Origin: Lampris incognitus
Taxonomy: Eukaryota > Chordata > Actinopteri > Lampriformes > Lampridae
DNA length: 64,000 nucleotides
Assembly (NCBI RefSeq): GCF_029633865.1
Contig: NC_079219.1
Span: 49,861,008 to 49,925,007 of the forward strand
Direction: 5' to 3'
Shown in pieces: positions 1-64,000 of the stretch; within the stretch, counting starts at the first letter, position 1, and each line of letters opens with the position of its first letter. The notes beneath the pieces are model-generated. The model saw only the letters and a list, made by a program, of their open reading frames with translations, did not search any database and was not told where the DNA came from. A program made the translations under genes and the position numbers.

Positions 1-59
1 TTTTAGAAAATGTATGCATCTCCTGTCTATACATTTGTAGCCCACTTCCTCAAAATTGC

Positions 60-420
60 GTGAGCAACACCCAGCAGCTGGCTGCAAGCGACAGCGACCT
101 GGCGACCGCGAGGGGGCGCTGCCGGTGTGAGCGCGCCGTTCCGCTCCGCTACAACCCGGAAATGTCAGTGAGACTCGTGGGACTTGCGTGATACTTGATA
201 ATCTATCCGCGTAAAAAAACCCCAACAATTTCTTAGTTACACTAATGTTATTCATGTGAAGCCGCCATTTCGAGTTGGTCTTGTTGGTTTTTAGGGTTAC
301 AACCACAAGCGACCGGCGGGGCGGGGCGGGGCGGGGCAGGGGTGACCTGATTCGTACACGCGCGTCTGCCTTTTTAGAAAAGCCAATAGCAACGTGAGGG
401 CGTCTGTCTTCCGGCCCGGA
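60..420. promoter_or_regulatory. CpG-rich promoter-like segment
   Basis: This stretch is GC- and CpG-rich compared with the AT-rich sequence around it. It has a run of overlapping Sp1-type GC boxes (GGGGCGGGGC repeated, about 316-341), ETS-like CCGGAA sites near 156 and 410, and a CCAAT-like GCCAAT near 382. It could be the promoter and first non-coding exon of the downstream kinase gene, whose coding start follows a splice acceptor at 4575. No transcript evidence is available and the distance is 4 kb, so the link is inferred. Confidence 0.4.
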
Positions 421-427
421 AGAGATC

Positions 428-490
428 TTTTAAACCAGAACCAGAATCAGAATACTTTATGGATCCCCGAGGGGAAACTGGGTTACAGGC
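428..490 (-). repeat. LINE 3'-tail-like fragment
   Basis: The sequence around 436-485 (AATCAGAATACTTTATGG then a GGGGAAAC stretch) resembles the common teleost LINE 3' tail, which reads on the minus strand as a short AATAAAGTATTCTGATT-type end. Only the tail is present. The family assignment is from memory of the motif. Confidence 0.3.
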
Positions 491-630
491 TGAATACGGA
501 GCCAAGAGGAGGTGCAGAAGTGTCGTTTTCTCTCAGACCGCTTGAATTACAACATGCTGAAAGGTTATTGTGGAATTTTTGTCCAGTAATGCCATAAAAA
601 ACTGCACACCTCAGCTTTATGGCACATTGG

Positions 631-633
<3 letters not shown>

Positions 634-709
<76 letters not shown>
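634..709. repeat. (TG)n microsatellite
   Basis: An uninterrupted TG dinucleotide run of about 76 bp. Reading frames through it give meaningless CVCV/HTHT peptides. Confidence 0.97.
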
Positions 710-711
<2 letters not shown>

Positions 712-733
712 GAGACTACTGTAATTGCAGACG

Positions 734-1041
734 TCACAGTGGCGCAGTGGTTAGCACAGTCACCTCACAGCAAGAAGGTCCTGGGTTTGAGCCCCAGGGT
801 AGTCCAACCTTGGTGGGTCATCCGGGGGCTCCGGTTTCCTCCCACAGTCCAAAGACATGTAGGTCAGGGGAATCGTTGTCATACAAAATTGTCCCTAGGG
901 GTGAATGTGTGTGTGACAGCCCTATGATGGCCTGGCAGCCTGTCTCCCCGCCTGCCGCCCAATGACTGCTGGGATGGGCTCCAGCATCCCCGTGACCCTG
1001 AGAGCAGGATAAGTGGTTTGGATAATGGATGGATGCATGGT
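734..1041 (+). repeat. tRNA-related SINE-like repeat (family B), forward copy
   Basis: It begins with a tRNA-like head (GCGCAGTGGTTAGCAC, then the B-box-like GGGTTTGAGCCCC). A body containing TCCCACAGTCCAAAGACATG follows, and it ends in GGATAATGGATGGATG. Further copies lie at 1044-1432, 30452-30820, 38643-38757 and 53115-53338. This type of repeat is widespread in teleost genomes. A second copy lies immediately downstream in the opposite orientation, giving an inverted pair. Confidence 0.75.
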
Positions 1042-1043
1042 AT

Positions 1044-1173
1044 AATTGCACATTCATTCATCCATTATCCAAACCGCTTATCCTGTCGTGGTGATGCTGG
1101 AGCCTATCCCAACAGTCATTGGGCGGCAGCCTGGGAGACACCCTGAACAGGCCGCCAGGCCATCACAGGGCTG

Positions 1174-1253
<80 letters not shown>

Positions 1254-1432
1254 GGACAATTTAGGACTGTGGGAGGAAACTGGAGCACCCAGGGTGAGAC
1301 AATGGGAGAACATGCCAACTCTACAGAGAATGACCCGGGACGACCCCCGAGGTTGGACTACCCCAGGGGTCGAACCCAGGACCTTCTTGCTGTGAGGCGA
1401 CCGTGGTAACCACTGCACCACTGTGCCACGTA
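1044..1432 (-). repeat. SINE-like repeat (family B), reverse copy with (CA)n
   Basis: Reverse-orientation copy of the preceding repeat: CATTCATCCATTATCC at the left, GTGGTAACCACTGCACCACTGTGCCAC at the right on the plus strand. A (CA)n tract at 1175-1249 has expanded within its body, where the consensus has a short GTGTGTG stretch. It forms an inverted pair with the copy at 734-1041. Confidence 0.75.
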
Positions 1433-2054
1433 ATTGCACATAAGCTGGTTTATTAGTATGACCCACCCACCACTATACTGCATCATCTACACCAAAATAT
1501 CAATATGCATAATAGAATTAATTCCCAAAATATGAATAAAATAGGTGTGTACACCGGTACTACAATTACTTTATCAACTAACCACTCATTACAATTAATA
1601 AACAGAAGAAAAATACCTCAATACTGGAACATTAAATTCAATAGTTATATATAATGGCACCAGGCCCACACTTTAATAACCTATGCCATTCAGAATACTT
1701 TGACGTCAATATCTAGTCAACCATACTGGATGGAATAAGCTACATGCTACAAAAACAAAAAAACAGTTTCTAAATGTCCTCGGATTTCTATTGGAAAATA
1801 AATTCATTTTTGTTTCATAACAAAACAGATGAGGTGAAATGGTGTTCTGTCGCCACCCTCGGGTCTATGGAAAAAGTAGTGAAGGGCATCGTGGCTCTTG
1901 AGACTCTGATCCTGTTTCAACTCTACCAGTTCTACCAGTGCAACCGTGCCTGGAAGACTCAAAAAAAAAAAGACTTAATGTGGTCAAACCTGAACAACGG
2001 GGCAAACACAGTCACATAATGGGCTAAGAGGCTTGTTTAATTTGCTCCCACAGC
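1433..2054. other. unassigned AT-rich stretch
   Basis: Nothing recognisable was found here. The sequence is AT-rich, short ORFs have no family resemblance, and no terminal repeats were seen. Confidence 0.5.
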
Positions 2055-2105
2055 AAAAGGCAAGTCAAATTTATTTGTATAGCCCAGTATCACAAATTAC
2101 AACTA
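2055..2105 (-). repeat. L2-type LINE 3'-tail fragment
   Basis: AAGTCAAATTTATTTGTATAG is the reverse complement of the usual 'CTATACAAATAAA...CTT' end of fish L2 elements; compare the complete end near 58860-58885. It is a short remnant only. Confidence 0.4.
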
Positions 2106-2126
2106 CAGAAGATTCAGTTGATGACC

Positions 2127-2163
2127 CAGTACACGGTGTTGCATGATACAACACCGTGTACTG
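2127..2163. repeat. perfect 15-bp inverted repeat (hairpin)
   Basis: The arms 2127-2141 and 2149-2163 (CAGTACACGGTGTTG and its exact complement) flank a 7-nt loop. No flanking U-tract or known regulatory structure was recognised. Confidence 0.9.
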
Positions 2164-2601
2164 GTGGTAACTTAGAAGGTGTATGATGATGTTATTATAT
2201 TATAAGAGAAACATGAGCCTGGAATCCAAAATAAAATACTGAAAATAATGTTCGGTGGTCCCAGATGAACATGGATTTTATATATATTTAATATATATAT
2301 ATAAAGATACATGTAGGGGAAAAAAAGTTTAGTGCATTCCAGTACAAGCTTGTTTCATGTGTCGCACACTCATCAGGTGCCAGTGATTAAACGACAAAGA
2401 AGAACACAGTAAATAAATATTATGTTGCCCCGCGTCACGCCCCTCATTTCAATGGACAGCAACCAATGAGAGGATAGAAAACATTTGAAATATTTGAAAT
2501 GTTACAACCAATGGGGTAGGTATATACGTATATATATATATAAACTTTGTTAAAAGAAACACTCAACGGTAGGGAAAGTGCTCAACAAATGAGCAAATAA
2601 T

Positions 2602-2799
2602 CCAGTGAGTCAAGTAAATTCTTTATAAGACAGTACAAACCTGTTTCATGCTATAAGCAATCATCAGCTGTCAATAAAACTACTCGAGTACAAAAATCCT
2701 GTAAAGTACTACTTGGAGTAGCTTTATTGACAGCTGATGATGGCTTATGGCATGAAACAGGTTTGTACTGGCTCATAAAGAATTTACTTGACTCACTGG

Positions 2800-2853
<54 letters not shown>
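2602..2853. mobile_element. palindromic MITE-like element with (TA)n tail
   Basis: The outer ~75 bp at 2602-2676 and 2725-2799 are inverted copies of each other (CCAGTGAGTCAAGTAAATTC against its complement; a central block contains ATCAGCTGTCAATA). A (TA)n run at 2801-2853 abuts the right arm. One arm of the same family reappears at 50819-50893, again next to (TA)n. A diverged relative lies near 2335-2400. No transposase is encoded, so this is a non-autonomous element or a fold-back duplication of a repeat. Confidence 0.65.
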
Positions 2854-2855
<2 letters not shown>

Positions 2856-3711
2856 AAGAAGGATCTCATTGTCCATAATCCTGTCAAATACTTGACTTTA
2901 AGAAAATTAAATTATATGTTAGGTCATTTCTAAAGGCTACTTGATATGTAAGCTGGTAACCTTGGATAAACAACTTTAGTCAGATTCAAACCAGAGTGTT
3001 TTATGTAGTATCCCCCTACCATAGCACACCTAATGTATGTTTCCAGGGTGGTTGTTTGCAGTATTGTAATACATGGGGGTAGATTTTCACCACGGGTGGG
3101 ACTCTCAGCCCTGACAATGTTAGTTATTTTCTTTTTTTCTTTTAATCTTCACCATGTAGGTCTGCTTAGCCAATCATTTGAGTTTCTGGTGCATGCTTCC
3201 TGTTAGTATGGAAGAACAGATTACTTTTGATTAATTTATCAATTACTTATTACTTATTGACTACTTTTCTTTTTTTGCTGTTTACTCTTCAGTTATCATT
3301 TATTTCCTCCACTGTAAAATCTTTATCACCTAGTGATGAATTCTTCTTCTTCTGTCTCCTCCTTTACATACCTTTGTATTGCCAAAACAAAGTACCCTGC
3401 TCAGCCCTACATTCTGTGTAGGAAAGACCCTTTTTCCTGTATTCTTCAATTTCGTCTTTTCTGATGACATGCCCTACATTTTTTTTCTTCCTGTTGAACG
3501 ACAACCAAACAGAAACTAAAGCTGTGCTCAGTCTTTGCCATCAGATGACACCAGGAGTGAGGCGTGTCTAGCCTGGAGGTATGCACGGGGCAGAAGGAGG
3601 CGTGGATAAAGTATGAGGAAAGACAGCTATGTGCTGTCATGTACAGACCTGAACCTGGAGCCATCCGTCACAGGACTAGAGGTAAGTGTCTGAGACCATC
3701 TCTGTAAAGTA

Positions 3712-3712
<1 letters not shown>
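2854..3712. other. no recognisable feature
   Basis: AT-rich single-copy-looking DNA. Short ORFs lack family resemblance and codon continuity. Confidence 0.45.

Positions 3713-3770
<58 letters not shown>
3713..3770. repeat. (GATA)n microsatellite
   Basis: Tandem GATA tetranucleotide, about 14 units. The antisense 'IYLS' peptide repeat is an artefact of it. Confidence 0.97.
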
Positions 3771-4575
3771 CTTGTCCAACCTGAGATTTGTTTTCGTCCT
3801 TTGTGCAGAGCCTCACATGCAGTAATTACATGTACACATACTATACATACCACATGACACGCACAGAGGACAGGGAGACAACAGTACATCAACACAAGTG
3901 TTTAGATGTTCAGTGAGTTTAGAACTTCAGTGGCAAAGGGAACAAAACTCCTTTTAAAGCAGGCCCATCCTCAGGTGAGGGACCTGTACCTGTGACCAGA
4001 ATGTACCAAGTAATGGCTCTGTCGTATCATGACATATATCCAATATCTGTGACATGTTAACGTTTGTCATGAAGTTGCAGGTCAGCGGTTTGCTCTCTTC
4101 TGTTGTAAGAAAATGGGTCTTTTCTGAATTTTCATCACCATATAGGGCTTTATGTTGGGTAAAACCTTTTACAGCGGGTTATAAGGCTATATTTATGCAG
4201 GTGTATAGTTGGCTATTGTACATGAAAACATGGGCAGAGGGGTAATTGAACGAGTAGTCTATAATGCATCATTGTGATAAATAGCCTACTGAAATTCATA
4301 TAATGTACTTCTCACTTTGCTTTAGTTAACTGGTTTCCCAACATAACTCCATGTGAAATTCCACATCCTGGTAAGTTCTTACTCAATCCATGATACACAT
4401 CCTCGTCAGCCAAGGTCACCCCTCATTTGAATATTGCTTTTCAGTCCTTGAGGAATGTTGACAGGGTGTTTTAATTTAAATATAGTAGGCAGACTGAAAA
4501 ATCTCAGTGCCTTTTCATCATAGACTAGGTTATATTGAAGCATTTACTCCAACTTTATTCCTTCTTTTCATCCAG
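3771..4575. other. intron or upstream region of the kinase gene
   Basis: No coding exon was recognised. It ends in the polypyrimidine tract and AG (TTTTCATCCAG) that form the acceptor of the first coding exon at 4576. If the gene's promoter lies upstream, this is intron 1. Confidence 0.4.
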
Positions 4576-7413
4576 ATGGCATATTCTACCAGCACTCTTG
4601 CGGCAGGTTGTTTTGGGAAGGTATACAAACAGAAGTACAATGACACCTGGGCTGCGATAAAGAAGGTACCACAGCAACTGATCAGCAGAAAAGACCTGGA
4701 AAGGGAGTGTCAAGTCTACAAGTCAGTATAGTATGACCAAAGAAAATGGTTAACTGTTATATAAATGCTTGCAGCCTCAAATATGACTGCTTAGTCAACA
4801 CTAACTTTGCGGTTATCAAACTCTAACAGAAGAAAAAAATGTTCTTTGTTTGGCCATATTCAAGTAAGAACAAGTTCTTTCAAAGTTATTACAGACAATC
4901 TGGTTTTAAGCCTACCAGCCAAGGCCTTAAATCTGCCACTATGTCAAAAATGGCCCCATGATATCTTTTAAAAACCGTACCATGGGGTGTCCGGGTAGCG
5001 TAGCGGTCTATTCCGTTGCCTACCAACATGGGGATCACCAGTTCGAATCCCCATGTTGCCTCCGGCTTGGTCAGGCGTCCCTACAGACACAATTGGCCAT
5101 GTCTGCAGGTGGGAAGCCGGATTCTGGGTATGTGTCCTGGTTGCTGCACTAGCACCTCCTCTGGTCGATTGGGGTGCCTGTTCGGGGCGGGGGGGGAATA
5201 GTGTGTTCCTCCCACGCGCTACGTCCCCCTGGTGAAACTCCTCACTGTCAGGTGAAAAAAAGTGGCTGGTGACTCCACATGTATTGGAGGTGGTAGTCTG
5301 CAACCCTCCCCGGATCGACAGACGGGATGGAGCAGCCACCGGGACGACTCAGAAGAGTGGGGTAATTGGACGAATTGGGGAGAAAAAAAGGGGGGGGTGT
5401 ACCATGTGGCTCTTTTCAGAATTTATTTAAGAATAACACTTTTCAAATGTGATATGTAAACGTTAAATGGTTTACCTCATCTTTCTCACTTGCTGACTTG
5501 TTGATACGGACCCGCAGTAAGGCGAGTCATCCTAACATAGTGAAACTCCTGGGTGACATAACTCTGAAGGACTCAAAATGGATAATTCCACTAGAGTTCA
5601 TCTTCGGAGAAGATTTAGAAACCACCATCTTCAAACCAACCAAGTCGAAAATACAGGTAGGCTAATATCGCAGGTCGTTGTCCATCACTGAATGAAACGC
5701 TACCAGGATTATTAGTGACTGAAGTGTAGGCAAACCATCCTCTCTCTGTGAAAAAGACAAAAATTAGAGTTGAAAATTGCAATACTTTAAGGATTTCAAT
5801 TTCACTTTAATTGTGCAAAGGAGACGCAGAAGAAGGTGAAGGAACAGTTTAAAAAGGTCTTAATGACAGTCTTAGGGTTAAGGAAAAACAAATGCTAAAT
5901 AAGCTTGTGCAACACAATACCATGACGTCAGAAGTAAACAGTTTGCACATTCAGATCATATTTCTGTTGTTGATATCAACACGACTGAAAACGCTCTTCC
6001 GTTTCATCAACAGATGACTCCAGCTAACAAGGGCACTATCATCACAGGCATGTGTGAAGGGCTGCTTCACCTCCACAGCAAAGACATTGTCCATCAAGAC
6101 TTAAAGCCCGAGAACATCATGGTGAGTACCAGCCTCAGAAACATGTCAGTTTGATTTATTTTCAGTTCAGTTCAAAGTTACATCTGCTCAATGTGCATTA
6201 TTCTCTTTCATATACAGATAATCTGGCCTTGACAGGCCTAATACGTTTCCTCTTCCAGGCCTACCTTACTTCTTTAATTTTCTACAAGCAAAACTAAAAC
6301 TTATTTGTGGTATTGTCCAGCTGTTATGAATCACTATTATGGAAATTGTGCCCTTCTACTACCTGTCTTTATATGATATGATATGATATGATTTACAGTC
6401 ATTCAATTTACTTTGGTCTTCCTACATAATTTTTAGTAAAATGCTCAGAGTGCAGGCAATAACACTCTGACTGCCTCAATCCATAGCTCTGGTCGCTTGT
6501 AAAGTAGATGATGGAGAAACTGAAGCTTGTAAATTACCAGTCTGTTGGGGTTACAGCTGAATGCCTCAGGTATGAGAGACAAACTGACACAAGGTTTCTT
6601 CCACTGTCCTTTCAGGTGGAGCACAGCACTAACAGAGCTGTTATCATTGACCTGGGCTTGGCCAAGTTTTTCCGGAATGGTTTAAATTCTGCCATAGATA
6701 TGGGAAATGAAGCATACTCTGCCCCCGAGGTGCTGCAAAGGTGCAGCCAGCGTGATCAGCGCTCAGACGTGTGGGCGATGGGGAAAATAATCACAGAGCT
6801 GTGTGCGCGGGTCAGACTTTACACCCCCAGCGTCGGTCCTGAGAAAATCAAGGAGACTCTACGGGATCAGCCATACTGCCATGCCGTCTGCAGGATGGTG
6901 GAGACCAACCCTTCTCTGAGAGCATCCATGGGTGGGGTCATAGGTGACATAAGAAGGGCCGCTGGTGGGGGGATCACTGCCGGGCCTCTTCAACGGGGGC
7001 GACTTCAGCCACCGCTGCCGCACACGGGTATTCGAAACCGCACTACATCACCCATGAACAGGTCTCCATCACCGCTGAAATTTGAGCGAGCAGCTCCTCC
7101 AAAACCAGTAGGTCCAGCCCACACTCGGCCCATAATGCACCGCTCTCCTTCCCCACGACTGACTAAAGACAAGAACAAGCACCAGGCTCTAGTTCCTGCA
7201 GGAGCAGGAGGCCTCGATCAAGACTTTATGAAGATGATGCTCTACCAAGAGGCCTCTAAAGACCTCCCCCACAGCCTGCCAGCGACAGGCATGGTGAGGG
7301 TGCGGCGCTATGAGGCGAAGAACGGGGAAGTGGAAACGTGGGAGCAGAAAGAGGTGGTGATGCAGGGTGGACAGATCATCAAATATGATGATATAAAGTT
7401 TATAAACAAATAA
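4576..7413 (+). CDS. Ser/Thr-type protein kinase, divergent, 396 aa (5 exons, first non-coding inferred)
   Basis: The coding exons I read are 4576-4721, 5518-5656, 6014-6121 and 6616-7413. All have GT/AG borders and their phases match, giving 396 codons plus a TAA stop. ATG 4576 follows an acceptor directly, so an upstream non-coding exon is expected. The kinase fold is clear: a glycine loop AAGCFGKVY (residues 9-17), the AIKK lysine (K29), HQDLKPEN (122-129), DLG (143-145) and SAPEV (166-170). The family normally has HRD and DFG, so the catalytic Arg and the DFG Phe are replaced; the Asp, Lys and Asn are kept and activity is possible. Residues ~265-345 are Pro/Ser/Arg-rich with repeated SPSP motifs (possible phosphosites), followed by a short conserved-looking C-terminus. 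I do not recognise the orthologue. Intron 2 carries a SINE. Confidence 0.85.
4985..5398 (+). mobile_element. tRNA-derived SINE (family A), full length
   Basis: It has a tRNA-like head with an A box (GTAGCGTAGCGGTCTA) and a B box (AGTTCGAATCCCC), a ~300-bp body and an AAAAAAAGGGGGGG tail. It is flanked by the 8-bp direct repeat GTACCATG at 4977-4984 and 5399-5406. It lies in an intron of the kinase gene. Three other copies are in the window: 8175-8610 (-), 36501-36945 (+) and 51851-52240 (-). Confidence 0.85.
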
Positions 7414-7880
7414 GAACAGAGGTTGGCTGTAAAAACGTGCCCAGAGGCTAGCCCTCATGACGTTATGCTGTTATACAGGATGCTGGTTAGATGGTGCTTT
7501 CAATGGTAGGTTGAACTTTAACCTTTGAAATCTTCTTTAACTTGGCACCATGAGAGAGCATGTAGAATACATTTCTACCGAGCTTGACAATTAACTGATA
7601 TGCACCCACACCTTTTCCCCCTATCATTACAATGGTCCTGAGGCATGCAACACAGGTGTTAGAAATGTGGAACGACGACAGGAAATCTTACAAAGACTTT
7701 CATCATACTGTGACATTTTACATTATTCAGACTTTTTGAATCTGACCAGGTTCCAGCATAACGTGAAAAAAACTATTTGTAAATACTTTCCATCATTTGA
7801 ATATCTATAAGAACTTTAACAGAACTGTGAACACTTATTCATAGTATATTTTGTGTATATCAAAGAATAAAATAAACATC
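7414..7880 (+). other. kinase gene 3' UTR and poly(A) signal
   Basis: AT-rich sequence downstream of the TAA at 7411-7413. Overlapping AATAAAATAAA hexamers at about 7867-7876 are the likely polyadenylation signal. No other feature is present in this stretch. Confidence 0.6.
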
Positions 7881-8169
7881 TTCAGTAATTCTTGAAATAT
7901 ATGCTTTCTTTTTGGTAGGTATTCATGCTTAGGATTCAAAATAGTCAGGCAAAGGGCTGTCTACTTTATTAACAGGTTAAGCTACAGCAGGTTATCTGAT
8001 TAAGCAACATGACCGGTTTCGTCATGATAATATGCCATATATTCGGAGCACGAAATATTAGGTCATGACAATAGGGCCCACAGTTTTCTGTACAAACACT
8101 AATATTTTTGTACCTGCGATATTGATGGAGCTCATGCAAAGTGATTATTCTCTCAGCAACAATCATACT
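7881..8169. other. intergenic, no feature recognised
   Basis: A short unique-looking stretch between the kinase 3' end and a SINE. Confidence 0.4.
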
Positions 8170-8174
8170 TTGAC

Positions 8175-8610
8175 AAATACTCCCCCCTTTTTCTTCCCAA
8201 TCGTATCCGGCAAATTACCCCACTCTTCCGAGCCGTCCCGGTTGCTGCTCCACCCCCCTCTGCCGATCCGGGGAGGGCTGCAGACTACCACATGCTTCCT
8301 CTGATACATATGGAATCACCAGCCACTTCTTTTCACCTCACAGTGAGGAGTTTCACCAGGGTGATGTAGCGTGTGGGAGGATCACGCTATTCCCCCCAGT
8401 TCCCCCTCCCCCTCGAACAGGTGCCCCAACCAACCAGAGGAGGCACTAGGGCAACAACCAAGACACATACCCACATCCGGCTTCCCACCCGCAGACACGG
8501 CCAATTGTGTCTGTACGGATGCCCGACCAAGCCGGAGGTAACACAGGGATTTGAACTGACGATCCCCGTGTTGGTAGGCAACAGAATAGACTGCTATGCT
8601 ACGCCCTGAC
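8175..8610 (-). mobile_element. tRNA-derived SINE (family A)
   Basis: Reverse copy: a CCCCCCTTTTT tail complement at the left and a GTAGCATAGCAGTCTATTC-type head at the right. TGACAAA occurs just outside both ends (about 8170 and 8608) and is a plausible target duplication. Confidence 0.8.
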
Positions 8611-9118
8611 AAAAGCTTTTTTTTTTTATCAGTCCAGCATTTTAAAATACATCAGCATGCCACGAGCAAAAGCACCAGTTTGATTCATGAGGAACAGGCC
8701 AAATGTAAAATATCAGTGTCTTTTCTTTAATTCACACAACTACCCTGTCTCTTTTGAAACCGGGGGGGAAGCATTTCACGATCCAGTACTTCTGTTGAAC
8801 TTTACACAACTCCACCGCCATCCTGTAAAGTACGGTGGGAAGTGTGCCATTGATTCTGGTTGGAGTGACCCGGTTTACATGATCAGGACTTGTGCTTGAA
8901 ACAGAAAAGAAAAATACCTTTTGAATAACTTATACATCCTCACTTAATATACAAAGGATTGTCAGTTAGCACCATTGAGTACCATTACTGAACATCTGAT
9001 CTCCTCACACTTACAACAGTGGAATTCAAGACAATTCAAGACAATCTGAATTATTACTTTGAAGTTTCAGCGGAAGTTAAGTCAGGTAATGGTCATGACC
9101 ACCCTCCTAAGTCACACA

Positions 9119-9121
<3 letters not shown>
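8611..9121. other. intergenic, no feature recognised
   Basis: No gene or repeat family was recognised. Short ORFs here have no family resemblance. Confidence 0.4.

Positions 9122-9154
<33 letters not shown>
9122..9154. repeat. (TA)n microsatellite, Tc1 insertion site
   Basis: A TA run that directly abuts the Tc1 element starting at 9155. Tc1 elements target TA. Confidence 0.9.
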
Positions 9155-9157
<3 letters not shown>

Positions 9158-10792
9158 TGCATCCGGAGAGTAGTCACACCCCTTCACTTTCCCCACATTT
9201 TGTTATGTTACAGCCTTATTCCAAAATGGATTAAATTCCTTTTTTTTCTCATCAATCTACACACAATACCCCATAATGACAAAGCGAAAAAGATTTTCTA
9301 GAAATTTTTGCAAATTTATTAAAAATAAAAAACTGAAATATTGCAGGTACATAAGTATTCACACCCTTTACTCAGCACTTGGTTGAGGCACCCTTGGCAG
9401 CGATTACAGCCTCAAGTCTTCTTGGGTATGAAGCTACAAGCTTGGCACACCTATATTTGGGGTATTTCTCCAAATCTTGTCTGCAGATCCTCTCGAGCTC
9501 TGTAAGGTTAGATGGGGAGCGTCGCTGCACAGCTATTTTCAGGTCTTTGCAGAGATGTTCAATGGGGTTCAAGTCTGGGCTCTGGCTGGGCCACTCAAGG
9601 ACATTCACAGACTTGTCCAGAAGCCACTCCTTTGTTGTCTTGGCTGTGTGCTTACGGTCATTGTCGTGTTGAAAGATAAACCTTCGCCCCAGTCTGAGGT
9701 CCTGAGCGCTCTGGAGCAGGTTTTCATCAAGGATCTCTCTGTACTTTGCTCCATTCATCTTTCCCTCGATCCTGACTAGTCTCCAAGTTCCTGCCACTGA
9801 AAAACATCCCCACAGCATGATGCTGCCACCACCATGCTTCACTGTAGGGATGGTATTAGCAAGGTGATGAGAGGTGCCTGGTTTCCTCCAGACGTGACAT
9901 TTGGCATTCAGGCCAAAGAGTTCAATCTTGGTTTCATCAGACCAGAGAATCTTGTTTCTCACGGTCTGAGAGTCATTTAGGTGCTTTCTGGCAAACTCCA
10001 AGTGGGCTGTCATGTGCCTTTTACTGAGCAAAGGCTTCCATCTGGCCACTCTACCATAAAGGCCTGATTGGTGGAGTACTGCAGAGATGGTTGTCCTTCT
10101 GGAAGGTTCTCCCATCTCCACAGAGGAACGCTGGAGCTCTGTCAGAGTGACCATCGGGCTCTTGGTCACCTCCCTGACCAAGGCCCTTGTCCCCTGATTG
10201 CTTAGTTTGGCTGGGCGGCCAGCTCTAGGAAGAGTCCTAGTGGATCCAAACTTCTTCCATTTACAAATGATGGAGACCACTGTGCTCTTCAGGACCTTCA
10301 AAGCTGTAGAATTTTTTTTGTACCCTTCCCCAGATCTGTGCATCGATAAAATCCTGTCTTGAAGGTCCACAGACAATTCCTTTGACTTTCATGGCTTGGT
10401 TTCTGCTCTGACATAAACTGTCAACAGTGGGACCTTATATAGACAGGTGTGTGCCTTTCCAAATCATGTCCAATCAATTGAATTTACTACGGGTGGACTC
10501 CAATCAACATGTAGAAACATCTTAAGGATGATCAGTGGAAACAGGATGAACCTGAGCTCAATTTTGAGTGTCATAGCAAAGGGTGTGAATACTTATGTAC
10601 ATGCAATATTTCAGTTTTTTATTTTTAATAAATTTGCAAAAATGTCTACAAAACCTTTTTCGCTTTGTCATTATGTGGTATTGTGTGTAGATTGATGAGA
10701 AAAACAAGGAATTTAATCAATTTTGGAATAAGGCTTTAACATAACAAAATGTGGGGAAAGTGAAGGGGTGTGAATACTTTCCGGATGCACTG
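9155..10792 (-). mobile_element. Tc1-like DNA transposon, copy 1 (1638 bp)
   Basis: It starts CAGTGCATCCGG and ends in the complement, CCGGATGCACTG, with flanking TA on both sides (9153-9154, 10793-10794). The terminal ~215 bp are inverted repeats; both contain CCCCACATTTTGTTATG-like blocks. It holds one transposase reading frame on the minus strand. A sister copy lies at 12605-14243. Confidence 0.95.
9372..10376 (-). pseudogene. Tc1 transposase, start codon shifted out of frame
   Basis: A DD34E transposase: an N-terminal paired-like helix-turn-helix region, then the catalytic blocks WSDETK, QHDNDR and [10 protein letters not shown]. It is almost full length (~334 codons). Compared with the copy at 12823-13842, one extra T near 10386 puts the original ATG out of frame, and the open frame now starts at a non-ATG codon (TTG). 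It is therefore probably not translated normally. It would act in the nucleus, cutting and pasting at TA. Confidence 0.9.
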
Positions 10793-10796
10793 TATA

Positions 10797-10947
<151 letters not shown>

Positions 10948-10960
10948 GTAGATATAGATA

Positions 10961-12538
10961 CACTGCTCAAAAAAATAAAGGGAACACCTAAAAACACAAT
11001 ATAGACCTCGATGATGAAATATTTCAGCTGAAAATCTTTATTTATTAGACAGAGGAATGTGTTTAGAGCAAAATAACCTAAGAATGATCAATGGAAATCT
11101 AAATCATTAGCCCATTAAGGTCTGGATTCAGAATCATACTCAAAATCAAAGTGGAAAATGAGAACATAGGCTGATCCAACTTCTGTGGAAATTCTTCAAG
11201 ACGATTCAAAATGAGGCTCAGTAGTGTGTGTGGCCTCCACGTGCCTGTATGCACTCCCTACAACGTCTGGGCATGCTCCTGATGAGACGACGGATGGTCT
11301 CCTGAGGGATCTCCTCCCAGACCTGGATCAGGGTCTGGTCAACTCCTGGACAGTCTGTGGTGCGACATCGCGTTGGCGGATGGTACGAGACATGATGTCC
11401 CAGAGGTGCTCGATTGGATTCAGGTCTGGGGAACGTGCAGGCCAGTCCATAGCATCAATGCCCTCGACATACAGGAACTGCTGACACACTCTGGCCACAT
11501 GAGGACGAGCATTGTCATGCATGAGCAGGAACCCAGGGCCCACTGCACCAGCATATGGTCCGACAATGGGTCTGAGGATCTCATCCCGGTACCTAATGGC
11601 AGTCATGGTACCTCTGGCTAGCACGTAGAGGTCTGTGCGGCCCTCCAAGGATATGCCTCCCCAGACCATCACTGACCCACCGCCAAACCGGTCATGCTGG
11701 AGGATGTTGCAGGCAGCAGAACGTTCTCCACAGCGTCTCCAGACTCTCTCACGTCTGTCACATGTGTTCAGTGTGAACCTGCTCTCATCTGTGAAGAGCA
11801 CAGGGCGCCAATGGTGAATCTGCCAACCAAGATGTTCTCTGGCAAAGGTCAATCGGGCTGCATGGTGTTGGGCTGTGAGCACAGGCCCCAATTGTGGACG
11901 TCGGGCCCTCATACCATCCTCATGCATTCTGTTTCTCACTGTTTGAGCAGAAACCTGCACATTAGTGGCCTGTTGAAGGTCGTTTTGTAGGGCTCCGGCA
12001 GTGCTCCTCCTGTTCCTCCTTGCACAAAGGACCAGATAGCGGTCCTGCTGCGGGGTTGTTGTCCTCCTGCGGCCCCCTCCACGTCTCCTGGTGTACTGGC
12101 CTGTCTCCTGGTACCTCCTCCATGCTCTGGACACTGTGCTGGGAGACACATCAAATCTTCTTGCCACAGCACGGATTGATGTGTCATCCTGGATGAGCTG
12201 CACTACCTGAGCAACTTCTGTAGGTTGCAGATACCGCCTCATGCCACCTCTAGTGGTGAGGGCACTAGCAAAATTAAAAACTAACCAAAGATCGGCCAGA
12301 AAAGATGAGGACAGGCAAATGGTCTGTGGCCACCACCTGCAAATCCATTCCTTTTATAGGGGTTGTCTTGCAAATTGTCTAATTTCCACCCGGTGGAAAT
12401 TAGACAATTTACCAACAGGTGAAATTGATTCACAAATCAGTGTTGCTTCCTAACTGGACAGGTTGATATCTCAAAAGTGTGATTGACTTGGAGCTACATT
12501 GCATTGCTTATGTGTTCCCTTTATTTTTTTGAGCAGTG
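10961..12538 (-). mobile_element. second-type Tc1/mariner transposon (1578 bp)
   Basis: The terminal inverted repeats start CACTGCTCAAAAAAATAAAG and end in the complement. TA flanks both sides (10959-10960 and 12539-12540). It is a different family from the two CAGTGCATCCGG elements on either side and encodes its own transposase on the minus strand. Confidence 0.95.
11218..12242 (-). pseudogene. Tc1/mariner-type transposase with late frameshift
   Basis: The reading frame from the ATG at 12242 shows an HTH domain ([11 protein letters not shown]) and a DD34E catalytic core ([26 protein letters not shown]). At about 11340 a one-base loss brings a stop after 304 residues. The expected C-terminal ~40 codons continue in the next frame to a TGA at 11218-11220. 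The catalytic core is complete, so only the tail is lost. Confidence 0.88.
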
Positions 12539-12542
12539 TATA

Positions 12543-12604
12543 TAGATGTAGGAAAAAAAAACTTTTATTAATACATAGCAGAATAATTCTTTTTCCTACA
12601 TCTA
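12543..12604. repeat. 62-bp imperfect palindrome between Tc1 elements
   Basis: TAGATGTAGGAAAA at the left is complemented by TTTTCCTACATCTA at the right, with an AT-rich centre. It fills the whole gap between two transposons and may be the remnant of a further short element. Confidence 0.7.
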
Positions 12605-14243
12605 CAGTGCATCCGGAAAGTATTCACACCCCTTCACTTTCCCCACATTTTGTTATGTCACAGCCTTATTTCAAAATGGATTAAATTCCTTTTTTTTCAC
12701 ATCAATCTACATACAATACCCCATAATGACAAAGTGAAAAGGGGTTTTGTAGAATTTTTTGCAAATTTATTAAAAATAAAAAACTGAAATATTGCAGGTA
12801 CATAAGTATTCACACTCTTTACTCAGCACTTGGTTGAGGCACCCTTGGCAGCGATTACAGCCTCAAGTCTTCTTGGGTATGAAGCTACAAGCTTGGCACA
12901 CCTATATTTGGGGTATTTCTCCAAATCTTGTCTGCAGATCCTCTCGAGCTCTGTAAGGTTAGATGGGGAGCGTCGCTGCACAGCTATTTTCAGGTCTTTG
13001 CAGAGATGTTCAATGGGGTTCAAGTCTGGGCTCTGGCTGAGCCACTCAAGGACATTCACAGACTTGTCCCAAAGCCACTCCTTTGTTGTCTTGGCTGTGT
13101 GGTTACGGTCATTGTCGTCTTGAAAGGTAAACCTTCGCCCCAGTCTGAGGTCCTGAGTGCTTTCGAGCAAGTTTTCATCAAGGATCTCTCTGTACTTTGC
13201 TCCATTCATCTTTCCCTCGATCCTGACTAGCCTCCAAGTTCCTGCCGCTGAAAAACATCCCCACAGCATGATGCTGCCACCACCATGCTTCACTGTGGGG
13301 ATGGTATTAGCAAGGTGATGAGAGGTGCCTGATTTCTTCCAAACGTGACGTTTGGCATTCAGGCCAAAGAGTTCAATCTTGGTTTCATCAGACCAGAGAA
13401 TCTTGTTTCTCATGGTCTGAGAGTCCTTTAGCTGCTTTCTGGCAAACTCCAAGTGGGCTGTCATGTGCCTTTTACTGAGCAGAGGCTTCCATCTGGCCAC
13501 TCTACCATAAAGGCCTGATTGGTGGAGTGCTGCAGAGATGGTTGTCCTTCTGGAAGGTTCTCCCATCTCCACAGAGGAACGCTGGAGCTCTGTCAGAGTG
13601 ACCATCGGGCTCTTGGTCACCTCCCTGACCAAGGCCCTTCTCCCCCGATTGCTCAGTTTAGCTGGGCGGCCAGCTCTAGGAAGAGTCCTGGTGGATCCAA
13701 ACTTCTTCCATTTACGAATGATGGAGACCACTGTGCTCTTCGGGACCTTCAAAGCTGTAGAAATTTTTTTATACCCTTCCCCAGATCTGTACCTCAATAC
13801 AATCCTGTCTCGGAGGTCCACAGACAATTCCTTTGACTTCATGGCTTGGTTTCTGCTCTGACATGCACTGTCAACAGTGGGACCTTATATAGACAGGTGT
13901 GTGCCTCTCCAAATCATGTCCAATCAATTGAATTTACTACCAGTGGACTCCAATCAACATGTAGAAACATCTTATGGATGATCCGTGGAAACAGGATGAA
14001 CCTGAGCTCAATTTTGAGTGTCATAGCAAAGGGTGTAAATACTTATGTACATGCAATATTTCAGTTTTTTATTTTTCATAAATTTGCAAAAATTTCAATA
14101 AAACCTTTTTCACTTTGTCATTATGGGGTATTGTGTGTAGATTGACTGGGAAAAAAAAGGAATTTAATCCATTTTGGAATAAGGCTGTAACTTAACAAAA
14201 TGTGGGGAAAGTGAAGGGGTGTGAATATTTTCCGGATGCACTT
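12605..14243 (-). mobile_element. Tc1-like DNA transposon, copy 2 (1639 bp)
   Basis: Same family and orientation as 9155-10792. It starts CAGTGCATCCGG and ends CCGGATGCACTT, where the last G is mutated. TA lies on both sides (12603-12604, 14244-14245). Confidence 0.95.
12823..13842 (-). CDS. Tc1 transposase, full-length ORF (339 aa)
   Basis: Open from the ATG at 13842 to a TAA, with the length usual for fish Tc1 transposases. The N-terminal half is two HTH-like motifs with a GRPAK AT-hook-like linker; the catalytic DD34E triad is in WSDETK, DDNDRN and [10 protein letters not shown]. The residue before the second catalytic Asp is D where copy 1 has H (QDDND against QHDND), and NH replaces KH after it. 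The ORF is intact, but these changes near the active site may reduce activity. Confidence 0.9.
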   Translation of the reverse strand: MKSKELSVDLRDRIVLRYRSGEGYKKISTALKVPKSTVVSIIRKWKKFGSTRTLPRAGRPAKLSNRGRRALVREVTKSPMVTLTELQRSSVEMGEPSRRTTISAALHQSGLYGRVARWKPLLSKRHMTAHLEFARKQLKDSQTMRNKILWSDETKIELFGLNAKRHVWKKSGTSHHLANTIPTVKHGGGSIMLWGCFSAAGTWRLVRIEGKMNGAKYREILDENLLESTQDLRLGRRFTFQDDNDRNHTAKTTKEWLWDKSVNVLEWLSQSPDLNPIEHLCKDLKIAVQRRSPSNLTELERICRQDLEKYPKYRCAKLVASYPRRLEAVIAAKGASTKC

Positions 14244-14315
14244 TATATTGATATTCCACTCCTCATTTGTTAAGCACTTTTATCAACACCATTGACGGTT
14301 TCCAAAAAAAAAACC

Positions 14316-14767
14316 GGTCGTGGCAATTATTTAATTCCACCCTGACATTAAGGAGGAACAAGACAAAAATCTCTTCCAGTATTGTCACACGATTTTGATA
14401 TATGTTCAATGAACAGATGCATCCAAGCCCAGGTGCTTGAATGCGCCCCAATTAATACAGTACAGTCTCTCTTACAGGGCAGCTGTCTGTTCTTCCCCTC
14501 CTTATCTTCCAGCTCTCAGCCACCAAGGCCACTTCTGAAATTAGTGTGTACACACTTGCGACACTCAGTGAGTCTCCCATATAATTCCTCTGCCATCAAC
14601 CAACAGCTAAAAACAGGCCTTTATTTGTGCACCTGGAGAAGACACTTTATAAGACTAACTTTGTTCTGTTACACATGGACTTTAAGCATCTATCTAAGCA
14701 ATGTGAGGTCATACATGGTGAAAGATTAAAAGTGAGCAAACATCAAATATGAATTGTTGCCATCACA
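14316..14767 (-). repeat. retroviral 3' LTR (452 bp)
   Basis: The minus strand starts TGTGATGGCAACAATTC at 14767 and ends near 14316 (...GCCACGACC; the 5' LTR has ...CGACA). It is collinear with 23861-24153 plus 29086-29342 of the 5' LTR. It lacks both the tRNA-like insert and the piggyBac block present there, so it shows the empty sites. Confidence 0.85.
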
Positions 14768-14778
14768 ATCCCCCCTTT
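14768..14778 (-). other. polypurine tract
   Basis: On the minus strand AAAGGGGGGAT lies directly upstream of the 3' LTR start. It is the expected plus-strand primer of reverse transcription. Confidence 0.75.
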
Positions 14779-15431
14779 AGATTACTTTTAATCAACAACA
14801 AATCCCCTAAATAAAGCCTCAAAGAAAACATAATGGTTCTACATCCTGGGGAACATCTTACCTCACACAGAATGACTGTGAGGCCTGTCTGTCAGTTATA
14901 AGTCAACTGACATGCTTCAGATTTACATCAAAAACACGCCATATACTCTCAGCAGTCAGACAGAAGTCACAACGATCCCTTGTCCTCTCCAACCAAACAT
15001 CTCCCCTCACTCTTGACTAGAAATGAGTAAAAGACTCGAGAGGTGACCTACACTAATCTGAGCGGTTACATCACAAGAAAAACCCAGTGTTGACATTTGG
15101 GAAAAACTTATGTGAATGCTCAAAATCCATCTAAAACACAACATAGTCCCCAGTAACATTAAACAATGATTATAATGATGAAACAATAAACGAGAGATAT
15201 ACTCGTAACACACACATGTAGATTGGTTACAAATTAGCTAACTAAGCATTAACATAACGAAAGGAGACAAAACCAATAAATTCAAATAAAGGAAAGGGTC
15301 TTGGGGAACTACTTTGTTAAATTAAGTGTCTGTAGACATTTGCTAAAAGTCCTTATTATCTTCACTATCATATGATGGAACCCAGGGATCAGGAAAATGT
15401 TGAACCTGTACAGCATTCAGTTGAGATCACC

Positions 15432-15890
15432 TTACATACACCACCCTGAGGCTAACAGAAGATCCAACGCCATCCTATTTCCAGTTGCTACATGTCCAAC
15501 ATCTTCTAAGCATCTCACCGTGGCCGTGACGGCAGCTGTAGAGATGTTCATGTGACGTTTTAACACAGTAGAGAGGGACTTGAGCTCATCCTGAGCTGCA
15601 TATACGTATACCATATGAGGGAAAGCTATAAGCCTGATCACCACAAATCAGATCTTTCCAGGCAGTATAGGTTGCTTACTGAATGTTATCTATACTATCT
15701 TATTACAACGAGTAGTGTCTGCTGTGATTTCATAACTGGGGTCCTGTACACACAAAGAGACATCAGGCAGGGCATGCACATGCAGAGTAGGCCAAGTAAC
15801 TGAACAGCTGCGAGCTAAAAACTTAGTAGAAAATATAGGCCTAGAGCAATTATACACAGCAAACCCCAAAAATGCCAACTGTATTTGCAA
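15432..15890 (-). pseudogene. env: retroviral env transmembrane subunit remnant
   Basis: The minus-strand frame at 15432-15644 has an amphipathic heptad region followed by an immunosuppressive-domain-like motif (NRMALDLLLA) and a nearby Cys. This is typical of gammaretrovirus-type TM. A separate frame at 15690-15890 precedes it, so the subunit is split by stops or frameshifts. The ~660 bp to the 3' LTR show no clear membrane anchor in frame. Confidence 0.6.
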
Positions 15891-15905
15891 ATTCCATGGA
15901 GCTGA

Positions 15906-16478
15906 CTATACCCCAGCTACAATACGATAGGTATGTTCTGATTCAGTCATAGGCTTATATTCTGTACCGTTATTGCAGTTAGCAGGCACAGCCAGAAACT
16001 CTACATGATATCGAAGCATTGCATTAATCACTGTTACAAAATTGGACACCTTCCATAATACTGCATAGTTCAACTCATGCGGCCTGCAAACTTTATTGAA
16101 CTCAGACAAGGCAAATGAGATTATATGTACGTCACCATCAGGTAAATCATTATGAATAAGCCCTGAAACATAACATACTGAGGAAGTGTCAAATACATTA
16201 ATATCAAACACCTTAAAGTCCGCTGCATACAACGGTACTGGAATTACCATAGGTGATTGAGACGATGCAGGTAATTGATGGCAAATCCAACACTTAGTAA
16301 AGTTACGAGAGGTGGCCCTTTCTTTCATCATAGTTAGAGCCAGATTTCCCCTATAGGTATCAAAGCATCTTACACGCATTAGAGGAGTTTCAACAGTCTG
16401 GATGGCTACTGTGGCGTTAGCAATACCTTTACATATCTGTGACTGATTCCTGGTGGCCAATCTGCACCTATATGGCAT
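15906..16478 (-). pseudogene. env: retroviral env surface subunit remnant
   Basis: A 190-codon open stretch contains CWICHQLP, the CxxC motif that in gammaretrovirus-type SU links to TM by disulphide exchange, plus several Cys and N-glycosylation sites (NAT, NNGT). It is not contiguous with the upstream env portion (16691-17146) or the TM portion, so the gene is broken. Confidence 0.7.
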
Positions 16479-16690
16479 GTGGGATTTCCATTCTTTGACA
16501 CCAGACTGCAGACTTTAAGTCCTCAGCTGTAAGTCGGTCTGTGACTAGCACTTTACAGTGTTCTGTTCCCCATGTAGTGACACCATAGTAATTATCGCTT
16601 ATCCATGACCAATAAACTTCGCCTACTTCGACCAAACTTAAACCAGAACTTCATCCAAACTTCAACCAGGGTGAACTGTAGGGTCAATGG

Positions 16691-17146
16691 TTAGTAAACA
16701 GCTACCTCTACCACACGTATCTCTCCTGCACAAAAAGACATTGATCTCCTGTCATCTGTACATCTGGCAATTTGGCTATGTTGGGGGTAAAAAGCGCTGA
16801 ATGAAAATGTAACAGGGGTCGTTGTTACCACATAATTATCTTGTGGGGAATCAAAAACCCATAATATGGGACGAACAATCATAATAGTTGTTATTGTAAA
16901 ACAACAACTCTTTCCCCTGAGACTAAATCCAGTTCTCTTAAAAGGATGCCAGGGCCTGCTTTCAGGTACTGGCCTCATCATTACAAAGCACCTCGATGGT
17001 GCCCTGTTGTTATCAGGCTCCATTAGATAAAGAATGCCTCTCCCTATATCGTAGCAACCGTTGGCTCTCGGTAGGTTTTTAACCCTCAGTGAGAGCTGGC
17101 TAAGTCTACTTCTCTTCCTCGTTTGTGAGCAGAGCAGGTCTCTCAT
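16691..17146 (-). pseudogene. env: likely env 5' portion overlapping the pol end
   Basis: A 151-codon minus-strand frame starts four bases inside the end of the integrase frame, an overlap typical of retroviral pol/env. It begins with a basic stretch and includes a hydrophobic segment (about residues 72-98) that could be the signal or leader region. Assignment rests on position; the sequence itself is not strongly diagnostic. Confidence 0.45.
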
Positions 17147-17890
17147 CCTGGACCGCCGTCTCTAGTGGTGGCACCATTTTGCAGTGGCTGGCGTGTGTCC
17201 AGCTGACTCTCCCCTCCACCTTCACCGCTGTAGGTGTGTTTTCTCTTTAGGTCCTTTATCAGCACCCAGTCTCTTGGCTTCAGGTCATGCAAATGACTCT
17301 CTACTGTCTGTGGATGTGCCGAGTTCACCTGCATGTGAATAGAACTCAGCATTTTGTTTAGTTGCATTCAATAATTAAGCATTACATCCTCCATGAGATC
17401 TGAGCTGAGGACCCGCCTTTGCGGGGGAAGGGCTATTCCAGTGTTCATGGGTCTGCCTGTGAGGATTTCCAAAGGTGACAAACCTGCTGCAGCCCTCCCT
17501 CTTGTTCTCATGGCCATCACGGTAGTGCCTTTATCCATGTCCTGTCTCATCTCAACAATTGAGCGGTTTATTTTTAATTGTCCCATTTCTCACTCCACCG
17601 CTCCACCACACTGTGGGTGATAGGCACAATGTTGCCTCAGATTAATACCCAAAAATGTGAAAGTTGTTTATTAGCCCTGTGAGTTCCGTTATCATTGCTG
17701 GTCTTTCGTGGTATTCCCCATAATCTCTCTTACTAGCACCTTTGCTACTGTGGAGGCATCTGCCTTTCTTGTAGTGAAAACTTCAACCCACTTAAAAAAA
17801 CATATCAACAATCACAATATACAGTATACAATATTTCTTTCTCTCACGCGGTGTTAGTTTAATGACATACATCTGCAGGTGATCAAACGG
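17143..17890 (-). pseudogene. pol: retroviral integrase remnant
   Basis: Minus-strand frames show an integrase core: a VDMFFKWVEVF block (first Asp) near 17800, a GINLRQHCAYHPQ block with the following Glu region near 17630, GLSPLEILTGRPMN near 17470, and the C-terminal KPRDWVLIKDLK near 17270. Frames change at least twice (about 17370 and 17590) and the second-Asp block is degraded. The upstream RNase H region is missing or displaced by the L2 insert. Confidence 0.75.
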
Positions 17891-18099
17891 GTGGTCAGGG
17901 AGAAGGTGGCTTGAGGCTTATGTGGTTTGTCCTCTTGCAGCATTGTTTTTCAAACAAATTAAATATTTTGAACAACAATTTTGGGGACAGGTTGTGAAGC
18001 CTCTCGTAAACCAGTGTTTGTTTACTGCGTCCACCATCCCCCCTTTTGACACATGGTCCTTTCCATGTGCCAATTTGCATAAAAGAAAACAAACACTTT

Positions 18100-18929
18100 G
18101 GCAGGCAAGGATGTCCATCCTCAGACTGCCATATGTGACTTACATATGTACATCCAACTCCTCTCTAAAAATATGCCACTGGTCGCTGCTTTCCCCCATG
18201 TTACTCGGTCTGCATACGTCCACCTATGCAATATTAATCGTCTTCGGCTGTCACTTACACCTCAAAGCACAGCCATACTCACTCAAAGCCTGGTTACATC
18301 CCATATTGACTACTGTAATTCTATCCTCTTTGGTCTTCCCGTCAAGTGTCTTCATAAACTTCAATTGGTCCAGAATTCAGCTGCCCGTCATTACCAGAAC
18401 TCCTTCCATAGATCATATCACTCCTGTTCTCCAGCAACTCCCTTGGCTCCATGTTAAATACTGTATTGACTTCAAGAGCCTGCTCCTCGCCTTTAAGGCC
18501 CTAAGCTCCTTCATATCTTTCTGAACTCCTTCATATCCACATGCCCCCCCATACTTTCAGATCCTCTTCTGCTCTCCAACTCACTACACCATCGGCTCGC
18601 TTGACTAGAGCCTTCAGTCATTCTGCCCCCCACCTATGGAACTCTCTCCCACAAGACATTCACAACACTGACTCTCTTTCAGCCTTCAAATCCCATCTCA
18701 AAACGCACCTTTTCAAACTGGCATATTCAGTCTGAAACACGCTTCATTGAGTTTTGTGCAGATGATGATTTTATATTCATCTGCTGTATTAACTTTTCAT
18801 TGTCTACCCTGCTTTGTTTTAATTTTATACTGTCTGACACAGTGCTGCTTGTTTTTTACTGTGTTCTGTAAGGTGTCCTTGAGTGCTCTGAAAGGCGCCC
18901 ACAAATAAAATGTATTATTATTATTATTA
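18100..18929 (+). mobile_element. 5'-truncated L2-type LINE inside retroviral pol
   Basis: The plus strand reads the C-terminal part of a LINE reverse transcriptase (HIDYCNSILFGLP, KLQLVQNSAAR, then HITPVLQQLPWL in a shifted frame). It ends GTCCTTGAGTGCTCTGAAAG, GCGCCCACAAATAAAATG and (ATT)n. The viral frame resumes on both sides (tether at 18941, integrase below 17890), so this is an insertion into the provirus. ORFs are broken. Confidence 0.75.
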
Positions 18930-18940
18930 TGTTCTTGTAA

Positions 18941-19090
18941 CAGAACAGAAGTCATAAAGCCGCCTTTTCATCTACAGTCTGTGTGAATGGTCTGTCAGGG
19001 ACGGGCAGTCCCAATGTGGGCATGGTGGTCAAAGTCTGTTTCAGTCAAATGAAAGCTGCATCGGCAGCCTCTGTCTACATCACATTGTCA
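18941..19090 (-). pseudogene. pol: RT-RNase H connection remnant of the retrovirus
   Basis: The minus-strand translation gives an AAFI.LKQTLTTMP.LGLPVPDRPFTQTVDE-like segment in one frame with a stop. This is the tether region between RT and RNase H in retroviral pol. A (CA)n run (about 19102-19122) lies just beyond it. Confidence 0.6.
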
Positions 19091-19289
19091 GTGGAGCTTC
19101 CACACACACACACACACACACACATACACAAGAGTCTCACATCCACATGCAATCACATGTACTCACAGATCCACTGTCTACAGTAGTCTGTCGTCCTCAA
19201 AAATGACAACTGTTTCTTAGCACAAGTTTTTCTAATTTTGAGGATGGTTTCCACTAGTTTTGAGGTCAATGTTTTATCCTTTTTATTTT

Positions 19290-19585
19290 TATTTTATTTT
19301 TAGAGATCTCATTCCTGAGGAAGATGACTTTTTTCCTCAACAAATTGCAATTTACTCAAGCTAGCTTTGTGGCCTTGTTCTGCTAGATGTTTTAGCAATT
19401 GCAATGGTACCAATCAAATCATCAACATACTATCTCAGCACGCTCCCTGCTGGAACATGAAAATTCTCCAGACTTGCATGCAAAACCTGCGAGTCGACTG
19501 CTGGAGACTGAACATAACCTTGTGGCATCCTGGTCCACATACTATATGTTTTTCCCTGAAACGTAAAAGTGTAGCAGGCATAATA
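19290..19585 (-). pseudogene. pol: retroviral RT palm fragment (YVDD)
   Basis: On the minus strand, FQGKTYSMWTRMPQGY, then QSPAV and YVDDLIG are readable, with a stop just before YVDD. These are RT motifs B and C. The fragment continues into the Q-F-V thumb region and is cut off on the other side by the ~1.55 kb insert. Confidence 0.75.
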
Positions 19586-19599
19586 AGCCACGCCTTGTA

Positions 19600-21150
19600 G
19601 GGGTAGTAATAGTACTTATTTACCTTGAAAGATTAGGTTAATGAAGGGATCTGGGTCCCCATTCCCAATGCAATTAGTCTCAGTACCTACTTGGGTAAGT
19701 ATGTGGATGCCTATCCTGCTGAACAGAGTGGTTAGTGTGTTACAGCCTATAAGATGTCGTGGGGTGGGATTCATGCTAAGGTATTTGACACAGCGGCCCC
19801 TGACGTATAGGCAAGTACACAACTCCAAAATACTTATAAACCCTCAGGTAAATATTGTAATAAGCCCTAAACTCCAACCACAGTAAACATGAATCAATAG
19901 CCAACAACAGTTTAGTATTAATTGAATGTAATACTATAGGATGACAATAGCAACAAAAAAAAGTTTGACTTTCTTTGTATACACAGTATCTCTTGGTATA
20001 CACAATATCAACACAACCTCAATGAGAAACTCACTCTAAATGTTGAGTATCAAAACCAATTAATGTTCAAACATAAACAGTTCAGTTCATTTCTAACACA
20101 GTCTAGTAATGAGTAACAACGAAACTGACACAAATACCAGTCTGACGAGTCCTGGGCACACGAGATGAGCTGCTGGAGAGACGCCTGTATGGCAGGGCAA
20201 ACCACGTGACGTGCGTGTAGACTCACTGTAGAGGTTAGATGGCGCCAACAGCAATGCAATGCGTTCAATGTTCACTGCTCTTTAAATAACTTTCTCTCAG
20301 GCAGCAATCTCCCGTCAAAAAACTAAAAAAAAACAGGACTGTCCTCCGAGTCCTCTTCTCAGCATCCAACAGTTCATGCGAACACGCGCAGTCCCAGTAT
20401 TGAGAACTAACGAGCCACTACGACCAGTGAGCTAGCTAGCTAGCTAGCTTCACTGACAAATAGACTAACGTTAGTAGCTAATCCAGTGCGGTACTAAGCT
20501 AGTGCTGGAGAGAGTCCCATCACTAAACACTAATGTCTACTAACGTCTGTCCAGAATCCTCTTCGTGCCTCATGCACGCTACAACAATGGCAAATGTTCC
20601 TCTGAAACTCACGGCACCGACGAAGCACTGACTTCCACGTCCTCAGCCCAGGACCATTTCAAACATTCCACTGCTAGTCGCGGGAATTCATGCTAGCTGG
20701 TGGTCACTCGCAGCCTCCAAGCAGGACACCTTCTCCGACGCACCCCAGGAAACACGAATTCGTCCCAAAGGATTCTTGTAGACGGTAACACATTCACTCC
20801 ACGTACAGTACGTGTCTGTCTCTCTCTCTAGAGTTCGTATTTTTTTTCTCTTTGTTCAGCGATCCGCACACAGTCGCAAAGCTCTCGCACACCGCACCTC
20901 TTTTCTTCTTTTTCCTTTTTCCCCCTCCCCCGGTGTGTCAGAGAGCCTCACTCTGATTGGCTACAACGGAGGGGGCTCGCCTGATACTAACCCAATCATA
21001 TACGACTATACTCAGAACAGTTGCATACGCGACAAAAGCAAACCAATACTGAGAGTCTGGGTGCACACAAACACTGCTGCATTTACTGCTCGTGAATGTC
21101 GCATGAGTCCCACTCTGCTGGCTGATTCTGCGGCCTTATCTTTTTTTTTA
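19600..21150. other. unidentified insert splitting the retroviral RT
   Basis: RT motif B stops near 19590 and the N-terminal RT segment resumes near 21150, so ~1.55 kb here is foreign to pol. It has no long ORF, a CpG-richer right half, a (GCTA)n patch at 20433-20448, and a pyrimidine-rich tract around 20800-20940. I found no convincing terminal repeats; a solo LTR or a non-autonomous DNA element are both possible. Confidence 0.5.
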
Positions 21151-21386
21151 ACTGGAAAGACAGGCGTCCTTGCTGGTGAATGAACACATGGGACAATGAC
21201 TCCTGCTGCCAGCAAACTGTTAAACACTGGTGTTACACCTATTACTGCCTCTGGTTTGGGCAGATATTGTGCCTGACATGGATGGTATGTGCTCTCGGGT
21301 GTCACATGGAGGAGTTCAGCCCCTTTAACTAATCCCCACATCGTATAGCCCATAAAATTTGTGGCACTTTTGCAACTCTGGTGCAT
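21150..21386 (-). pseudogene. pol: retroviral RT N-terminal fragment
   Basis: The minus-strand frame contains KPEAVIGVTPVFNSLLAAGVIVP followed by TPVFPVKK, the start of the RT fingers in retroviral pol. The resemblance ends directly after PVKK, where the foreign insert begins. Confidence 0.7.
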
Positions 21387-21728
21387 GAGTCAGTGGTTAA
21401 CTGGGGACATTTCTCCACCCCATTCAAGTTGAATTTTCTGCTCTGTGTTAAATCCACAGTCCGTTTTTCCATAAAAGTGCTCTGAAATGGGAATCTATAG
21501 GCTTACATTCGGGTTGGGTATTGCACTCATTCTCCCCTTGTCTCCCACATGTGGTCTTGTGAACACTGAGTGACCCACGGCCCTAAATCCTCCCACGGGG
21601 TGTCAACTGTTTTGACCAGAGGCACATGTGGTGTCGAGTTATATACACCCAGTGGAGCTGAGTTACAGCGGGGGTCAGCACAGCCGTCAATGCACACATA
21701 TGATCATCCCAATACATCCCGTCACCAG

Positions 21729-22076
21729 TCATAACATCACTTTCTTTTCCTTGCCTGAACCAAAGTTTTTCAAATCCCTCATCAACTCCTTCACGTACGT
21801 TGGCTGCAACATGCACATCACAATCTTCCATGAACGTGTGCTGTGGTGACATGAACGTGTGCTGTGGTGACATGAACGTGTGCTGTGGTGACATGAACAT
21901 GTGCTGTGGTGACATGAACGTGTGATGTGGTGACGGCGACATATCCCATTGGTATATAATTCTCTCACTGCAACACCTGATGCCCCTACAGTGTCAATAT
22001 ATCTACAACTCAATTTTGGGGGCACGTGAAATTCATTTTGTGTTATTACTGAAAACCTAGCTCCGGAGTCAACCAA
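21729..22076 (-). pseudogene. pro: retroviral protease remnant with 21-bp repeats
   Basis: The minus-strand frame begins with VDSGARFSVI, the aspartic-protease active-site block (D-S-G). The flap/C-terminal half is replaced by a tandem array. Downstream gag/pro frames are broken. Confidence 0.65.
21832..21939. repeat. 21-bp tandem repeat, about 5 units
   Basis: The unit CATGAACGTGTGCTGTGGTGA is repeated about five times with single substitutions. Being 21 bp, it keeps the frame and encodes a 7-residue repeat in each frame. It lies within the degraded protease region. Confidence 0.9.
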
Positions 22077-22186
22077 AATGTATTATGTTTTGTTTTTTTC
22101 TCTGCCATTTCTAAAATCATTTCAGGTAAATCTCAATCGTGCTGACCTTTGTCATATTGAATATGCTTTGGCTGTCATGTGTTAAT

Positions 22187-22192
<6 letters not shown>

Positions 22193-22223
<31 letters not shown>
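22193..22223. repeat. (GT)n microsatellite
   Basis: A short GT run inside the gag-pro junction of the provirus. Confidence 0.95.
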
Positions 22224-22224
<1 letters not shown>

Positions 22225-22283
22225 TATAGGGGGTGAATTCACCAGACTCCGGAATCTCCCCCGTCCCCGCCGCCAGTCACGCT

Positions 22284-23060
22284 TCATCTTCGATGTACAG
22301 ACCGCGTGTGTCCAGTGGGTTCCAGTCTCTTTCTTGGTTCGGTACAGTCTTTTGCCCAATGATCAGGGGCCCCACAGTTCCAACACCCCTCGTCTCGAGG
22401 GCCTGCATTGTGGGGTTCTCTACATGGAGCTTGACCTCTGCTCTGAGGGGGACCACCGCGCCCTCTGCTTCTCCCTCTGCCTCTGTTGGGGCTCTGCTGA
22501 GTCTGGAACTGTGCCACTTGCGCCATTTGAAGTGTATCAGTCAACCGGGCTTTGGCTCGTTGTGCTTTTGTCTCTGAGAGTTTCATGTTGTTTTCAACAT
22601 GGATGGCATGCTCTTGAACTGCAGCCAGAGGGCCTCTGTCTCAGCCCACACAGTGTTTGCTCCGTCCAGGAAACAGGTCTTAAGCTGTCATTCATATGGG
22701 GAGTCATTTTGATCATTAGGCGGCACTGGTGATACTAGACCGCTGTTTTCGCTGAAAACTTTAGTCAATCTGACTAAAAAGTCAGACACAGTCTCTCCAG
22801 GCTGCCGTCTACAGACCTTTATTGTCCCCCATCTCATGGTGGCCGGGAAACTGTCTCTCATTCTGCCACGTAGTCCCTCGACAAGGCGCCAATAATCAGC
22901 ATTGTCTGCCAGTTATAACGGTCAGTTTCATCCCGACTGTACCCGCCTGGAGTGGAGGCAGAGTGGTCACTGGGCTCCGCGTGATGGGCTCTGCTGCTGC
23001 AGCCAGCTATTCTTGGGCCTCTGGATATAGACGGGCAGGCCGCCGCCGGTCTGCGGCAGG
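22284..23060 (-). pseudogene. gag: retroviral gag remnant (capsid and nucleocapsid)
   Basis: On the minus strand a capsid stretch around 22740-22860 has a major-homology-like QPGETVSDFLVRL block. The nucleocapsid frame 22284-22586 ends with RGRGRSRGRG and one CCHC knuckle (CWNCGAPDHWAKDC). Stops and frame changes separate the two. Upstream (23060-23840) is pyrimidine-rich leader-like sequence without a recognisable matrix domain. Confidence 0.75.
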
Positions 23061-23840
23061 TTGCTGCTGATCTACGGGTCTCTCATGAGCGGCTGAGACG
23101 GGGAGGAGATCCAGGTCCTTCTGTGAAAGCTGAGGACAGTGATTAATAGTCCCCCCCCCTCCCACCTTATATCTCTTCTCACAATTCTTTTGCCTGCTTC
23201 TTTTCTCTTTCCTCTTTCCTCAACTTCAACGCTTAAGATCACTTTACCTGTCCTTTTTTTTCTTACTTTCATATTTTCCCAGAATATCCTTATCCTGCAA
23301 GTTTTCTGCTGCTCTTTTTTCTGTCTTACTTTTCTTTTCTTTTCTTTTTTTCTTTTGCAGCTGTTTTACAGTAAAACTACCAGTTTCAGGTAATCTAAAT
23401 TTCTTTTCCTCATTGAAAGCTGTTTACAGGAGTTGATTACCATGTCCTTCACACACAATTTGTACACATCCTTTCAAACAAGGCTTTTCAGTTAAACGTT
23501 TGTTTTGTTTCTCCCCCATTCTTCTAACCCGCAGTCACTCTTACCCGGAAATGTCCTATCATGACCATTCAATTGACATTAATCATTATTTCCTTTGTCA
23601 ATGGGTCGTCACCCCTAAGTGAATGTCATTACCTTCAGACGTCTCCACGTGGTCTTCAATACTATGTCCTCCTTTACATAAAAAGTCGTATCACACAACC
23701 CCCCCCCCCCCCCCCGGGAGTCGGCTACCTCAGGGGAGGTAGACTTCCTGGGTCTTAGGCGATTTTTCAGAGCGCCTTCACCAGACCGGCCGGCCAGATT
23801 CCGCGGATAGAGTGAGTCAAAGAAGAACATGAGTTAGGCT

Positions 23841-23857
23841 TCCCGGGCGAGCCCCCA
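23841..23857 (-). other. retroviral primer-binding site (tRNA-Pro type)
   Basis: The minus strand reads TGGGGGCTCGCCCGGGA three bases after the LTR end (...GACA). The classic tRNA-Pro site is TGGGGGCTCGTCCGGGA, so there is one mismatch. Confidence 0.85.
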
Positions 23858-23860
23858 AAA

Positions 23861-24153
23861 TGTCGTGGCAATTATTTAATTCCGCTCTGATATTAAATGA
23901 GTGTAACCGGTTATTTTCTTGCCCGGTGCGGGATTCGATACGGGGTATACTGTATCACAAGGCGACATCACTAACCGCTCGGCTAAAGGGTCAGACCCGT
24001 TAACTAGGGGCTAACGTGTCTTATTCGCAGTTTACATGAGGAAGAAGACAAAAATCTCTTACAGTATTGTCACACGAATTCAATAAATGTTCAATGACCA
24101 TCCAAGCCCAGGTGCTTGGATGCGCACCGATTAATACAGTACAGTCTCTCTTA
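23861..24153 (-). repeat. retroviral 5' LTR, proximal part
   Basis: Matches the 3' LTR from its U5 end (TGTCGTGGCAATTATTTAAT on the plus strand) to CAGTCTCTCTTA at 24153, apart from the 136-bp insert at 23902-24037. The rest of the LTR is displaced to 29086-29342 by the piggyBac/RTE block. Confidence 0.85.
23902..24037 (-). mobile_element. tRNA-like miniature solo LTR inserted in the retroviral LTR
   Basis: TGTAAC...TTTACA ends are flanked by TGAG on both sides (23898-23901, 24038-24041). The matching position in the 3' LTR is empty. On the minus strand it has an A-box-like TTTAGCCGAGCGGTTAG and a B-box-like GTATCGAATCCCG. Same family as the LTRs at 49477-49913. Confidence 0.75.
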
Positions 24154-24725
24154 TTCGTGAGACCCAGCGTCCTCATATGGGGACATTACATTTTGGCTTC
24201 CCTGCGCCATAATACTTCATTCTGCTGACCTTAGACCTGTTGTCCTCATTCGGGGGACACTTCCCCTGCCATCTAGTGGTCACAGAAGCACAATATACAC
24301 ACAACAAAACCAAAACAAGAAGACAAGATGGCCGCTATCTCAACCGCTTACCTCTATGGCAGATCCCGACACAAAAGTGGACAAGGTACAAATCCTAATC
24401 AAATTTTATGGGTGAAACTTGTGTATTTATACTTATTAACGTGTGTAGCTTGAACTGGAATACAAATTTGACAAATTTTAGCAATAGTAACAAGCTACGA
24501 GACGACGCTGCTAAACTTGAAGTACTCATATGAGGACATTGGGACTTCGTTCATGCAATCTGAACCTGTGTAAAAGTAAGAAAACAGCTTCGGAAGATTT
24601 GGGAAGAAATAAACAGTTGTCAAGAGTATAAATAGTTACTGCTTGTGGTACAAATTAGTCTACATTGATTTTTTAGTTTTATTCTTATGTGATTTATTTT
24701 CAGAGCACATTACTCTGTAAAAAAG

Positions 24726-27700
24726 AACCCAGCCACTGAGGATGCACAAGCCAGTGCATCCTTAGTGCCGGTCCCAAGCCCGGACAAATGGGGAGGGTTG
24801 CGTCAGGAAGGGCATCCGGCGTAAAATCTTTGCCAAATCAAATATGCGGATCATAAATAAGACTTACATACCGGATCGGTCGAGGCCCGGGTTACCAACG
24901 ACCGCCACCGGTACTGTTAACCAGCAGGGTGTCGGTGGAAACTATGCTACTGTTGGGCGAAGGAGAAGGAGAGGGGGAAAGCATGTCCAGAGGCAGCTAG
25001 AGAGGAGGAAGGGTAGGCATGTGGAGGTGAGAGTTGGAACTTTGAATGTTGGCACTATGACTGGTAAAGGGAGAGAGCTGGCTGACATGATGGAAAGACG
25101 AAAGGTAGGCATACTGTGTGTGCGAGAGACCAGGTGGAAGGGGAGTAAGGCCAGGAGTATCGGAGGTGGCTTCAAACTCTTCTACCATGGTGTGAATGGG
25201 AGGAGTAATGGGGTAGGGGTAATTCTGAAGGAAGAGTATGTCAAGAGCGTGCTGGAGGTGAAAAGAGTGTCAGACAGAGTGATGAGTATGAAGCTGAAAA
25301 TTGAAGGTTTATTGCTGAATGTTATCAGCGCATATGCCCCGCAAGTTGGGTGTGAGATGGATGAAAAAGAAGAATTCTGGAGGGAGTTGGACGACATGGT
25401 GGAGAGGGTACCCAAGGAGGAGAGAGTGGTGATTGGAGCGGACTTCAATGGACATGTTGGTGAAGGGAACAGAGGTGATGAGGAGGTGATGGGAAGGTAT
25501 GGAGTCAAGAAGAGAAATATGGAAGGACAGATGGTGGTGGATTTTGCGAAAAGGATGGAAATGGCTGTGGTGAATACATATTTCAAGAAGAGGGAGGAAC
25601 ACATGTTGACATACAAGAGTGGAGGAAAGTGCACACAGGTGGACTATATCTTATGTAGAAGGCGCCATCTAAAAGGGATTGGAGACTGCAAGGTGGTGAC
25701 AGGGGAGAACGTAGCTAGACAGCATCGGATGGTGGTCTGTAGGATGACTTTGGAGACCAAGAAGAGGAAGCGAGTGAAGACACAGCCGAAGATCAAATGG
25801 TGGAAGTTGAAGAAGGAAGACTGTTGTGTGGAGTTCAGGCAGGAGTTAAGACAGGCACTGGGTGGTAGTGAAGAGTTGCCAGATGGCTGGACAACCACTG
25901 CAGAAATAGTGAGGGAGACAGCTAGGAAGGTACTTGGTGTGTCATCAGGACAGAGGAAGGAAGACAAGGAGACTTGGTGGTGGAATGAGGAAGTACAGCA
26001 AATTATACAGAGGAAAAGGTTGGCAAAGAAGAAGTGGGATAGTAAGAGAGATGAAGAAAGTAGACAAGAGTACAAGCAGATGCAGCGTAAAGCAAAGAGA
26101 GAGGTGGCAAAGGCAAAGGAAAAGGCGTATGGTGAGTTGTATGACAGATTAGACACTAAGGAAGGAGAAAAGGACTTGTACCGATTGGCTAGACAGAGGG
26201 ACCAAGCTGCAAAGGATGTGCAGCAAGTTAGGGCGATCAAGGATAGAGATGGAAATGTGCTGACAAGCGAGGAGAGTGTGCTAAGAAGGTGGAAGGAATA
26301 CTTTGAGGGGCTGATGAATGAAGAAAATGAGAGAGAGAGAAGGTTGGATGATGTAGGGATAGTGAATCAGGAAGTTCAGCGGATTAGCAAGGAGGAAGTG
26401 AGGGCAGCTATGAAGAGGATGAAGAATGGAAAGGCAGTTGGTCCCGATGACATACCTGTGGAGGCATGGAGATGTTTAGGAGAGATGGCAGTGGAGTTTT
26501 TAACTAGATTGTTTAACACAATCTTGGAAAGTGAGAGGATGCCTGAGGAGTGGAGAAGAAGCATACTGGTACTGATTTTCAAGAACAAGGGCGATGTGCA
26601 GAACTGTAACAACTACAGAGGTATAAAGTTGATCAGCCACAGCATGAAGATTTGGGAAAGAGTAATAGAAGCTAAGTTAAGAGGAGAGGTGATGATCAGC
26701 GAGCAGCAGTATGGTTTCATGCCACGAAAGAGCACCACAGATGCGATGTTTGCTTTGAGAATGTTGATTGAGAAGTATAGAGAAGACCAGAAAGAGTTGC
26801 ATTGTGTCTTTGTAGATTTAGAGAAAGCTTATGACAGAGTGCCGAGAGAGGAGGTGTGGTATTGTATGAGGAAGTCAGGAGTTGCAGAGAAGTATGTAGG
26901 AGTGGTGCAGGATACGTATGAGGGAAGTGGGACAATGGTGAGGTGTGCGGTTGGAATGACAGATGGGTTCAAGGTGGAGGTGGGATTACATCAAGGATCG
27001 GCTCTGAGCCCTTTCTTGTTTGCAATGGTGATGGACAGGTTGACGGACAAGATCAGGCAGGAGTCTCCATGGACGATGATGTTTGCGGATGACATTGTGA
27101 TCTGTAGCGAGAGTAGGGTGCAGGTTGAGGAGAGCCTGGAGAGGTGGAGGTATGCACTGGAGAGAAGAGGAATGAAAGTCAGTAGGAGCAAGACGGAATA
27201 CTTATGCGTGAATGAGAGAGAGGACAGTGGAATGGTCAGGATGCAAGGAGTGGAGGTGACAAAGGCATTTGAGTTTAAATACTTGGGGTCAACTGTCCAA
27301 AGTAACGGGGAGTGCAGTAGAGAGGTGAAAAAGAGAGTGCAGGCAGGTTGGAGTGGGTGGAGAAGTGTGTCAGGAGTGATTTGCGACAGAAGGGTATCAG
27401 CAAGAGTTAAAGGGAAAGTTTACAAGATGGTTGTGAGACCAGCTATGTTATATGGTTTGGAGACAGTGGCACTGACGAAAAGACAGGAGGCGGAGCTGGA
27501 GGTGGCAGAGTTGAAGATGCTGAGATTTTCACTGGGAGTAACGAAGAAGGACAGGATTAGGAACGATTATATTAGAGGGACCGCTCAGGTTGGACGGTTT
27601 GGAGACAAAGCAAGAGAGGCAAGATTGAGATGGCTTGGACATGTGTGGAGGAGAGATGCTGAGTATATTGGGAGAAGGATGCTGAATATGGAGCTGCCAG

Positions 27701-27865
27701 GGAAGAGGAGAAGAGGAAGGCCAAAGAGGAGGTTTATGGATGTGGTGAGGGAAGACATGCAGGTGGCTGGTGTGACAGAGGAAGACGCAGAAGACAGGAA
27801 GAAATGGAAACGGATGATCCGCTGTGGCGACCCCTAACGGGAGCAGCCGAAAGTAGTAGTAGTAG
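24726..27865 (+). mobile_element. full-length RTE-clade LINE with 17-bp target duplication
   Basis: Flanked by the identical 17-mer ATTACTCTGTAAAAAAG at 24709-24725 and 27866-27882. A short 5' UTR (AGCCAGTGCATCC, then GGGCATCCGGCG) leads to one long ORF. The short 3' end CGACCCCTAACGGGAGCAGC, then CGAAAG and (TAG)n, is the usual tail of fish RTE elements. Perfect duplication plus an open ORF point to a young insertion. Confidence 0.95.
24844..27837 (+). CDS. RTE-clade LINE polyprotein: APE endonuclease + reverse transcriptase (997 aa)
   Basis: Intact from ATG 24844 to TAA 27837. The N-terminal ~50-280 residues form an APE-like endonuclease: TLNVGTM, RETRW, VIGADFNGHVG (about residue 196) and a DYILC block; the final block reads ARQHRMV where SDH is usual, keeping the His. 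The reverse transcriptase spans ~500-830 with YRGIKL, YGFMPRKST, FVDLEKAYDRV, GLHQGSALSP and the FADDIV catalytic pair (~747). The C-terminal ~150 residues (RLRWLGHVWRRD, KRRRGRPKRRF) are conserved in RTE elements. The single ORF, length and tail fit RTE (Expander/BovB-like). The product nicks DNA and copies its own RNA at the break. No stop or frameshift was seen, so it may be competent. Confidence 0.95.
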   Translation: MRIINKTYIPDRSRPGLPTTATGTVNQQGVGGNYATVGRRRRRGGKHVQRQLERRKGRHVEVRVGTLNVGTMTGKGRELADMMERRKVGILCVRETRWKGSKARSIGGGFKLFYHGVNGRSNGVGVILKEEYVKSVLEVKRVSDRVMSMKLKIEGLLLNVISAYAPQVGCEMDEKEEFWRELDDMVERVPKEERVVIGADFNGHVGEGNRGDEEVMGRYGVKKRNMEGQMVVDFAKRMEMAVVNTYFKKREEHMLTYKSGGKCTQVDYILCRRRHLKGIGDCKVVTGENVARQHRMVVCRMTLETKKRKRVKTQPKIKWWKLKKEDCCVEFRQELRQALGGSEELPDGWTTTAEIVRETARKVLGVSSGQRKEDKETWWWNEEVQQIIQRKRLAKKKWDSKRDEESRQEYKQMQRKAKREVAKAKEKAYGELYDRLDTKEGEKDLYRLARQRDQAAKDVQQVRAIKDRDGNVLTSEESVLRRWKEYFEGLMNEENERERRLDDVGIVNQEVQRISKEEVRAAMKRMKNGKAVGPDDIPVEAWRCLGEMAVEFLTRLFNTILESERMPEEWRRSILVLIFKNKGDVQNCNNYRGIKLISHSMKIWERVIEAKLRGEVMISEQQYGFMPRKSTTDAMFALRMLIEKYREDQKELHCVFVDLEKAYDRVPREEVWYCMRKSGVAEKYVGVVQDTYEGSGTMVRCAVGMTDGFKVEVGLHQGSALSPFLFAMVMDRLTDKIRQESPWTMMFADDIVICSESRVQVEESLERWRYALERRGMKVSRSKTEYLCVNEREDSGMVRMQGVEVTKAFEFKYLGSTVQSNGECSREVKKRVQAGWSGWRSVSGVICDRRVSARVKGKVYKMVVRPAMLYGLETVALTKRQEAELEVAELKMLRFSLGVTKKDRIRNDYIRGTAQVGRFGDKAREARLRWLGHVWRRDAEYIGRRMLNMELPGKRRRGRPKRRFMDVVREDMQVAGVTEEDAEDRKKWKRMIRCGDP

Positions 27866-27988
27866 ATTACTCTGTAAAAAAGCAGAAAGATTGCTGAATG
27901 CAATAGTAGGAGACAACTCTGAGGTGGAGGATTTGTCTGATGGTGATAATCCTGCAATTGATGGAGATAATATTCCACCTGATATACC

Positions 27989-28096
27989 AGATCTGATCAG
28001 CGGAGCAGTGATGACAGATCTGATCAGCAGAGCAGTGATGACAGATCTGATCAGCAGAGCAGTGATGACAGATCTGATCAGCAGAGCAGTGATGAT
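27989..28096 (+). repeat. 27-bp tandem repeat, 4 units, in the piggyBac N-terminus
   Basis: The unit CAGATCTGATCAGCAGAGCA + GTGATGA is repeated four times, with one variant in the first. It is a multiple of three and in the frame continuous with the downstream basic stretch encodes a 9-residue DQQSSDDRS repeat. Confidence 0.9.
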
Positions 28097-28524
28097 AGTG
28101 ATAGTGAACCACAACTCCATCCACATGCATCTAAACATGTGCAGAGATCCAGAGGACGGGGGCGTAAACGTCAGCATGGTAAAAGTGTTGATGTTGATTA
28201 TGAGCCAGGAGCTAGTGGACGTCACTGTGTAGGATCCAGAGACGTAAATGTCAGTGTCCACATGCATCTGAATCCAGGCCAAAACCTAGCAACGTTGGGT
28301 GTGAAGATCGCTGGAAGCGTAGTGCATTTACTCCAGACTTAGTTCAGTTTGAGGCTCGAGATGAAAGGTGAGAAGAGCGACAAGATGGGCAGCCACTGGA
28401 CTATGTGGAGCAGTACATCGACTCAGAGTTGATGAAACCCATTGCTGACTGCACAAATGCTATGTCACTAGCTACCAGTGGTACATCTCTCAAAACTGAC
28501 AGACTGTTCCTACTAACAAAAAGG

Positions 28525-28650
28525 ACAAGAGTAAGAGTCAAAAGAATCCACACGAGTGTGAGGAATGTGGAAAAGTCTTTTGAAGTAAGAATGACTTAGT
28601 CAAAAGAATCTACACAGGAGAGAATCCATATCAGTGTTAGGAATGTGGAA
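28525..28650 (+). pseudogene. C2H2 zinc-finger remnant inside the piggyBac block
   Basis: Within a frame containing stops the plus strand reads HECEECGKVF, a linker-like TGENPYQC and ECG. These are the spacing and linker of tandem Kruppel-type C2H2 fingers. It follows directly after the truncated PGBD start, where the catalytic domain should be. It could be a captured gene fragment or a native C-terminal finger brought close by deletion. Confidence 0.5.
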
Positions 28651-28904
28651 TATGAAGATGTTTTGTGCTGTTTGCAATTTGTTTGCAGTTTTTAGGCATG
28701 GGAATAAACAGTTTTATACTTTGTTACACAATGGTGACTTTATTGTGTTTTATAGTAAATTAAGTCCTGATGTCCTCATATGAGGACATAATTTTTTGTG
28801 AAAACTACTTATTATTCAAAGACAATGCTTAGTTTTTATATTTATCAGGTCCTACTAATCCCAAATAGCTAGGGGAATTTAAAAATGCATACCAAACATT
28901 ACTT

Positions 28905-29070
28905 GCTGGAGGGACTACATGTCCAATCTGGCCTGGGAACGCCTTGGGATCCCCTAGGAGGAGCTGGAGGGCGTTGCTGGGGAGAGGGAAGCCTGGAGTG
29001 CCCTACTTAGCTTGCTGCCACCACGACCTGACCCCAGAAAAGCAGCTGAAGATGAGATGATGAGATACCA
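28905..29070 (+). repeat. non-LTR retrotransposon 3'-end fragment (Rex-like)
   Basis: CTGGCCTGGGAACGCCTTGG, then GATCCCC, CTGCTGCCACCACGACCTGA and AGATGAGATGATGAGAT resemble the 3' end of a common fish LINE with a GATG-type tail. It lies between the piggyBac end and the resumption of the LTR. The family name is tentative. Confidence 0.45.
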
Positions 29071-29085
29071 AACAAAAGCTCAGGT

Positions 29086-29342
29086 AGGACAGTTGTCTGT
29101 TCTTCCCCTCCTTATCTCATGTCTTCCAGCTCTCATCCCACCAAGGCCACTTCTGAAATTAGTGTGTACACACTTGCTACACTCAGTGAGTCTCCCATAT
29201 AATTCCTCTGCTAATCAACCAACAATTAACAGTAGGCCTGTATTTGTGCACCTGGAGAAGACACTTTATAAGACTACCTTTGTTCTGTTACACATGGACT
29301 TTAAGCATCTATCTAAGCAATGTAAGGTCATGCATGGTGAAA
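29086..29342 (-). repeat. retroviral 5' LTR, distal part
   Basis: Collinear with 14476-14730 of the 3' LTR, starting at AGGACAGTTGTCTGTTC and ending at ATGGTGAAA. The last ~60 bp of U3 present in the 3' LTR are absent, so the outer viral border is lost. Confidence 0.85.
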
Positions 29343-29545
29343 TATATATATAATCACCAGGCTCCAACATTTGCAAAAATCCTGATTCCAGAGTCAGATA
29401 CCTGCCCACCCCAGCCTTGGGAAAAGAATGAGATTGCCTCTGGTTGGTGTGATACCCACTGAGTATTTGTTAGTGTTATTGTGTTTATAAGTAGACCATG
29501 TTTGGGCTCTGGAGATAAGATTGGTCGGTTTCTCTATAAAAACCT

Positions 29546-29967
29546 CTATGCAGTCAGTCTGCATCTACTAAATGTATTCTTAAATATTTTTGGCATATTT
29601 AGAATAACACCTCTACTAGGCCATTTGATAAGTGGCTTTAGTATTTCGGCCATACAGGGAAGCCATGCAGTTTTAATATTTAATATCTTATTATTTGTCA
29701 CTCTGAAATGTTGTGCAATATCTCTGTTACTAAGGTCCAATCTTAGTTTCAGGAGAACGCTAATAACTGGTCTTCTGAAGTGAGACTGTCCCCAAATGGT
29801 GGCACATTGTCCTTTATCTTTGACATCCCCCAACCAAAAATGACTGGAATGAGTCCAGACAGGTGAACAAGACGTGTGACATTGTTTCTGACCATGTGAA
29901 TAAAAAAATGTGTCTTCCCAAGTTCTTCTTTCAGTCTTTTGTTCTCTACTTGGGACTTGATTATCAA
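29546..29967 (-). pseudogene. PIF/ISL2EU (IS4EU)-type transposase fragment
   Basis: The minus strand shows FGWGMSKIKDN followed in another frame by LRLDLSNRDIAQHFRVTNNK and a KPLIKWPSRG block. This is the helix-turn-helix_4 region that precedes the DDE_4 domain in THAP/ISL2EU-type transposases. A leading coiled-coil-like stretch (about 29880-29967) and a frameshift precede it. The DDE part is not present. Confidence 0.55.
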
Positions 29968-30451
29968 GTCTTATTAAAGGCTATTGTATGCAGTGTTGAG
30001 TTTTTGACATTTCCTGTGGTCGGTTTCATATTCTTCTCATGGAACCGATGCAGGTGACCCTCCAGATGATTTGAGAGGCTGTTTTTTTTGGGGGGGGGGG
30101 TTGTCTGAAGCAGTGTGCAGAAGCCTGCTTTGGTCCGGAAATGATCACGAGAATGATGATGTATGAACCACTTCACTGCTTCGGTTGGGCAGAAGCAACT
30201 GACTGGTATGGTTTGACTGGTGGAGCTTTGAAACTTGGAACACGTTTTGTAGATTTTAAAACATAAGAACAGGTGGGTGACTTTTTTTCCCCCAGTAATG
30301 CTTTGATTAGCAGATTTATGATTCCTGTGTACATGTTTTGTTTGAGTAGATAAACTGACATGTCAAGTCTTCAATCGTAAAAAAGCAGTCTTCCACATGT
30401 GCAAATAAAATTCATAATCAAATAAAGCCTCGTGTAAATGGTCTCCATATC
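29968..30451. other. intergenic, no feature recognised
   Basis: A G10 homopolymer at 30091-30100 and AT-rich sequence with AATAAA motifs near 30405-30425. No gene was recognised. Confidence 0.4.
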
Positions 30452-30820
30452 CATCCATCCATTATCCAAACTGCTTATCCTGCTCTCAGGGATGCTGGAA
30501 CCTATCCCAGCAGTCATTGAGCGGCAGGCGGGAAGACACCCTGGACAGGCCGCCAGGCCATCACAGCCGACTCACACACACACATTCATACATAGGGACA
30601 ATTCAGTACGGCCGATTCACCTGACCTACATGTCTTTGCACTGTGGGAGGAAACCGGAGCACCTGGAGGAAACCCACACAGACACGGGGAGAACATGCAA
30701 ACTCCACACAGAGGACAACCCGGGACAACCCCCAAGGTTAGACTACCCTGGGGCTCGAACCCAGGACCTTCTTGCTGTGAGGCGACCACGCTAACCGCTG
30801 CGCCACCGTACCGCCTTAAA
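30452..30820 (-). repeat. SINE-like repeat (family B)
   Basis: Reverse copy with ATCCATCCATTATCCAAACT at the left and the tRNA-like head complement (CTAACCGCTGCGCCACCGTACCG) at the right. It is a nearly complete member of the family at 734-1041. Confidence 0.8.
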
Positions 30821-30989
30821 GTTGACCATTAACACGGACGTCTGACAGTTTTTTGAAGTGCATGACCATGAGGTGCTAAAGTAAAATATGAAAATTCCTT
30901 CTTCACATTGGGTTAAAAAAAAAAATACAAAAACAGGTCATATCCTATTCAAACAGAAGAGAAATGTTTGGGTTTTTTTTTTCACAATT

Positions 30990-31181
30990 CAATTTTATTA
31001 ATTGTCTTATAAGGCCACTCTGGACTTTGCAGGATTCTTGCAGAACTTTACAAAAAAAAAAATAATGATTCTGGTTACTTCAAAACTAACATGTGGTGAG
31101 CACTATAACTGCTTCTTATTCACATCATAATGGACTCAATCAAATCAAATGTTAACAGAATAAACACTATATAGTACGCTT

Positions 31182-31243
<62 letters not shown>

Positions 31244-33892
31244 AAAATTAAATGAAGGGAGCATATTGTGACTTTGGGATGACAAGTTTCCATCTGACAT
31301 TTTGGTATAAAAAAAGGTTTGACAAAGTTGAAAAAAATAAGTTATTTATATTACGCATTTCAAAATGAACAGTCATAATCAAGCAGCCTGAACATCATCT
31401 GTGGCGATGTTTGATTTGTAGAAACGTTTATCAAGTGGGTTGAAAACAATATAGAATCAATAAGAAAGAAAGAAAGAAAAAAAAACAGAATAATGTGATT
31501 GACATTTAAAACAATGCCAGCAGGGTGACAGTGAGTTAATAGATAGCTGTTGAACTGAGGGAGTTAGGTGTAAGCCCCACAAACAGCAAGCTGCTGCCTT
31601 GCTTAAGGGTCCTTAGCCAGGATACTGAATGCTGATCAGATCCAGGGGCACTGATCTGGAGCTTTCAATAGTGTTAATATAAAGTTAATATCTTAAACCT
31701 GCTGGCCGCAGATGGAACCCGATAATTCTAAGATCACAGTATGACAGATTCACACTCGCAACACAAAAAAAATGTAGCATGCTTCATCCTACCGTGATAA
31801 TTCCGATCCATCATCTCTGTATTGCGCTCCAGACATTCCTTTGACCTTACAGAAAAGGTTGTGTCCCATGCATATTTAGTCTTAATATAAAGTGAGAAGG
31901 TTATTGCATACATACTGACCGAGTCTTCAACTCCAAGTCTTAATGTGTGCTGCTAAGGCAATAAGAGATTACTGTGGATTCACATCAGGAAAAAAAAAAC
32001 TCATCTACTCATGTCCACACACATAAAAAAAAAAAGACTACCATGGCCAATGTTCATCCTGTTCACCTCTTTTGTACTTTAACGAAACAATCGCATGACG
32101 ATGACAGATAATTTAGCTTAAAGTAATAACTCTGATAGCTGCTAAAAGCGATCCTGGCCCATTTACCTCTAAAGAAGAAAAAAAATGATCGGGTCACCGG
32201 TAATCAATGTTTTCCCCCCTCAGCAGAGAACTGAAAAAGGCAGACACTGATGACCGGCAACTCCTTTAAAAGAACGCCTAAACGGCAGACAGAATATACA
32301 CGCACTGCTTTTCCATCCACCATCATTCAGAACCACTACGGTAGTCTTCGGTGTCGGAGTACAACCCTGCTGCTACCCACGGATGTGTTCTTATGCAAAC
32401 ATTCATATCTGTCAAGGGCCACGGAGTGCATACAAGAGGGGTCAAGAGGAGGACGAGGGAGGATTATGCATGGCTATTAGTGGGAATGACACAGCAGTTG
32501 AGCCGTTGAAGGTATAACATTGGCATACAGTTGACTACAACACAAAGCTACCACAATGCACAAATTTGGAGAAGGCTGTACAAGTGAAAGACATTTAGCA
32601 GAAGAGTGCAGGCACAATGCTTTCAGCAGAGGAGGAAACTGTATGGAACATTTAAGCGGATTATGATGTTCCAATCGATACACAAAGCTGCCGAAGCAGT
32701 CCAGCACTCTTGAATGACATTTGATCATAAGCAGCCAGTGTATACAGATCATATCAACATAACCGAGGGTAGAACACTGAGACAGACTCCATTTTGACAT
32801 GAATGGCCAGCTCATCTGAAGGCAATGGACTGATCATCATCCCCATCTTCACAAAGGCAAACAGACAAATACACACAACATGTGGGAAAAATGTAAGACA
32901 AATGGCTAGAGATATTGGACATGATTAATTATTAGGACACAAGTAAAATGGAAAGGCTATTTGGAATGAATTGATTACCATGTAAGAGGAAAGATATACA
33001 GAATAGCTGTACCAAGGCCTGTATTTGCAGTACTGCAGCTCTACCTCAACAATGACTTGGATTTGGATATGTTGAGCAATAGAACCTTTTATGGGTAAGG
33101 CCCCAGGTGTTTGCAGATGGATAATAAATGAGCACTGCCATGATAAAAGCATCTCAGCTACAAGTCTGTACACACAACTCAAGTCAAGTTCTATTCCTTC
33201 GTAGTAACTTCATAATGACTTGAAACAACAAAAAAAAGTCCTCAGATGGTCATTTCAGTGGTTTTGTGAAAGGAAAAAAATAAAAGATAAATGCCACTGT
33301 GTCATGGTGACCATACAACTAGAAACCACAGCAGCTATGCCATAATCAACTTAAAAGTCTTCACAGCATACAGTAAGAGTGAAAGGAGGAAGCAAAACAC
33401 ATCAGGATGAAATTCTAAGGCATCACAAGTTTTAATCAGCGACCAGAGCGCTGTGGATATATAAACTCATAGAGTCCATCTTTTAACCGCTCTGCTCCGT
33501 TTTGCCGTAGGTCCCTTGAGAGTCAGTAATATGACAGAGTAGGAGTAGGAAATATGGCAGAGATTAATCACTGACACACTAAGCATCATTCTCAGGCCGG
33601 TACTCAAGCACTTCTTTATGTCAATCTAAATGGGTGCCATAATCCCCAAGACGTCTGAGTCCAAACCGCTAGCTGGCTGTGTCTCTGTTTGATCCTCCGC
33701 TTTTTTGAGGAGTTAAGATTTGAAGGAAGGAAAAGAAGATCAAGGCTCTAAATGTGTGCGCTAACTCAGGGCTGCCAAGAAGAAGAAAAAACAATCTGAT
33801 CATTCTACGATTGGCATTAAAATAACGAACCTATGTTAAATAAAGGCAAAGGGAGGTGTAGCCAACGCTCAGCCTTGCTGCGTCCCTTGGCT
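30990..33892 (-). other. probable b4galt3 3' UTR / downstream region
   Basis: AT-rich, no other gene recognised, lying directly beyond the b4galt3 stop (33893-33895). The minus strand has AATAAA at about 30992 and elsewhere, so a long 3' UTR is possible; its true end cannot be set from sequence. A (TA)n run lies at 31187-31240. Confidence 0.35.
31187..31240. repeat. (TA)n microsatellite
   Basis: Uninterrupted TA run of about 54 bp. Confidence 0.95.
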
Positions 33893-36800
33893 TTACGGGT
33901 GGTCCTCTTTGAGCTTGGCAGGGGCTTTGTCTGGGACCTTGGCTAATGGCTTGATTTGGGGTTTGCCTGCAACTTTAGGAGGAGGGTGTGGCGTTGGCGG
34001 AGGAGCGTGCAGGCCAGCTTCGGTGCCGATGTTAACAGTGATGTTGGTGTAGAGGGGTAGGTATTCGCGCGACACTATCTCGTACTCCACCGTGTTCATG
34101 CCGTCCAGCTTCCAGGTCTGACGCGTTTTGGCTAGCATGTTGAACCTTGAAATGGGAGATGTATGAAAGAGTAGTGAATATTCAAGGTTGTACGCATTTG
34201 AGTCTTAGACATTAAGCTGAAGCTCTGAATGAAAGTAAGGTGCAATGAGTGCAAGATAAACAAACTTAAATTTGTAGATGGAAAATATTAAAAATGAAAA
34301 CCAGCATGGATTGCAAAGTCAAAGCCACAGTGTAAGAAGTCCATGCGTAAAAGAGCAATAGTAAGTACACAATTAAGCGTTCATCAGAAAAGCTTAACAG
34401 AATCGGGTGTTTATGAGTTTGCATGCAAGTCGAACATGAATCTGCAGCACTGAAACCAAGATTAAACCAAAAAGACACATTTTACTGTACCTCTTTGGAT
34501 TTACATCGTTGCCTTTATCCAACTTGTGTTTGATCATCTTGTAGCGACCCACCTTCAGAGAGGGGCGAGTGATATACATCCCTCCTAGAGACACCCTGAG
34601 ATGGAGAAAACTAAGTGAATCCCATATGCCATGATTTAAACCGTAGAGCAGTGTTACTCTTTACGCGGCTCGCGAGTCAAATGTGGCTCATGAGACTTTG
34701 TTTTGCGCCTCATATACACTACCGTTCAAAAGTTTGGGATCACCCAAACAATTTTGTGTTTTCCATGAAAAGTCACACTTATTCACCACCATATGTTGTG
34801 AAATGAATAGAAAATAGAGTCAAGACATTGACAAGGTTAGAAATAATGATTTGTATTTGAAATAAGATTTTTTTTACATCAAACTTTGCTTTCGTCAAAG
34901 AATCCTCCATTTGCAGCAATTACAGCATTGCAGACCTTTGGCATTCTAGCTGTTAATTTGTTGAGGTAATCTGGAGAAATTGCACCCCACGCTTCCAGAA
35001 GCAGCTCCCACAAGTTGGATTGGTTGGATGGGCACTTCTTTGAGCAGATTGAGTTTCTGGAGCATCACATTTGTGGGGTCAATTAAACGCTCAAAATGGC
35101 CAGAAAAAGAGAACTTTCATCTGAAACTCGACAGTCTATTCTTGTTCTTAGAAATGAAGGCTATTCCATGCGAGAAATTGCTAAGAAATTGAAGATTTCC
35201 TACACCGGTGTGTACTACTCCCTTCAGAGGACAGCACAAACAGGCTCTAACCAGAGTAGAAAAAGAAGTGGGAGGCCGCGTTGCACAACTGAGCAAGAAG
35301 ATAAGTACATTAGAGTCTCTAGTTTGAGAAACAGACGCCTCACAGGTCCCCAACTGGCATCTTCATTAAATAGTACCTGTTAGAGCCTGTTTGTGCTGTC
35401 CTCTGAAGGGAGTAGTACACACCGGTGTAGGAAATCTTCAATTTCTTAGCAATTTCTCGCATGGAATAGCCTTCATTTCTAAGAACAAGAATAGACTGTC
35501 GAGTTTCAGATGAAAGTTCTCTTTTTCTGGCCATTTTGAGCGTTTAATTGACCCCACAAATGTGATGCTCCAGAAACTCAATCTGCTCAAAGAAGTGCCC
35601 ATCCAACCAATCCAACTTGTGGGAGCTGCTTCTGGAAGCGTGGGGTGCAATTTCTCCAGATTACCTCAACAAATTAACAGCTAGAATGCCAAAGGTCTGC
35701 AATGCTGTAATTGCTGCAAATGGAGGATTCTTTGACGAAAGCAAAGTTTGATGTAAAAAAAATCTTATTTCAAATACAAATCATTATTTCTAACCTTGTC
35801 AATGTCTTGACTCTATTTTCTATTCATTTCACAACATATGGTGGTGAATAAGTGTGACTTTTCATGGAAAACACGAAATTGTTTGGGTGATCCCAAACTT
35901 TTGAACGGTAGTGTAGATCCACTGATAACAATAAGAACATAGCTAGAACTTACTTCTTCTATAGGTTCCGTTTGTGTGCTGTTTTAGCACATTGAAATGA
36001 ATTATCCAGCAGATGGCAGCATACTGAAGATACGTCAAAGAACGTAGGCTACGTAACACTGTGGGATCATGGGTAGACGTATAGCCTATGTGCGCAGCTT
36101 TGTATTTGCGTAATGTTTTGCAAGCTCTGTGGCTCTTTGAGGAATGGTCTTACTCATAAGTGGCTCTCCAAAGAAAATTAGTGAGTACCACTGCCGTAGA
36201 GCCTTCACCCTACATTCATGGAAAGGCACACTAGTGAAGTCCAGACTAATGTCCTTATTGGTTGCATGTTACAATCAAACAGTCATATAAGGCACCCAAA
36301 CTTTTCTTCAAAATTGGGCACATCTAGTTGGGTTATGTAACAGAGCATCAACTGACAGCGAATTTGGAATCCCAAATATACAGCTATGCATTGAGATGGC
36401 ACCTTGATATCAATGATAACAAAGCATACATGCTGTATGTTGCTTGACCCTTTCATTTCTGCTAAGCAGTGGTTGGATGATGTCAAAAGTGTTGAGAGGC
36501 GGGGCATCCGGGTAGCATAGCAGTCTATTCCGATCGCCAGATCGAATCCCCATGTTACCGCTGGCTTGGTCGAGCATCCTACAGACACTTGGTTGGGCGT
36601 CCTACAGACCCCGTGTCTGTGGGTGGGGAGCTGGATGCGGGCATGTGTCCTGATCACTGCATTAGCGCCACCTCTGGTCGGTCGGGGTGCCTGTTTGGGG
36701 GGGGGGGGACTGGGGGGGAAATAGTGTGATCCTCCCACGTGCTATGTCCCCCTGGTGAAACTCCTCACTGTCAGGTGAAAAAAATGGCTGGCGACTCCAC

Positions 36801-39800
36801 ATGTATCGGAGGAGACATGTGGTAGTCTGCAGCCCTCCCGGGATTGGCAGAGGGGGTGGAGCAGCGACCGGGACAGCTCAGAAGAGGGAAGAGCAGGGTA
36901 ATTGGCCAAATACAATAGGAGAAAAAAAAAGGGGGGGGGTCCAAAAAAAAAGGATTGAGAGGTATCAATTACCCCTAACTCAAACCTCCCCTTTGTTCAT
37001 GACAGAGTCTGACTGGTAGTATTTTAGCTGGTGTGTACCACCATGGCACACCACAACCATTCTACATAGAACAAACAAAGCATGTGCTATGTGTAATTCT
37101 GCTTGAATCCTGACCTCTGTCGTTCATTGATTTGTTTTTACTGAAATGAAATCACTGAAGTGTGCATGCAGCGGTCCTGTGCCTTGGACCTGTCACGTGG
37201 TGAACGAACATCTTCTTGCCTCTACTGCCATACAATAACTTCTTTGGGTACACAGTCAGACACAAGCCTTGGGTTTTCTAAATTTGCAGTCTCCCAACTC
37301 AGCCTGTTTCCAAATACTACACCCATCTCCATATGGTTTTAAGTCTACTCTCATCCAAAACTGTGTTTTGAATTTATTAAGCATCTTCCATGATTCAATG
37401 GAGAGCAAAATATAGTCGCTCTTGATGAGACAACAAACTGCCCTACTCATGTCCAATTGGACATTGTAAAATATTGCATTGTACAGATGTACATGACTGG
37501 ATGAGATCCAGTCACAACAGAAACCCATGTGGAGTGGGATTTGCCATTCTCACCTGACTCCAATGTCATCGTCTTCACCACCCCAGCCCCAATAGTTGTT
37601 GGGGAAGCCGTTCATTTTGAGGTAGTGTAGTGGCGTTAGTGCTGACACTCCTCCGAAGTACATCTTGTATGGAAGCCTGGAAAGGATTGACCAAAAATGG
37701 AAATTTTATATTCCAGAAAAACAGAATAAAACACCTATTACCATCCTGGCATTAGTTTTACTAAAAATAGTGAAGTCCCCATGGTAATTATTTGTGAGCC
37801 CATATTCACTGCTTGTTCCGGAATGACTCACTTGTAGCCAAATTTATCCATGGCAATGGCCGCATGCTTGGGGTTGGAGTCGCATATGTATGTGTTGCGA
37901 TCGTCCTCGGGGATGAGGTCCACATCATGGAAAAAGAGGCAGTCCCAATCTTCTTCCCTCATTGCTTCCCGGAAACCCACGTTCATCAGCTTGGCTCTGT
38001 TGAATGTGTAGTTCCCTGCCTGGGGAGGCAATGTAGGCACTTCTTGTTAGCACAACATGCTGTGTGTGTTTATGAGTGCATGTGTCACAATAGCACAGAT
38101 CATTTTCAAAGGCACCATCAGCATGTTTACAGAGTGGGAAACATGAAAAGCAGAATGAGTATATCCACTTCAGTCGGTGGGAGAAGAGAAGTGCATTTCT
38201 CACAGTCACAATATAGTGTATATTTTCTGGCATTAATGCACAAAAATTATTGTGCTCATTTATCATGAGAACAAATGCATCACAACATTTGGCGCATAAT
38301 GCATGTACCTGCTGGATTTATTTTTGGACACTGAATTGGCAGGACACTGACTAAGTATTGAGAATCAACAGTAAGATAACACAGACAAAAGCAGCTTGAA
38401 AGGAGTAAGGGATGACGAGCTAAAGAGTAAATGTAAATGGATTGTTTCAAGTGGCTAAGCCGATTAAGTCCTCTAAGCCTCTGGACTCAAAAATACAAAT
38501 ACATCACGTCCCCAGCAAGACCACTAGATAGCCCCATGGCTCCTGTTTTGAGTTTTACATGGCCAGCAAATTCAGAGCACCTGTTTCTGCGATAAAATCG
38601 ATGTTCAGGAAGGCAGAACAAGTAAACAGCTGCACAGACAACTCCACACAGAGGGCGACCCGGGATGACCCACCAAGGTTGGACTACCCCGGGGCTCGAA
38701 CCCAGGACCTTCTTGCTGTGAGGTGACCACGCCAACCACTGTGCCACCGTACCGACTCAACAATTACAATTCTTTTAAAAATAAGATTTACTCAATATTT
38801 GTGTTCTTTCTATTACATTGGCCGTATACCAGCCATTTTACCCTGTGCCCTCTGGTTGTAACTGTACATTAAGGTTTTTAATCCTGGTTTTACCAAACCT
38901 TCAGCCAGCAGTCTGTGCTCCTCACCTGGTGGATGATGTATATTCCATAGTTGAGCTGCTGTCGCTGCAGGAATGGATGCAGGTAGTAGAGTAAGAACTT
39001 AAGGTGATGTTCCCTGTGTCTGTGGGGAATGATAATGGCGGTGCGGTGCCGTGCCTCACAGTCAGGTGGCCTGTAGCGTCCTCCACGAACCACTAGTGGG
39101 TTTTTCCGCTGTACTTCCGCTAGTGGTAGCCCAGACGGAAAGGTAACGTGGATTGGTCCACCTGAAGAGAGACAGTGGGGTTGGGGGTTAGGGAGTGGGA
39201 TGGGTGACAGTGGCCAGTTTTGATAAGACCATTTTCAACATGATTATTTCTATCAACACTGCCATGAACAATCCTCTTCTCCTTTATTTATAACCAGCCT
39301 GCAAACATTCCTCGATAGAACCAAAACATGGGTTTTTGGTCGGGGGGGGGGGGGTTAGTGTGGCTGCAGTGTGCAGGACTATCATCTAATGATGACATTT
39401 ACATGATGAATGAGTGTACTGCTACACCCAATGTGACTCTTGTCCTATATTAGGTTTTTACAGCCAGCTAAACTCTCCCTTGCATCATATCTTCCAAGGA
39501 ACAGACCAGTGTTGTATATGGACGGGATTTAATAACAAGGAAGTGTGAAACTGAAAATAAGCATACAGAAAAGCATACATCAGTATACAATACAAAATAG
39601 CTTACTCAATCTAGAGTTACAGTTAGGATAACTAATCCTCTATTTTTCAGGAAACAAAGGTAAGTATAAAACTAAAATTTTCTTTGCAGGAATAAAATGT
39701 AAGTTGTAACTAATCAGGTATTGCACTGAACACTGCATTTACGCTAGCATCAAAAGTATAGCCTGAATGCCATCATTAAGATGTGCTGTCATACATGTTA

Positions 39801-40690
39801 CCAAAATTATACAAACTGTAGCAAATATGTAAAAAATACTTCAAAATAAAGATTCTAGCAATGACGGACAATAGCTTTACTTACAGATATTGCCGCTCAA
39901 AGGGGTAGAAACTAGGTGATGGCTAATAATGGAGCATGAATATTGCTGCGTTGTCACAGGAAAAAGAAGTAGCTGAAACTGCAGTACTTAACTATGCCAC
40001 TAGAAGGCAAAAGACTCTAAAGATAATGGAACTATGCCCCTAGTGGCAGGGAGGCTCTAAAAATAAAGGAAACAGTTCCATTACAATAAAGATGTCAAGT
40101 TAAATATTTGCGAGGTGAAGTCTAAGAGGAGAGTTTTTTACCAACCCGAAATGCCTAAATAATTTCACTTTTTACAACCTGACGAGTAAAAAGATTAAAC
40201 ACTCGTTTCTCAATACCTTGTCTTTTTTTTCTTTTCTTTTTTTACTTTGAATTTGATATCAGTTCCAACATTATACTGTTGCGGAGGGTTTTTCTTGCTG
40301 AATGACAACATGTCACGACGGATGGCGTGGAAAGACGGAAAGATCTATGCCTGCCACCTGCTGACAACCCCTTGTAGTGGCAGTAACAGCATTTGTGACG
40401 TTGTAAGAATTCAACAGCTTAGCGCCCACTAGGGGCTGTCAAAACTGGCCAAAAATTACCTTCAATTATTCCTTCTAAAAAAAAAAGACACACAGGTTTG
40501 AACCCATTCAAATATATTTTTGCGCATTATGTCCATAAGAGGGCAAACCAATACAACGAGAGGCACAACTACTTCTATAGGTATATTTATTTCAACGTAA
40601 ACATGTCTTTTAAAAGATCTACAAACCTGCACATTACAAAATAAACAAATAAAATAATGTCCTATACTGTAAAACGCCATTTAAAGACCA

Positions 40691-40769
<79 letters not shown>

Positions 40770-43700
40770 GCCGTGGTTGGCGCTAGAGTGAGAAATGAAA
40801 ACGCGCTGTCTCTCGGAACGAGATGAATGATTCGTAATATATGTGTTATTTGATAGCCTCATTTTCATGCAGATTAGGTCATATTCATACTGGTTTAAAT
40901 AAACAATTTGATAGACAGAACTCCATAAAGCGCAGCCCGTCACCTATACTGATCGGCCTCATGTACACTACCGTTCAAAAGTTTGGGATCACCCAAACAA
41001 TTTTGTGTTTTCCATGAAAAGTCACACTTATTCACCACCATATGTTGTGAAATGAATAGAAAATAGAGTCAAGACATTGACAAGGTTAGAAATAATGATT
41101 TGTATTTGAAATAAGATTTTTTTTACATCAAACTTTGCTTTCGTCAAAGAATCCTCCATTTGCAGCAATTACAGCATTGCAGACCTTTGGCATTCTAGCT
41201 GTTAATTTGTTGAGGTAATCTGGAGAAATTGCACCCCACGCTTCCAGAAGCAGCTCCCACAAGTTGGATTGGTTGGATGGGCACTTCTTTGAGCAGATTG
41301 AGTTTCTGGAGCATCACATTTGTGGGGTCAATTAAACGCTCAAAATGGCCAGAAAAAGAGAACTTTCATCTGAAACTCGACAGTCTATTCTTGTTCTTAG
41401 AAATGAAGGCTATTCCATGCGAGAAATTGCTAAGAAATTGAAGATTTCCTACACCGGTGTGTACTACTCCCTTCAGAGGACAGCACAAACAGGCTCTAAC
41501 CAGAGTAGAAAAAGAAGTGGGAGGCCGCGTTGCACAACTGAGCAAGAAGATAAGTACATTAGAGTCTCTAGTTTGAGAAACAGACGCCTCACAGGTCCCC
41601 AACTGGCATCTTCATTAAATAGTACCTGTTAGAGCCTGTTTGTGCTGTCCTCTGAAGGGAGTAGTACACACCGGTGTAGGAAATCTTCAATTTCTTAGCA
41701 ATTTCTCGCATGGAATAGCCTTCATTTCTAAGAACAAGAATAGACTGTCGAGTTTCAGATGAAAGTTCTCTTTTTCTGGCCATTTTGAGCGTTTAATTGA
41801 CCCCACAAATGTGATGCTCCAGAAACTCATTCTGCTCAAAGAAGTGCCCATCCAACCAATCCAACTTGTGGGAGCTGCTTCTGGAAGCGTGGGGTGCAAT
41901 TTCTCCAGATTACCTCAACAAATTAACAGCTAGAATGCCAAAGGTCTGCAATGCTGTAATTGCTGCAAATGGAGGATTCTTTGACGAAAGCAAAGTTTGA
42001 TGTAAAAAAAATCTTATTTCAAACACAAATCATTATTTCTAACCTTGTCAATGTCTTGACTCTATTTTCTATTCATTTCACAACATATGGTGGTGAATAA
42101 GTGTGACTTTTCATGGAAAACACGAAATTGTTTGGGTGATCCCAAACTTTTGAACGGTAGTGTACTTGCATATGAACGAAGTAAGTTCGAGCCCCTTGTC
42201 CTGGGGCAGATGGCGAGCTTGTGGCGGGCGGGCGGTGTAACGTGTGAGTCGACACGTGGCTGTTTGGGTGGAGTTCCGGACGCCAGGCCCGGCTCATCTG
42301 TAGTCCATGGGCCAGAGCCCAAAATTTCCTATTTCGGTACACTCAAGGTGGCAAAACTTACTTATAATTTTTGAAAGGATCCATGTCTGTAGATGATATT
42401 TTGGTATGATAACCATTCCTGAGTGGCAGCTGTATCACAGTTATCAGCTCATGAAGTTAACCACCCCCTAAAGTAAATTGCATTTTAGACGCTGGTGCAT
42501 ATCCTGGTTTAGCCTCATGGTCAGGACATTTTTCAATGTTCTATAATATTGTCTTTGGTATCATTTTAAAGGGGACCTTCTTAGCTTTCATTCAAGCCCT
42601 GTTGTGGATATTTCTCACAAATATAGAGGTCACTTGAGCTCTTCAACCCGTCAATAACACACATCTTTCTGCAATGTTCGCCTAAACTATATACTTTCTT
42701 TTAGCCCTGTGGCATCTAGGAATATCAGGGACACAAAACACAAAAACTGGAATACTCACAGGACTGTAAAGATTCAGGAAATGTATAATATACCCATACT
42801 ATTTCATTGTGTGAGGTGATTGTGAACCTTAAATTAGAAGGGCATTATTACTAAGAAACTAACTAGACCAAAGCCAGTTAGTCCATGGGTCAGACCAGAT
42901 ATCGATATCACCCAAGGTGACACAACTTCACTGGTGCCATTTTATTTGGTACACTAACAGAAGTAAAATAATACATGATAACCTTTCCAAATGAGCAGCT
43001 ATTTCATTTTTCTTTCAGGAAACCTGTTTCTGTGCCTCTCACGATTGTGTATTTGCCCAGATTTTTACAAATATAGCATTTCAACACCCCTGGTACTGAT
43101 TAGCCTAGCTTAAACTCTGGGACAGTTCTTAGTTGGCCAACAACCAAGGATAACCAGTACTGTGTACTTCCATTCATTGTGCTAAGCTAGGCTAACGTGC
43201 AGCCAGATAGCTTTCTACTAAACACATATAGAGGAAACTGGTATCTATCTTCTTGTCTCACTCTGGAGAAGATTGTAAGCTAATTTCCCATAATGTTAGC
43301 ATGTTCTTTTAATGTATATGTTAGTATGATTAGTTAAAGTGGCTACGAGGAACTTTCATCTTGTGTTGATTTTAGCGGCCTCATGTGGACAAAATACAGC
43401 TGTTGCATAGCAACTAGGTAATGTATCTATGTGTGGCTATGTAAGATAAATAATGGTAATATGACGCTGGTGAAGCAAAGTAAACTTTGTTTTAGTAGTG
43501 TTCATACACCTAAGTTACATGTATTTGTTTGTATGTGGCAGGTGAAAACTGACTGAATATGGCCACTGGTGAACAAGCAAGTTTTTACCCAATACCAAAG
43601 CGCCCACGGGTGGAGTGCATTATCCACTGTTCTGATGATACAGATAAGCTGGTTTCACTACAAAGTGTCGACTCATGGAGAACTCTGCTCAGGGCAGCTC

Positions 43701-46700
43701 AGATACGAAATCATGCACCAGTTTTGAAACTGGCAAAAGACATTCCTGAGGGACAGATTCCAGCAATCTACTACCACAGAAAGTGTCGCAGTATCTTCAC
43801 TATGAAGCAAATTCTTGATGGCCTCCTTGCAAAAGAAAAGAAAAGTTGTGTCTCTGCTGAAGAGAAACAATCTAAGAGAGTAGCTCGACATGCTCCAAGT
43901 ACATCTAGGACTTATGATGCTGAGTGCATATTTTGTCAGAAAAATAGCAAATGTTCCAAGAGACAGAATACGAGAGAAGTACTGGTGCAGTGTCGAGAAC
44001 TGCGAGCTGATGCAAAGATCAGGAGTGCAGCCACAAAGAAAAGGGACAGCAGAATCCTTGCCATTGTGAGTAGAGACCGTGTAGCAGTTGAAGGGCACTA
44101 CCACAGGTCCTGCTATAGACTTTACACCAAAGAAGAGGTTTCCAAAGGAGAGGTTGCCAGCAATGAAGATGATGATGCTGCAGCCCAGTATGAAGCTACT
44201 GTGAATAAGGCATACAATGAGCTGTTCCTCTTCATCAGGATGGAGCTTTTTGGCAATCCTCAAGTGATGACAATGACTGATCTCTCTTCTGGACTGGTAG
44301 CTTCAATGAACTCCCAAGGCATTGCCCAAGTCAAGGAATCAACCAAGAAGCACATAAGGCGAAACCTAGAGAGTGAGTTTGCTGGAGCCTTGCAGATATT
44401 CCCTGATGAGAAAGGAAAATTCCTCCTCTATCCCGATAACTTGTCCATGAGGGAACTTGCCAAAGAAAATCAGTCTCTCAAAAGGGAGCTGCAGACCCTG
44501 AAAAGTGTCAGTGCACAAGATGTTATAGCCAAAGCAGCCATCAAATTGAGAGCAGACATTAAAAGTCAAGATGTTCCTCAAACCTGGCCGCCTGAAGTCA
44601 AACCAGAAGCAGAATGTCCTACCATTCCAGAGTCGCTCATTATCTTCCTGTACTCTCTACTCACAGGCTCAAATGATCCTGATCATGCATCCCAGAGAGT
44701 GCAGTGCCTTCTGCAGTCATTTGGCCATGACATAGTATATGCAGTGACATGTGGAAATACCAAGCCTTCCAAGCACATTGTTCTGCCATTCAGTGTCAAA
44801 TCGTTGACAGGAAATGTAGAGTTGATAAACATCCTCAACCGACTTGGTCACAGTGTGTCCTATTCACAGATGGAAGAGATCAACACTGCCCTGTGTCTCC
44901 AGAAACTCTCATCATCAGGGAGTGGCATTGCCCTTCCAGCTAACATCCATCCTGGCATATTCACAACTTTAGCCTGGGACAATATCGACCGTCTTGAAGA
45001 AACTGTCAGTGGTGAGGGAACATCTCACAGAGTCAATGGGATTGCTGTGCAAGCAAAACCAGTCAACCCACTTCCTGTCCAACCCATGCCCACTGTTCCC
45101 AAAACAAAGAAGAGAAGCATTGATGGACCCCCACCAATGTTACCAACTTACAATGCTGGACAACGGGTAGGGCCACCACAAAGCAAAAAGTCAGATGCCG
45201 ATACTGCAGCCAATACTAAGCTTGCCAGAGAGAAAAACCTTCTTTGGGTCCTAGCACGCATGTCACAACAAGAAGAACAGTCAGTCAGCAGCTGGACAGG
45301 CTTCAACATCCTGACTCGAGGAGAGATGACGGTCATCCCCGACAATATAGGCTATCTGCCTACCATCAATGCTCCAGCGACACAAATGTCTACTGTCAAC
45401 GAGGTGCTTAACCAGTCACTGAGCATCATGCAGTGCTTAGGCCTGAGGAAGATTGTCTGTGTCTTTGACCAAGCCCTGTATGCGAAGGCTGTCGAGATCA
45501 CATGGAAACACCATGACAAGTTCCATGATATCATCGTTAGGCTTGGGGTATTCCACACCATCTGCACACTGCTGGCAATAATAGGAAAGCGTTTCCAAGA
45601 TGCTGGACTCAAAGACCTCTGCATTGAGTCTGGCATGATTGCAGAAGGCTCAATTGCTGGTGTTATGGATGGCCGCAAGTACAACAGGGCAGTGCGACTA
45701 CACAAGCTCCTGTATGAGGCTCTCATGCGACTGACCTTGAATGGTTTCCTGTCCTGGTTGGAAGAAACTCACAGGAATGACATGGTTCACCTGAATGAGA
45801 CACTGAAGACCATTGACAGCCTTGGGAAAGAAGTCTCACAACATGCTTTGAAGGAGGTCCTCGAGAACAGCTCTTGTACACGCATCATGGATCTATTTGA
45901 AGTCTACCGTGAGTTCCTTAGAGGTGGAAATGGCAGCCTCTCGAACTTCTGGATGTCCTATTTGGACATGGTTGAAATCTTGTTGGGGCTCATCCGAACA
46001 TCCAGAGAAGGAGACTGGATGCTACACTTGGCTAGCATTCGAGCAATGATCCCATGGTGCTTTGCTTATGACAGGATGAATTATGCACGCTACCTCCCCT
46101 ACTACTACGCCCAGATGTCTGAGCTGCCCATCACACACCCAGATGTGTACACAGAATTCATGGAAGGAGGCTTCTCAGTCCAACTGGGCTCCACCAATCC
46201 CTTTGGCCGAATCCCTGTTGACCACGCTATAGAAGAAACGGTGAACAAAGACACCCAAACAGCTGGAGGGACAAAGGGATTCAGCTTGAAGCCAGGAGCT
46301 GTGACCAAATATTATCTCACAGCTGAGTATAGAAGCATGTACCTCAGACAGCTGAGAGACCTGACAGGTCAAGGCAGGTGCAAATGGTCTCATCCAGATC
46401 TACAGAGTCCAAGGATCAAGAGAGATGAAGCAGATGTCCAGTCTCTCATGGACCTTATGGAGAATAACTGGCTCAATCCTATGTCCCCTGATGAGATTGA
46501 TTTGGTTAGCCTCTCCACTGGCAACATGGCTCCACCTGATGTGACCATAGATCTCTTGAGAGCTCTTGAGAAAGGAGAAGAGGCCTACCAAGCATTCCAG
46601 CAAACAAGGTTAGATGCAGACCCACCACCTGTGAAATTCCACGACAAGATGACCAAGCAAAGTCTGAAAACATTCTCCAATGTCAGCACAAAACAAGCTC

Positions 46701-49700
46701 ATGGAAAGAAAGCACAGGATGTGGTTCTGAAGGCAGATAGAAACCTTTTCAGTCACATGATCCTGGTGGCTGAAAGCAGGAAGGTGAATCTGAAGGATGT
46801 CCTTGCCTACCCATTGGGCCCACTACCATGGGCACTGGCAAATGCTGATGGGTCCTTACGAAAAACAAACAAGGCTGCACTTGCCAGAGAGCTTGAAAAG
46901 AATGTATCTCCTGCAGAAGACATCCCAATCCCATCTACTTCCATCATTGATGGGATGAGCCTGGTCCAAAAAATGAATGGCAACAACAAAACCTTTGCAC
47001 AGGTGGCAGAGTCAGCCTTGACCCAGGTCCTCCATGAGGGAGCACAGAGTGGGAGGATTGATGTTGTTTTTGATGTCTATCACCAGACTTCGATCAAAGA
47101 TGCTGAACGACTGAACCGGGGTGGAGACATCACTCTCCAGTACAAGAATCTTGCAGGGGGACACCACGTCCAGCAGTGGAGAAAATTTCTGTGCAGTTCC
47201 TCCAACAAGACCAGTCTCATCAAGTTTCTGGTGGAAGAGTGAAACTCCCACGATACAGAGCTATGCTGCATGGCAAGGTGTTGTACATGACCTGTGAGGA
47301 AACCTGCTACAAGTTGACAGAAGATGGGTGTGAGGAAGCAGCAGAACTGCACTCCACACATGAAGAAGCTGACACCCGTCTGCTCCTGCATGCATTGCAT
47401 GCAGCAAATGCGGGCTCGAAGTCAGTTATCATCACAGCTGAGGACACTGATGTCATGGTGCTTTGTCTTGGCTTCCAGAAGGACATCACCTGTCCCATCT
47501 ACCAGAAGTGTGGGACTCAGAACCGTACACGGTTTGTCGACATCACCAAACTGGCAAGTTCACTTGGAGACAGCATCTGTGACAGCCTAATTGGCTTACA
47601 TGCCTTCACAGGCTGCGACACTGTCAGTGCATTTGCTGGTCGAGGGAAGCTGAATGCCCTGAAGATAGTGAGAAAGCACACTTCCTGCCAAGAGACTTTT
47701 AGTCAACTGGGACAGACATGGAATGTGAGTGATGAGCTGTTCCAGAAAATTGAGTAGTTCACCTGTCGGATGTATGTTGCTAATAGCAGCACTGCTGAGG
47801 TGAACAAACTGCGTTACCAGCTCTTCTGCACCAAAAGGGGAGAGGTTGAGTCCAGCCAGCTGCCACCATGTAGAGACTGTCTCTTTATGCATGTTCAACG
47901 AGCCAACTATCAGGCAGCAATATGGAAGTGCTGTCTGCAGGCTAACCCTGTGGTGCCAAGCCCTACTGAGTATGGATGGACAGACGATGAAGGCAAGCTG
48001 GCCATTTACTGGATGCGCTCCCCACCTGCACCAGATGTGGTCTTGGAAATGCTAACATGCAAGTGTGTGCATTCATGCAAAATGCCAAGCTGCATGTGCC
48101 TGTCAAATGGACTTCCATGCACAGACATGTGCAGGTTACAGACCTGCAGTAACCAAAAACAGCAGGATGGTCCAGAACTGGACTTTGAACTTGGGGAGTC
48201 AGATGATGAGAGAAACGAGCAGTTTGATGAATGACAGTGTGATGATTCTGATGGTATTACTGTGGTAGTAGTCTATTGATGCACAGGATGTTGATTCTGG
48301 ACTTGGTTACCCAGAGCTTGATAACAATAATGTAACCATATTCACATATACCCATTACCCTACCCATTACCATTACATATACCCACTAATGATATGGGAT
48401 TACATGTATCATTGACTAAGTATATGTAAATGTCAATGTTGTTTAAAATATTAAAATAGATCATTACCTCACTATGGTATTCCTTTTTATCATGTATTTT
48501 GATTTTGTATTTAAACAAATGTATAGAGACCAGTTTGTGACCTAACTGGCTTTGGTCTAGTTCTCATTTAAGGCTCACAATCACCTCACACAATGAAATA
48601 GTATGGGTATATTATACATTTTCTGAATCTTTACAGTCCTGTGAGTATTCCAGTTTTTGTGTTTTGTGTCCCTGATATTCCTAGATGCCACAGGGCTAAA
48701 AGAAAGTATATAGTTTAGGCGAAAATTGCAGAAAGATGTGTGTTATTGACGGGTTGAAGAGCTCAAGTGACCTCTATATTTGTGAGAAATATCCACAACA
48801 GGGCTTGAATGAAAGCTAAGAAGGTCCCCTTTAAAATGATACCAAAGACAATATTATAGAACATTGAAAAATGTCCTGACCATGAGGCTAAACCAGGATA
48901 TGCACCAGCGTCTAAAATGCAATTTAGTTTAGCGGGTGGTTAACTTCATGAGCTGATAACTGTGATACAGCTGCCACTCAGGAATGGTTATCATACCAAA
49001 ATATCATCTACAGACATGGATCCTTTCAAAAATTATAAGTAAGTTTTGCCACCTTGAGTGTACCGAAATATCGTCTGGCCCATGGACTACTGGGTGCATA
49101 TCTTCGAGACGTGCCCTAGGGTTACTAGTGGTGGGATTGTAAGCTAACTGTAGCTTACATCGCATGCATACGACTTTATCTCGAGGTTCCGTAACTTTTC
49201 CGTTTTCCGACCAACATCCGAAATATTTCCAAACGGGGCCTTTCAGATTGTTCCCCTCTCTCTCCGCGGCCGAGTCGGCTTGTCAACTCTGCCAGCTTTA
49301 CCACGCGGTTGTTGTGGAATTACTCACTCATTTCAGCTTGATCTACATTTTTCATTTTCGACCAATGAAAGCGCCTCCTCGCGAGAGGCGGACAGCCGCG
49401 GTAGCGCCGTTTTGTTTTTCACAAACGAATATTAATTTTCACACTCAAATGTCTTTTTTTTACGATTTGGTTATATTGTAGCGAATTCGGGGGGCAACGC
49501 AACCACAGGAACTGCCGCGGCCGGGAGGCGAACCCGTGTCGCCCGCACCGCAGGAGACGTCGCTAACCGCTCGACTTAAAGAGTCAGACCCGTTCGTCAA
49601 AGACCAACGTGTCTACTTATCCATGCACGCTACACTCTCCCCCTCCCCTTCCCTTCCGGAAGCACGTCCCTGCGCTTCAGCCTATCAGCTCCCTCACGCC

Positions 49701-50914
49701 TCTGGGCGCACGCGCTTCCGATGACCTCACGGTCTTACCAGCCCACTTCTGACACCAATGTAGCGAATTCGGGGGGCAACCCGAGATACCGTCGCCACAG
49801 CCGGGACGCGAACCCGTATCTCCTGCACCGCAAGCGACAACGTTAACCAGTGGACTAAAGGGTCCGACCCGTTAGTCAAGGACCAATGTGTCTACTTATC
49901 CATGCACGCTACAATATATTTGAATTTGGCATAGTCACTTACAGCCCCAGCTCCCACAGCTAGATTCTTCCAGCATTCCAATGCAAGCTAGATCAGACAC
50001 CAGAAATGCTGCCTGACTGAAAAATAAATAAACGTACCGTCTCCCCAAACCTGCTTCAGCAAACCCACCGCACAGCCCCCCTTTCACATTCTGACTGGAC
50101 TGGACTGGACTTGCCTGACAGAATACCGAGTAACTCCTCATGGACCTCCCTCCCTGTTTTCCTCCAGGAAATATTACACAAATTCGTCCATTTCATCCAG
50201 TGATCAAATAGACGCCCTCTCTCACTTAGGTATCAGGACGCAGGGTCAAATGACTGATGATAATTTGAGGGCAGGGACCAGTAACAAGAGACGAAGCCAT
50301 TTTAGAGCGTTCATTCCCAATTGTAGCTTGAACTACTTAATCTAAACTGCGAATGTGGATTTTAAAATGGTTCTGTATGTCTTCAGGTGTTGAATTTGAC
50401 ATCAAATAGTCAAATTGCTATTTCAATTCAAACAAATGTACAACCATAAAGACTTGAGTTACATGGTTCTCTAACAGTGGTGCTGCTTTTCTGGTGGAAA
50501 AAAAGTCATACCAGAGGTTATCAACCTAAACATAAATATTACATAATGTGCAGCTGCTCTATAGATAGAGATGTCTGACTCAGTAACTGTCTTCCAATAC
50601 CCCTTTCTTCCACTCTGACATAAAAGAAGATGAATGGTCTACAACTGCAAAACAATATTTGCTTGTAGGCTTAAAGCTAAAACCAAATTTGGCCCATGTC
50701 CCTTTACTTGACACGAATAATCTACTGATCACAAAGGGAAATTACAATTTGAAATGCACGCGCGCACACACGCACACACACACACACACACGCACACACA
50801 CACACACGCACACACACACTTGACAGCTGATGGTTGCTTATGGCATGAAAAAGGCTTGTACTGTCTCATAAAGAATTCATTTGACTCACTGGATATACAC
50901 ATACACAAAAACAT

Positions 50915-50982
<68 letters not shown>

Positions 50983-52861
50983 TAATTGGTTTTCTGCCTT
51001 CCACCAGTCATCCATCAACATAAGATTAGGAAACACATATTACATGGCAAGATTCATCATACGACCCCGATTTCCTGTGTCTGAACGAGTCAGGGACAGA
51101 GTTATCATAAGTGGTTAATAATAATTAATAAAGATTGCCTTTGCAGGTGGAGAACCTCAATTCTACTTGCAGATTAACTCTGTCTAGGACACATTGGCAC
51201 ACAATTTCCCTGTGTAGTATGCCAAGCCTGGCAGCAGCACAGATTTCAAGGAAAAAATAAAAAACAAGGATGATTGAGTCAGGGAGTAACAACAACAGAA
51301 GATTGCAAATTGATGTCTCGATTAATCTTGCAGTTTAAAAAAATTGTGAAAAAAATCAATTACAGAAAAGGCATGGACCCTACACAATGATAAAGGAAAT
51401 TTCCAATTTTTGTTTTTTTTTTCAACCCGGGTCTTATTTTGGAGTATTTTTCATCATTGCTGTTGATAGTATTTTACATACCTGCCTTATCGTGAGGTTT
51501 TTGGAGACGAGCCCAGACAGGCACTGTGCTTCACAATGGTGCCAGGTTTCAATTTACCCAAGACAAGTCCAGTTTACCTAAATCTCTTATTTGCAAGTGA
51601 AAATGAAGTTTACATTTTAAATTAGTTGAAATTAAAAGTAAAATAATCTCATTAAATACCCGCGCTACAACTTGCAGACTTGCACAGCCTGCAGATTCAG
51701 CTGGACACTTCATGTTCCCCAGACATTTTGTATATATCTTTCCTAATCGTGTTGATACGTCTTTATTAACTAAAGGTTTACCTAAACAATACACTATTTA
51801 TTGCTTGGATGACAACAACTCTAAATGTTACAAGTTATTTGTTTTGGATTCCCCCCCCCTTTTTCTCCCCTATTGCATCCGGCCAATTACCCCACTCTTC
51901 CAAGCCATCCCGGTCGCTGCTCCAACCCCTCTGCCGACCCGGGGAGGGCTGCAGACTACCACATGTCTCCTCCGATACATGTGGAGATACACGTAGCACG
52001 TGGGAGGATCACACTATCACCCCCCAGTTCCCCCTCCCCCCTGAACAGGCGCCCCGACCGACCAGAAGAAGCGCTAGTGCAGTGACCTGGACACATACCC
52101 ACATCTGGCTTCCCACCCGCAGACACGGCCAACTGTGTCTGTAGGGACGCCTAACCAAGCCGGAGGTAACGTGGGGATTTGAACTGGTGATCCCCATGTT
52201 GGTAGGCAGCAGAATAGACCGCTACGCTACCCGGATGCCCCTATATGTTTCTTTTTAATATTAAGTCAGTTAAAGGAAGTTTTGTTCCAAAAAGGGGGGG
52301 GGGGATAACAACTAGCACTCAACCAATAAATTGTTTAATATCTTCAAATGTCTCAAGTATGTTCAGAATTATGGTACTTTTTGCAGGGGGGGGTCCATTT
52401 TTTGTGTTTTTGAGGTTTTTATATCATTCTGTGGGTTCCTAGTAGTCTTTCCTATGTATTCAAATCCGAAAATTCCCATTTTGGTCATAAGTATGTAGGC
52501 TTTAGCATCAAAATGCTATTTTCCCAAGCAGCTTCTAAAAACTTTATCCCATGAGACCTGACATGGGTTTCTGCACTTTCTTTTAACACTTTGGTCACTC
52601 TACACTGTCAGCGAACTGCATGGGTGTGTGTGGTTGTGTGGCGGGGGGGTGGGGGGGGGCATCAGGGCCAACTCGCCTCCCTGCTTTTTGCTAATGGCTG
52701 AGTGGGCGTTTCCATTTGAACAACCTGGCAAAGAACAAAGATTGTGTTGCCCTTTAAAAGGATAATGGGTCCCACAGGTTGACAAAATGATAATAGACAA
52801 CGCTCACAGGAAGACTCTCTTTAAATCAGAGATAAAAATATTGACACCACTTGAACATTTA

Positions 52862-52894
<33 letters not shown>

Positions 52895-55800
52895 TAAATC
52901 AAAACTCAAAGGAAATTCCTAAATGTTTTATCACTACGGTGAACACCATAATAGGCCCTTCAGTTATTGACTGAGAGCCAACATTTTTCCATTTCTTAAA
53001 TTTGTTTAAAATATCTTAAAAATACTGCTTGGATCAGCATTCATACCCTATGTTTATTTTTCATCATATCTTTTTTTTTTTTTTTTTTAAATAATCATTG
53101 CATTGACTTTCAATTTTCCAAGCTGCTTATCCTAATTAGGGTCATGGGGTCATGGACAGGTCGCCAGTCCATCGCAGGGCAGATGCACAGACACACATAT
53201 CATGCACACCCAGGGGCAATTTAGTATTTCGATCAACCTGACTCCACACAGATAGGACCCTGGCCGGCTGGCCAGGAATCGAACCCAGAACCTTCTTCCT
53301 GTGAGACGACAGCGCTAATCACTGCACCACCGTGCCGTACTTTCAACTTGTATATATTAAATACATGCAACGTACCAAGTCAAATTCCTCATATGCAAAC
53401 ATATGTAGCCATTAAAACCGATTCTATCTCTGTTAGTTACATTATTTGTGGTGTAGTTGTTTGATCCAGTTGGGTGAGTGTTGGTGGATCATCCTCAGTA
53501 TGACAAAAAATTGAAAATAAAAAGCAAATTAATTGTGAATTTTCTAAAATTTCCCAACTTAGGGACAATTCATATATTACCATCTGAAAATATAACAGTG
53601 ACATTAAGACATGGCTTTTTGTCAGTGTTGTAGACAGTGTTATAAGTGCTCTAAGGCAGCAGTCCCCAACCACCGGGCCATGGACTGACACCAGGCCATG
53701 AGGAAACAATATTATTCAGCAAAAAAAAAAAAAGGAATCAATCAATTAGTTGCATTTTATATAGTGCTTTTCTAGTTGTAACAGCCACTCAAATAATAAT
53801 GAACATATGACATTATAGGCAATTTGTGCGGTATTACATTGAACCTGAACCTGTCTGCTTTTCCTGTACAACAGAGGAGCACTCGAATGAATAATCAAAA
53901 AAGTTTCATTGACAATAATACAACTGAAACTTTTAAGAAAACTGTAAATGAGTTATCGCTGTTCATGGCATCACAAACTGAGGATCTTGTGAACAACTTC
54001 AACTCAAAAATATGAAATGTCTTTGACAACATTGCACCTGTTAAATGTGAAAACAGAAAAACAAAACGCCCCCTGGAGAAATGGAGTGGCTGTTAGGCAG
54101 CTTAAGAGAGTGTCGCCAGGCAGAACAACAGTGGAGAAAGACTATACTTCAGGTTCAGCATGAAATTTACAAAGAGAGACTGAACAAGTACAGCAAAGAA
54201 ATTAAACAGGCCAGATAGTATTTTTCTCTAAAATCAATAATGAAAATGTTAACAATAGTAAAGTACTTTTCTCTACTATTGATTGACTTATTAATCCACC
54301 ATCTCCAAACCCATCAGAGATGTTGTCCACTGAAAAACATGAGCAACTCGCTACATTCGTCAAAAACAAACTATTGCTATTAGACAGAACATTAGTGCCT
54401 CATGATCCAGCCATGAACCTACCCTACAGTTCTCCAGAAATATCACTGGCGCCATGTCTCACTTTGACCCTCTAATACCATAAAAGCCTAGACAATATTG
54501 TTGGTCAGCTCAGGTCCTCCACCTGCTGCTTGGATCCTCTCCCTACAACATTTTTTAAAAATGTTTTTAATTGCTTAGCACATGATGTTTTAGAAATGAT
54601 TAACGGCTCTCTTCAAACAGGTATATTTCCTGCAGTACTTAAAACCAGGGGTCATCAACCTGTCGGTACACAGACAAACATGTCCATGGCAAGACGTGTC
54701 TCTGTCCGTGGCAGAAAAAAAAAAGTTGAGGAAAAAAAGTGTATTTTTCTCCCATGATAATATAAATTATCAATATTTAGACAAGAAAATGATTGCAATC
54801 TACTGTTTTCTGAGACTAATAAATTAATTTGGCCACAGTGCAACAGTAACATAGGTTACATCACGTTAACAGTCGGGATGACATGTGCATTAATATTGTA
54901 ACGAATTGAGGGGGCAGCCGGGAACCACCACAGCCAGGATGCAAACCCGGATCTCCCACAACACGGGTACCTACGTTAACAAGTCGACTAAAGGGTCCGA
55001 CCCATTAGTCAAGGGCTAGCGAGTCTATTTATCCGTGATCGTTACAATATGTAAAACTCCTGCAATTGCGCGCATTATCCCACTGTGAGTCAGGTCGCTA
55101 ACTAGATAGATAGATAGCCTAACGTTACAGCCCCCGAAAATGACCAAACATGCTTTTAATCTTTTGTAGGAAAAAGACTTATGTTTTTTTTTTTTCTGAG
55201 AGATGATGGGTTGATGAAGTGTATGAGATGTGGTCAGACAATGAAACAGCTAAAGTCAACAGCAGCGAGGGACCACGGTGAGAAATGGTGCAAGAAACGA
55301 ACAAAAACGGATTCTGTTGAGAAGGAGTGGTTTGCTAGCCAGGCAAAAGAGGACAGGACGGGGCAAATTAAGCTGATGACTAGCTTCGTCAGTCAAAAGA
55401 AAGTTGAACTTGAAAATGACCTCACTTTAGCTTTCAGACTTGCCAAACCATTTACAGCAGGTGACACTTTCAAAGAAACTGCAAAGAAAGTTCACCCGAA
55501 ATCGTCTGCGTTCAGCAGGGTCCACAGCAGTGCTAGCACTGTAGCCAGAAACACAGAGAAAATAGAGAAGTTAGCAGCTGCCAGCCTAACTAGCCTATGT
55601 GAAGCCTCTTTCATGCATGTAACGTGCTATGAAAGCACCGACTGTACTGATAAAACCCAGTTATTGATTTTCCAAAGATCTGTGGATATCAAGGCAAAAG
55701 AAATCAAGACTGAGTTTTTGAGCCTACTCAAAATCACAAAGAAATAGTGCTGACAACATTTCTAATGCCATCATTGAGTATTTCAATCGTGAGAACTAGC

Positions 55801-58800
55801 CAACCAAAAAGCTAGTCGGTTTTACATTGGATGGTGCCACTGTGATGCTCGGACACAACCAACAGGGAGAGGGCAATGTCGCAGATAAGTTAAAGTAGCA
55901 ATTTGGAGAGTCGTTTGTGCAGCACTGCATGACACACAGACAGGCGCTAATGTCGATGCAGAAAAACAAATACAAGTCTTTGTAGAGGACACTATAAAAG
56001 CTACATTGTCACATTTTAGTGGCCCAGTGAGAAAGAATGACTTCTCCCACATCTGTGCTTTAAATGATGAAGAATACAGCCACCTGGTCACTTACAAAAA
56101 AATTCGGTGGCTGAGCCTTGCAGCCTGTGTTGAGCGCTTTGTGGAACTTTGAGCCAGCCTCGTACAATATTTTGAGAGCATTGCAAATGGAAGCGAGGGT
56201 TCTGTTCACTGTCAAGAAAGTTGCGGTACACTGGGTGACATGCTTCAGAATCCCAAATTCATTCTGTACTTACTGTTTCTTAACTGGGTTTTGCCACTGC
56301 TGGCTAGAATGAACGAGCCACTACAGAAGGAAAACGTGCATGTAATTCTGAACCCATTACTGTTTAACAGAAACGACGACGCCTCGTTTATTGATCCAAG
56401 AGACTTGAAAATTCCAAATGCAAGTTGGAACGAATTCACTGACGAACACAAATGTGAACACCATCTCTCAGATTCAGAGATACTGAACTTCAACATCACG
56501 TTTGTCAACTACTCGAAGAGGCTACAAAGTGCCTTCCAGACGAGATTCCCAGAAAGAGAATTGGTCAAACAAATGCTCTTTCTTAATTCCCTGAACCCCA
56601 AACCAACAGATAGTGATATGGCAAACATCACGCAGAGGTTCACAAAACATGTATGTGTCTGTTCTGAAACTGCAGTTACAGTACCTCATCCTTTGCGAAG
56701 ATGATGGCATAAAGACATTATTCATGTCTGACCGATGCAACAGCGACATTGTCAAATTCTGGTGCCATCTATCTGTTTGAGAACAGCAAGGAGTACAGTG
56801 AAGTGAGCAAACTTGCAATACTCCTGCTCACATTAAGCCAGACACCTGCAGCTGTGAACGAGGTTTCAGTCATATGAACACTATTAAATCTCAAACACGA
56901 AATAGACTTGGAGCATGCCGCATTGATGCCTGTCTTAGGATTGCCAGCTGCCCATATACAACGGCTGACTTTCCAGTCTCCAAGTCGCAACAAGGTAGGG
57001 CACTGTTTTTTAATGTTAGAAATACTATCATTTTAAAATCATGTAGCATATTAAAATATGTACTATGGCACATTGTGAGGTCTAGCATGCAATTATGTGT
57101 TTCTGGTAAGATTTGACCATTTCAAATTTTATATATCCGTGGTAAAAAATTTAATTTTGACCAAAAAGTCTATCACAAGCCAACACGGTGATGACCCCTG
57201 CTTAAGACAGCTATCAATAAACCACTTCTGAAGAAGAGCAACCTTGATGCGACAGCTACTGCCAACTACAGGCCCATCTCTAATTTACCATTCCTCAGCA
57301 AAATACTCGAAAAAACAGTTTATTCTCAAGTTAATAACTATTGAATATCAATCAGGTTTTCGATCTCACTATAGCACAGAAACAGCACTTATCAAAGTTG
57401 TGAATGATCTGCTTATGAACACAGATTCTAAAAAATTGTCTGTTCTTGTGCTCCTGGATCTCAGTGCCGCCTTCGACAATGTTGATCATGATATTTTGCT
57501 AGAGAGATTAGAAAAATGGGTCAGCCTCTCTGGCCCGGTTCTCAACTGGTTTAGAACATACCTACAGGACAGGCAGTTCTTTGTGCCTATTGGAGACTTT
57601 TCCTTGAACAAAGTGGGTATAATGTGTGGGGTACCCCAAGGTTCGATTCTTGGACCATTACTATTCAATCTCTATATGCCCCCACTCCCACGTTATACAA
57701 AAACACAAAATAAATTACCATAATTATGTAGATGATTCACAAATGTGCATATCCCTATCTCCTGATGACCTAGATCCTATACATTCCCTAACTCAGTGTA
57801 CTGATGATATATTAATCTATGGATGTCAGAGAACTTTATACAATTGATCAAAGACAAAACAGAAATACTTGTTTTTGGTGCAGACTCAGAGACAGAGCAG
57901 CTCATCTCAGCTCTCTGTCTCTGGAGTGCAAAAGCGAAGCTAGAAATCTCGATGACATAGACAGTGATCTAAATTTTAAGAGCTACATCAATCATCTCAC
58001 AAGATCAGTCTTCTACCATCTTAAAAACATTTCAAAACTAAGGGGCTTTCTATCAAAATCAGACAGTGAGAAATTAATCCATGCATTTACAACAAGTAGA
58101 CTAGACTACTGCAATGGACTATTCACCAGCCTCACAAAATCAGCTGTGTGCCAACTACAGTTAATTCAAAATGTGGCAGCACGCATTCTCCCCAGAACTA
58201 AAAAGTATGAACACATTTCACCTGTTCTTAGATCTCTGCATTGGCTCCCCGTCAAAACTAGAATCGATTTTAAAATTCTGTTAATTGTATACAAAGCGCT
58301 AAATGGCCTTGCACCTCACTATATAAAAGACATGCTAATTACTTAAAAACCAACAAGAACTCTCAGGTCGAATGGCAGGGGTCTTTTAACCACTTCTCGT
58401 GCTAGGTCTAGAGCAGGAGAAGCTGAAGCTGCATTTTATATTTAAACCCCAAGTAGATGGAACGCCCTGCCTGAGGACCTGGGAGAGGCCCCCCACACTG
58501 GACATATTTAAAAGCAGGTTAAAAAGCTTACTTTTCAAAACAGCCTACAGCTAAGTTCTTGGTGTGTGTTTCATCCGTTTGTGTGTGTGTCTGTGTGTGT
58601 ATGTGTTTATGTGTGTGTGTGTGTGTGTGTGTGTGAGAGTGTGTTTTGTATATTTCGCTAGTTTTATATATTCTGCTCTGATTGTTGTTACTTTTAATTA
58701 ATCAGTTTTTATGGCACTTCGATTTATTTTACTAACTCAGTTTTAAACTTGTCTGTAATTTTATAAAATTTGTGCATACTTTTATTTATCTTACTTTATG

Positions 58801-59827
58801 CTTTTATTTTTTTTATCTTTTGCCTGTAAAGCACTTTGAATGACCTCTGCGATGATAAGGTGCTATACAAATAAACTTGCCTTGGCACGGTCTGTCATTT
58901 TCTGTCATGCCCACAAGAGGATGAGGATACTGATGTTGAATTTGAGTAATGCTATGCACACAAGGTCAACAGTCGGTCATCACCCACTTACCTACTCAAT
59001 GTGCGTATTGAAACTAGCTAGCTACCATGAGTAAAAAACAAACGTCGCTCGAGTTTCTTCGGAAGAGGTAGGGGAAATAAAAGGTCTGATGGTGATAATA
59101 ATGCAGAGACAGTAGAGGCAAAGAATGCAAAAAACAAAGGAAATACGACAAGTCATACCCAAAATATGGCGTTGTTAAGACCGATGACTCACATGTCATG
59201 ACCGTCTTGTTGCAGGGAAACAAGCCCAGGGTCCCACTGATTCAGCGATATTGGTGAGTTGCAATGTTTTTAATATGTTCATGTGAGGGAAATGCGTTGT
59301 GTGTTTCATATCCAAACATTGCTTGAATGTTATGATGCTACTGACTTACAAACCTATCCTAGTATATTCCGGTCAGGATTAACACCCCTCCGGTCATACG
59401 GTCTGCAAGAATATTGTCAATAATAAACTGGTCCGCTGTGCAAAAAAGGTTGAGGACCTCTGCTCTAAGGTTCTACATTGTCAGGTGGAAAAAAAAAAAT
59501 CAGCAGGAACCACAGGAAAAAAAAAACAAGAGCCAGACAGGAGTACTCACCAATCAATGGAGACGTCTTGGGGCAGTAGGGCATGTCGTCTCCCCTGCTA
59601 TGGGCCTTGGCCACTAGTGAGAGGTTGGCATACACATCACTCCCACTGGTGACTCCACCTGCTGTGTGGTTACGGGGCATCGGGCTGGTGCCATCAGGCT
59701 TGCGGAAGATGCGGATGAAGTAGCTGACCCTCTTCTGGTAGCCCTCACGGGAGAGTAGTGCCATAACCACAAGCTGGACGCCGAGGAACATGAAAAGGTA
59801 GCGCCATTTGGACTGGATACTTAGCAT
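33893..59827 (-). CDS. b4galt3: beta-1,4-galactosyltransferase 3 (6 coding exons, 393 aa)
   Basis: Coding exons in gene order: 59551-59827, 38926-39161, 37832-38019, 37554-37676, 34491-34595, 33893-34145. All have AG/GT borders and matching phases, giving 393 residues; human B4GALT3, as I recall it, is also 393. It is a type II Golgi enzyme that transfers galactose from UDP-Gal to terminal GlcNAc. A membrane anchor lies at about residues 9-26. Catalytic-domain blocks are FNRAKL, the metal-binding DVD (203-205), FGGVSALT, WGWGGEDDD (263-271) and the MIKH block. N-glycosylation sequons are NHT, NLS, NYT and NIT. VYANLS, PYCPKTSPL and AGNYTFNRAKL favour B4GALT3 over B4GALT2 or 4. The C-terminal tail is Pro/Lys-rich. 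Intron 1 is 20.4 kb and full of transposons; no exon is damaged. Confidence 0.95.
34649..36193. mobile_element. non-autonomous hAT element with nested fold-back Tc1
   Basis: The ends are CAGTGTTACTC and GAGTACCACTG, with the perfect 8-bp duplication CCGTAGAG at 34641-34648 and 36194-36201. Without the 1.2 kb Tc1 insert it is about 350 bp and encodes nothing. It sits in the b4galt3 intron between the exons at 34491 and 37554. Confidence 0.85.
34717..35913. mobile_element. fold-back Tc1 derivative, copy 1 (1197 bp)
   Basis: Two 535-bp arms (34717-35251, 35379-35913) are inverted copies around a 127-bp loop. The ends are CACTACCGTTCAAAAGTTTG, the usual terminus of a fish Tc1 family, with TA on both sides. 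Each arm contains the first ~53 codons of a Tc1 transposase (MARKRELSSETRQ...); the left frame continues through the loop to ~95 codons. The catalytic part is absent, so it must depend on another element. Confidence 0.95.
36501..36945 (+). mobile_element. tRNA-derived SINE (family A)
   Basis: Head GGGTAGCATAGCAGTCTATT, body as at 4985-5398, tail AAAAAAAAAGGGGGGGGG. TTGAGAGG occurs just before the head (about 36491) and just after the tail (about 36955), consistent with a target duplication. It lies in a b4galt3 intron. Confidence 0.85.
38643..38757 (-). repeat. SINE-like repeat (family B), head fragment
   Basis: Contains only the tRNA-like head and adjacent body (CTCGAACCCAGGACCTTCTT on the plus strand). 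It lies in a b4galt3 intron. Confidence 0.75.
39162..40965 (-). other. b4galt3 intron 1, 3' part, without large elements
   Basis: No coding exon or transposon was recognised apart from a G13 run near 39342 and a (TC)n tract at 40694-40767. It is otherwise AT-rich. Confidence 0.45.
40694..40767. repeat. (TC)n microsatellite
   Basis: A TC run of about 74 bp; the antisense 'RERERE' peptide is an artefact. Confidence 0.97.
40966..42162. mobile_element. fold-back Tc1 derivative, copy 2 (1197 bp)
   Basis: The same length as copy 1 (34717-35913), and in my reading nearly base-identical, with differences such as GAAACTCATTCTG for GAAACTCAATCTG and CAAACAC for CAAATAC. Both differences lie in the right arm. 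TA flanks both ends (40964-40965, 42163-42164). Arms are 535 bp and the loop is 127 bp. Confidence 0.95.
42301..42880 (+). repeat. left terminal inverted repeat of the Academ-like element
   Basis: Pairs with 48535-49089 at high identity; one ~10-bp length difference lies near the tip (the left copy has extra bases after GGGCCAGA). The end motif TAGTCCATGGG recurs at the inner border, 42879. Confidence 0.9.
43559..48234 (+). pseudogene. Academ-like transposase with XPG nuclease, broken by one frameshift and one stop
   Basis: ATG 43559 opens 1,227 codons. The frame ends at TGA 47240-47242 through an apparent one-base loss and continues in the next frame to TAG 47755-47757, then on to TGA at 48234; total about 1,560 residues. 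N-terminus: two Cys/His modules (C20-x3-C24...H-x3-C near 72-76; CxxC...H-x3-C near 120-184). A heptad Leu stretch lies near 300. The middle has acidic blocks WDNID (~471), VFDQALYAKA (~634) and an IEET block (~890) that could form a DDE triad. The C-terminal part shows HEEADTRLLLHA, AEDTDVMVL and GCDTVSAFAGRGK, matching the XPG-I and helix-hairpin motifs of FEN1/XPG nucleases, then a Cys-rich CKC..C...C.C tail (tesmin/CXC-like). Only two lesions suggest recent decay. Confidence 0.8.
48535..49089 (-). repeat. right terminal inverted repeat of the Academ-like element
   Basis: Complement of 42301-42880, ending GGCCCATGGACTA at 49089, followed by CTG. Confidence 0.9.
49093..49476. other. CpG-rich block in b4galt3 intron 1
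   Basis: More CpG than the rest of the intron (CGCGGCCGAG, GCGCCTCCTCGCGAGAGGCG), with an ETS-like TTCCG pair and an ACCAATGAAA CCAAT-type box. No ORF or repeat family was recognised. It could be the flank of the old insertion site, an alternative promoter, or a dead LTR. Confidence 0.3.
49635..49657 (-). other. polypurine tract of the miniature element
   Basis: The plus strand is 23 consecutive pyrimidines, so the minus strand is all purine immediately 5' of the downstream LTR. Confidence 0.75.
49742..49757 (-). other. primer-binding site (tRNA-Leu type) of the miniature element
   Basis: The minus strand TGGTGTCAGAAGTGGG is the complement of CCCACTTCTGACACCA, the mature 3' end of vertebrate tRNA-Leu(CAA) as I recall it. 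It is separated from the LTR by one base. Confidence 0.8.
49918..50755. other. b4galt3 intron 1, no feature recognised
   Basis: AT-rich unique-looking sequence; no coding potential or repeat termini noted. Confidence 0.4.
50763..50980 (+). repeat. single arm of the palindromic MITE between (CA)n and (TA)n
   Basis: 50819-50893 matches the right arm of the element at 2602-2799 (ACAGCTGATGGTTGCTTATG, then GACTCACTGGAT). It is bracketed by (CA)n at 50765-50818 and (TA)n at 50923-50980, so the microsatellite association is repeated here. Confidence 0.7.
50981..51850. other. b4galt3 intron 1, no feature recognised
   Basis: AT-rich; no gene or transposon termini recognised. Confidence 0.4.
51851..52240 (-). 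mobile_element. tRNA-derived SINE (family A), internally shortened
   Basis: Reverse copy: tail CCCCCCCCCTTTTT at the left and head complement (AGACCGCTACGCTACCCGG) at the right. The body lacks about 45 bp around the CTCCTCACTGT block that the copy at 4985-5398 has. Confidence 0.8.
52241..53114. other. b4galt3 intron 1, low-complexity patches only
   Basis: G runs near 52295 and 52386 and a G-rich patch at 52640-52660, a short (CA)n at 52873-52891 and a T17 run near 53072. No gene was recognised. Confidence 0.4.
53115..53338 (-). repeat. SINE-like repeat (family B), diverged
   Basis: Reverse copy with AAGCTGCTTATCC at the left, GGTCGCCAGTCCATCGCAGG in the body and the head complement (CTAATCACTGCACCACCGTGCCG) at the right. 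Confidence 0.7.
53737..53815 (-). repeat. LINE 3'-tail fragment
   Basis: The minus strand reads AAAAGCACTATATAAAATGC then ATTGATTGATTCC, a typical fish LINE end with an ATTG-type tail. Confidence 0.45.
54897..55046 (-). mobile_element. tRNA-like miniature solo LTR inside the inner hAT
   Basis: TGTAACG...CGTTACA ends with ATAT on both sides (54893-54896, 55047-55050). The sequence is clearly of the same family as 49477-49634 and 49759-49913 (GGGGGCAGCCGGGA, CGACTAAAGGGTCCGACCC). An A-box-like TTTAGTCGACTTG is on the minus strand; the B box is mutated (GGGTTTGCATCC). Confidence 0.8.
55181..57000 (+). pseudogene. hAT transposase remnant (ZBED/GTF2IRD2-like)
   Basis: An open stretch 55181-55747 reads a zinc-finger-like CMRCGQTMKQL start and an FRLAKPFTAGDTFKE helical region. 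After a stop, KLVGFTLDGATVMLG (about 55810) resembles the first catalytic Asp block. 56240-56700 gives the insertion-domain helices (LPLLARMNEPLQ...). About 56820-56930 has a TPAAVNERGFSHMNTIKSQTRNRL block, typical of the hAT C-terminal dimerisation domain. Several stops and frameshifts inactivate it. Confidence 0.8.
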
Positions 59828-61470
59828 GGCGACGGTTCTGCGTCGTTATGGCAACGAGGGAGGTGGGAGATGGAGTGGAAATACCCAACAGTCTCTGATA
59901 TGGCTTTGGGATATGCGAGATGTTCCAGGTGCATAAAAGTAAATAATTTTTAAAAATCAGATGGGTGGTGATTGTCAGTGAGATTTTCTACGGAGCTGAT
60001 TGTCAGAACAGTAAACACCAGCACGCAATGTCAAACAGTACAACATAACACCCCTCGATATGGCAACAGGTTGTAAAAGTAGAGGTTGGTGTACGGGACC
60101 TTAAGTGCAATATTCTCAGGCGATATGTTGGAATGTGTTTAATTAGGGACTCCTAACAGAAGAAAAAGGTTTTACAAAGGCACTTTTGGTAGGCTGTAAA
60201 AATCAACAAACCAGCAGGAAAAAAAATATCCCAACCACAGATCCAGAAAATCCAACGCAGCGTTGTTTACCTTTGTCCAACACACTGCGCTCCTGGCAGC
60301 AGGTCATGATATAGTGTGCTGTCGGTCCTCTTGCTGGCTGGCATGCGGTGATAAAGCCAGATCCACATCATGTCGCATCCGCCTCGCAAGATTCCAAGAG
60401 TTGCCAGGCACAGCTCATTCTCCACCACTCAAATAAACCACAGCCTCAGTGTCCATCGCCCACAATGTGCCACGAACACTCACTCTTTAGCTCTCTCTCT
60501 CTGTTCTTTTATGCTGCCTTCTGTTCTCTCCTCAGGGAGGCCTGTGTAACAACAACACAAACTACAACAAAAGGGGAGCACATGCAGCTGGATAGATCCT
60601 GTCCTTCACAGAGGATTACAGCTTCCTGACTGGCTGAGTGGAGGGACAGCGGGAGTGGACCGCGACCAGCATGGGAGGAGCAGTCTGAGTGCCGAGTGTG
60701 TGTGTGACTGTGTATGTGTGCGTAATTATTAGCGTTTGTGGTGGTGGTAGCATGGGTCAGGCAAAGTGAAAAGAAGGAGGTGGAGAGTTTTGACGCCCAC
60801 TGCTATTGTCCCATGGTGACACAATCCACAGCTAAGAAACACTTTGTGGGACAGAGGGAGAAGAGGGTCCACTAAAGCTGGATGGACAGGATTCTGGAAG
60901 ACAAAGCACAGTAAGAGAGGGGTTAAACTGACTGACAGGCTTCAGTGTAAGCCGTTAGCAAATTTAATTACACAGCATAAGTTTGCCATGCAAACAGTGA
61001 GTAAAGGATACAGGGACATAGGAAAACAGGAAAATGAACAGTGCAGTGAGACAGGCTGACGTCACCAGGCCAAGTGTTCTGCGTCCTACCCCACCCTCAC
61101 ATTTCACACACATTCATGTGTAAAACTTTTGGGGAGGAGCTTGGAAAATTAGATTGCTGAAGTGGCACTTCTCTCGTGGACCGTGGGCAGAACAGGCTCA
61201 GGCTCATAGGTCCATTAGTATTGTTTATAAGCCAAGTAAGGGGAACGTATTACTAAAATAAAAAAAATTGCTAACAATTGTCAACAATCTAGCTCAGTTT
61301 AGCACAGCAAGTACTAAGAAGTACTAAGAGGTTTAATTGTTTACTTGACAAGAATTTCTATCCTTGCTTATGAAGTGACTTTTCTATTTGTAACTGAACA
61401 GGGAAAGCAACAATAGAAAAGGGCTGGATATCTGTAGCTTTAACCCCCCCCCCCCCAAACATATAAGTAA
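59828..61470 (-). other. b4galt3 5' flank and upstream region
   Basis: No second exon or repeat was recognised with confidence. A pyrimidine-rich CTCTCTCT patch (60493-60503) and a G-rich stretch (60640-60760) are present. The transcription start of b4galt3 is expected here but cannot be placed. Confidence 0.35.
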
Positions 61471-61486
61471 TGTTCTGATTAGGGCT

Positions 61487-62628
61487 ATGTTATACTATTA
61501 GCAGCATGGTTTCATGCCACGAAAGAGCACTACAGATGCGATGTTTGCTTTGAGAATGCTGATTGAGAAGTATAGAGAAGGCCAGAAGGAGTTATATTGT
61601 GTCTTTGTGGATTTAGAGAAAGTATTTGACAGTGTGCCAAGAGAGGGGGTGTGGTATTGTATGAGGAAGTCGGGAGTTGCAGAGAGGTATGTAGGAGTGG
61701 TGCAGGATATGTATGAGGGCAATGTGACAATGGCGAGGTGTGCAGTTGGAATGACAGATGGGTTCAAGGTGGAGGTGGGATTACATCAAGGATCGGCTCT
61801 GAGCCCTTTCTTGTTTGCAATGGTGATGGACAGGTTGACAGACAAGATCAGGCAGGAGTCTCTGTGGACTATGATGTTTGCTGATGACATTGTGATCTGT
61901 AGCAAGAGTAGGATGCAGGTTGAGGAGAGGTGGAGGTATGCACTGGAGAGAAGAGGAATGAAAGTCAGTAGGAGCAAGACGGAATACGTATCCGTGAATG
62001 AGAGGGAGGACAGTGGAATGGTGAGGATACAAGGAGTAGAAGTGACGAAGGCGTATGAGTTTAAGTAGTTGGGGTCAACTGTCCAAAGTAACGGGGAGTG
62101 CAGAAGAGAGGTGAAGAAGAGAGGGCAGGCAGGGTGGAGTGGGTGGAGAGGGGTGTCAGGAGTGATTTGAGACAGAAGGGTACCAGCAAGAGTTAAAGTG
62201 AAGTTTTACAAGACGGTTGTGAGACCAGCTATGTTATATGGTTTGGAGACAGTGACGAAAAGACAGGAGGTGGAGCTGGAGGTGGCAGAGTTGAAGATGC
62301 TAAGATTTTTTCTCGGAGTGATGAAGAAGGACAGGATTAGGAACAAGTATATTAGAGGGACAGCTCAGGTTGGATGGTTTGGAGACAAAGCAAGAGAGGC
62401 AAGATTGAGATGGCTTGGACATGTGTGGAGGAGAGATGCTGGGTATATTGGGAGAAGGATTCCGGATAATGGAGCTGTCAGGGAAGAGGAAAAGAGGAAG
62501 GCCAAAAAGGAGGTTTATGGATGTGGTGAGGGGGGACATGCAGGTGGCAGAGGAAGATGCAGAGGACAGGAAGAAGGAAACGTATGATCCGCTGCGGCGA
62601 GCAGCCGAACGTAGGAGTAGCAGTAGTA
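61487..62628 (+). mobile_element. 5'-truncated RTE LINE with 15-bp target duplication
   Basis: From about 61499 it matches the RT and C-terminal part of the RTE at 24726-27865 (from YGFMPRKST onwards) and ends GATCCGCTGCGGCGAGCAGC then (TAG)n-like. The duplication GTTCTGATTAGGGCT is at 61472-61486 and 62629-62643. About 12 bp of filler lies at the 5' junction. It has an in-frame TAG at about 62067, a TGA at about 62168 and small deletions, so it is dead. It is more decayed than the full-length copy. Confidence 0.9.
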
Positions 62629-62636
62629 GTTCTGAT

Positions 62637-63757
62637 TAGGGCTGTAGTCAACCAAATAAATTCTTGGTTGACTGAAATTGTACCTTCTCTTCAAAGAATC
62701 GATTAGCTGCAGAAAAACAATCTGCACATTATTATCTCTAGATTAGCTAAATCAGCACACTGAGTGCACTCTACTGGTAGCCTTATTAGCATAAATGAAT
62801 TAGAAACACAAAAAGCTAGTATTTACATCATATTAAATAATTTTCAATCTAATTATTTTATACTGAAATGATAACAACAGACTGGGAGCCGACCCGCATG
62901 GTGTGCACTTGCACATATTCACATCATTTCCAAAAATTAATCAACTGGTGATCCCGACACAATAATTATTAAGGGATATACAAAATAATGTCAAGATAAT
63001 TGTTTTTGTCTTATTTTATAATAATAATAATAATAAACAGGACCCTCCACAATTGTTCTATGTGATGTCCGACTCCAAACATAGAGCTACATGGGTGTGA
63101 TCTCAAAAACACAAAATAGCCTATTAACTATAGCTTTTACTATTAAATACAAAAAGGCAAGTCCATTTCAAAAAGAAAAAAAACCTTTATTAAACAAACC
63201 AGCTCAAAGTGAGAACAATTCAGGCTACATAAAAATCCTATAACAGAAACGGGCTCAGCTGTTTGGATTTTTAATCATCATTAAGCTCAAAACTGGTGTA
63301 AACCCCCATTTTCACAGTTAGTCAGTCCCTCCCGCCACCGAAAATAATGGCTTGATCCTAGAAGGCTACTGATGTAGCTCCTTCCTCCTTATGAAAGTAA
63401 AGCAGCTTTCAGACACAACACGATTTGCACTACGCTCGCAGCTGAGTTCAGCGCACATTTTATGATATTATTCATATATACTATATATATATATTTTTTT
63501 TTGTTATCTTTTCCTCCATTTTGCCTTGCGTGCCTGGCTGGCTGCCTCATTTCTACTGGCCGCAAGGGTATTGGTCAGCACGCAGTGCCCAAACTTCAAC
63601 TCGCACAAGCCATTGGAAATAATGGGACCACTGCAGTGGTGCCATTTTCACATTGTGTCTGAAAAGGCCTTTTAATACCAGCGATTGTCTGACCAATGAG
63701 AACGTAGTCGGAGGAGAGCATATCGACCAACCAATCGCCCAGGAGACTACAGCCCTG
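62637..63757. mobile_element. non-autonomous hAT-like element
   Basis: The ends TAGGGCTGTAGTC and GACTACAGCCCTG are inverted repeats. GTTCTGAT (62629-62636) and CTTCTGAT (63758-63765) form an 8-bp duplication with one mismatch. The interior is AT-rich with no ORF. The truncated RTE copy inserted at its left border and duplicated the first bases of its inverted repeat. Confidence 0.65.
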
Positions 63758-63887
63758 CTTCTGATACCTAATGGCTCTAACGTCATCATCCAGATTGTCT
63801 TAAATTACTTAGAGGGCGTTACCGTTTGGTTTTATGAAATTGTAATTGTTGCTCTCATCACTTAAGGAGTGAAACACAGGTCTGTAA

Positions 63888-63888
63888 G

Positions 63889-63922
<34 letters not shown>
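63888..63922. repeat. (ATCT)n microsatellite
   Basis: Short ATCT/GATA-type tetranucleotide array of about 8 units. Confidence 0.95.
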
Positions 63923-64000
63923 ATCATTAGTGTAGCATCTCAGGAGTAGCCTGCTGAACATTTTTTTTCATTTCTGCCTTGACAGGCACTTGGAGATGTT

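Follow-up and report, generated by a model that had tools for sequence, protein, structure and literature searches.

The Question Raised by the Locus

The window analysed here is a stretch of 64 kb of Lampris incognitus DNA. At 49477-49913 it holds 437 bp of non-coding sequence, which raises the question of what kind of mobile element this is and how it could be transcribed. It is very probably a non-coding miniature LTR retrotransposon with a tRNA-like promoter in its LTRs, a joint reading in which the element would be transcribed by Pol III and copied by the enzymes of a partner.

Structure of the Element

The element is arranged as LTR-core-LTR and lies on the minus strand, as the primer site, the purine tract and the order of the A and B boxes all agree. 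The 5′ LTR (49759-49913, read 49913-49759) is 155 bp long with TG...CA ends, and the 3′ LTR (49477-49634, read 49634-49477) is 158 bp long, starting with TGTAGCG and ending with CGCTACA. The non-coding core between them spans 124 nt (49635-49758), and its predicted fold is no better than those of shuffles (z −0.79). Separated from the 5′ LTR by a single spacer base (49758) is the primer-binding site, the 16-mer TGGTGTCAGAAGTGGG (49742-49757), which we take to be complementary to the 3′ end of vertebrate tRNA-Leu including CCA. It occurs once in the window with both strands counted. At the other end of the core, a polypurine tract of 23 nt (49635-49657) abuts the 3′ LTR and is the putative primer of the second strand. 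Since purine or pyrimidine runs of 20 nt or more, homopolymers excluded, number 14 in the window, this tract among them, its position weighs more than its length. ATAT target-site duplications flank the element at 49914-49917 on its 5′ side and at 49473-49476 on its 3′ side. All of these parts had been proposed in the sequence-only reading (TG...CA repeats of about 155 bp, a 124-bp core, a 16-nt primer site one base off one LTR, a 23-nt purine tract against the other and ATAT duplications), and each was recovered, the repeats with coordinates exact to the base.

Assignment to the MITEs or to another DNA transposon class was considered and rejected, because the element has a primer site and a purine tract and lacks true terminal inverted repeats. 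The inverted match at its termini is only 12 nt long, and 5 nt of these belong to the flank.

Solo LTRs and Mode of Movement

Further copies were sought in the window by BLAST and with a profile of four LTRs. Two were found, both solo LTRs on the minus strand. The first (solo1, 54897-55046, read 55046-54897) is 75% identical to the 5′ LTR and is flanked by ATAT. The second (solo2, 23902-24036, read 24036-23902) is 135 bp long and belongs to a divergent subfamily that is 60-67% identical to the others; its flanks are CTCA. In the comparisons below, L5 and L3 denote the 5′ and 3′ LTRs of the complete element. Duplications of 4 bp accompany all three insertions, ATAT at two of them and CTCA at the third; a target-site preference is possible, three sites being too few to say. 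Two short BLAST matches, of 13 nt at 20583-20571 and 18 nt at 26030-26047 (E 0.96 each), are attributed to chance.

Solo2 sits inside a retroviral-type LTR, and a relative of that LTR piece at 14317-14474 (minus strand, read 14474-14317), outside the element, spans the insertion site uninterrupted. This empty-site relative shows directly that the tRNA-like unit moves as an LTR. Together, the solo LTRs, the 4-bp duplications and the empty site indicate that the unit moves in the manner of an LTR, unlike a MITE or SINE. The same evidence bears on whether the locus is a chance tandem pair of MITEs or SINEs, as the occurrence of similar units standing alone twice in the window might suggest. The primer site is one base from one repeat and the purine tract lies against the other, the pair shares ATAT flanks and TG...CA ends, and the solo units have 4-bp duplications and, in one case, an empty-site relative, all of which makes a chance pairing exceedingly improbable. 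The sequence-only reading had held that single units without an LTR-core-LTR structure would reveal a chance pair of MITEs; this was not borne out in the window, where the two solo LTRs with their 4-bp duplications oppose it.

The surroundings of solo2 contain a broken retroviral-type element (about 24150-20900, minus strand), whose 5′ LTR region is split by this Helenus-type solo LTR. Solo2 ends 44 nt upstream of the primer site of the retroviral-type element (about 23.86 kb), which is presumably of the tRNA-Pro type, and a zinc-knuckle ORF (22640-22284, PF00098) follows downstream. A second ORF of this element that was tested gave no Pfam match. A coding partner with a shared promoter was initially suspected here: the retroviral-type element at about 24.1-20.9 kb would be the autonomous partner and share the Pol III LTR, as suggested by the closeness of the tRNA-like unit to the primer site and by the zinc-knuckle ORF that follows. 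Against this, the unit is a separate solo LTR of 135 bp with its own CTCA duplication and is absent at 14474-14317, and the primer site is, by our assignment, of the tRNA-Pro and not the tRNA-Leu type. The partnership is thus hardly credible, and for this copy the empty-site relative rules it out. Because that relative lacks the unit, the retroviral-type element is regarded as a target of the miniature element and not as its partner. No autonomous partner was found in the 64-kb window, where the 16-mer has no second occurrence.

The tRNA-Like Unit of the LTRs

Matches to the A and B boxes were scored with consensus patterns. In L5, the A box (49844-49857) agrees at 11 of 12 defined positions and the B box, GGTTCGCGTCC (49804-49814), at 9 of 10. 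The same scores were obtained for the A box (49564-49577) and B box (GGTTCGCCTCC, 49524-49534) of L3. Solo1 has its boxes at 54990 (A, 10/12) and 54947 (B, 8/10), and solo2 at 23985 (A, 12/12) and 23941 (B, 8/10). All of these boxes lie on the minus strand, and all four tRNA-like units are sense-oriented relative to the element. The distance from A to B box is 43 nt in L5, L3 and solo1 and 44 nt in solo2, compared with 44 nt in the SINE-like tRNA heads of the window.

With the first A/B pattern, which has a longer D loop, the scores of L5, L3, solo1 and solo2 were reached in 73, 91, 409 and 59 of 1000 shuffles, respectively. With a short D loop, which was admitted only after the result of the first pattern was known, the numbers were 0, 0, 1 and 0 of 1000. 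A short D loop is normal in ordinary tRNAs. Because the pattern was changed after the first result, more weight is given to the whole-window control. In it, eight A/B pairs scored at least 20/22 on the two strands of the window, namely L5, L3, solo2 and five SINE-like tRNA heads, and 30 shuffled windows gave no pair of at least 20, one of at least 19 and 18 of at least 18. The proposal that both LTRs have A and B boxes at tRNA spacing therefore held, their combination being unequalled in the shuffled windows. Solo1 scored 18/22, and the window holds 16 rows, some of them overlapping, that score at least 18.

The unit does not register as a tRNA gene. ARAGORN called no tRNA in the 64-kb window or in the four LTRs at a threshold of 95%, and in the Rfam searches nothing in the window reached a gathering score and, at E ≤ 10, no tRNA family matched 49400-50000. 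From this, the unit is best described as a promoter-like relic, and the missing calls are not decisive since a promoter that has decayed may escape such scoring.

The window also contains SINE-like tRNA heads of two kinds. Those of the first kind have A-box starts at 740, 1420, 30805, 38746 and 53329 and A/B scores of at least 20, and those of the second kind lie at 4996 and 52229, with scores of 19 and 18. It can be asked whether the element is an ordinary Pol II-transcribed TRIM in which the tRNA-like stretch is a passenger brought into an ancestral LTR by a SINE insertion. When the LTR units were compared with the SINE-like heads, 5 of 28 comparisons exceeded chance, with no more than 1 of 200 shuffles scoring as well. 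These were L5 with three heads, and L3 and solo2 with one each; the other 23 are weaker. This likeness fits a SINE origin, and the B boxes of the solo LTRs are degraded (GGTTTGCATCC and GTATCGAATCC), which also favours a passenger. The B-box stretch as a whole (columns 97-120) is 64-68% identical and no better kept than the LTR overall. Conversely, where the A box begins (columns 49-60), identity over the six pairs is 89%, and no other part of the LTR except its 3′ end is kept so well. The box spacing of 43-44 nt is kept in all four units. Both observations speak against a passenger. An ordinary Pol II-transcribed TRIM with such a passenger is considered unlikely.

Divergence Between the Two LTRs

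L5 and L3 are identical at 128 of 154 aligned positions, with five further gap columns in the alignment, and their K2P divergence is 0.19. The 26 mismatches leave 26 nt at one end and 22 nt at the other untouched, as did 3 of 100000 random placements in a test that was chosen after the data were seen. Moreover, the matches to the solo LTRs are patterned. In 24 gap-free columns L5 and L3 differ; L5 agrees with solo1 and L3 with solo2 in eight of these, the reverse holds in three, and 13 fit neither. The first five of the eight (columns 49-75, around the A box) have no reverse column between them and include three transversions. The two LTRs of one element thus seem to carry two promoter types, and one LTR may have been altered by gene conversion or recombination between them. 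Because the mismatches avoid the ends and the matches to the solo LTRs are patterned, the divergence was not converted into an age.

Relation to Helenus and Other Elements

Helenus elements are TRIMs with tRNA-like sequence in their LTRs, described from fungi, animals and one plant (Kojima, 2024; PMC10886601). Among fishes they are listed for zebrafish and other Cypriniformes, a catfish, milkfish, sterlet, paddlefish and coelacanth, and the zebrafish family LTR-11_DR alone is given 5,575 LTRs and 2,618 internal portions (PMC10886601). The view taken from the sequence alone, that such a layout has no named counterpart in teleosts, is wrong in view of LTR-11_DR. The broader proposal of a Cassandra-like vertebrate TRIM with a tRNA-like unit is well supported by the structure; its novelty is not, Helenus having been named in 2024.

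The layout of the present element is one already described, five structural features of Helenus being found here in a comparison of structure. First, there are two LTRs and no coding region, and the 437 bp fall within the Helenus range of 311-1263 bp (PMC10886601). Second, boxes A and B occur in the LTRs, with the qualification that the first pattern was not significant and the B boxes of the solo LTRs are degraded. Third, the primer site is complementary to a tRNA; vertebrate Helenus primers are tRNA-His, -Leu or -Lys (PMC10886601), and tRNA-Leu is our assignment here. Fourth, a polypurine tract precedes the 3′ LTR (here the 23 nt at 49635-49657). Fifth, animal Helenus elements have 4-bp target-site duplications (PMC10886601), as do all three insertions here, and solo LTRs occur in both. 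Thus, one 64-kb window independently supports a TRIM type that was named only in 2024. Such elements scatter promoter-like sequences through genomes, and Helenus-type elements have been shown to inflate tRNA predictions in rust fungi (PMC10886601).

Searches of the literature for Helenus, LTR-11_DR and TRIMp3, and for fish TRIMs with tRNA-like LTRs, listed no relevant paper beyond PMC10886601. Five patterns were compared with viral contigs and gave one match, in L001, with 19 nt exact near an LTR end and 25 nt at 84% elsewhere; it was taken as chance. Two patterns found no match in a collection of genome contigs. Because these collections consist of viruses and prokaryotes, the misses are uninformative for fishes.

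The tRNA-derived SINEs (SINE2) share A and B boxes at equal spacing with the element. They differ from it in their mobilization, which is by target-primed reverse transcription, and in lacking LTRs, a primer site and a purine tract. The LTRs of the plant element Cassandra carry 5S rRNA sequence. Cassandra, too, is a miniature element whose LTR bears a Pol III-type promoter; it differs in that no Rfam 5S match was found here, in the window at gathering scores or in 49400-50000 at E ≤ 10. Its primer site is, moreover, described as of the methionine type (PMC10853983), in contrast to the tRNA-Leu type assigned here. Ajax from nemerteans is closer in some respects, being a TRIM of 421-434 bp with a Pol III-type promoter in its LTRs and a tRNA-Leu primer site, whereas its promoter is 5S-derived and its duplications are of 5 bp (PMC10886601), as opposed to a tRNA-like unit and 4 bp here.

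A Palindrome at the A Box

In L5, a palindrome, GACTAACGGGTCGGACCCTTTAGTC (49853-49877, minus strand), overlaps the A box at its start; altered versions of it occur in the three remaining LTR copies. This is a difference from Helenus as described in the main text of PMC10886601, where 'hairpin' and 'palindrom' have 0 occurrences. Across the four LTRs, 95% of 40 hairpin cells pair, compared with 11-65% in slid controls. Covariation among the four sequences is no better than in shuffles (139/500), and the LTR folds give z values of −1.26 (L5), 0.33 (L3), −3.15 (solo1) and −0.86 (solo2), so that one of four stands out. The palindrome poses the question of how a Pol III-transcribed Helenus-type LTR element ends its transcript and forms an R region. 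Speculatively, and with rather low probability, it could be a combined start-and-stop module for Pol III, with the start inside it in the 5′ LTR and a hairpin end in the 3′ LTR. There the full palindrome would be transcribed and fold into a hairpin immediately ahead of the A-box TTT, where the transcript would end. If so, the R region would be about 15-20 nt long without a TTTT run, resembling that of Cassandra, which is 18 bp. In yeast, RNA structure is reported to aid Pol III termination while T-tracts are necessary (PMC9278858). The shortness of the TTT counts against a hairpin terminator.

Proposed Replication Cycle

The two LTRs, primer site, purine tract, duplications, solo LTRs and sense-oriented boxes are present in the DNA itself; from there we infer transcription by Pol III. 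In the 5′ LTR, TFIIIC would bind both boxes and recruit Pol III. Initiation would be expected some 10-18 nt before the A box, the usual distance for this polymerase and here within the palindrome. The transcript would then cross the TTTT-free core and run into or past the 3′ LTR. TTTT is absent from the sense strand, as it is from 331 of 1000 shuffles, so its absence alone proves nothing. A Pol III transcript that ended in flanking DNA could still be used as a template, since the primer site and purine tract set the LTR ends. Pol III transcription of the published Helenus elements is likewise putative (PMC10886601).

The steps after transcription are proposed on the basis of the anatomy and of established LTR-retrotransposon biology. 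Host tRNA-Leu would prime the first strand. Once the strong-stop DNA had jumped to the 3′ LTR, the second strand would be primed by the purine tract. The donor of the enzymes, integrase included, would be an autonomous LTR retrotransposon; a Gypsy element with the same primer is the likeliest candidate, and Gypsy has also been proposed as the partner of Helenus (PMC10886601).

Other Features of the Window

An open frame of 1229 codons lies at 43553-47242 and had no Pfam match at E ≤ 0.001; its end is overlapped by a further frame at 47107-47757. A LINE-type frame with 1023 open codons and a reverse transcriptase domain (PF00078) is located at 24766-27837. Pieces of a second LINE-type copy, similar by eye in the ORF listing, are found at 61502-62587.
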